From the IMG/VR virus record IMGVR_UViG_3300047552_001046, positions 1 to 20,021 of that record: a stretch of DNA of 20,021 bases; one strand, 5' to 3'. The stretch comes from a virus. The notes beneath the pieces are model-generated. The model had not been told where the DNA came from, searched no databases, and worked only from the letters and a program-made list of their open reading frames with translations. The position numbers were made by a program, and so were the translations under genes. Within the stretch, counting starts at the first letter, position 1. The number at the start of each line of letters is the position of its first letter. Positions 1 through 20,021 of the stretch are shown here, in pieces.

Positions 1-531
1 GCTAAAGCGGTCGTTAATTTGGATAAAATGAAACGGTCGACTGTTGAAGAGCAGCAATTGCAAGCTATCGCAGCAGCACTTTTACAGGACACTGGTATCA
101 AAGCCAAAGTTATCAAACAATACATTCCAGTCATCAACAAGCAAGTGAACAAGTATTTGAATGCACTTGACTTCTTTTGTAACTTCAACCTTGACGAGAA
201 TTTTAATGAGATTGTTAAATCTCGTCACCGTGATGAATTTGTGTATGATTCATTCAGTGAAGGTGAAAAGATGCGTATTGATACTTCATTGGTGTTTGCT
301 TGGCGTGACATAGCACGAATGAAAAATTCAGTCAATACAAATTTAATTGTTATGGATGAACTGTTTGATTCGTCGCTTGACCAAGTTGGTATGGAGCTAT
401 GTATCAATTTGCTGTATGGTCTAAAAGACTCCAATGTGTTTGTGATTAGTCATCGTGAATCAATTGCTGACAAGTTCCTCAGTACAATCAAGTTTACCAA
501 GAAAAACAATTTTACAATTTTGACTGAATAA
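1..531 (+). CDS. 46: Recombination endonuclease subunit, T4 gp46 / Rad50-SbcC-like (C-terminal part)
   Basis: This is the C-terminal end of an SMC-type ATPase; the frame is open to the window edge, so the start is missing. The visible part begins in what is probably the second half of the coiled coil. It then shows the ABC signature FSEGEKMRID and a Walker B with catalytic Glu (LIVMDELFDSS), followed by an H-loop-like VISHRE. This order is that of Rad50/SbcC/gp46 proteins. In T4, gp46 works with nuclease gp47 to resect DNA ends for recombination-dependent replication. The partner gene would lie outside the window. The family call is confident; gp46 specifically follows from the phage context. 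Confidence 0.88.
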   Translation, partial: AKAVVNLDKMKRSTVEEQQLQAIAAALLQDTGIKAKVIKQYIPVINKQVNKYLNALDFFCNFNLDENFNEIVKSRHRDEFVYDSFSEGEKMRIDTSLVFAWRDIARMKNSVNTNLIVMDELFDSSLDQVGMELCINLLYGLKDSNVFVISHRESIADKFLSTIKFTKKNNFTILTE

Positions 532-544
532 TCAAGTAGTTACT

Positions 545-601
545 ACTCCTATTGATTTCAATACCAAGCATCATGTATAATGGTATCATGTCAATAGGAG
601 T
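545..601 (+). promoter_or_regulatory. Sigma70-like promoter inside an RBS-sequestering inverted repeat
   Basis: TTGATT (552-557) and TATAAT (576-581) are 18 bp apart. The left arm ACTCCTATTGA (545-555) is the exact reverse complement of TCAATAGGAGT (591-601), which contains the Shine-Dalgarno AGGAG of the next gene. An inner helix pairs ATACCA (561-566) with TGGTAT (581-586). Transcripts coming from upstream could fold and hide the RBS; transcripts from this promoter lack the left arm. The promoter assignment is by consensus only. Confidence 0.6.
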
Positions 602-606
602 TTTAT

Positions 607-1077
607 GTGAATATATTTTACCTGGATGAAAATCCTCGATTAGCCGCACAATATCACTGCGATAAACATTGCGTGAAAATGATTGTAGAATCTGCTCAAT
701 TGCTATCTACATCGTTGCGTCTAATTGGTTTGGATGATCAGACTTTATATAAAGTAACTCACAAAAATCACCCATCGGCAATTTGGACTAGAAGTTCCGT
801 TCGCCATTATGCATACACCTTGGAATTGTTTGCTTGGCTATTGTACGAATATACTTCTCGTTATCACAAAACTCATAAGTGTGAAAGTATGTTAGATACT
901 TTCACAGACAATTTACTACTGTTTTCGGATAATGGATTTGTTGAACCACCTCAATGTATGCCTGATGAATACAAAGGCAACAACACAGTCGAGGCATATA
1001 GAAAATACTATTTGGGTTCAAAATCAAGATTCGCAAAATGGTCATATTCTCCTCAACCTAAATGGTGGCAAAATTGA
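607..1077 (+). CDS. Conserved phage protein of unknown function
   Basis: A 156-residue protein with a GTG start; the overlapping ATG at 605 runs straight into TGA, and AGGAG lies at 596-600. It starts MNIFYLDENPRLAAQYHCDK and has a conserved-looking core: HCVKMIVESAQLLS, THKNHPSAIW, EPPQCMPDEYK and a C-terminal PKWW. I recognise this pattern from proteins found in many tailed phages but cannot attach an experimentally known activity. The several conserved His, Cys, Asp and Lys residues are compatible with an enzyme. It is the first gene after its own promoter and overlaps the next gene by 16 bp, so the two are probably translated together. Confidence 0.8.
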   Translation: MNIFYLDENPRLAAQYHCDKHCVKMIVESAQLLSTSLRLIGLDDQTLYKVTHKNHPSAIWTRSSVRHYAYTLELFAWLLYEYTSRYHKTHKCESMLDTFTDNLLLFSDNGFVEPPQCMPDEYKGNNTVEAYRKYYLGSKSRFAKWSYSPQPKWWQN

Positions 1078-1808
1078 AAATTGGATTTGAATTTGAATTC
1101 TTATCTCTTCTTTATGATGATGAAATATTAGACGATCTGGGGAAGAAATATAATATAACAGTTGATCCATCTATTCGGCACGATGAAAAGTGTATGAAAC
1201 GTGATGGGTGGATGCGATGGGAGGTAATCACCCCTCCTGAACCAAAAAAGAAAGCCCTTAAAACATTAAGGGAAGTTCAACATTATCTAATTGACACTGG
1301 CGCAAGAACAAATACCTCGTGCGGATTTCATGTGAATGTTTCTGCAAAAGATATGTCAAAGTTCGACCCAATGACTTTGATATGTACGACCAATGAAGAT
1401 ATGATTGGTAATACGTTTCATAGAGCAGATAATCCGTATTGTGTTCCTTGGTCAAACCATTTCACTGCTCTGCAAAAGAAAATTAAGCGCAAAGAGAAGT
1501 TTGACAAAAATAAGATTTTGATTGATAATGCTACTAGATTGGTTGATTCTAGTGCATTCGGCGAATGGATTTCTGAAGAGCATCATTATGCTAGGTTGGT
1601 GCAAAAGGATTTGGCAGATAAGTATGTATCAATCAACGTATCAAAAATGGAACACGATTATGTGGAATTTAGAATGATGGGTGGTACTGATTATCATTAC
1701 AAGATGTTAGAACCTTTTGTTTTGAATTTAGCAGACGAAGTGAATGATGCAGCAAAAGGCAAAAACAAGCAAGCAATTCGTGATTATTTTGAACAATATG
1801 AGGTATAA
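1062..1808 (+). CDS. Amidoligase-like protein (COOH-NH2 ligase family)
   Basis: A 248-residue protein that begins with an IGFEFEF motif and contains TNTSCGFHVNVS near residue 90 and YVSINVS...YVEFRMMGG near residue 200. This spacing of an acidic first strand, a G-H-V-x-V strand and an E-F-R strand matches the putative amidoligase family (Amidoligase_2), a branch of the glutamine-synthetase-like carboxylate-amine ligases. Such enzymes are expected to make amide bonds using ATP; the substrate here is unknown. The ATG overlaps the preceding gene by 16 bp and has no strong Shine-Dalgarno, which suggests translational coupling. Downstream start codons (GTG 1065, TTG 1074) are also possible. Confidence 0.7.
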   Translation: MVAKLKIGFEFEFLSLLYDDEILDDLGKKYNITVDPSIRHDEKCMKRDGWMRWEVITPPEPKKKALKTLREVQHYLIDTGARTNTSCGFHVNVSAKDMSKFDPMTLICTTNEDMIGNTFHRADNPYCVPWSNHFTALQKKIKRKEKFDKNKILIDNATRLVDSSAFGEWISEEHHYARLVQKDLADKYVSINVSKMEHDYVEFRMMGGTDYHYKMLEPFVLNLADEVNDAAKGKNKQAIRDYFEQYEV

Positions 1809-1809
1809 T

Positions 1810-2031
1810 ATGATTCGTCAAATGATTGTAGATATTTTCCGTCCTAAAATGACAACTAACGTAGAACCAGTTGAGTCTGTTGAAGAAGAGATCGCTAGGT
1901 ATCGAGCATCATTGGAACGCAAGCGCATTGAGGCAATTGAGAAGATGGGTACAAAATGGATATTGCACCCCTCACATTATGTGAAGAAAAAGGAAATCCC
2001 TGAGAATAGTTTGGGCTTTAGAACAGCATGA
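1810..2031 (+). CDS. Small hypothetical protein
   Basis: A 73-residue protein starting at the ATG at 1810, chosen because GAGG (1800-1803) sits six bases upstream; an in-frame upstream ATG (1744) lies within the previous gene and has no such site. The middle (about residues 18-45) is rich in Glu, Arg and Lys and likely helical; the rest shows no recognisable motif. It begins one base after the amidoligase-like gene and overlaps the exonuclease gene by 4 bp (ATGA). Function unknown. Confidence 0.7.
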   Translation: MIRQMIVDIFRPKMTTNVEPVESVEEEIARYRASLERKRIEAIEKMGTKWILHPSHYVKKKEIPENSLGFRTA

Positions 2032-2561
2032 AGTTTCTAAAAAAGAAACATTGTATGGTGGATTTGGAGACGTTGAACTCCACAACAGATTCAGTAATTT
2101 TGAGCATTGGCGCATGTGTGTTCGATTTTACCAATGGTATTTCTAAAAAATTTTATATCAATGTAGATCCCGCAGATTGCAAAACATATGGATTTACTAC
2201 TAGTAAAGAAACCATTAAATGGTGGTCAACTCAACCAAAAGAAGTTTTAGCTGCGTTTAAATCCCCCACACCAGTACCACTTAAACCCGCACTTAGTGAG
2301 TTTTATAACTTTTTTGAGGCCAATGCTTGTGATTTTATTTGGGCACACGGTCAGTTCGATATCCCAATTCTAGAATTGGCGTCATCAAGGACAGGAATTG
2401 TTGCACCGTATAAGTATTGGCAACATATGGACAATCGTACTGTAATGACTTTACTTGACAGTAAACCACCAAGAGATAAAAATACGCATCATAATGCAGT
2501 AGAAGATGCTATGGCTCAAGCGTATCATTTGGTTACACTTTTTGAACAACCGGCATTTTGA
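2028..2561 (+). CDS. DEDDh 3'-5' exonuclease (DnaQ / T4 DexA-like)
   Basis: A 177-residue single-domain exonuclease. Motif Exo I is MVDLET (D12, E14), Exo II is AHGQFDIPIL (D111) and Exo III is HHNAVED (H155, D160), giving a complete DEDDh active site for two-metal 3'-5' hydrolysis. Size and motif spacing resemble phage RNase T-like enzymes and T4 DexA, which degrades DNA or RNA 3' ends. Whether this one acts on DNA or RNA is not visible, though a 3' exonuclease would suit trimming of tRNA precursors as well as DNA. The ATG overlaps the preceding stop (ATGA). Confidence 0.85.
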   Translation: MKFLKKKHCMVDLETLNSTTDSVILSIGACVFDFTNGISKKFYINVDPADCKTYGFTTSKETIKWWSTQPKEVLAAFKSPTPVPLKPALSEFYNFFEANACDFIWAHGQFDIPILELASSRTGIVAPYKYWQHMDNRTVMTLLDSKPPRDKNTHHNAVEDAMAQAYHLVTLFEQPAF

Positions 2562-2602
2562 ATGAGCATATATAGTTCACAGCTCAAAAATAGGAGAATT
2601 TT

Positions 2603-3274
2603 ATGGCACTAGATACAAACAAAGTCGATCCAGTACTGGGTAAACAAGTCGAAGATCATCTTCGCAAACTCAATCTACATACACCAACAACAGAGTTACT
2701 ATCTACACCAGATAAGAAAAAGATCGCTAAGATTGAAAAGGCAATGTCTGATGTTATGGCTACTCTCGGTATGGATCTAACAGATGATTCGTTAATTGAT
2801 ACTCCCAAGCGTGTTGCCAAAATGTTTGTCAATGAGCACTATTGGGGACTTCATCCAGAGAATTTCCCTAAAGTCACTTTGATTGAAAACAAGATGCACT
2901 ATGATGAGATGCTTATCGAAAAAGACATTACAGTAATGTCAAACTGTGAGCATCATTTGGTCACAATTGAAGGCAAAGCACACGTGGCATATATGCCAAA
3001 CGGTAAAGTTATTGGTCTCTCAAAACTCAATCGTGTTGTGGAATATTTTAGTCGTCGTCCTCAAGTACAAGAACGATTGACCAGTCAGATTTTTGAAGCA
3101 TTGAAATTCATTCTTGGTACAGAGAATGTCGCAGTTGTTGTTAATGCAAAACATTATTGCGTTGTTAGTCGTGGTGTTGGTGATCAATCTTCATACACAA
3201 TGACAAGTGCATTAGGTGGATACTTCAGGGATAGGATTGAAGTTCGTAAAGAGTTTCTATCATTGGTGATTTGA
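2603..3274 (+). CDS. folE: GTP cyclohydrolase I
   Basis: A 223-residue FolE, full length for the family. Zinc ligands are C115, H118 (in SNCEHHL) and C186 (in HYCVVSRG), equivalent to Cys110, His113 and Cys181 of the E. coli enzyme. The conserved stretches IGLSKLNRVVEYFSRRPQVQERLT and the C-terminal FRD are present. It converts GTP to 7,8-dihydroneopterin triphosphate, the first step of both folate and 7-deazaguanine synthesis. In phages, a folE close to dpdA and queD is a recognised signature of 7-deazaguanine DNA modification. TAGGAG stands 8 bases before the ATG. A short GAGC/GCTC inverted repeat precedes it at 2563-2585. Confidence 0.95.
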   Translation: MALDTNKVDPVLGKQVEDHLRKLNLHTPTTELLSTPDKKKIAKIEKAMSDVMATLGMDLTDDSLIDTPKRVAKMFVNEHYWGLHPENFPKVTLIENKMHYDEMLIEKDITVMSNCEHHLVTIEGKAHVAYMPNGKVIGLSKLNRVVEYFSRRPQVQERLTSQIFEALKFILGTENVAVVVNAKHYCVVSRGVGDQSSYTMTSALGGYFRDRIEVRKEFLSLVI

Positions 3275-3633
3275 TGTTAACACGTTGGATAGAAGTTTCA
3301 TTTAGAAAAGCAGGAATTCATTACTATCCTGGGTGCGATCAGGTTCCTAGTTTGGAGCCGGTCGCATATTTGGCAAATAGGCACCGCCATTTATTTCATT
3401 TTAACGTTCGTATAGAAGTATTTCATAATGATCGTGAATTGGAATTTATTATGGTTCAAGAAGAACTTGTAGGACTGTTTGATTCAAGTACTATTGATGT
3501 TAATGGTAAGTCCTGTGAAATGCTGGCAGAAGATTTGATAGATTATATTCGTACTAAGTACACAAATAGAAACATCATCGTCAAAGTATTTGAAGATGGA
3601 GAAAATGGAGCAGTATTAGAATATGTCAAATAA
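3274..3633 (+). CDS. Small protein with possible T-fold (QueD-like) features
   Basis: A 119-residue protein whose ATG shares one base with the folE stop (TGATG). HRHLFHFNVRIEVFHNDRELEF followed by SCEMLAEDLIDYI and VKVFEDGENGAVLEY resembles the tunnelling-fold layout of QueD and 6-pyruvoyl-tetrahydropterin synthases: a His-containing beta hairpin, a Ser/Cys-Glu helix, and a final strand with Glu. The match is distant and key zinc ligands cannot be placed, so this is inference. The position between folE and dpdA supports a role in the deazaguanine pathway. Otherwise it is a conserved phage protein of unknown function. Confidence 0.55.
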   Translation: MLTRWIEVSFRKAGIHYYPGCDQVPSLEPVAYLANRHRHLFHFNVRIEVFHNDRELEFIMVQEELVGLFDSSTIDVNGKSCEMLAEDLIDYIRTKYTNRNIIVKVFEDGENGAVLEYVK

Positions 3634-4897
3634 AATAGTTCAATGGGAGTATGTGATATCCGCATTATCACATACGGGGCTGGACCATAAGTCCATATTT
3701 GAAAATGTGGAAGTGTTGGACAAAATTAACGATATGTTTGGTGCAGCACAAAATAAACACAATCATAAAGTTAGTTTGTTGTTCAATGCTTTTACCGAGA
3801 AAAATCACGGTAAAAAATTATTGAATTACTCTAAAGTGTATAATGTGCATAGTGACTCTGGAGGTTTGCAAGTAGTCACTTTGGGTAAAAAAATTGACGC
3901 AGATATGCGTAAGAAAATTTACGAAACACAAGCAAAATATTCTGACGTTGCTATGAGTTTTGATGAAATGCCAGTTGCAGTAGATGAGAGATCGACTAAG
4001 TTGGATACCAATGCTCGTAGGTTTGATAAAGATAATTTTGAATCAATGTCTAGACAATCTGGCAAAAATTTGCTCGAACAGATTAATTATTTTCTTGATG
4101 AAAAGACAAAATGTAAACCGTTAGTCATTCTTCATGGTAACGACATCGATTGGTATCAGCGTAATCTAAATTATATTTTGGAAGAAATTCCAGAAACTAA
4201 ATGGAAGTATATTGGTGGTATCGCTTGCGGATCTGGTGCAATGGGATTTGGGACATTGGAGAACATAGAACGATCTGCAGTGATGGCGTTTATTGATGCA
4301 CCGAAACATCTTAAGAAAAAATATCACGTACTAGGTGTCGGATCATTAGGTCGAATGATGCCGTTAGTTGCTCTATTGCGAAATGGTGTGTTCGATAAAG
4401 ACGTTCATATATCGTATGATAGTTCATCTTTGACAATTTCATTTACTATGGGGTTTCATCACTTTGATGATTGGTGGTGTAAAAGTAAACTCACTAAACA
4501 GTATGATGAAACATTCTTAAAAATGTACGATGACGTTTCTAAAAAAGCGCATGAGATATTTGGTGGAGACGTGACAATTGATCGTGAAGATTTACACAAA
4601 CTAATGTGTTTGTCTAAAGGCGCCGGTGCAAGAGGAGATCATCCAGAAAAATTTATTCTAAATGCTGCAGTGTTGTTATCGTCTGTTATGAACTTTAATA
4701 AACAATTACATCGCTTGACGACTGAAGAAAATTATTACAATGACTACGTGACTACACAGAATAAAATGTTATCATCACTATCCATGATAAAGTCGAAACA
4801 AGATTTTACCGCATGGAAACGAGATTGTGGTAGATTTTTCGACTCACAGCGCGTTAGTGATGGAACAGAATCTTCCTTAGAGGAGTTTTTCGCATGA
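3623..4897 (+). CDS. dpdA: DNA 7-deazaguanine transglycosylase (DpdA, TGT superfamily)
   Basis: A 424-residue protein with the tRNA-guanine-transglycosylase barrel signatures: SDSGGLQ (residues 77-83, matching the DSGGFQ loop with its catalytic Asp), SFDEMP (112-117), GGIACGSG (198-205), LGVGSLGRM (237-245) and SYDSSS (264-269), where D266 is a candidate nucleophile. The usual C-terminal zinc site of tRNA TGTs is not obvious. Phage members of this family, named DpdA, exchange guanine in DNA for a 7-deazaguanine and so shield the genome from restriction. Its position after folE fits. The DpdA subfamily and the exact base cannot be told from the sequence. It overlaps the gene before by 11 bp and the one after by 4 bp. 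Confidence 0.85.
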   Translation: MSNKIVQWEYVISALSHTGLDHKSIFENVEVLDKINDMFGAAQNKHNHKVSLLFNAFTEKNHGKKLLNYSKVYNVHSDSGGLQVVTLGKKIDADMRKKIYETQAKYSDVAMSFDEMPVAVDERSTKLDTNARRFDKDNFESMSRQSGKNLLEQINYFLDEKTKCKPLVILHGNDIDWYQRNLNYILEEIPETKWKYIGGIACGSGAMGFGTLENIERSAVMAFIDAPKHLKKKYHVLGVGSLGRMMPLVALLRNGVFDKDVHISYDSSSLTISFTMGFHHFDDWWCKSKLTKQYDETFLKMYDDVSKKAHEIFGGDVTIDREDLHKLMCLSKGAGARGDHPEKFILNAAVLLSSVMNFNKQLHRLTTEENYYNDYVTTQNKMLSSLSMIKSKQDFTAWKRDCGRFFDSQRVSDGTESSLEEFFA

Positions 4898-5223
4898 AAG
4901 AAGATCGAGGGTGGGGATTTTATGAAGTGTTGGCGTATGACCGACCATCAGTTAAATTAAAGCGATTGACAGTCGAACCTGGTAAATCGCTCTCTAAACA
5001 AAGGCACTTTAAACGAAGTGAGTTGTGGTTTGTCGAATCTGGTGTGGCGACAATTGAACACAATGGAAATTTGAAAACAATTACTGAGTTTGATACAATA
5101 TCAATTAATGTGAGAGAGTGGCACAAATTAATGAATCTATCAAATGATCCATTGACCATAATTGAGATCCAGTATGGAACCGAATGTTCTGAATCTGATA
5201 TAGAAAGGGAATACCGTGAGTAA
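4894..5223 (+). CDS. Cupin protein, mannose-6-phosphate isomerase type II C-terminal-like
   Basis: A 109-residue single cupin. WGFYEVL, VKLKRLTVEPGKSLS, the metal-binding stretch KQRHFKRSELWFVESG and the tail IIEIQYG closely follow the C-terminal cupin of bifunctional mannose-1-phosphate guanylyltransferase/mannose-6-phosphate isomerases, but the nucleotidyltransferase half is absent. It probably binds a divalent metal and may isomerise a sugar phosphate. It overlaps dpdA (ATGA) and the glycosyltransferase (8 bp), so sugar chemistry linked to the next gene is likely. Confidence 0.75.
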   Translation: MKEDRGWGFYEVLAYDRPSVKLKRLTVEPGKSLSKQRHFKRSELWFVESGVATIEHNGNLKTITEFDTISINVREWHKLMNLSNDPLTIIEIQYGTECSESDIEREYRE

Positions 5224-6262
5224 AATTTATATTGTTGCACTTGAACCCATCGATTCGCGGTACACAAAACAATGGTTTGACGCAATACCAGAAGAAATTC
5301 TGTTAGAAGATCCAAATGCAAATGTCATTACTGTGTCTGGATCGAGTATTGGAGAATCAAAAACAGAAGGTGCGTTTTTAGATTTCGCATTGACTAATAT
5401 TTGGAAAAACACTCAAATTAACAAGATCGCTAAAATGTTTAGTGATGGAGAAATTCAACCAGGTGACAAGTTTTTGGTCACCGATGCATGGCACCCCGGT
5501 ATCATTCAAATACGATATATGAGTGAATTGTTGCATATACCGGTTGAAATTCACGCAATTTGGCATGCTGGTTCATATGATAAAACAGATATTTTGGGAT
5601 TCACTATTAAAGATAAACAATGGTCTCATGGGTTTGAGAGAGCAGTATATCATGCTTGTGATTACAATTGGTTTGGTTCTAAACATCACATGAACTTGTT
5701 TTGTTCCGTACTTAATGTCCCAGGATTAAAAGCATTTCATTCTGGACAACCACATAAACAGATTATAGATTCGTGTGCCAGTGTTCCATTTTCTGAGAAA
5801 GAAAACATTGTTGTATTTGGGCATAGAATATCACCAGACAAACAACCAGAAATTTTTGATGACTTAGCAAAAGAATTCCCAGATTACAAATTTGTGTTTA
5901 CTCAAAAAATGAATTTGAGTAAACCAGAATATTACAATTTGCTACGCAAAGCAAAATTATCTTTCTCCGCCAATCTACATGAAAATTTTGGCATATCTAT
6001 GGTTGAGTCAATATTTAATGGTACATGGGTTTTGTTGCCAGATAGACTTTCATATAGTGAAATGTATTCTGATGAAATGAAATATCCATCTGATTGGACA
6101 TCATCGTGGGACAATTACATCAAAAATAAAAGTTTGATGGTTGGTAAAATAAAAAATATTTTGCACGCTTTACCTAGAGATGGATATCTCGAATTGCAAA
6201 AGAAATTTTTACTTGAAAACTATATGTCATCTAAAGTAATGGTAAGGCAATTAATAAAATGA
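5216..6262 (+). CDS. Glycosyltransferase, GT-B fold (family 4/1-like)
   Basis: A 348-residue protein started by GTG, preceded by AAAGGGA (5203-5209). The C-terminal half has IVVFGHRISPDKQPEIF and the family hallmark HENFGISMVESIFNGTWVLLP, in which the two Glu (E-x7-E-like) bind the nucleotide sugar. The N-terminal half has alternating beta/alpha character but no diagnostic motif. It likely transfers a sugar from an NDP donor; whether the acceptor is DNA, a capsid protein or a host surface glycan cannot be said. The neighbouring dpdA and cupin make decoration of DNA or virion possible. It overlaps the next gene by 4 bp. Confidence 0.78.
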   Translation: MSKIYIVALEPIDSRYTKQWFDAIPEEILLEDPNANVITVSGSSIGESKTEGAFLDFALTNIWKNTQINKIAKMFSDGEIQPGDKFLVTDAWHPGIIQIRYMSELLHIPVEIHAIWHAGSYDKTDILGFTIKDKQWSHGFERAVYHACDYNWFGSKHHMNLFCSVLNVPGLKAFHSGQPHKQIIDSCASVPFSEKENIVVFGHRISPDKQPEIFDDLAKEFPDYKFVFTQKMNLSKPEYYNLLRKAKLSFSANLHENFGISMVESIFNGTWVLLPDRLSYSEMYSDEMKYPSDWTSSWDNYIKNKSLMVGKIKNILHALPRDGYLELQKKFLLENYMSSKVMVRQLIK

Positions 6263-6585
6263 TATTTGGTAAAGTAGAGTGTGATTGCTGTAAGCAATAT
6301 TTTGAAGCAGACGAGGTTATTAAGTCTAGTAAAGAAGTATTAGTTGGTAGGACATCTGGATCTAGAATAGTAACAACTAATTTAACATTAGGTAAATCGA
6401 CGCCAAAATTATCTTTTATTTCTGGTAGGAAACACTATAAGTACATAGATGTGTATTACTGTAAAGAGTGTGCCACTAATATGATAACCGAGGCACCATA
6501 TACAATCATGGATCTTCTATCATGGGCGTTTTTTGCGTTCCTCGTTTATCTTGGTTATCGATATTTGATTGTTTATGTCTTATGA
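6259..6585 (+). CDS. Small zinc-ribbon membrane protein, unknown function
   Basis: A 108-residue protein with two Cys pairs, CDCC (residues 8-11) and CKEC (68-71), separated by beta-rich sequence, consistent with one zinc ribbon. A hydrophobic segment at about 87-106 (LLSWAFFAFLVYLGYRYLIV) forms a C-terminal membrane anchor, placing the ribbon probably on the cytoplasmic side. No specific family is recognised. It is the last gene of the run that starts at folE; the next gene has its own promoter. Confidence 0.7.
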   Translation: MIFGKVECDCCKQYFEADEVIKSSKEVLVGRTSGSRIVTTNLTLGKSTPKLSFISGRKHYKYIDVYYCKECATNMITEAPYTIMDLLSWAFFAFLVYLGYRYLIVYVL

Positions 6586-6606
6586 ATCAATGAGTTAGGT
6601 GAGGTA

Positions 6607-6649
6607 TTGTGTTTTGTGTCAAGTTTGTTATAATTGATTCATCGATTGA
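6607..6649 (+). promoter_or_regulatory. Phage promoter with conserved downstream block
   Basis: TTGTGT (6607-6612), a 16-bp spacer and TATAAT (6629-6634) are followed directly by TGATTCATCGATTGA. The -10 plus the following 15 bases are identical to the promoter at 16247-16267 and closely match 8511-8531. It serves the gene at 6672, whose Shine-Dalgarno is AAAGGA. GTTTGTT (6623-6629) and AACAAAC (6649-6655) form an imperfect hairpin around the block, but the RBS stays free. Confidence 0.7.
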
Positions 6650-6671
6650 ACAAACACTGAAAGGAAACAAA

Positions 6672-7133
6672 ATGATCCCCAAATTCGATTCTCAGATCTC
6701 CATGATCAACTATTTCAAAGGTCTTGAGGGTGCAGATTTTGCCAAACTTTTGAAAGATGAATTTGATATGGATGCCCCGTTAGGTGTTCCATCTTATCAA
6801 AAAGAATATCTATTCAAATATATGATTCAGGGTATGACATTTCACAATAAAACTGGTGATGACCTCATCAAGTATGCGGTTGATCGTACCGAATCTTTGG
6901 TGAAAACTCAACCTCATTTGTTGGTTAAGAATGAACCCAAAGACATCAAACCCACGTCTTTGTCCCCCAAAGCGACAAAAGTTGCAGGAAAGCGCAGCGG
7001 CAAGATTGTCGGCACGTATGGTGAAGTGCGTTTCTTAGCGCATCGTAATGTGTGGGTTGGGTTTGGTGAAAACGGCAAAGTGTGTGTCACCAAAAAGACT
7101 CAAGAAGCGGTTATTGCATACTTTGCGGACTGA
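6672..7133 (+). CDS. Hypothetical protein
   Basis: A 153-residue protein starting at ATG 6672, preferred over the in-frame upstream start at 6609 because that lies in the promoter and AAAGGA stands at 6660-6665. The first 85 residues look helical and acidic (MINYFKGLEGADFAKLLKDEF). A Pro/Lys-rich linker (about 87-110) follows, and then a beta-rich tail GTYGEVRFLAHRNVWVGF. Basic linker plus small beta domain would suit nucleic-acid binding, but no family is recognised. It leads the segment containing RNA ligase 1. Confidence 0.7.
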   Translation: MIPKFDSQISMINYFKGLEGADFAKLLKDEFDMDAPLGVPSYQKEYLFKYMIQGMTFHNKTGDDLIKYAVDRTESLVKTQPHLLVKNEPKDIKPTSLSPKATKVAGKRSGKIVGTYGEVRFLAHRNVWVGFGENGKVCVTKKTQEAVIAYFAD

Positions 7134-7139
7134 TATATC

Positions 7140-7337
7140 ATGCGAATCATCGGAAAACAAGTTCACTACGGAACGTATGGTCGTCTTATGAATGTCGATG
7201 AAGACGGGAATGAAATAGAGACCAAAGTTGAAGTACAAAAACGAAGTAAGCGCGGTCGGCCTCGGAAAAATGAAACATCAGAAGGCAAAACAATGGAAGT
7301 GACTCCGCAATTATATCACGCATTTGGATTACTATAG
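7140..7337 (+). CDS. Small basic protein with AT-hook-like motif
   Basis: A 65-residue protein starting 6 bases after the previous stop. Residues about 35-44 read KRSKRGRPRK, which contains the GRP core flanked by basic residues typical of an AT-hook (minor-groove binding to AT-rich DNA). The N-terminal half (RIIGKQVHYGTYGRLMNVDEDG) may form a small beta domain. The Shine-Dalgarno is poor, so coupling to the gene before is likely. A role in phage DNA binding is an inference from the motif alone. Confidence 0.6.
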   Translation: MRIIGKQVHYGTYGRLMNVDEDGNEIETKVEVQKRSKRGRPRKNETSEGKTMEVTPQLYHAFGLL

Positions 7338-7344
7338 AAATAAA

Positions 7345-8466
7345 ATGAAAGTACAAGAATTCATCTTCAAGAATGGTTTGGATGCTTTGACTGAACAGTA
7401 TGGTGTCGAAGTCAAGCGGTATGATAATGGCTACGTGCAACTCAACTATTCACAAATTGACTCGCCTAAGATGGTTGATGTTGTAGATGAGTGTCGTGCA
7501 TTGACTTTGCTAGTCAATGCAGACAATACTTCAAAGGTGATTGGTCGAGGGTTCAAGCGATTCTACAATTTCGGTGAAGCGAATACCAAGGACTTCGATT
7601 TCTCAAATGCAATCGCATGGGAAAAAGCAGATGGGTCATTAACTCTTGTGCGTTGGTCACCTTTGGATAACAAGTGGATCATAGGCACTCGTGGTATGGC
7701 GTATGCAGAAGGGAACTTTGTGTTCTCAATGACTGCATCCGGTGGCACGTTTTATGACTGGATTCTGAAAGCATTTGGTGTTGGTGAAGACCAATTCCAA
7801 GAAGCGTTTGCTGATTGTGATCGTGGTTGCACTTATGTCTTTGAATACACCGCACCAGAAAATCGGGTAGTAACTCGCTACATGGAACCGAAAATGGTTT
7901 TATTGGCAGTGATAGAGAACGACACTGGCAAAGAAGAGGCTATCGGTACCTGGCAAACATACTTCTCTGATTCAGGTCTGAATGTTCGATTGCCAAAGTC
8001 ATGGGCAGTTGGTTCATCTGATGAAGTTGTGAAACTAATTGAAACACTGGATGTACTAGAAGAAGGGTTTGTTGTATATGATTGCACTTCTGGTAATCGT
8101 GTAAAGATCAAGTCTGCTGCGTATGTTGCTGTACACCACCTTCGTGGCAATGGTACTCCGTCTATGTCTCGTTTGATGGAAGTGGTGTTGATGAATGAAC
8201 AGGATGAGTTAATTGAGTACTTCCCAGAGTTTGCATCGTATGTTGATCCGATTGTGGAAGCATTACATCAATTGAATCAGGAAGCTGATTATATCTTCAA
8301 TACTAACAAAGGTGCAGAGTCACAAAAAGATTTTGCTTTGGCAGTAAAAGATAGTCGTGTTGCTGCAATATGCTTCAAGGCACGGAAAGAGAATGTGACT
8401 GCACACCGTGCTTTTGAGACAATGGAGATGTCTCAACAAGTCAAACTGTTGGAGAAATTTGTTTAG
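7345..8466 (+). CDS. rnlA: RNA ligase 1 (T4 Rnl1 family)
   Basis: A 373-residue ATP-dependent RNA ligase; T4 Rnl1 has 374. Nucleotidyltransferase motifs are in order: motif I EKADGS with nucleophile K94, motif III-like VFEYTAPENR (165-174), motif IV EEGFVVYD (239-246) and motif V VKIKS (253-257). It seals 5'-phosphate to 3'-OH RNA ends. In T4 the enzyme with Pnkp repairs tRNA-Lys cut in the anticodon loop by PrrC. The ATG at 7345 is chosen over TTG 7324, which lies inside the previous gene. The gene is near rnl2, pnkp and a tRNA array that includes three Lys tRNAs. Confidence 0.93.
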   Translation: MKVQEFIFKNGLDALTEQYGVEVKRYDNGYVQLNYSQIDSPKMVDVVDECRALTLLVNADNTSKVIGRGFKRFYNFGEANTKDFDFSNAIAWEKADGSLTLVRWSPLDNKWIIGTRGMAYAEGNFVFSMTASGGTFYDWILKAFGVGEDQFQEAFADCDRGCTYVFEYTAPENRVVTRYMEPKMVLLAVIENDTGKEEAIGTWQTYFSDSGLNVRLPKSWAVGSSDEVVKLIETLDVLEEGFVVYDCTSGNRVKIKSAAYVAVHHLRGNGTPSMSRLMEVVLMNEQDELIEYFPEFASYVDPIVEALHQLNQEADYIFNTNKGAESQKDFALAVKDSRVAAICFKARKENVTAHRAFETMEMSQQVKLLEKFV

Positions 8467-8488
8467 TTTCAATGAGTTACCACATCTA

Positions 8489-8540
8489 TTGTGTTTCTCC
8501 TTGATTGATGTATAATGAATTCATCGATTAAGGAGAAACA
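8489..8540 (+). promoter_or_regulatory. Promoter inside a 19-bp inverted repeat that covers the RBS
   Basis: TTGTGT (8489-8494), N16, TATAAT (8511-8516), then ATTCATCGATT. The arm at 8492-8510 pairs with 8522-8540 over all 19 positions in RNA (17 Watson-Crick plus two G-U), and the right arm holds AGGAG (8531-8535) of the gene starting at 8543. Read-through RNA would hide the RBS; RNA from this promoter lacks the left arm and leaves it open. Confidence 0.72.
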
Positions 8541-8542
8541 AG

Positions 8543-8824
8543 ATGTCCCGCAAAACATTCAGTGTAGAAGAACTCAAAGACATGGTCAACGGTGTGTGCC
8601 GTTTTAGTACAGATGAACATAAAGGTGTTCGTCAAGGTGCAATGAATGTTTTGGAAGAAGTTCTGCATCGTACTGGCAACTATCATGGATTTCGTTACCT
8701 AGCTCCGCACGAAATGGAAGCTGGATACTCTTTTGGGATCAATATGGGTAGTGATGGTAGTTTGTCCAATGATTATGAGTTGCGTTTTGCCGATACCGAT
8801 AACACCCGAGTTCAATATAACTGA
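8543..8824 (+). CDS. Conserved phage hypothetical protein
   Basis: A 93-residue protein: MSRKTFSVEELKDMVNGVCRFSTDEHKGVRQG...EEVLHRTGNYHGFRYL and a C-terminal tail ending DTDNTRVQYN. I recognise the general pattern from small proteins of T4-like phages, but no function is known to me. It appears to have an N-terminal helical part and a C-terminal beta part. It begins right after a promoter/RBS hairpin and is followed after 10 bases by another tiny gene, so it leads the transcript that carries rnl2 and pnkp. Confidence 0.78.
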   Translation: MSRKTFSVEELKDMVNGVCRFSTDEHKGVRQGAMNVLEEVLHRTGNYHGFRYLAPHEMEAGYSFGINMGSDGSLSNDYELRFADTDNTRVQYN

Positions 8825-8834
8825 GAGGTATATC

Positions 8835-9008
8835 ATGTGTGACAATTTCGATTTTGATGACCTGCAATATTCCGAAAGGTATGCGGAATACATTATGGAA
8901 AACAGTAAAGGTGATCGCATTATTTGCAACGGCGATATGCTGACCGAAGCAATGGAAGATATGTATATGTGGGACGATTTCCTTCGTTATATTGGAGCAA
9001 AAGAATGA
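8835..9008 (+). CDS. Small acidic protein, unknown function
   Basis: A 57-residue, strongly acidic protein (MCDNFDFDDLQYSERYAEYIMENS...) with GAGAGG (8823-8828) before the ATG. Its stop overlaps the rnl2 start (ATGA), so it is likely translated with rnl2. No motif is recognised. The charge and aromatic content resemble small phage proteins that bind host factors, but that is only a resemblance. Confidence 0.68.
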   Translation: MCDNFDFDDLQYSERYAEYIMENSKGDRIICNGDMLTEAMEDMYMWDDFLRYIGAKE

Positions 9009-10015
9009 GTGAATTTGTTGGTTGGCCCGAGATTGGGCAATTTCGTAATGCAGTAAAAGCGATTCAAAATCGTGTGTGCTGGAATGGTAAAGATGAGAAC
9101 GGCGATCCTATTTTTGATCGCACTCGAAAGATGCCTGTACTAAAATTCATTGGCACAGTCAAGTCACACGGAACCAATGCTGCTATTCGTTTCAATGCTG
9201 ATGGGTCTACTCAGTATCAATCTCGTCAGAATGATATTACTCCGCTGAAAGACAATGCAGCATTTGCTTTCAATATGTCAGTGATTGATTTTGCACCAAT
9301 CAAAGTGATGTTTGAGTTCAAAGAGACTCTGATCATTTTTGGAGAGTGGTGCGGCGGCAATATTCAAAAGGGTGTTGCTATTTCTGGCCTGCCTAAGATG
9401 TTTTTGATCTTCGGTGCAATGATCGATGGTGAATGGCAAGATATGTTGAAGTTCAAACACGTTCGTATGCCCGAAAACAACATCTACAACATCTTTGACT
9501 TCCCGACATTTGAGGTTGATATTGATTTTGCCAATCCTGCTGATATTCAAAATCGTTTGATTGAATTGACTGAACAAGTTGAGGCAGAGTGCCCAATTGG
9601 CAAGTACTTTGGTAATGTTGGTGTGGGTGAAGGCATTGTTTGGTTCGCTGAAGACCTAGACTATCGGTTTGCGGATGCACGATTCAAAGTGAAAGGTGAG
9701 AAGCACAGTGTTTCAAAAGTGAAGAAACTTGCTTCTGTTGATACTGAAAAATTGGATTCAATCAAGGCATTTGTTGATATGGTTGTGACTGATGCACGTT
9801 TGAATCAAGGCATCGAGTATATCAAATCACAAGGACTGGATATTGATGTCAAAAACACTGGAGCGTTCTTGAAGTGGTTTGTTGGTGATGTTATCAAAGA
9901 AGAGAGTGACCAAATGGTAGCAAATGGCCTTGAACCGAAAGATGCTAATGCTGCTGTGTCAAAGAAAGCCCGTGAGTGGTTCTTTGAACAATTGAATAAG
10001 GAAGCAGGTCTATGA
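9005..10015 (+). CDS. rnlB: RNA ligase 2 (T4 Rnl2 family)
   Basis: A 336-residue ligase with motif I VKSHGTN (nucleophile K53; G56-T57-N58), motif III FGEWCGG (112-118), motif IV GEGIVWF (208-214) and motif V FKVKG (227-231). KxxGTN and the C-terminal extension beyond motif V (about 105 residues) are those of the Rnl2/RNA-editing ligase group, which seals nicks in duplex RNA; T4 Rnl2 also has a separate C-terminal domain. The start at 9005 overlaps the previous stop and agrees with family length; an upstream open frame to 8924 lies within the previous gene. The pnkp gene follows with a 4-bp overlap. Confidence 0.9.
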   Translation: MSEFVGWPEIGQFRNAVKAIQNRVCWNGKDENGDPIFDRTRKMPVLKFIGTVKSHGTNAAIRFNADGSTQYQSRQNDITPLKDNAAFAFNMSVIDFAPIKVMFEFKETLIIFGEWCGGNIQKGVAISGLPKMFLIFGAMIDGEWQDMLKFKHVRMPENNIYNIFDFPTFEVDIDFANPADIQNRLIELTEQVEAECPIGKYFGNVGVGEGIVWFAEDLDYRFADARFKVKGEKHSVSKVKKLASVDTEKLDSIKAFVDMVVTDARLNQGIEYIKSQGLDIDVKNTGAFLKWFVGDVIKEESDQMVANGLEPKDANAAVSKKAREWFFEQLNKEAGL

Positions 10016-10908
10016 AAGCTATTGTTACGATTGGCGTATCTGCGTCAGGTAAAACTACTTGGGCGAAACAATATGCCAAAGAATCCATTAGCCACACTAT
10101 GGTCATTTCCCGCGATGATATTCGTCGTGAGATTCTTGAACTTCGCCACAAGCGTCGTCTAGAACCAGGCGAACTATGGAAAATGTGGAAATGGAAAGAT
10201 GAAGATCTTGTCACTGCAAAGTTTCAGGAACAGGTTGCTGTGGCACATCGTAATGGATTTGATCTTGTTATCGCTGATACCAATCTTGTTGAAAAGTACA
10301 GAGTACTGACAGTCAAGCGACTTGAAGATCTTGGTTACGAAGTTGAACTAAAATTGTTTCCTGTCACATTTGAGGAAGCAGTCAAGCGTGATAACGGTCG
10401 TGCTGATGGTGTTGGTGCTTCGGTCATTTGGAAACAGTTCAAACAATATCACGATACTATCGGTACTCAGAAATATGTCCGTGATACCACACTAGACAAA
10501 GTTATCATTTTTGACGTTGATGGCACTCTTGCTATTATGAAAGATCGTGGTCCGTTTGATTGGGACAAAGTTGGGCAAGATGAAGTCAATGAAGATGTTG
10601 CTGCAATGTTTCGTGCATACAAAGCAATGGGATATAGAATGATTGTGATGTCTGGTCGAGATGGTGTTTGCAGACCAGAGACATATGATTGGCTTGAGAA
10701 AAATGATCTTCATCCATTCGTTCTTCTCATGCGTAAAGCAGGAGATATACGGCGTGATTCAGAGATTAAGCGAGAACTATTTTTCAAATATGTCGCACCA
10801 TACTACAATGTGTGTGGTGTTGTTGATGATCGTAAGCAGATGATTCGTGAGTGGCAACTTATCGGACTCACGGTGTTTAATGTAGGTGATGCACACGAGG
10901 AATTTTAA
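10012..10908 (+). CDS. pseT: Polynucleotide 5'-kinase / 3'-phosphatase (T4 Pnkp)
   Basis: A 298-residue bifunctional end-healing enzyme, nearly the length of T4 Pnkp (301). The kinase domain has P-loop GVSASGKT (8-15), SRDDIR (33-38; D35, R38) and VKRDNGR with R126, the same residue numbers as in T4. The acyl-phosphatase-type domain has FDVDGTL (D168, D170), MSGRD (213-217) and VVDDRKQM (270-277). It removes 2',3'-cyclic phosphate or 3'-phosphate and phosphorylates 5'-OH ends, preparing cleaved tRNA for Rnl1. ATGA overlap with rnl2 makes a healing-and-sealing operon. Confidence 0.96.
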   Translation: MKAIVTIGVSASGKTTWAKQYAKESISHTMVISRDDIRREILELRHKRRLEPGELWKMWKWKDEDLVTAKFQEQVAVAHRNGFDLVIADTNLVEKYRVLTVKRLEDLGYEVELKLFPVTFEEAVKRDNGRADGVGASVIWKQFKQYHDTIGTQKYVRDTTLDKVIIFDVDGTLAIMKDRGPFDWDKVGQDEVNEDVAAMFRAYKAMGYRMIVMSGRDGVCRPETYDWLEKNDLHPFVLLMRKAGDIRRDSEIKRELFFKYVAPYYNVCGVVDDRKQMIREWQLIGLTVFNVGDAHEEF

Positions 10909-11484
10909 ATGAGAACTATTGAGATATTAAATGAGACTTTTGCAGACGAAATAAAAGAACATCTCAAACAGTTGGATGATGACGCCAAAAGAATGCGATT
11001 TTTCAGTTCTATCTCTGATAGAGGGATTGACGCATACGTTGATCGCATAAATTGGGCAAATGATACTTGCTTCGGGCATTTCTCTGATGGTGATTTGGTT
11101 GGGTTTGTTCATCTCGCTTATGTAGATGAAACTCAGCGTGAATTTGGTATATCAGTTTTACCTAACCATCAAAAAGATGGTTTGGGTAAAACTATGATGA
11201 AACGAGTCATCACTTGGTGTAAAGCAGAAGGTGTGACTGAACTTGTTATGGAATGCTTGCGAGAAAATAAAGCAATGAATAAAATAGCAAGACGGTTAGG
11301 TATGCGTATTGTCAATGATCACGAAACCGCAATTGCATCTGCTGCATTGCAAACTACATTTGCAGAACGCATATATGAAATTCAAAAGAATATGACTTAT
11401 GAAAACATTGCTATTGTTGATAAGTCAATGAGAGCATTTTACAATCAAGCATTGAGTTGGGGAGTTCCTAATGACCATAAATAA
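10909..11484 (+). CDS. GNAT-family N-acetyltransferase
   Basis: A 191-residue protein that begins on the base after the pnkp stop. The acetyl-CoA signature FGISVLPNHQKDGLGKTMMKRVI (about 82-104, with the Q/R-x-x-G-x-G/A-like pyrophosphate loop) and MECLRENKAMNKIARRLGMRI (about 117-137) identify the fold. A C-terminal extension of about 50 residues has no visible motif. The substrate is unknown; it may be a protein, an aminoglycoside-like amine or RNA. Being downstream of pnkp suggests coexpression with RNA repair, not a proven link. Confidence 0.82.
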   Translation: MRTIEILNETFADEIKEHLKQLDDDAKRMRFFSSISDRGIDAYVDRINWANDTCFGHFSDGDLVGFVHLAYVDETQREFGISVLPNHQKDGLGKTMMKRVITWCKAEGVTELVMECLRENKAMNKIARRLGMRIVNDHETAIASAALQTTFAERIYEIQKNMTYENIAIVDKSMRAFYNQALSWGVPNDHK

Positions 11485-11689
11485 TAGTACCAACCTAGAG
11501 CAGTTTATCAGAGAACTCCAAGTCCTAAACTCCGATTATTTCGTTTGGGCTAAAGCATATGGGCATTTAGAGGTTGGTAAAGGTTATTCGCCGCCCAATG
11601 TTTTTGTAGCTAATTGTGATGGAACATTTTCACCGGCAACGGTGAGGTTAGATCCTACACTTGGAGTTTTGATAGAACCAAAGGAGTAA
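11471..11689 (+). CDS. Small hypothetical protein
   Basis: A 72-residue protein overlapping the acetyltransferase gene by 14 bp. The N-terminal 25 residues look helical (TNLEQFIRELQVLNSDYFVWAKA); the rest is beta-like with Gly and Pro (GKGYSPPNVFVANCDGTFSPATVRLD). No family is recognised. The next gene starts two bases after its stop, so all three are probably one transcript. Confidence 0.65.
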   Translation: MTINNSTNLEQFIRELQVLNSDYFVWAKAYGHLEVGKGYSPPNVFVANCDGTFSPATVRLDPTLGVLIEPKE

Positions 11690-11691
11690 AT

Positions 11692-12312
11692 ATGTCATTT
11701 CCGACATTGAACGACTATTATTTTCATAATGGATGTTTCGTACTAAGGAATAAGTGGACAAAAAGATTTAAGATTGGTATGATCATTGGTATATTGCTTG
11801 GGGGATTGTTGGGATCAAAAGTTACTAGCAGTCATATTCAGGAGTTCGAGGCAAACTTTGTGACCACACCTCAACAAAAAATGGTCGAGTATATCAAATC
11901 GACTAATAAAGCAGTAAGTGAAACAGATGCAATTCAAATCGTCAATTCAACAATGAAATGGGCAGATGAGTTTAATGTAGACCCGTATCTCATTTTTGCT
12001 GTGCAAGAAGTCGAATCGACATACGATAAGTATAGTATGAGTAAGACTGGTGCACTTGGCGTTATGCAAGTCATTCCTTCTTGGCATTTGGATAAAATGC
12101 GGGAAGCAATCAAGGACATTGGCACACCCGAGATATTCAATATTCACACTAATATTTACTTGGGAACGTGGGTACTTAAGTCTTGTATGCGTCAGTTTAA
12201 TTTGACAAAAAACTCATTGAATTGTTATAATGGTTCAAATGCAAAACCTAATGGATACGATGAAAAGGTGTTGACTGCATATCGCAAGATTCAAAATATG
12301 ATGAAGGGATAA
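11692..12312 (+). CDS. Membrane-anchored lytic transglycosylase (SLT domain)
   Basis: A 206-residue protein with an N-terminal membrane segment at about 26-42 (FKIGMIIGILLGGLLG) after a basic stretch, so it is likely anchored with the catalytic domain in the periplasm. The SLT motif is VQEVESTYDKYSMSKTGALGVMQ, with catalytic Glu at E108 and the GxxGxMQ loop at 120-126, followed by CYNGSN. It cleaves the MurNAc-GlcNAc bond to give a 1,6-anhydro product. In a phage it could assist lysis or cell-wall remodelling in infection. Preceded by AAAGGAG. Confidence 0.85.
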   Translation: MSFPTLNDYYFHNGCFVLRNKWTKRFKIGMIIGILLGGLLGSKVTSSHIQEFEANFVTTPQQKMVEYIKSTNKAVSETDAIQIVNSTMKWADEFNVDPYLIFAVQEVESTYDKYSMSKTGALGVMQVIPSWHLDKMREAIKDIGTPEIFNIHTNIYLGTWVLKSCMRQFNLTKNSLNCYNGSNAKPNGYDEKVLTAYRKIQNMMKG

Positions 12313-12313
12313 T

Positions 12314-13624
12314 ATGATTGAACTATTGAAAAAAAGATTTTCGTTACCTCACCAAGAACGCCCACTAACGTTACATAGTGCGGTTGATTCTGAGGTATTT
12401 GATAAATCAATGTATCAAACTGTTGCTATGGCAACGCCCAAATTTAGAGAAGAAATTGCTGACATTTACTTTGGGCACTCATTCAAATACAATTATAATG
12501 GGAGAGCGGTCCGATATGGTGAAGTCATGGGAGTTGAGGCAAGTGATGGTCAATTGGATTACTTATTCAAAATTCAAGATGATTTTGGTGTGCCCATCTC
12601 TTTAACCATAAATTCATTGGATTCTCATCCAGAATTAATATTGGATAAAGAGGTCAGAGACAACTTCATTTCGTATTTGCGTTCTTTTTATGATCGTGGT
12701 CTTCGTATATGCACTATCAGTAACACCCATTTGATGTCTACTGGATTGTTGCAGATTGAATTTCCAGAAATGCATTGGAAAAACACAGTTAACCATTTGG
12801 TTAGGACTGCTCAAGAAGTTGTAGATTTTGCTGCACTGGGATATAACACAATTTTGTTAGATCGTTCGTTAAATAGAAATTTTGACGAACTTAAACAAAT
12901 TAAAAAGGTCGCAGACATCAAAGGAGTAAAGACATCACTGTTGATGTCTGAGGGGTGTATGCCATCGTGCCCATTTAAAACTGAACACGATTTGGCTCAA
13001 GCTGAACTACAACAAATGCCCCAATTCAACTATTGGGCATCTATGGGAGACTTATCCTGTAATAGGTGGAGATTAAATGGTATTCCAATGCCTAGGTCTG
13101 GCACCGATATTGTCGCCCCAACCAAAGAAATATTTGATCAGTTGCTGCAGTATGTCGATGTGTTTAAGTATTCTAGTAGAATTTCTAGAGTTCAGCCCGG
13201 GCATCAAGATCCAGTTAAAAGTATGTACACTTGGGAAGTTATGGGGCCGCCAGGCACACCAGCACTACAATGTGAGTCTTTTTCAGAAATTTATGAAAAC
13301 AATTTAATACCATTTAATGTGTGGAAACCAGCACCGTTGTCGTTTATTCACGGAATTCGTGGTGCAGCAAATTTTACAAAAAATAATGAGTCCGTTTATA
13401 ATGATGTTGTTTCAAAACATCCTCTAACAGAGTTGTGGCTTTCTAAAAAGGGTGAATCTTTAGCTAAAGTTTTGACTACTTGTAAAAACCAATGTTGGGA
13501 TTGTCATGCGTGTGAAAGAGTATTTGGTCATCCCGATATTGATACTTTGCTAGATCTCAAAAAACCAACGCCATCATACCTCTCTAGAGTAGATTCTTTT
13601 CCGATTAAAGTGACGAGGAAATAA
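12314..13624 (+). CDS. Cys-rich TIM-barrel-like protein (peptidase U32-like, probable Fe-S)
   Basis: A 436-residue protein. A central NTIL-type strand pattern and the stretch SEGCMPSCPFKTEH (C215, C219), then LSCNRW (C249), resemble the cysteine-bearing core of U32 proteins, a TIM-barrel family now known to bind Fe-S clusters in hydroxylases such as RlhA, TrhP and UbiU/UbiV. The C-terminus adds CKNQCWDCHAC: C390, C394 and C397 form CX3CX2C, the spacing of radical-SAM clusters, with C400 behind, though at the wrong end of the protein for a normal radical-SAM enzyme. It is two bases upstream of the QueD-like gene, so it may act in base modification. No QueE was recognised in the window. Function not established. 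Confidence 0.55.
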   Translation: MIELLKKRFSLPHQERPLTLHSAVDSEVFDKSMYQTVAMATPKFREEIADIYFGHSFKYNYNGRAVRYGEVMGVEASDGQLDYLFKIQDDFGVPISLTINSLDSHPELILDKEVRDNFISYLRSFYDRGLRICTISNTHLMSTGLLQIEFPEMHWKNTVNHLVRTAQEVVDFAALGYNTILLDRSLNRNFDELKQIKKVADIKGVKTSLLMSEGCMPSCPFKTEHDLAQAELQQMPQFNYWASMGDLSCNRWRLNGIPMPRSGTDIVAPTKEIFDQLLQYVDVFKYSSRISRVQPGHQDPVKSMYTWEVMGPPGTPALQCESFSEIYENNLIPFNVWKPAPLSFIHGIRGAANFTKNNESVYNDVVSKHPLTELWLSKKGESLAKVLTTCKNQCWDCHACERVFGHPDIDTLLDLKKPTPSYLSRVDSFPIKVTRK

Positions 13625-13625
13625 C

Positions 13626-14126
13626 ATGAGTGAAGCAGTTCAAAAGAAATTTGTTAGTACAAAAGAGTATATTGATGCATTCCCAGTAGCATATCGTCAG
13701 TGGAGAGCAGACTCACATTGCCAGCATATTCACGGATACAGTTTGTCAATGAAGTTTTATTTTGAGACCGACACTTTGGATATTCGTAATTGGGCAGCAG
13801 ATTATGGTGGTCTGAAGGAACTCAAGAATTTCCTTGAGGATAAATTTGATCACACATTGCTTGTTGCGCTTGACGATCCAGAGTACGAATTGATGAAGGA
13901 ACTTGGCAAGCGAAAGATGGCAAAGATCACAGAAGTCGAGCGAACTGGTTGTGAAGGTATTGCCGATTTTCTTTACAAGTATGTGAATGGTGTGTTTATC
14001 CCCGATATGTGGGGTCCTGGCGAAGCAGAACGACTTTGGTGTTTCAGGGTTGAAGTGCGTGAGACTCAGTCCAATATGGCTTGGCGTGAAGGTCATAGAG
14101 AATGGAATGAAGATTTATTTGAGTGA
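13626..14126 (+). CDS. queD: QueD-like 6-carboxytetrahydropterin synthase (divergent)
   Basis: A 166-residue T-fold protein. HCQHIHGYSLSMKFYFE (31-47), a DYGGLKELKNFLEDKFDHTLL core (D75, H76 matching the catalytic Asp-His of QueD) and VRETQSN (E146, matching the substrate-binding Glu) support the family. Relative to E. coli QueD, C32 lines up with catalytic C27 and H36 with H31, but the other two zinc ligands appear as Y23 and Y38, with H31 and H34 as possible substitutes. It may therefore bind metal differently or do a related reaction. Together with FolE it would feed the 7-deazaguanine pathway ending in DpdA. Confidence 0.75.
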   Translation: MSEAVQKKFVSTKEYIDAFPVAYRQWRADSHCQHIHGYSLSMKFYFETDTLDIRNWAADYGGLKELKNFLEDKFDHTLLVALDDPEYELMKELGKRKMAKITEVERTGCEGIADFLYKYVNGVFIPDMWGPGEAERLWCFRVEVRETQSNMAWREGHREWNEDLFE

Positions 14127-14142
14127 AAATGGAGAGTATGAT

Positions 14143-14211
14143 ATGATTCAAGTTAAAGTTTGGACTTACATTTATCAAAGTGATATCTTTTTATGTTACC
14201 CAACCCTTTAA
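14143..14211 (+). other. Short ORF, possible remnant of an interrupted gene
   Basis: The ATG at 14143 follows a GGAGAG-type site and opens 22 codons beginning MIQVKVWTYIYQSD. The antisense endonuclease gene ends inside it. The start looks like a normal phage gene start following queD, so this may be the 5' end of a gene cut off by the endonuclease insertion. It may equally be chance. No matching 3' part was recognised after 14818. Confidence 0.25.
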
Positions 14212-14788
14212 TTGTTCGTTTGCAATGTGGGCATTCCATCTTAACTTGTGAAGGGTGAGATCCTTCAGATAACATTTTATAATTTTGATTTCTTGAAATT
14301 TCAGAACCACCGTTACATGCTTTAAAAGGATTTTTGTCCCACGATTTCATGAATTCTTTATGTTCATTTGATGCAATTGTTGATCTAGGTACACCCTTTT
14401 TCGCCTTTGATATGTTTGGAAATTTTTTACCAAGTTTTGATTCACTAATTAATTTTCTAATTTCAATTGAAGTTGAGTCAAAATTACCATTAGCTATAGT
14501 CATATTTAAGTATAAATCAGAAGACACAACATTCAATTTTCTTTGAAGTCGTTCTTCACAAACATAAGCTTCTTGTCTGGTTTTGTGTGTTGATATTATT
14601 TTTGTTTTAAATAGATTTGGACTTGTTTTTAATTCATTCTTCCATATAAATTTATACATTTTAGATGACACAGATCCGTGATAACCGTTAATAATTTTTG
14701 TAACTTTAGATGAGCCAATATAAAACATTGGCATTTTGTTTCCGTAGTATACAGTAAGATAAGTGCAATAAATATCGGTGCTGGACAT
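14153..14788 (-). CDS. GIY-YIG homing endonuclease with C-terminal zinc finger
   Basis: The only minus-strand gene. The 211-residue start (14788) is chosen because AAGGAGA stands just upstream on the minus strand; an in-frame ATG at 14818 lacks such a site. The N-terminus carries YCTYLTVYYGNK...FYIGSSK, a GIY-YIG nuclease core, then EAYVCEERL with the conserved Glu. The middle is rich in Lys, Ser and Asn and repeats like DNA-binding modules (SKAKKGVPRS). The C-terminus CPHCKRTIKG...HFDKC is a C2HC-type finger. It cuts a target allele so that the gene spreads by repair. It sits antisense between queD and the 14884 gene, with its own late promoter. Confidence 0.9.
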   Translation of the reverse strand: MSSTDIYCTYLTVYYGNKMPMFYIGSSKVTKIINGYHGSVSSKMYKFIWKNELKTSPNLFKTKIISTHKTRQEAYVCEERLQRKLNVVSSDLYLNMTIANGNFDSTSIEIRKLISESKLGKKFPNISKAKKGVPRSTIASNEHKEFMKSWDKNPFKACNGGSEISRNQNYKMLSEGSHPSQVKMECPHCKRTIKGLGNIKRYHFDKCKSKL

Positions 14789-14826
14789 ATTTTGTCTCCT
14801 TTGATAAAATGATTTCAATGTCTAGA

Positions 14827-14856
14827 GCCGATAGATGTTAGAGCATCGTGATCGGC
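14827..14856. repeat. Inverted repeat between convergent/divergent signals
   Basis: GCCGAT (14827-14832) and ATCGGC (14851-14856) are exact inverted copies, with GATG/CATC pairing inside. It stands upstream of the endonuclease on one strand and upstream of the 14884 gene on the other. It could be a terminator for leftward or rightward read-through, but neither side has a clean T-run. Confidence 0.35.
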
Positions 14857-14861
14857 ATTAT

Positions 14862-14869
14862 TATTTATA
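14862..14869 (-). promoter_or_regulatory. T4-type late promoter for the antisense endonuclease
   Basis: On the minus strand this reads TATAAATA, the exact T4 late promoter octamer bound by gp55-type sigma. The transcript would start about 60 bases before the endonuclease ATG at 14788. Some T4 homing endonucleases are likewise expressed from late promoters. Function is inferred from an 8-base match and position. Confidence 0.5.
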
Positions 14870-14883
14870 GGAGAAAACGAGTT

Positions 14884-15168
14884 ATGAGCAACATTGTTGT
14901 AATGAAATTAAGTACAGGGGAGGAAGTAATTGCCCGAGTTGAGGAATCATTGGAAGGAAATCGTTATGTTAAACCACGAATCTTCCATATGATGCAAACT
15001 GAGCGAGGAGCAAGTGCAGCACTCATTCCATACATAATGTCAGCACCAGATGAAACTGTCACTATCAAAGACAGTGCAATCATTAGTGTAGTTACAGCTT
15101 CTAAGCAATTGGAAGATGCATATCTACAACAGACATCTGGTATTGATCTAACCGCAGCAAATATTTAA
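14884..15168 (+). CDS. Conserved small phage protein, Sm/LSM-like beta domain possible
   Basis: A 94-residue protein started at ATG 14884, with ATAGGAG at 14867-14873; the in-frame upstream start at 14848 lies before this site. It opens MSNIVVMKLSTGEEVIARVEES and continues with short strands (IFHMMQT, ALIPYIM, VTIKDSAIISVV) and ends LEDAYLQQTSGI. I recognise the pattern from T4-like phages infecting aquatic bacteria. The L-x-T/D-G-E-x-x-x-G/A-x-V start is reminiscent of an Sm-fold first strand pair, which would suggest RNA binding; this is inference. Located just upstream of the beta-barrel gene. Confidence 0.75.
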   Translation: MSNIVVMKLSTGEEVIARVEESLEGNRYVKPRIFHMMQTERGASAALIPYIMSAPDETVTIKDSAIISVVTASKQLEDAYLQQTSGIDLTAANI

Positions 15169-15179
15169 GGAGAAACAAT

Positions 15180-15713
15180 TTGAAGAAGACTATTATCGCA
15201 GCAGCACTAATCGCAGCATCTACTATTGCATCAGCACAATCATTCGTTGGTGTTGAAGTATCACCAGATACACGCAACAAGAACACCAACCGTGATGCAT
15301 CAACCTTTCTAGTCAATGCAGGTACCAATATTGGTCAATTCACTATTGACGCAATCGGAACTGCTGGTAAAGAAGATACTGGTTCATTGAATCAGACACT
15401 ACAAGGTCGTATTGCATACAATATGGGTCCAGTGTGGGCTCGTGCTGGTTATGGTCAGCAATTTGTGCAAGGTGATAATTACAACTTTATGACTTATGCA
15501 GTTGGTGGTGCACTACCAGTAACTAAAGAAGTTGCATTGACTGCATCAGTTGAGAAAGTTGATGCCGCAGGTCGTAGTGCTGATTTCAATGCATATAATG
15601 TTGGTGTAAATTATGCTTTGAATGCAAAGAGCACAGTATCAGCTGGATATCAAATCACTAATGGTGACTACGATTCCAAAGGTTTCAAAGTGGGATACAA
15701 CTATAAGTTCTAA
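15180..15713 (+). CDS. Phage-encoded outer-membrane beta-barrel protein
   Basis: A 177-residue protein with a TTG start set by AAGGAGA six bases upstream. Residues 1-19 form a clear Sec signal peptide (MKKTIIAAALIAASTIASA) with an Ala-x-Ala cleavage site. The mature part is about 158 residues of alternating amphipathic strands (LVNAGTNIGQFTIDAIGTAG, VWARAGYGQQF, VALTASVEKVD, STVSAGYQI) and ends with Phe, the Omp85 recognition signal. This is an 8-10-strand OmpA/OmpX-size barrel. Codons are GCA/CA-rich but otherwise like neighbours. In a phage it could alter the host surface, for example to block superinfection, as suggested for lambda Lom-like proteins. Confidence 0.8.
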   Translation: MKKTIIAAALIAASTIASAQSFVGVEVSPDTRNKNTNRDASTFLVNAGTNIGQFTIDAIGTAGKEDTGSLNQTLQGRIAYNMGPVWARAGYGQQFVQGDNYNFMTYAVGGALPVTKEVALTASVEKVDAAGRSADFNAYNVGVNYALNAKSTVSAGYQITNGDYDSKGFKVGYNYKF

Positions 15714-15722
15714 GTAATACAA

Positions 15723-15912
15723 AGGATCGTTTCTGCAAACCAAACTAAAAGACTATGTCAACATTCTAACAATGGAGAAATCTTGCAGTAGATGACAAAT
15801 CTGGAAAGACGGGTTGACTCATAGGAAAGACTGTGTGCTATATCAAGAAAGTATTGGTTGACAGTTGTGGAATAGACACAATGACACTAGGAAGAGACTA
15901 AACCACGATCCT
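15723..15912 (+). ncRNA. Candidate structured RNA (about 190 nt) with pseudoknot potential
   Basis: There is no ORF here, but complementary segments abound. AGGATCGT (15723-15730) pairs with ACGATCCT (15905-15912) and closes the region. CTGCAA (15733-15738) pairs with TTGCAG (15783-15788). CTATGTCAAC (15753-15762) pairs with GTTGAC-TC-ATAG (15813-15824) and crosses the previous helix. TTGTG-GAATAGA-CACAA (15865-15881) is a perfect 7-nt-loop hairpin. It matches no RNA family I recognise. Confidence 0.4.
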
Positions 15913-15923
15913 GTAAAAAAATA

Positions 15924-15953
15924 TTTTCACTTTTTCGTAAAAAATCGTGAAAA
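15924..15953. repeat. AT-rich inverted repeat
   Basis: TTTTCAC (15924-15930) and GTGAAAA (15947-15953) are exact inverted copies around an A/T loop. On the minus strand the hairpin is followed by a T-rich stretch, so it could terminate leftward transcription. On the + strand no T-run follows. Confidence 0.35.
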
Positions 15954-16010
15954 ATCAGTAAAGTAGGCATATATATTTAAAAGGCAGCACAATTTAACTA
16001 ACAGGGACTT

Positions 16011-16130
16011 ATGGCAAAAATGAGACATTTACAACCAACATTGATAGCAAAGCGAGAGAGCGGTGTTCCCGCATCCACTTGGCTCTCATGCGGTTTTAGC
16101 TATGATAACGCCATTGGAGGTCGAATGTAG
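16011..16130 (+). CDS. Putative 39-residue leader peptide
   Basis: ATG at 16011 opens 39 codons (MAKMRHLQPTLIAKRESGV... ending GGRM) and stops at TAG 16128-16130. A weak AGGGA lies 5 bases before. The ORF is followed at once by a pair of mutually exclusive hairpins, the first arm of which overlaps the stop codon. This arrangement is typical of attenuator leader ORFs. The DNA inside also contains inverted repeats (GAGAGC/GCTCTC), so it could be structured RNA and not a gene. No homologue recognised. Confidence 0.35.
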   Translation: MAKMRHLQPTLIAKRESGVPASTWLSCGFSYDNAIGGRM

Positions 16131-16195
16131 GGTCCTTGAACAGTAATACATGCAGCACAAAAGGACCCTGAAATTTCCAAGATTTCAGGGTTTTT
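16129..16195 (+). terminator. Rho-independent terminator with competing antiterminator (candidate attenuator)
   Basis: CCCTGAAAT (16166-16174), a 7-base loop, ATTTCAGGG (16182-16190) and TTTTT (16191-16195) make a strong intrinsic terminator. AGGGTCCTT (16129-16137) is exactly complementary to AAGGACCCT (16161-16169), which shares four bases with the terminator stem, so both helices cannot be complete together. The small ORF 16011-16130 ends on the first arm. Confidence 0.75.
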
Positions 16196-16224
16196 ACTTA
16201 TAAATCAACAAGTTAACGAGGGTA

Positions 16225-16267
16225 TTGTCAGAAACAAAAATCGTGTTATAATTGATTCATCGATTGA
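16225..16267 (+). promoter_or_regulatory. Promoter of the tRNA region
   Basis: TTGTCA (16225-16230), N16, TATAAT (16247-16252) and the following TGATTCATCGATTGA match the promoter at 6629-6649 base for base from -10 onward. It lies just after the terminator at 16166-16195 and before the 38-residue ORF and the tRNA array, so it probably drives both. Confidence 0.72.
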
Positions 16268-16286
16268 GAAACACAAAGGAAAAGAA

Positions 16287-16403
16287 ATGCGGAATCCAAT
16301 AGCAAAAGATTTGCGAACTCCAAAGTACAAAATGCGTATAGTTGGAGCGAAGAAGGGCAAAGGCTCTTGGAAACGTAAGGAGAAATATGCGGAGAAATAC
16401 TAA
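16287..16403 (+). CDS. Very small basic conserved protein
   Basis: A 38-residue, Lys-rich protein: MRNPIAKDLRTPKYKMRIVG, then KKGKGSWKRKEKYAEKY. AAAGGA stands at 16276-16281 and a good promoter lies 40 bases upstream. Tiny proteins starting M-K/R-N-P-x-A-K/R-x-L and followed by a basic tail recur in many phages and are usually annotated as hypothetical; this fits that pattern. The charge suggests nucleic-acid or ribosome binding. It is the first gene of the tRNA transcript. Confidence 0.72.
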   Translation: MRNPIAKDLRTPKYKMRIVGAKKGKGSWKRKEKYAEKY

Positions 16404-16419
16404 ACCGTAATCGTAGTAA

Positions 16420-16450
16420 TGTGGCAGGAAACGAGATCCTGAACCCCACA
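16420..16450 (+). ncRNA. Minihelix-like hairpin
   Basis: TGTGG then CAGGA-AACGAGA-TCCTG then a 4-base bulge and CCACA. The stacked 5-bp helix with a 7-base loop has the shape of a tRNA T-arm on a short acceptor stem. The rest of 16404-16520 shows only small hairpins (for example CTGAA-aaa-TTCAG, 16501-16513) and no gene. Confidence 0.3.
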
Positions 16451-16522
16451 ATAAACATGGTTCAAATGGGCGTGACTGAGGATGGATGATCTTGTGTGAT
16501 CTGAAAAATTCAGTTGATAATA

Positions 16523-16593
16523 AAGGATTCTCCTTACTTACCTAGAGGGATGTCGGTGTTAGCGCATACTGGGAGATGAGAGTTAGAATCCTT
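16523..16593 (+). ncRNA. Hairpin-closed RNA element, unassigned
   Basis: AAGGATTCT (16523-16531) and AGAATCCTT (16585-16593) are a perfect 9-bp inverted repeat, 71 nt overall, about tRNA size. No clear anticodon arm; ATGTCG-GTGTTAG-CGCAT inside is a candidate with one bulge. There is no 3' CCA. Confidence 0.3.
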
Positions 16594-16693
16594 CATTATC
16601 CTTCTTCTAACGAGGAAGTAACCAGAATTTGCGAAAGAGTGCAGTACAAGTGGATACTTGTCATCGAAACAACTGTGCTTTTGAACGGAACTA

Positions 16694-16816
16694 ATCCATC
16701 CGAAGCAAACCAGTTTCGACTGATGCCTTTAGCGAGGGAGTCTAGTACAGTGCGGATCGTTCTTCGGTGCTGTGCGATGTGATAGCGTTATCCGAGAGTA
16801 AGAGAACGTGATGGAT
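16694..16816 (+). ncRNA. Branched RNA element, unassigned
   Basis: ATCCATC (16694-16700) pairs with GATGGAT (16810-16816). Between them are CAGT-TTCG-ACTG (16711-16722, a UUCG tetraloop), ACAGTGC with GTGCTGT (16747-16773, two G-U) and GATA-GCGT-TATC (16781-16792). A closing helix with three internal hairpins in 123 nt suggests a folded RNA; the family is unknown. ORFs across it have no plausible RBS or motif. Confidence 0.35.
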
Positions 16817-16839
16817 AGCCCAGTCGAATTCAATTTGGT

Positions 16840-16915
16840 CTACTAGTAAGACTGTTCAGGTTCAATCCCTGTTAGTGCTGCGGCATTACTGGTAGTGTGT
16901 GGTACTAGTAGACCA
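16840..16915 (+). tRNA. tRNA-like gene with enlarged 5' arm containing a TTCAATC loop
   Basis: Exactly 76 nt with acceptor CTACTAG/CTAGTAG, U8A9, discriminator A and encoded CCA. The acceptor is extended outward and inward to a 12-bp helix (16837-16848 / 16903-16914). In the D-arm position is CAGG-TTCAATC-CCTG, a T-arm-like hairpin; in the T-arm position is a short CTGGTAGTG segment that looks like a D-loop. A middle stem TAGTG/CATTA (16873-16888) holds the 6-base loop CTGCGG, so GCG is a possible anticodon. The apparent exchange of D and T arms is unusual. tRNA identity uncertain. Confidence 0.4.
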
Positions 16916-16926
16916 AAAAACCATAT

Positions 16927-16990
16927 TTGTCGAACAGCATAATATACTTGCTGAAAAGAGCCTTAGCGGGAATTCGTATTCGACAAACCA
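16927..16990 (+). tRNA. Short tRNA-like element ending in ACCA
   Basis: Acceptor TTGTCGA/TCGACAA (part of a 9-bp perfect repeat) with discriminator A and encoded CCA, but only 64 nt long. One internal hairpin, CAGCA-n9-TGCTG (16935-16953), follows directly; no second or third arm with normal geometry can be drawn. It may be a minimal or decaying tRNA. Confidence 0.35.
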
Positions 16991-16991
16991 A

Positions 16992-17127
16992 ACTCGATGC
17001 AGCTTGAGTACGAGTGGGTATCCCTGCCGATCTTCTAAGGATCCTGGCACTCAGCCGAAAAGGGCAGGGCAGAATTTCAATCAAAGCCTAATTAACTTTG
17101 ATTGGAGGCGTGACTGATCATTACGCC
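16992..17127 (+). ncRNA. Hairpin-rich RNA segment, unassigned
   Basis: CCCTGCC (17022-17028) pairs with GGCAGGG (17063-17069) around GATC-TTCTAAG-GATC (17029-17043) and GGC-ACTCA-GCC (17046-17056). The loop TTCTAAG has anticodon-loop form and would present CTA. Also seen are ACTCG/CGAGT (16992-17015), CAATCAAAG/CTTTGATTG (17078-17104) and GGCGT/ACGCC (17107-17127). No standard tRNA can be drawn across these. Confidence 0.35.
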
Positions 17128-17129
17128 GG

Positions 17130-17220
17130 ACCGCAATGATGGAAATGGGAGACATAGGCCTCTTAAAGGGTCAGGTGAAATAAACGCACCATGTGGGTTC
17201 GAGTCCCACTTGCAATGGTC
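17130..17220 (+). tRNA. tRNA-Leu(UAA), irregular acceptor
   Basis: Class II tRNA: D-arm with GGGAGA, anticodon arm GGCCT/GGGTC with C-U-UAA-A (anticodon 17164-17166), long variable arm GGTG/CACC and a canonical T-arm GTGGG-TTCGAGT-CCCAC. The anticodon loop has only 6 bases. The acceptor ACCGCAA pairs with TTGC and GGT but with a 3-base AAT bulge (17214-17216) on the 3' side. No CCA is encoded. It could be partly degenerate. Confidence 0.6.
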
Positions 17221-17245
17221 TTAAGATCACAGAATTAAGATAGGT

Positions 17246-17516
17246 TGATTTGGTTACTGCAGGCTGGATCATCCTGTAAATCATGCAAGGCGGCACTACA
17301 TGTAAAACATGCCATGCCACTGAATAGTCTACAAAAGAGTATAGGACCAATGATAATGGGCTAGTTTTTGCCTACACTCTTGAACTGGAATAATCAACCA
17401 GAAGTAGAATTGAAGTCGGTCAGTCTTCTGATACTGACAAATCTTGCAGCTAAATGAGTCATCCTCTTTAGCGTGGGAAACGTGCAAGAAATCTTGGTCA
17501 TACCCTTGAACCAAGA
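17246..17516 (+). ncRNA. Hairpin-rich RNA segment, unassigned
   Basis: There is no gene here, but strong local pairing: TGATTT/AAATCA with inner CAGG/CCTG (17246-17283); GGCA...CATGT-aaa-ACATG...TGCC (17292-17318); an 11-bp stem AAGAGTATAGG/CCTACACTCTT with one A-C mismatch (17335-17381); GTCAGT/ACTGAC (17419-17438) with an 8-base loop containing CTTCTGA; TCTTGCA/TGCAAGA enclosing GCTAAA/TTTAGC (17442-17489); TCTTGGT/ACCAAGA (17492-17516). GGTTGATT (17243-17250) also complements AATCAACC (17392-17399), just before a CCA. These may be unrecognised tRNA-like genes. Confidence 0.35.
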
Positions 17517-17525
17517 ATGAATATT

Positions 17526-17617
17526 GGGGAGCGCAAGTAAGGACTAACTGGTGTAGTCGGGTGGCTGTAACCCACCTCCTAATAGGCATGGCGTTCGATT
17601 CGACCCGTTCCCCACCA
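17526..17617 (+). tRNA. tRNA-Tyr(GUA) with insertion after the acceptor
   Basis: Acceptor GGGGAGC/GTTCCCC, discriminator A and encoded CCA. Anticodon arm GGTGG-CTGTAAC-CCACC (GTA at 17567-17569), a class II variable arm CCT-AAT-AGG as expected for bacterial Tyr, and T-loop TTCGATT. Two oddities: nine bases (17533-17541) separate the acceptor from the D-stem GACT/AGTC where two are normal, and the T-stem has a bulged A on its 3' side. Confidence 0.78.
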
Positions 17618-17624
17618 AAACTAT

Positions 17625-17699
17625 TGCGCTATAAAGACCGTTACCATGGGCGACTCTATAGTATGAGAAATGTCAGTGCGAACCTGACTAGCGCAGCCA
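17625..17699 (+). tRNA. tRNA-like gene, anticodon not assignable
   Basis: 75 nt with perfect acceptor TGCGCTA/TAGCGCA, U8A9, discriminator G, encoded CCA and perfect T-stem GTCAG/CTGAC. The T-loop is TGCGAAC, with G at position 55. The D and anticodon regions do not give normal stems; CTC/GAG with an 8-base loop TATAGTAT is the best candidate. Identity left open. Confidence 0.5.
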
Positions 17700-17705
17700 A
17701 ACAAT

Positions 17706-17781
17706 AGTCCATTAGCTCAATCGGGAGAGCAGAGTGTTGATAACGCTCAGGTACTTGGATCGAAACCAAGATGGACTACCA
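17706..17781 (+). tRNA. tRNA-Ile(GAU)
   Basis: All stems are regular: acceptor AGTCCAT/ATGGACT, D-stem GCTC/GAGC with GG in the loop, anticodon arm GAGTG-TTGATAA-CGCTC (GAT at 17739-17741), T-stem CTTGG/CCAAG, discriminator A and encoded CCA. The T-loop is ATCGAAA, so position 54 is A where U is normal; this is the T-loop of eukaryotic initiator tRNA. Confidence 0.88.
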
Positions 17782-17786
17782 ACAAC

Positions 17787-17861
17787 ACACCGTGAGACAG
17801 CTGGCGTGGTCAGTAGCCTTTCAAGCTACCTAGATGGGATCGTAACCCATACGGTGTACCA
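17787..17861 (+). tRNA. tRNA-Glu(UUC), altered T-loop
   Basis: Acceptor ACACCGT/ACGGTGT, anticodon arm GTAGC-CTTTCAA-GCTAC (TTC at 17820-17822), T-stem ATGGG/CCCAT, discriminator A and encoded CCA. The T-loop is ATCGTAA: A54 and U58 instead of U54 and A58. Position 8 is G and position 14 is G. Stems are intact, so this is not simple decay. Confidence 0.85.
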
Positions 17862-17870
17862 AAATTAGGT

Positions 17871-17946
17871 GACATAGACTAATAGTGCTGCTATTGGTGT
17901 AATGACAGTTGAAGTCTGTAAAGGTAAGCCCCACCCTATGTCACCA
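17871..17946 (+). tRNA. tRNA-Phe(GAA), enlarged 5' arm and reduced T-arm
   Basis: 76 nt with acceptor GACATAG/CTATGTC, discriminator A and encoded CCA; leader GGT pairs with the trailer ACC to make 10 bp. The anticodon loop TTGAAGT sits on ACAG/CTGT. The D region is about 7 bases longer than normal and contains AATAG-TGCTG-CTATT; the T region is about 6-7 shorter, with GGT-AAGCCCC-ACC and no TTC. The total length stays normal, as in the tRNA-like gene at 16840. Confidence 0.6.
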
Positions 17947-17953
17947 ACAATAT

Positions 17954-17985
17954 TTGACAGTAATTATCCAGTATGTAATAATTAC
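17954..17985 (+). promoter_or_regulatory. Internal promoter in the tRNA array with overlapping palindrome
   Basis: TTGACA (17954-17959), a 17-base spacer and AATAAT (17977-17982) match sigma70 consensus at 11 of 12 positions. GTAATTAT (17960-17967) and ATAATTAC (17978-17985) are exact inverted copies overlapping spacer and -10, a possible operator. It would transcribe the tRNA-Leu at 17996 onward. Confidence 0.6.
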
Positions 17986-17995
17986 ATCATTGAAT

Positions 17996-18115
17996 GCAGG
18001 AGTGGCGGAACTGGTATACGCAACGGACTTCTTCAATGACATTGATAACATCCAGTGTCATTCTAAAAATCCGTCGACTTTTGTCATGTGGGTTCGACTC
18101 CCATCTCCTGTACCA
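17996..18115 (+). tRNA. tRNA-Leu with a 35-nt intron-like insertion in the anticodon loop
   Basis: Acceptor GCAGGAG/CTCCTGT, U8G9, D-arm with CTGGTA, variable arm GAC-TTTT-GTC, canonical T-loop TTCGACT, discriminator A and encoded CCA. The anticodon stem ACGGA/TCCGT (18023-18027 / 18070-18074) encloses 42 bases where 7 are normal. These fold as CTTCTTC, a 10-bp hairpin (18035-18062, one G-U) and CTAAAAA, a symmetric 7x7 internal loop. Joining CTT to AAAA would give a CTTAAAA loop with anticodon UAA; other junctions give other anticodons. Confidence 0.8.
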
Positions 18116-18130
18116 ATAAATAGTTTCAAT

Positions 18131-18205
18131 GGGCTCGTGGTGATAATGGGAGCACTTCTGTTTTGCAAGCAGAGAGACACGGATCGTAACCGTGCGGGTC
18201 CACCA
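18131..18205 (+). tRNA. tRNA-Ala(UGC), altered T-loop
   Basis: Acceptor GGGCTCG/CGGGTCC, anticodon arm TCTGT-TTTGCAA-GCAGA (TGC at 18164-18166), T-stem CACGG/CCGTG, discriminator A and encoded CCA. T-loop ATCGTAA (A54, U58). Position 14 is U; G18G19 are present. Confidence 0.87.
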
Positions 18206-18215
18206 AAGAATAAAT

Positions 18216-18289
18216 TGCGGCTTCAGATAGACTGACTCCAGGCTCATAACCTGTGATGGAATATGGAGCGTTACCATAGGCCGCATCCA
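18216..18289 (+). tRNA. tRNA(CAU), Met or Ile2, compact D-arm
   Basis: Acceptor TGCGGCT/GGCCGCA, anticodon loop CTCATAA (CAT at 18245-18247) on CAGG/CCTG, T-stem TATGG/CCATA, discriminator U and encoded CCA. The D-stem TCAG/CTGA directly abuts the acceptor with no position 8-9 linker; its loop is only ATAGA. The variable loop is 7 bases. T-loop AGCGTTA (A54, G55, U58). Met versus lysidine-modified Ile cannot be decided. Confidence 0.75.
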
Positions 18290-18299
18290 GTAACACAAT

Positions 18300-18374
18300 T
18301 CCCTGTTAGCTCAGTGGCAGAGCAATCGCCTTGTAAGCGATAGGTCGAGATCTCGGAATTCTCACAGGGAACCA
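18300..18374 (+). tRNA. tRNA-Thr(UGU)
   Basis: Acceptor TCCCTGT/ACAGGGA, canonical U8A9 and D-arm GCTC/GAGC, anticodon arm ATCGC-CTTGTAA-GCGAT (TGT at 18332-18334), discriminator A and encoded CCA. The T-arm is GAGAT-CTCGGAA-TTCTC: a U-U mismatch replaces the invariant G53-C61 pair, and the loop has C54 and G58. Confidence 0.88.
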
Positions 18375-18393
18375 ATGAATTAGTTGTATTTGA

Positions 18394-18468
18394 TGTGTGC
18401 GAGCAAGCAAGGTGTAAGCGGCTGGCTGTTAACCAGCATAGAGCTAGGTTCGATTCCTAGGCACACAG
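18394..18468 (+). tRNA. tRNA-Asn(GUU) in a 17-bp extended acceptor helix
   Basis: Acceptor TGTGTGC/GCACACA, anticodon arm GCTGG-CTGTTAA-CCAGC (GTT), canonical T-loop TTCGATT and discriminator G; no CCA encoded. The D-stem is weak (two pairs). Leader TTGTATTTG and trailer CAAATACAA are exact complements, so with the acceptor about 17 pairs form with one mismatch. Leader-trailer pairing this long would affect RNase P and 3' trimming. Confidence 0.8.
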
Positions 18469-18482
18469 CAAATACAATTTAT

Positions 18483-18556
18483 CTCGTCGTAACTCAATGG
18501 ATTAGAGTATTCGGCTTCTACCCGAATTGTTGGGGGTTCGAGTCCCTCCGACGAGG
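18483..18556 (+). tRNA. tRNA-Arg(UCU)
   Basis: Regular cloverleaf: acceptor CTCGTCG/CGACGAG, U8A9, D-stem ACTC/GAGT, anticodon arm TTCGG-CTTCTAC-CCGAA (TCT at 18517-18519), T-loop TTCGAGT and discriminator G. CCA is not encoded. Leader TTTAT and trailer ATAAA can pair after a 2-base offset, extending the acceptor helix. Confidence 0.9.
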
Positions 18557-18598
18557 CATAAAGTAAATTTTACATATATACACATAGGAGGACAATTT

Positions 18599-19285
18599 AT
18601 GTTCTATTATTTGTATGAAATCAGGAACAACCTGAATGGTAAAATTTACGTAGGAGTTCATAAAACCAATGATATGAATGATGGTTATATGGGCTCTGGA
18701 AAAGTTATTCGACGAGCTATAGAAAAGTATGGTGTCGAAAACTTCACAAAGACTGTACTTGAAGAATTCGGTACAGCTGAAGAAATGTTTGCGAAAGAAA
18801 AAGAAGTAGTGAATGATGAATTTCTTCTTAGAGAAGATGTGTATAACCTAAGACGAGGTGGATTCGGTGGGTTTGAGTTTATCAATAAAAATGGTTTAAA
18901 TTTATTTGAAAATCTCTCTGCAGAAAGTCAACAAAAACACAGAGAATCTGGTCGTCGATCCGCAATAAGACTTAGAGATTCTAAACGAGGGATTCATGGA
19001 CTTTCAGCTGAAGATCGTGTAAAAAACAGCAAAAAAGGTATAAAGAAACTTCATGAAGTTATGCTTGAGAAACATGGAGTAAAATCTTTTTTTGGGCAAC
19101 TGAATAAATTACCATCTTTTCAAGAAAAAAGAAAACAAGCATTTGCTGATATTGGGCATCAGCAAGGCGAAAAGAATAGTCAATATGGAACTATGTGGAT
19201 CACAAACGAAATTGAAAGTATCAAAATCATGAAATCACAACCGATACCTCAAGGGTGGAGAAAAGGTAGAAAAATAAAGAAATAA
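18599..19285 (+). CDS. GIY-YIG homing endonuclease inserted in the tRNA array
   Basis: A 228-residue protein, ATG at 18599 with TAGGAGGA at 18586-18593; longer in-frame starts overlap tRNA-Arg. The N-terminus FYYLYEIRNNLNGKIYVGVHKT is the GIY-YIG core, followed by RRAIEKYGVENF with the conserved Arg and FAKEKEVV with the conserved Glu, a complete nuclease site. The C-terminal half holds a basic region and ends GTMWITNEIES...IPQGWRKGRK, a module common at the end of phage homing endonucleases. T4 likewise carries endonuclease seg genes by its tRNA cluster. It separates tRNA-Arg and tRNA-Pro without breaking either. Confidence 0.92.
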   Translation: MFYYLYEIRNNLNGKIYVGVHKTNDMNDGYMGSGKVIRRAIEKYGVENFTKTVLEEFGTAEEMFAKEKEVVNDEFLLREDVYNLRRGGFGGFEFINKNGLNLFENLSAESQQKHRESGRRSAIRLRDSKRGIHGLSAEDRVKNSKKGIKKLHEVMLEKHGVKSFFGQLNKLPSFQEKRKQAFADIGHQQGEKNSQYGTMWITNEIESIKIMKSQPIPQGWRKGRKIKK

Positions 19286-19300
19286 GTTAGTACTCAGTGT

Positions 19301-19375
19301 CTAGGTGTATTGTCAATCTGGTAGACGGCCCTCTTTGGAAGTGGGAGGCTGCAAGTTCAAATCTTGCCACCTAGA
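19301..19375 (+). tRNA. tRNA-Pro(UGG) in a perfect 17-bp extended acceptor helix
   Basis: Acceptor CTAGGTG/CACCTAG, D-arm with CTGGTA, anticodon arm CCCTC-TTTGGAA-GTGGG (TGG at 19336-19338; one T-T mismatch), canonical T-arm GCAAG-TTCAAAT-CTTGC and discriminator A. CCA is not encoded. The leader TACTCAGTGT (19291-19300) pairs perfectly with ACACTGAGTA (19375-19384), giving 17 continuous base pairs with the acceptor. Confidence 0.88.
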
Positions 19376-19389
19376 CACTGAGTATTATT

Positions 19390-19484
19390 GTTCCTCAGCT
19401 TTGGTGAGCGGCGGTGTCTTATAAACACTGGAGAGTGGCTAGATTGGCTGCAACGGCACGGATCGTAACCGTGGAGGAATACCA
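19390..19484 (+). tRNA. tRNA-Ile(UAU)-like with 27-nt variable-region insertion
   Basis: Acceptor GTTCCTC/GAGGAAT, D-stem GCT/AGC, anticodon arm GGTGT-CTTATAA-ACACT (TAT at 19420-19422), T-stem CACGG/CCGTG, T-loop ATCGTAA, discriminator A and encoded CCA. The variable region (19430-19456) has 27 bases where 4-5 are normal for Ile, without a clear class II stem. It includes GTGGCTAGATTGGCTGC, which looks D-arm-like. Confidence 0.65.
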
Positions 19485-19519
19485 AAATTTGTCTGTGTAT
19501 GAAGTGATCTAGTCAATCC

Positions 19520-19620
19520 ACCTTAATCGTCAAGGTACTAACAACATCCTATCATCGTATGTGACAATACGGAAAATGGTAGGAGAGTCAAACTGTACTC
19601 TTAAACACATCGACGATAGG
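19520..19620 (+). ncRNA. Hairpin elements, unassigned
   Basis: ACCTT-AATCGTC-AAGGT (19520-19536) is a perfect 5-bp, 7-loop hairpin. CCTATC-A-TCG (19548-19557) pairs with CGA-C-GATAGG (19611-19620); this 73-nt unit holds AGAGT/ACTCT inside. It is tRNA-sized but has no clear anticodon or CCA. Confidence 0.3.
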
Positions 19621-19633
19621 CAATTTGAATTAT

Positions 19634-19708
19634 GCGGGTAAGGTGTTGGTGGTTACACGACAGTCTTCCAAACTGTAGTGCTCGGATCGTGCCCGAGTAC
19701 CCGCTCCA
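19634..19708 (+). tRNA. tRNA-Gly(UCC), inverted tertiary positions
   Basis: Acceptor GCGGGTA/TACCCGC, D-stem GTGT/ACAC with GG in the loop, anticodon arm ACAGT-CTTCCAA-ACTGT (TCC at 19667-19669), T-stem CTCGG/CCGAG, discriminator U and encoded CCA. Position 8 is A and 14 is U; T-loop ATCGTGC has A54 and U58. Confidence 0.88.
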
Positions 19709-19715
19709 GTCTCAA

Positions 19716-19770
19716 AGGATGCGTTCAGCAAACTTAAAAATTAGACTTTTAATCTAAAAATAAGCATCCT
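19716..19770 (+). tRNA. Miniature tRNA-Lys(UUU) without T-arm
   Basis: Perfect acceptor AGGATGC/GCATCCT and perfect anticodon arm TTAGA-CTTTTAA-TCTAA (TTT), yet only 55 nt in all. The anticodon stem is joined to the 3' acceptor strand by six bases (AAATAA) with no T-arm; the 5' side has 18 bases with at most GTT/AAC pairing. CCA is not encoded. The shape recalls metazoan mitochondrial mini-tRNAs. It may be a decoy or a true minimal tRNA. Confidence 0.55.
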
Positions 19771-19780
19771 GTTTAGTTAT

Positions 19781-19855
19781 AGTTCCGAAGTGTTCATAGA
19801 CGCACACTAGACTGTCAATCTAGAAGAGCGGGAGCGTTACCCGTCGGAGCTGCCA
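19781..19855 (+). tRNA. tRNA-Asp(GUC), inverted tertiary positions
   Basis: Acceptor AGTTCCG/CGGAGCT, D-stem GTGT/GCAC, anticodon arm CTAGA-CTGTCAA-TCTAG (GTC at 19814-19816), T-stem GCGGG/CCCGT, discriminator G and encoded CCA. Position 8 is A and 14 is U. Position 18 is A and 55 is G. T-loop AGCGTTA has A54 and U58. All stems are intact. Confidence 0.88.
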
Positions 19856-19861
19856 ATCAAT

Positions 19862-19935
19862 GGGTCATTAGTTCAATAGTAGAACATCTGGCTTTTAACC
19901 AGTCGACGAAGGGGCGGAACCTTCATGGCCTACCA
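19862..19935 (+). tRNA. tRNA-Lys(UUU)
   Basis: Acceptor GGGTCAT/ATGGCCT, D-stem GTTC/GAAC, anticodon loop CTTTTAA (TTT at 19894-19896), T-stem GAAGG/CCTTC, discriminator A and encoded CCA. The D-loop is AATAGTA (A18, G19) and the T-loop GGCGGAA (G54, G55, G58). Confidence 0.88.
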
Positions 19936-19941
19936 AAATAA

Positions 19942-20016
19942 GGATTGCAAGCTTTAATGGTGAAGCATACGGCTCTTACCCGTAAGAACACAGATCGTTA
20001 CTGTGGCAATCCACCA
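19942..20016 (+). tRNA. tRNA-Lys(CUU), inverted tertiary positions
   Basis: Acceptor GGATTGC/GCAATCC, D-stem GCTT/AAGC with GG, anticodon arm TACGG-CTCTTAC-CCGTA (CTT at 19975-19977), T-stem CACAG/CTGTG, discriminator A and encoded CCA. Position 8 is A, 14 is U, and the T-loop ATCGTTA has A54 and U58. Confidence 0.88.
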
Positions 20017-20021
20017 AACAA

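Follow-up and report, generated by a model that had tools for sequence, protein, structure and literature searches.

What might a phage do with three RNA-repair genes when the same stretch of DNA also carries tRNA genes of unusual structure? The question is raised by a linear IMG/VR virus record of 20,021 bases, the whole of which was analyzed and is referred to here as the window. In the textbook view, enzymatic tRNA splicing is archaeal and eukaryal, while the tRNA introns of bacteria are self-splicing group I introns. To our knowledge, cut-and-splice processing of tRNA has so far been known only from archaea and eukaryotes. The repair genes of the window are as follows.

Positions 7345-8466, + strand: rnl1, T4 Rnl1-type ATP-dependent RNA ligase, 373 aa, with motif KADG at residue 94.
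Positions 9005-10015, + strand: rnl2, T4 Rnl2-type RNA ligase, 336 aa, with motif KSHG at residue 53.
Positions 10012-10908, + strand: pnkp, 5' kinase/3' phosphatase, 298 aa, with P-loop GVSASGKT and DVDGT.

The initial annotation had described these as clustered genes with all active-site residues present, and searches against Pfam and PHROG together with a motif check found all three intact at these positions with every catalytic motif. The ATGA overlap that had been reported to join rnl2 to pnkp was also borne out. Rnl1 matched the Pfam family RNA_lig_T4_1 (PF09511; 41.9 bits, cut-off 28.3) and a PHROG RNA ligase (7.5e-41), and it aligned over most of its length with the solved T4 Rnl1 (2c5u). 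Rnl2 matched RNA_ligase (PF09414; 38.4 bits, cut-off 27) and PHROG 548 (2e-54); a single-sequence search gave no match among solved structures, and its best relatives in isolate phages were about 39-49% identical. Pnkp, an N-terminal P-loop kinase followed by a C-terminal DxDxT phosphatase, matched HAD_PNKP (140 bits), a PHROG (2.8e-86) and AAA_33, and aligned with the solved T4 structure 1ltq across residues 2-292. By these family assignments, the gene cluster of the window is a T4-type RNA repair set. An Rnl1 was found within 10 kb of an Rnl2 relative in 25 of 80 loci, with Pnkp also present in one of those 25 (L037). The three genes had been called dispersed in T4, which is incorrect for one pair, since pseT (134002-134907) and rnlA (136340-137464) are only 1.4 kb apart in that phage.

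The tRNA genes lie in an array that also contains a protein-coding gene.

Positions 17706-20016, + strand: tRNA array holding Leu(UAA), a 95-nt Ile(UAU), and 12 cloverleaves whose anticodon loops have 7 nt.
Positions 18599-19285, + strand: GIY-YIG homing-endonuclease-like ORF within the array, with relatives in several insert-bearing loci.

ARAGORN and Rfam reported about a dozen tRNAs here and a cloverleaf scan gave 12 convincing ones, namely Ile, Glu, Ala, Met, Thr, Asn, Arg, Pro, Gly, Asp, Lys-UUU, and Lys-CUU. The array is aberrant, as had been claimed: A54...U58 replaces U54...A58 in six of the 12 cloverleaves, and only three have a normal T-loop. The same swap was present in 48 of 1119 tRNAs in phage loci versus none of 111 in bacterial loci (Fisher p=0.01). 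The suggestion that altered T-loops co-occur with the ligases was not supported: the swap is spread over many phage loci, no specific tie emerged, and it is treated here as a separate phenomenon.

The tRNA-Leu(UAA) gene of the array is interrupted.

Positions 17996-18115, + strand: pre-tRNA-Leu(UAA), class II, CCA encoded, cloverleaf complete save for the insert.
Positions 18031-18065, + strand: 35-nt insert between U34 and A35; excision leaves the loop CUUAAAA.
Positions 18035-18062, + strand: 10-bp helix AAUGACAUUG/CAGUGUCAUU with loop AUAACAUC; A-U at pair 2 and U.G at pair 8.

The anticodon loop of this gene is 42 nt long (CUU, then 35 nt, then AAAA) and is closed by a perfect 5-bp anticodon stem, while the acceptor, variable and T arms and the encoded CCA are intact. 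In the predicted fold, the 10-bp helix is flanked by a 7x7 internal loop, and splicing would give the exon junction ACGGACUUAAAAUCCGU. The hairpin insert is a feature that the initial annotation did not name. An intron removed by enzymes is recognized as a short stretch, not a ribozyme, that interrupts the anticodon loop of a tRNA complete in every other respect, and tRNA-Leu(UAA) contains such a stretch; a group I intron has a catalytic core and more than about 190 nt, and the window insert has 35. Rfam gave no group I match in the window tRNA array or in six loci with other inserts, and no match of its intron and ribozyme families at the inserts within the loci scanned.

Inserts of 30-50 nt were found in 21 distinct phage tRNA-Leu(UAA) genes by two pattern scans of viral contigs followed by a cloverleaf check. 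A generic cloverleaf scanner, which replaced an intron-permitting ARAGORN whose output was too noisy, was run over 4.6 Mb of phage DNA and against a reversed-sequence null, the latter, covering one quarter of the data, yielding no match with that score. Its new finds were Met(CAU) in G024, Asn and Lys in G026 and, in the 230-kb phage G020, which also has the Leu(UAA) insert, Phe, Val, and Leu(UAG); further CAU cases came from a third pattern scan. Excision of the inserts gives back the anticodon UAA or CAU. The Val and Leu(UAG) inserts of L206/G020 are longer, at 80-82 nt, and a group of 47-50-nt inserts has a conserved CCAGTG...GCAGCA. The Leu pattern was also run against GTDB bacterial genomes, where no mini-insert was present among the matches listed, which are a sample; these comprised tandem Leu genes and introns of group I size (186-282 nt), one of which is probably an artefact of genes in tandem. 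Several insert-bearing tRNAs compared by blastn with isolate phages found no isolate with an insert, and the Leu insert pattern was absent from T4, Cr30, RHph_I1_18, Lbo-JY46, and four more isolates. In G007/G021, a protein of roughly 100 aa adjoins the insert-bearing tRNA; as a small protein that looks widespread, it was set aside.

In six phages (G001, G004, G008, G011, G013, and G020), the interrupted gene was the sole Leu(UAA) that ARAGORN found in stretches with 17-43 tRNAs, those read from G001, G004, G013, and G020 being nearly whole and those from G011 and G008 being shorter contigs. Among the Leu codons of G004, 62% are UUA; in most of the others, the share is 17-30%. These points make it likely that the interrupted gene is functional.

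A common signature was present in a subset of the phage mini-inserts. Six of them, from the window, L164, L168, L171, and L222 (all Leu) and from L343 (Met), have a helix of exactly 10 pairs (10/10), in which the A-U at pair 2 and the U.G at pair 8 are invariant and the other eight of the 10 positions vary as covarying pairs. U.G occurs at only four of the 54 other positions in these helices. A scan with the signature recovered L176, L206, and L180, and it identified two new intact tRNA genes outside the defining set, Met(CAU) in L488 (G013) and Leu(UAA) in L216 (G026), the latter complete in L623. The background of the scan was one match in 5.5 Mb of reversed sequence, and two matches in real sequence were non-tRNA. 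L195 deviates at pair 8, which is U-A.

The relationship between inserts and RNA-repair genes was assessed by using contigs with an intronless Leu(UAA) as controls and scoring ligases at the Pfam level; L162 (86-nt loop) was excluded from the counts, as part of its insert resembles a T arm and the insert may run across two tRNAs. An RNA ligase was encoded by 8/9 insert-bearing contigs of at least 100 kb versus 4/12 controls (Fisher p=0.016) and by 8/11 versus 6/21 at a length of at least 60 kb (p=0.02), where Rnl1 was present in 5/11 versus 2/21 (p=0.03) and the Pnkp phosphatase domain in 2/11 versus 0/21 (p=0.11), all of these p-values being indicative only because the search started from the window sequence and its patterns were adjusted once results had been seen; the counts are small, the contigs are fragments, and the relatives are non-independent. 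In G024, the closest relative, which has several genes in common with the window, the insert-bearing tRNA-Leu ends 19 nt upstream of rnl1, which is followed by pnkp. The rnl1 of this phage is split into two ORFs by an antisense ORF, and the Rnl1 of G026 is also split in two ORFs. In G021, a stretch of about 12 kb holds Rnl1, an insert-bearing tRNA-Leu, and a kinase and a phosphatase encoded by separate ORFs. The combined p for co-location was 0.0015-0.003, weakening to 0.04-0.09 without G024.

Together, the presence of a repair kit near an intron-split tRNA and of the same kind of intron in unrelated phages suggests that there are phages that cut and splice the tRNAs they encode. Judged from sequence, sealing of enzymatically spliced phage tRNAs is a likely extra role of the repair set in the window. 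It is somewhat probable that Rnl1 and Pnkp, with Rnl2 in the same gene run, heal and seal a cut-and-join of tRNA of which the phage pre-tRNA-Leu(UAA) is a normal substrate. Opinion is evenly balanced on the broader proposal of a third, phage-borne tRNA-splicing system, comprising 34/35 mini-introns of Leu(UAA) and Met(CAU), a helix marked by U.G, a putative endonuclease, and joining by Pnkp and Rnl1. The putative endonuclease would recognize the 10-bp helix beside the roughly 7x7 internal loop and would cut after nucleotide 34 and before 35, so that the ends carry a 2',3'-cyclic phosphate and a 5'-OH. These ends could then be healed by Pnkp and the exons sealed by Rnl1, giving the normal loop CUUAAAA, and the same enzymes might also mend tRNAs cut by host anticodon nucleases.

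A splicing nuclease was looked for directly. The tRNA_int_endo family (PF01974) was absent from all 18 insert-bearing records examined beyond the window, while archaeal controls were positive. RtcB was encoded in none of 25 insert-bearing records beyond the window, and an RtcB of the host is possible. The proteins common to insert-bearing phages were also considered for the nuclease role; Rnl1 and GIY-YIG homing endonucleases emerged, with no convincing splicing nuclease among them.

Repair of anticodon-nuclease damage remains as a rival or second role of the window enzymes. The initial annotation had broadly grouped tRNA repair, splicing, and anticodon-nuclease escape in a single module; the splicing part gains support from the intron, its recurrence and the ligase link, repair keeps its place beside it, and the link to altered T-loops is not supported. 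It is possible but rather unlikely that Pnkp and Rnl1 (with Rnl2) serve T4-type repair only, mending tRNAs of host or phage cut by anticodon nucleases such as PrrC or RloC, with the hairpin either removed by the host, for example by RtcB, or unrelated. Such repair is what these enzymes are known for in T4 (PMC3400036) and in jumbo phages (PMC7824862). In addition, phages with these ligases mostly do without the insert, which was found in Leu(UAA) in 0/26 of their records, and inserts occur where no ligase was detected: G013 (112 kb, two signature inserts) gave no match for Rnl1, Rnl2, the Pnkp phosphatase, or RtcB, and G002 and G015 gave no ligase match. Against a role in repair alone stand the enrichment of ligases in insert-bearing contigs and the direct adjacency of tRNA-Leu, rnl1, and pnkp in G024.

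A tRNA with a hairpin that is never spliced, and that acts as a decoy or regulator or is a dying gene, would sit well among the other aberrant tRNAs of the window array, and it might occupy or escape an anticodon nuclease. However, such a gene is improbable given its intact arms and encoded CCA, the covariation of the helix pairs around two fixed positions, its standing as the sole Leu(UAA) found among tRNA sets that are rich in other respects, and the sensible anticodon that excision restores. It is very improbable that the inserts are RNAs that splice or cleave themselves, or group I introns that have shrunk: the insertion site is shared with the bacterial tRNA-Leu(UAA) group I introns among the GTDB matches listed, and the 80-82-nt L206/G020 inserts and the CCAGTG...GCAGCA group look more structured, but inserts of 30-36 nt are far below the size of a group I core, the loci scanned held no Rfam ribozyme match at the inserts, and the terminal G that precedes A35 in the group I examples is missing from the short ones.

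If the inserts are spliced, phages own a cut-and-join tRNA splicing, the T4-type RNA repair enzymes have, in addition to counter-defence, a substrate built into the phage, and an RNA-specific endonuclease of a new kind would exist. More speculatively, the anticodon would be unreadable until splicing, and the intron could therefore hide the tRNA from anticodon nucleases.

The proposed splicing can be set beside known systems. Archaeal tRNA introns are 16-44 nt long and bacterial ones were described in 2012 as group I (PMC3400036), and a 2014 review placed all phage introns to date in protein-coding genes (PMC3984707); no phage tRNA mini-introns were found in the literature searched, the coverage of which was incomplete. 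Like archaeal and eukaryal nuclear tRNA introns, the phage inserts are short, lie in the anticodon loop, and would need enzymatic removal, and the 5'-3' healing-and-sealing ligase route of the plant and fungal type is close in chemistry to Pnkp/Rnl1. Unlike those introns, the phage insert lies at 34/35 and has a 10-bp helix with a 7x7 loop, a structure not identified as a bulge-helix-bulge; the 18 insert-bearing records carry no tRNA_int_endo gene, and the hosts are presumed to be bacteria. The bacterial tRNA-Leu(UAA) group I intron, as seen in the GTDB matches listed, interrupts the same tRNA at the same point, U34/A35, but it splices itself and measures roughly 190-280 nt, whereas most phage inserts measure 30-50 nt and lack a group I core. 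Jumbo phages likewise combine Rnl1, Rnl2, and PNK-HAD with many tRNAs in large genomes, although the parts of the survey consulted make no mention of introns in phage tRNA genes (PMC7824862). In T4, Pnkp and Rnl1 of the same families act on the anticodon loop, probably by the same chemistry; there, however, the break is made in tRNA-Lys by host PrrC, while the cuts proposed here would be programmed by an insert encoded in the tRNA gene itself.

T-loops carrying A54..U58, the reverse of the usual U54..A58 pair, were present across many phage loci and absent from the bacterial control loci. Within the window's own tRNA array (17787-20016), the swap was observed in six of 12 cloverleaf tRNAs, with the T-loop sequences ATCGTAA, AGCGTTA, ATCGTGC and ATCGTTA, and the tRNA-Thr displayed C54..G58. 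A possible armless mini tRNA was also located here:

19718-19772, candidate tRNA-Lys(UUU) with ends GGATGC/GCATCC, anticodon arm TTAGA-CTTTTAA-TCTAA and no T arm

Recurring tRNA-like elements at five loci (L083, L087, L105, L131 and L161; AGTCAGGTGGCGGAATGG...) had Leu-type D and T arms and were without a clear anticodon arm.

The anticodon-loop inserts could be mobilized by the product of a window ORF, relatives of which were detected at 6/28 insert-bearing loci versus 2/118 control loci:

18599-19285, GIY-YIG homing-endonuclease-like ORF

Elsewhere, the tRNA-Leu(UAA) inserts of L166, L181 and L192 (47-50 nt) had CCAGTG and a hairpin loop RGCAGCA in common, and possibly represent a distinct structured class. 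Inserts of 80-82 nt at L486 4016 and L206 866 resembled each other (ATGWGAGWCTYCC...) and interrupt tRNA-Leu(UAG) and tRNA-Val(UAC) genes of the same 230-kb phage. In two insert-bearing phages the T4-type RNA ligase gene rnl1 was broken into two ORFs (L344 2085-4005; L617 4183-5729), split at a similar place.

Three other window genes may belong to a 7-deazaguanine pathway:

2603-3274, GTP cyclohydrolase (PHROG 2197)
3623-4897, TGT/DpdA-like protein, a likeness judged by eye (PHROG 10773, function unknown)
13626-14126, QueD-like protein (PHROG 2389)

The phage contig also encodes a porin-like outer-membrane protein (15180-15713).

Comparison with known structured RNAs gave a match to the HDV-like ribozyme at L206 789-856 (41.5 bits; gathering threshold 44), in an array with several introns, where it closely follows a tRNA whose T-loop reads ATCGTTA, and a sub-threshold match to bacterial RNase P RNA (37 bits) on the minus strand of L164 (678-1117), within a phage tRNA array.

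Follow-up and report, generated by a model that had tools for sequence, protein, structure and literature searches.

The described systems closest to the locus studied here are the canonical tRNA (RF00005), circularly permuted tRNA genes, permuted tmRNA (RF04321), and structured RNAs found among phage tRNA genes, such as the stable RNAs C and D interspersed with the tRNA genes of T4, and GOLLD (RF02032). Permuted tRNA genes are known from Cyanidioschyzon, green algae, a nucleomorph and Thermofilum, and the 34 genes listed in a 2014 review come from algae and archaea only (PMC3978253). Evasion of tRNA-targeting defences by phage tRNAs has also been described (PMC11555353, PMC12409363).

The window, that is, the whole stretch of DNA analyzed in this work (20,021 nt), is a 20-kb phage contig from IMG/VR, and its region is common to four relatives (L001, L002, L023, and L045). 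A tRNA-rich non-coding region spans from approximately 15.7 kb to the window end, and two genes of RNA repair enzymes are present:

7324-8466: gene of an Rnl1-like RNA ligase
10012-10908: gene of a Pnkp-like end-healing enzyme

The presence of these genes is compatible with a phage meeting anticodon nucleases, and T4 is the established precedent for phage RNA repair against such nucleases.

Within the array, the original prediction had singled out two 76-nt tRNA-like genes with ACCA, at 16840-16915 and 17871-17946, and had interpreted them as tRNAs with exchanged D and T arms. The lengths and the ACCA ends are as described, and in each case ACCA follows a perfect 7-bp end stem (CTACTAG/CTAGTAG and GACATAG/CTATGTC, respectively). 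The features of this region are as follows:

16834-16848, plus strand: 5' strand of the first terminal helix, TTTGGTCTACTAGTA, 15 bp, 100% complementary to 16903-16917
16857-16871, plus strand: T-arm CAGG-TTCAATC-CCTG, 4 bp, with the full T-loop consensus
16873-16888, plus strand: possible capped acceptor-like hairpin TAGTGC-TGCG-GCATTA with a UNCG-type loop
16890-16895, plus strand: D-loop-like TGGTAG without a D stem of its own
16903-16917, plus strand: 3' strand of the first terminal helix, TACTAGTAGACCAAA, holding ACCA in paired form
17526: ordinary tRNA-Tyr
17706: ordinary tRNA-Ile
17787: ordinary tRNA-Glu
17868-17877, plus strand: 5' strand of the second terminal helix, GGTGACATAG, 10 bp with 17936-17945
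17878-17898, plus strand: 8-bp hairpin ACTAATAG-TGCTG-CTATTGGT occupying the place of the D-arm (minimum-energy fold, z = -3.9)
17905-17919, plus strand: anticodon-like hairpin ACAG-TTGAAGT-CTGT (GAA, Phe)
17923-17935, plus strand: 3-bp hairpin GGT-AAGCCCC-ACC occupying the place of the T-arm, without the T-loop consensus
17936-17946, plus strand: 3' strand of the second terminal helix and the CCA end

In the first element (16834-16917), the TTCAATC loop indeed lies on the 5' side (16861-16867), within a genuine T-arm, and TGGTAG on the 3' side. The claim of a displaced anticodon arm does not apply to it, as the element has no canonical anticodon arm to be displaced: a search for a hairpin with a 7-nt loop, T33 and R37 yielded none. 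In the second element (17868-17946) the GAA hairpin is shifted by approximately 7 nt toward the 3' end, as had been claimed, with 33 nt before and 15 nt after it, compared to 25-27 and 20-22 nt in the neighboring tRNAs.

The end stems comprise 15 and 10 bp rather than 7, so that ACCA is partly or wholly within the helix; in the second element the pairing of 17868-17877 with 17936-17945 involves the discriminator and CC. Pairing of the leader with the discriminator and CCA was measured on 863 tRNAs of the window and related arrays, of which 830 encode CCA. Leader-NCCA pairing of at least 3 bp is observed in none of these 830 genes, while it amounts to 6 bp in the first element and 3 bp in the second one, and hence neither has the single-stranded discriminator and CCA of a canonical tRNA. 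According to one report, leader-RCCA pairing inhibits the encounter with RNase P (PMC9433436). Long leader/trailer helices are seen at 13 out of 33 genes lacking CCA, mostly those of tRNA-His and tRNA-Asn and, in the window, that of tRNA-Pro. In such CCA-less tRNAs (window 18379-18482 and 19288-19387, as well as His and Asn genes of the relatives), the acceptor stem is often extended to approximately 20 bp; helices of this kind are absent from the CCA-encoding tRNAs of the arrays.

The likeness of both elements to RF00005 thus consists of the 76-nt length, the 7-bp end stem, ACCA, and either a T-arm (first element) or an anticodon-like loop (second element), whereas they differ from it in the lack of a cloverleaf fit, in the paired CCA, and in the T-arm, which is absent or on the wrong side. 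Neither element is called by ARAGORN or Rfam, and no Rfam family matches them by sequence or by model. Three covariance models were built from 31 tRNAs of the window array and its relatives, with the arms in the conventional order (R1), with the D and T arms exchanged (R2), and circularly permuted (R3). R1 assigns 57-65 bits to the training tRNAs of the window and 35-39 bits to the diverged tRNA-Asn and tRNA-Pro, compared to 4.4 bits for the first element, where just the T-arm hairpin is matched, and 2.5 bits for the second. The search with R2, the swapped-arm model, yields 8.7 bits (E = 0.13) for the first element, below its false matches to ordinary tRNAs, which reach 17.4 bits, and places the T-arm on the anticodon arm, that is, in a wrong register; the second element is unmatched. 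R3 scores the first element at 4.4 bits, again for the T-arm only. Given these scores, the exchanged-arm reading is unsupported, and the second element, having neither the T-loop nor the D-loop consensus, cannot be an arm exchange. Hence, although the first element has its T-arm in the 5' part and TGGTAG in the 3' part, and although the anticodon hairpin of the second is shifted, we regard it as extremely improbable that the two function as tRNAs whose D and T arms are exchanged or shifted, their CCA ends being also base-paired. The tRNAs that are rearranged in the relatives have undergone circular permutation rather than an exchange of arms.

Several other tRNA-like interpretations were considered and rejected. 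A tRNA inverted onto the other strand scores 3.4-5.6 bits on the minus strand, due to the palindromic stem; a conventional tRNA reusing the T-arm of the first element with an upstream 5' acceptor AGCGTTA would have a 46-nt D region, no CCA, and chance pairing; and a D-armless tRNA-Ser with a GCT loop in the first hairpin of the second element finds no support. No homologues of either element were identified by BLAST in related loci and phage records or by exact patterns in IMG/VR, where the sole match to the T-arm pattern (L256) is without a tRNA, and consequently there is no covariation support for either element.

We lean towards the interpretation that 16834-16917 and 17868-17946 are helix-closed small non-coding RNAs and not exchanged-arm tRNAs. 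Helices of at least 13 bp are observed in 10 inter-tRNA spacers, compared to 0.3 in shuffled sequences, and both elements combine a helix beyond chance (15 bp at 16834-16917 and 10 bp at 17868-17945), a structured interior and a position outside tRNAs. The 15-bp helix has a chance expectation of approximately 3e-4 across the 4.3-kb array and pair probabilities of about 1.0 except for the end pairs, while for a 10-bp helix about 0.3 occurrences are expected in the array, making the second helix marginal if taken alone. The folding z-scores are -3.7 and -3.9 for the first and second element, respectively. The T-arm of the first element, with pair probability 0.90-0.93, arises under the strict definition in 0.03% of shuffled interiors (p = 0.0003), and orphan T-arms recur within other helix-closed RNAs (L127, L131, L176, L195, and L001); the interior of this element has competing folds within 2-3 kcal/mol. 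The anticodon-like hairpin of the second element is formed by chance in 12% of shuffled interiors. The terminal helices of both elements differ from the common array motif AAGCACATT/AGTGTGCTT and from the AGGAT..CAGCAA motif. In the favored interpretation, the first element would be a 15-bp helix closing a junction with one genuine T-arm and a second hairpin, while in the second element a 10-bp helix would enclose three hairpins, of which the central one is similar to the anticodon stem-loop of tRNA-Phe.

The second element, whose anticodon hairpin is Phe-like, could be either such a helix-closed RNA of four-way form or a tRNA-Phe that is degenerate. More generally, the elements might be decaying or pseudo tRNA genes, the first one being a scrambled relic, and the second, a tRNA-Phe in which the D hairpin has expanded and the T-arm has shrunk. 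Their location in a tRNA array, the 76-nt size and ACCA agree with this, as do T33 and G37 in the GAA loop of the second element and some likeness, by eye, to the D-arm of tRNA-Phe from L001 (ACTAAT..TGGTG). Still, perfect helices of 15 and 10 bp are unexpected in decaying genes, the leader-CCA pairing is unlike that in the 830 array tRNAs, and the scores of 2.5-4.4 bits are low, so we consider decay improbable.

Tracing the orphan T-arms revealed units with the layout AGGATnnn-CAGCAA-...-nnnATCCT that contain a complete tRNA in a permuted order. Approximately 16 apparent circularly permuted tRNAs were counted in the related loci examined, among them the following (a minus sign after a locus denotes reverse-complement coordinates):

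L143(-): unit at 6430
L147(-): unit at 7980
L200(-): unit at 4069
L189(-): units at 2754 and 6618
L208(-): unit at 12239
L230(-): units at 5537 and 9820
L140: unit at 3697
L175(-): unit at 9198
L178: unit at 10447
ON615601.1, 122113-122253(-): unit of BUCT-ZZ01

In L143, for example, the order is T-arm GTTGGTTCGATTCCAAC, 3' acceptor ATTTGCC, TTAT, 5' acceptor GGCAGAT, D-arm GCTCAGCGGTTGAGC, and anticodon arm AAGGGCTCCATGCCCTT. BUCT-ZZ01 is a cultured Synechococcus phage with a complete genome, where the unit is unannotated; the tRNA finders used here detect none of the permuted units, that of BUCT-ZZ01 included, nor those with a capped or missing acceptor.

Compensatory changes are observed at 7 out of 7 pairs of the permuted acceptor stem (alignment, n = 13), and covariation over the whole structure is 0.855, compared to 0.240 for shuffled and at most 0.205 for slid alignments, some of the aligned units having been picked by acceptor pairing; among the units found without this criterion, 11 out of 12 pair at six or more of the seven positions. 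Unconstrained folding recovers the permuted form in all ten units, with most pairs at probabilities of about 0.8-1.0. Several units score 34-43 bits with R3; this model alone is unspecific, adjacent ordinary tRNAs reaching 37 bits (L262, L263), and therefore units were accepted only if they had a closing helix of their own, showed a paired acceptor, and were not overlapped by an ordinary tRNA. The permuted-tRNA scan produced 105 matches in 4.7 Mb, compared to 21 in 2.1 Mb of shuffled sequence, and most matches were dropped as chance or tRNA-tRNA junctions; a scan of genome contigs with one permuted pattern gave no match. Taken together, we consider it very likely that the phages of the relatives encode circularly permuted tRNAs, whereas none in phages was found in the open-access literature, to which our search was confined.

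As in the known permuted genes, the T-arm and 3' acceptor precede the 5' acceptor and D-arm with a short intervening loop, and the ends are located at the variable loop, in the 26/27 region or close to the anticodon arm. Unlike in algae and archaea, the ends are held by an AGGAT-type helix of 7-9 bp with CAGCAA and not by a bulge-helix-bulge, the genes are phage-borne, and some acceptors are capped (L175 7009, GAAA; L178 6623, GCAA) or missing (L223 3421, L140 3577). Capped or missing acceptors speak against aminoacylation or mature-tRNA processing of those units, which, with no usual amino-acid loading, would be tRNA mimics. If the permuted tRNAs are real transcripts, then bacterial phages possess permuted tRNA genes; bulge-helix-bulge splicing machinery of the algal and archaeal type is not known there, so that these tRNAs must be made or used in some other way.

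The first element of the window resembles a circularly permuted tRNA weakly. It may be read as a reduced one, with the terminal helix, the T-arm, an acceptor capped by a UGCG tetraloop, a remnant of the D-loop and no anticodon arm. It would then be an acceptor-capped derivative of the relatives' units, sharing its topology with the tRNA-like domain found in permuted tmRNA. The order of its parts is that of the units in L143, L147, L200, and L230, the permuted-tRNA scan selected it unprompted, and capped or lost acceptors do occur in the relatives. The 16873-16888 hairpin, taken as the 3' and 5' acceptor strands, forms 7 out of 7 pairs (p = 0.0096), and such pairing jointly with TGGTA directly behind it has p = 6e-5 in shuffles, these p-values being partly post hoc. 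Against this, R3 matches the T-arm alone, the predicted acceptor pairing probability is just about 0.12, far from that in the genuine permuted units, and both the D stem and the CAGCAA motif are lacking. We therefore find this reading unlikely and, given the low hairpin probability and the absence of CAGCAA, assign the element only to the broader class of helix-closed RNAs, as one that includes a T-arm module. A broader scheme, in which the tRNA arrays of the large phages of this group carry a family of helix-closed tRNA mimics ranging from free anticodon stem-loops through complete permuted tRNAs to acceptor-capped or acceptor-lacking forms, with 16834-16917 as a capped member devoid of the anticodon arm, seems to us unlikely as a whole, and is offered tentatively; its part on permuted tRNAs in phages is well supported in the relatives, and the doubt concerns the place of the window element in the family.

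The likeness of the first element to permuted (two-piece) tmRNA consists in the T-arm, a possible acceptor, a stemless D-loop, and a long helix at the place of the anticodon arm. RF04321 is matched at approximately 100-140 bits in 10 out of 28 records of these phages, while window positions 16700-17130 show no match up to E = 10 and no recognizable tag frame; by the lack of an RF04321 match, the permuted-tmRNA reading is rejected here. The permuted tmRNA genes are those of L234-L243, and the phage of L001 has a diverged one (L244, approximately 6540-6780, minus strand) with the tag ..ASNDAVWALAA.

Helix-closed RNAs of other kinds are also found in these arrays. Approximately 90 CAGCAA units with an AGGAT-type closing helix were identified in the relatives, and 58 out of 68 short ones (55-62 nt) have a hairpin with a 4-bp stem and 7-nt loop resembling an anticodon stem-loop; in these 58 hairpins T33 is present in 81% and a purine at position 37 in 79%, and TTT is the commonest triplet. 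The window has a unit of the same family as the carriers of permuted tRNAs in the relatives:

19716-19770, plus strand: CAGCAA unit with an AGGATGC/GCATCCT helix
19741-19757: anticodon stem-loop TTAGA-CTTTTAA-TCTAA (UUU, Lys) inside this unit

One more CAGCAA unit is observed at 15723-15912, and the units show weak resemblance to the Dictyostelium Class I RNA (Rfam, E = 0.06). Upstream of the array lies a head RNA:

16404-16620, plus strand: head RNA, given as context only
16425-16441: pseudoknot-like core, CAGGAAACGAGATCCTG
16516-16531/16585-16600: closed helix with a hypervariable interior

The 17-nt core (CAGGAAACGAGRTCCTG) is shared, together with its conserved surroundings, by about 100 IMG/VR contigs, and Rfam gave no match for the head RNA of the members searched. 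The head is 73% identical between phages and the helix is kept, while the interior differs between phages as much as random sequence does (0.477 compared to 0.456).

Provided that the two elements are helix-closed RNAs, they would probably belong together with the head RNA, the CAGCAA units bearing anticodon loops and the CAGCAA units bearing permuted tRNAs as RNAs located between tRNAs. The array transcript may be cut at the long helices, and we propose that the units would then mature without an encoded CCA end. They might act as tRNA mimics displaying one or two tRNA faces, the T-arm/elbow or the anticodon loop, to proteins that bind or cut tRNAs, and by analogy would most plausibly be decoys against host defence targeting tRNAs. 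Such mimics would bear on the answers of phages to tRNA-cutting defences.

Other features of the arrays deserve mention. Many array tRNAs have T-loops with A54 instead of T54 (ATCGTAA, AGCGTTA, ATCGAAA): in the window, these are Glu 17787, Ala 18131, Met 18216, Gly 19634, Asp 19781, and Lys 19942; the same is seen in L001, L003, and L045, often with T58 replacing A58. In tRNA-Leu(TAA) (window 17996-18115), the anticodon loop is interrupted by approximately 35 nt folding as a separate hairpin, an insert that is intron-like, yet far below the size of group I introns. In L002, a GOLLD RNA (188 bits, 14212-14683) overlaps a tRNA-Glu call, and positions 16523-16550 and 17262-17301 are halves of one tRNA gene parted by an insert that contains a second tRNA-Pro in addition to a frame resembling a homing endonuclease. 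A tRNA-Ser-like gene (L258; ON615601.1, 128507-128579, minus strand) seemingly has another tRNA, a permuted one, enclosed between the anticodon arm and the T-arm. Finally, the RNAs at L148(-) 4091-4177 and L159 5413-5483 have identical 18-nt terminal-helix arms and interiors with nothing in common, as though cassettes had been swapped within a constant stem.

Follow-up and report, generated by a model that had tools for sequence, protein, structure and literature searches.

Many large phages carry tRNAs in which near-universal bases at the corner of the molecule are swapped in matching pairs, a pattern that probably keeps the shape while changing the sequence normally read by host enzymes. In the window, which is the whole 20,021-nucleotide stretch of viral DNA analysed here (IMG/VR record IMGVR_UViG_3300047552_001046), such genes are best read as functional elongator tRNAs from a tailed phage that would keep the elbow between D-loop and T-loop through compensatory substitution. 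The probability of this reading is put at about 0.8. The substitutions are paired and arise independently of ancestry, and the stems, the encoded CCA and the identity elements are intact.

In cellular tRNAs, G18, G19, U54, U55, C56 and A58 are near-invariant. Because of this, the pairings of the elbow are hard to study by comparison in bacteria. The naturally swapped pairs of phage arrays reveal the substitutions that an elbow can tolerate. The literature searched yielded no paper that treats co-variation of the elbow in phage tRNAs.

The tRNA array of the window

tRNA genes were detected with a scanner blind to T-loop sequence, alongside a search with the Rfam tRNA model (RF00005). Because the scanner presumes regular stems, it counts too few of the badly decayed genes. 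No match at score 46 turned up in ten shuffled windows, and shuffled loci totalling 565 kb produced one match at score 50. These controls exclude a chance origin for the well-formed tRNAs of the window. The array, at 17.6-20.0 kb, is made up as follows.

17625..17699, + strand: damaged tRNA-like gene; T-loop TGCGAAC, encoded CCA
17706..17781, + strand: tRNA-Ile-GAU; T-loop ATCGAAA (A54-A58, A60), G18G19; Rfam tRNA 55.9 bits
17787..17861, + strand: tRNA-Glu-UUC; T-loop ATCGTAA (A54-U58, A60); C15-G48
17996..18115, + strand: tRNA-Leu; hairpin insertion of about 33 nt in the anticodon loop; canonical T-loop TTCGACT; Rfam tRNA 42.3 bits, insert spanned
18131..18205, + strand: tRNA-Ala-UGC; T-loop ATCGTAA (A54-U58); G3:U70 retained
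18216..18289, + strand: tRNA-like gene with CAU anticodon; T-loop AGCGTTA, D-loop AG (sequence reading)
18300..18374, + strand: tRNA-Thr-UGU; T-loop CTCGGAA (C54-G58); U-U mismatch at 53-61 in the T stem
18394..18469, + strand: tRNA-Asn-GUU; canonical T-loop TTCGATT
18483..18557, + strand: tRNA-Arg-UCU; canonical T-loop TTCGAGT; Rfam tRNA 63.1 bits
18602..19285, + strand: GIY-YIG homing endonuclease gene within the tRNA array; Pfam PF01541, E=1.7e-4
19301..19376, + strand: tRNA-Pro-UGG; canonical T-loop TTCAAAT
19390..19484, + strand: tRNA-Ile-UAU; T-loop ATCGTAA (A54-U58); variable arm 27 nt
19634..19708, + strand: tRNA-Gly-UCC; T-loop ATCGTGC (A54-U58); A8/U14; U73
19781..19855, + strand: tRNA-Asp-GUC; T-loop AGCGTTA (A54-U58, G55); D-loop A18G19; A8/U14; G73
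19862..19935, + strand: tRNA-Lys-UUU; T-loop GGCGGAA (G54-G58, G55); D-loop A18G19
19942..20016, + strand: tRNA-Lys-CUU; T-loop ATCGTTA (A54-U58); A8/U14

The UUCRA T-loop with U54-A58 is absent from eleven genes: eight well-formed tRNAs, the Thr gene with its T-stem mismatch, and two damaged genes. An earlier note, made from the sequence alone, had listed these eleven loops and counted seven genes with A54/U58; all of the loops are present at their positions and the count is confirmed. The array is mixed, and Asn, Arg, Pro and the interrupted Leu keep canonical UUCRA loops beside rewritten neighbours.

The window tRNAs have a cloverleaf with a 7-bp acceptor stem, 5-bp anticodon and T stems and 7-nt loops, and the genes mostly fold as cloverleaves at minimum free energy (MFE). 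Eight of the eleven genes are well formed, and the earlier note needs correction on the other three. At 17625..17699 the acceptor and T stems pair, while the D and anticodon arms fail to form on folding. The CAU gene at 18216..18289 has an irregular D arm and a variable region of 7 nt, and its MFE fold is no clean cloverleaf. The Thr gene has the U-U at 53-61; its T-loop, CTCGGAA, is found again in L074 and L142.

For most genes of the window the score lies near the Rfam cut-off or exceeds it; RF00005 has nine matches there, each surpassing the gathering score. The Asp gene was found by the T-loop-blind scanner and also, below the cut-off, by the Rfam search. Gene finders tuned to UUCRA give rewritten tRNA genes low scores or miss them. 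Genes for a polynucleotide kinase and two RNA ligases are also present in the window phage.

Compensation between D-loop and T-loop

The survey covers 1,828 unique tRNAs that bear CCA; most come from viral contigs. UUCRA with U54-A58 is missing in 361 of them, in a sample much of which was collected through the A54/U58 pattern and in which the frequency of that pattern is therefore inflated. Where positions 55-56 are not UC, 140 of 141 tRNAs bear the matching D-loop change. Shuffling the D-loops among those tRNAs for 5,000 rounds gave a mean of 67 and a maximum of 89. The matched states are G55 with A18, U56 with A19, A56 with U19, and G56 with C19, and the rule holds in every class, A54/U58 included.

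Positions 54 and 58 also vary together. Among 1,776 tRNAs of this pattern-enriched sample the pair is U-A in 1528, A-U in 178, A-A in 34, G-G in 21 and C-A in 11, with four others. A60 goes with a purine at 54, occurring in 196/213 A54 tRNAs vs 32/1,529 U54 tRNAs.

The same associations are seen in tree-independent pairs: G55 with A18 (median 26/26, p 3e-8), U56 with A19 (20/20, p 2e-6), 58 with 54 (p 2e-9) and 54 with 60 (p 7e-9). Matched double changes separate sister tRNAs that are 92-96% identical outside the loops (Glu L138/L047, Gly L158/L068 and Gly L154/L074). In addition, Ala shows a paired switch between A19-U56 in L001 and C19-G56 in L002, and Asp between A18-G55 in the window and G18-U55 in its L049 counterpart. 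The D-loop/T-loop contact at 18-55 and 19-56 is preserved through compensated base identities. That tertiary-core positions are rewritten had been recognized correctly in the earlier note, which overlooked this D-loop compensation.

The reverse-Hoogsteen pair 8-14 also occurs as A-U, A-A and G-G. A link of A54/U58 to A8/U14, present in raw counts (30/167 vs 15/1,045), is gone in tree-independent pairs and reflects shared ancestry.

A rewritten elbow

In these tRNAs, the 54-58 closing pair goes from U-A to A-U (or A-A, G-G, C-A), with A60 accompanying a purine at 54. The intercalated 18-55 contact changes in step from G-U to A-G. The tertiary Watson-Crick pair 19-56 passes from G-C to A-U, U-A or C-G, always in step.

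The rewritten tRNAs would be transcribed and processed, then aminoacylated by the host's synthetases and used in translation on the ribosome. TrmA and TrmFO methylate U54 only, and because of this m5U54 would be lost; versions with A54 and G55 would be unable to receive m5U54 and pseudouridine-55. Such tRNAs, without the m5U54 site and sometimes without the pseudouridine-55 site, allow the purpose of those modifications to be tested directly.

In evolutionary terms, the likeliest explanation is a release of phage tRNAs from the cellular constraint on elbow sequence while the shape is still required. Directional pressure may be added by escape from elbow-reading enzymes of the host. It is somewhat unlikely that directional selection itself rewrote the elbow to put phage tRNAs beyond the reach of host or rival enzymes that recognize elbow bases, such as the tRNA nucleases of anti-phage systems or the modification enzymes TrmA/TrmFO and TruB. 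No phage-defence enzyme is known to read 54/55/58 or 18/19, rewritten and canonical tRNAs lie adjacent within one array, and relaxed constraint predicts identical co-variation. The non-canonical share, taken without anchoring, is uneven by isotype (Asp 42%, Phe 35%, Ile 33% vs 3-4% for Ser and Leu), which speaks for selection, but the bias matches no known nuclease target list. The RNA ligases and kinase of the window phage are in keeping with selection, as is the report that host defences cleave tRNAs and that phage tRNAs are altered close to the cleavage sites in ways that allow escape (PMC10264068). With the rewritten tRNAs one can also test whether the elbow is read by host defences that target tRNAs.

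A second elbow sequence code, in which interchangeable compensated states (54-58-60, 18-55, 19-56, 8-14) would hide phage tRNAs from elbow-reading host enzymes, is a speculative and unlikely proposal. If it were true, the phage tRNA pool would be biochemically separable from that of the host.

The earlier note held that the 54-58 swap would require a different T-loop fold. A new fold that abandons the classical elbow is quite improbable, since the 18-55 and 19-56 pairing rule is kept in all classes and indicates that the D-loop still docks; the 8-14 variants suggest local substitution instead. With the contact retained, as the co-variation shows, the simpler reading would be an elbow close to the canonical one in which the 54-58 pair is substituted; that A54-U58 is not a standard isosteric replacement counts against it.

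Function and decay

Loss of the T-loop consensus could mark pseudogenes, and the array does contain damage: the genes at 17625 and 18216 are affected in the D or anticodon arm, and the Leu gene is interrupted. For the well-formed genes, decay is refuted by the compensatory pairing in 140/141 tRNAs. Acceptor pairing is 98% in non-canonical tRNAs, as in canonical ones. R37 is found in 99% of the A54/U58 class and in 95-99% of non-canonical tRNAs, again like canonical tRNAs.

Decay is very improbable also because identity elements are intact. G3:U70 is present in 16/16 non-canonical Ala tRNAs vs 5/345 non-Ala non-canonical tRNAs, and G73 in 34/34 non-canonical Asp tRNAs. The same states are seen in relatives and cultured phages. 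On co-variation, stems, identity elements and relatives together, the earlier argument against decay holds for most of the set.

Comparison with known tRNAs

Canonical bacterial elongators. The phage tRNAs share with these (RF00005) the cloverleaf, the stems, the encoded CCA, U33, R37 and the aminoacylation identity elements. They differ in replacing U54, A58, U55, C56, G18, G19 and Y60, singly or in matched pairs.

Selected suppressor tRNAs. In suppressor tRNAs with altered D- and T-loops from the Steinberg group, active clones reportedly needed G18 with U55 or A18 with G55. These clones are said to have been selected from random libraries and to have mostly retained U54-A58. The same purine-18/55 rule is seen in the phage tRNAs, which are natural.

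Eukaryotic initiator tRNAs. Eukaryotic initiators carry A60. They are reported to have A54 and an A54-A58 pair (PMC7912444). Their T-loop, AUCGAAA, reappears as ATCGAAA in the window Ile-GAU and in Phe of L001, and A54 goes with A60 in both systems. The set A54, A58 and A60 is present in the window Ile-GAU and absent from the A54/U58 genes. The phage cases are elongators of bacterial phages, with anticodons GAU, UUC, UGC, UCC, GUC, UUU, CUU and UAU instead of the CAU of an initiator, and they usually have A54-U58, which is unmentioned in PMC7912444.

Metazoan mitochondrial tRNAs. Here the universal D/T-loop sequence has been lost under relaxed constraint (PMC7609411), as it has been given up in phage tRNAs. 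In type II mitochondrial tRNAs the D/T contact is gone, whereas phage tRNAs keep it by compensation, as the co-variation and the tree-independent pairs indicate.

Anticodon-loop escape tRNAs. These phage tRNAs (PMC10264068) likewise differ from host tRNAs where host enzymes may read. The present changes are in the elbow, are paired, and have no identified reader enzyme.

Occurrence in phages and cells

A54/U58 is widespread across phage tRNA arrays. In related contigs it recurs in Ala of four phages and also in Glu, Pro and Ser. Its conservation in relatives, which the earlier note's reading predicted, is seen in Ala ATCGTTA of L003, L023 and L049 and in Glu ATCGTAA of L049. The Lys-UUU counterpart in L001 has GGCAGTA and the same D-loop as the window gene. 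A54/U58 also occurs in the cultured phages DLP_6 (Stenotrophomonas), X1, Cronus and RcXuper (Rhodobacter); some T4-like arrays (44RR, S-PM2, Cronobacter S13) contain no rewritten tRNA.

In canonical-anchored loci, 5/266 tRNAs have A54/U58 and 32/266 are non-canonical in any way, G55 being the commonest change. The idea of A54/U58 as a favoured end state was dropped because much of the larger sample is anchored on that pattern.

Copying from hosts whose own tRNAs have A54/U58 is hardly credible: a few cell genomes do have the state (including Ala-GGC in two Patescibacteria and Phe in two Bacilli MAGs), but the D-arm-anchored A54/U58 pattern gave only 11 matches in 84,980 cell genomes, mostly in mobile-looking tRNA arrays (L164, L165, L168, L170, L171), while the canonical counterpart was present in 99/100 sampled Pseudomonadota genomes.

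BLAST of the window sequence found no close cultured phage relative, and a search for the Thr-GGU consensus among isolates gave a single match, an uncultured record. The nearest protein kin of one window gene are in cyanophages, at about 27% identity.

Compensation between the D-loop and the T-loop

The elbow of a tRNA consists of the contacts 18-55 and 19-56 between the D-loop and the T-loop, together with the 54-58 pair within the T-loop (canonically UUCRA). Phage tRNAs retain the elbow contacts described in PMC4810234, but with different bases. The replacements follow a rule: G18 occurs with U55 or C55, A18 with G55, and the base at 19 is Watson-Crick complementary to the one at 56. In a pattern-anchored sample of 2,004 unique tRNAs, 1,828 have an encoded CCA, and 141 of these carry bases other than U55-C56. 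The D-loop pair predicted by the rule is present in 140 of the 141. When D-loops were shuffled among these tRNAs (5,000 trials), a mean of 67 and a maximum of 89 agreed; with D-loops drawn from all tRNAs, 31 agreed. The altered classes span 34 anticodons and 74 contigs, and at 75% identity the G55 tRNAs by themselves fall into 63 clusters.

On a tree built from short sequences with the loops left out, independent pairs support the association of 55 with 18, 56 with 19, 54 with 58, and 54 with 60. Both partners have switched together in sister tRNAs that share 92-96% identity over the rest of their sequence. Examples, written as D-loop/T-loop, are Glu (TCTGGTGA/ATCGTAA versus TCTAGTGA/GGCAGAA) and Gly (AGTGGCA/TTCGATT versus AGTGATA/TTTGATT). 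Paired switches also separate close relatives: Asp has TTCATAGAC with AGCGTTA in the window and TTCATGGAC with ATCGTTA in contig L049, while Ala has A19-U56 in contig L001 and C19-G56 in contig L002.

Among 1,776 tRNAs, the 54-58 pair is UA in 1528, AU in 178, AA in 34, GG in 21, CA in 11, and something else in four; none has U58 without A54. A60 is found in 92% of A54 tRNAs versus 2% of U54 tRNAs. At the core's other reverse-Hoogsteen pair, 8-14, these replacements also occur, though less often, and their support after tree correction is weaker (median p 0.004, with values reaching 0.13).

The array and its relatives

The window is a viral contig of 20,021 bases from a tailed phage encoding GTP cyclohydrolase, a QueD-like protein, two RNA ligases, a polynucleotide kinase-phosphatase, and homing endonucleases. 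The tRNA array occupies its final 2.4 kb. In the whole window, ARAGORN found ten tRNA genes and Rfam nine. Asp, the remaining well-formed gene, was picked up by a custom scanner that ignores T-loop sequence and requires regular stems. This scanner gave no match at score 46 in ten shuffled windows, and one match (score 50) in 565 kb of shuffled loci. It recovered the rewritten T-loops listed in the earlier note. Most genes fold as cloverleaves, but the CAU gene at 18216 and the gene at 17625 do not. Four other genes of the array, Arg, Pro, Asn, and Leu, have ordinary T-loops.

The tRNA-Leu (17996-18115) has an insertion of about 33 nt in its anticodon loop, with a 7-bp hairpin (AATGACA/TGTCATT), unlike the uninterrupted Leu-UAA of L001 and L002. 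The phage with this interrupted gene also encodes the RNA ligases and kinase-phosphatase. Upstream of the array lie two further features:

15180-15713, signal-peptide, beta-barrel outer-membrane-like protein with no PHROG match, immediately preceding the RNA region
15720-17620, about 1.9 kb with few convincing coding stretches and numerous stem-loops, some with a long terminal helix followed by CCA (for example 16834-16914 and 16927-16990); portions are conserved in L001, L002, and related contig L023

Related contigs were gathered by two protein queries from the window, and their tRNA arrays lie immediately downstream of genes shared with it. The earlier note named conservation of A54/U58 in relatives as support, and the state does recur: in Ala-UGC of the window, L003, L023, and L049, and in Glu (ATCGTAA) of the window and L049. 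Lys-UUU with G54-G58-G55 is common to the window and L001, which adds Pro ATCGTAA and Ser ATCGTGA. At least 107 complete tRNAs with the A54/U58 T-arm and CCA pattern are present among the matches listed from viral contigs. Cultured carriers are Stenotrophomonas DLP_6, Xanthomonas X1, Erwinia Cronus, and Rhodobacter RcXuper. A54/U58 was looked for and not found in 44RR, S-PM2, and Cronobacter S13; ValKK3 has a C54 loop only.

A long, class-II-like variable arm occurs in tRNA-Ile-UAU of several phages and tRNA arrays:

window 19390-19484
L001 16733-16827
contig L175 4633-4724
bacterial contig L165 5800-5890, minus strand
bacterial contig L171 3340-3430, minus strand

The L165 and L171 genes are near-identical, and their T-loops (ATCGATA versus ATCGTTA) represent a step from A54-A58 to A54-U58. 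Gly, Glu, and Pro tRNAs of the relatives, isotypes that are normally class I, have extended variable arms at L001 14816, L002 15420, and L049 8271 and 12441.

Function

Acceptor pairing is kept in non-canonical tRNAs (98%) as in canonical ones, and R37 and Y32 are likewise retained. G3:U70 is found in 16/16 non-canonical Ala tRNAs versus 5/345 other non-canonical tRNAs, and G73 in 34/34 non-canonical Asp tRNAs. Because the search pattern itself demanded A73 in part of the set, only G73, U73, and G3:U70 count as identity tests. Judged from sequence, the retained pairing and identity elements argue for selection on charging. We infer that the rewritten tRNAs are transcribed, processed, and charged.

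Modification and cause

TrmA and TrmFO act only on U54, so A54 tRNAs should lack m5U54. Pseudouridine-55 cannot form on G55 tRNAs. We know of no host defence that reads the rewritten elbow positions, and for this reason relaxed constraint has the edge as the cause of rewriting. Escape from host enzymes is less likely, since the sites at which known defences cleave phage-sensitive tRNAs lie in the anticodon arm, the variable loop, or the CCA tail (PMC10264068 among the sources).

An A54-A58 pair is known in eukaryotic initiators (PMC7912444). No description of A54-U58, or of natural 18-55/19-56 co-variation, in phages was found in the searched literature.

Distribution in phages and cells

In canonical-pattern loci, with anchor tRNAs removed, 32 of 266 tRNAs (12%) have non-UUCRA loops, five of them A54/U58. 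Contigs common to the canonical and A54/U58 scans of viral contigs appear in identical order. As far as the contig of locus L050 there are 70 canonical rows and 7 A54/U58 rows, which suggests a frequency of about one in ten, assuming scan order in both lists.

A scan of 84,980 cell genomes with the anchored A54/U58 pattern gave 11 matches, mostly in array-like clusters, whereas the canonical pattern is present in 99/100 Pseudomonadota genomes. A54/U58 therefore belongs to phages and similar elements, not to their hosts. L165 and L171 are MAG contigs (Xanthobacteraceae, Rhodoplanes) with clusters of 15-25 tRNAs, up to 10 of them with non-canonical elbows; these clusters are probably mobile elements or prophages. 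Apparently chromosomal A54/U58 tRNAs are rare, being Ala-GGC in two Patescibacteria and Phe in two Bacilli MAGs:

L167 333-408
L174 3406-3481
L172 3234-3309
L173 3521-3596
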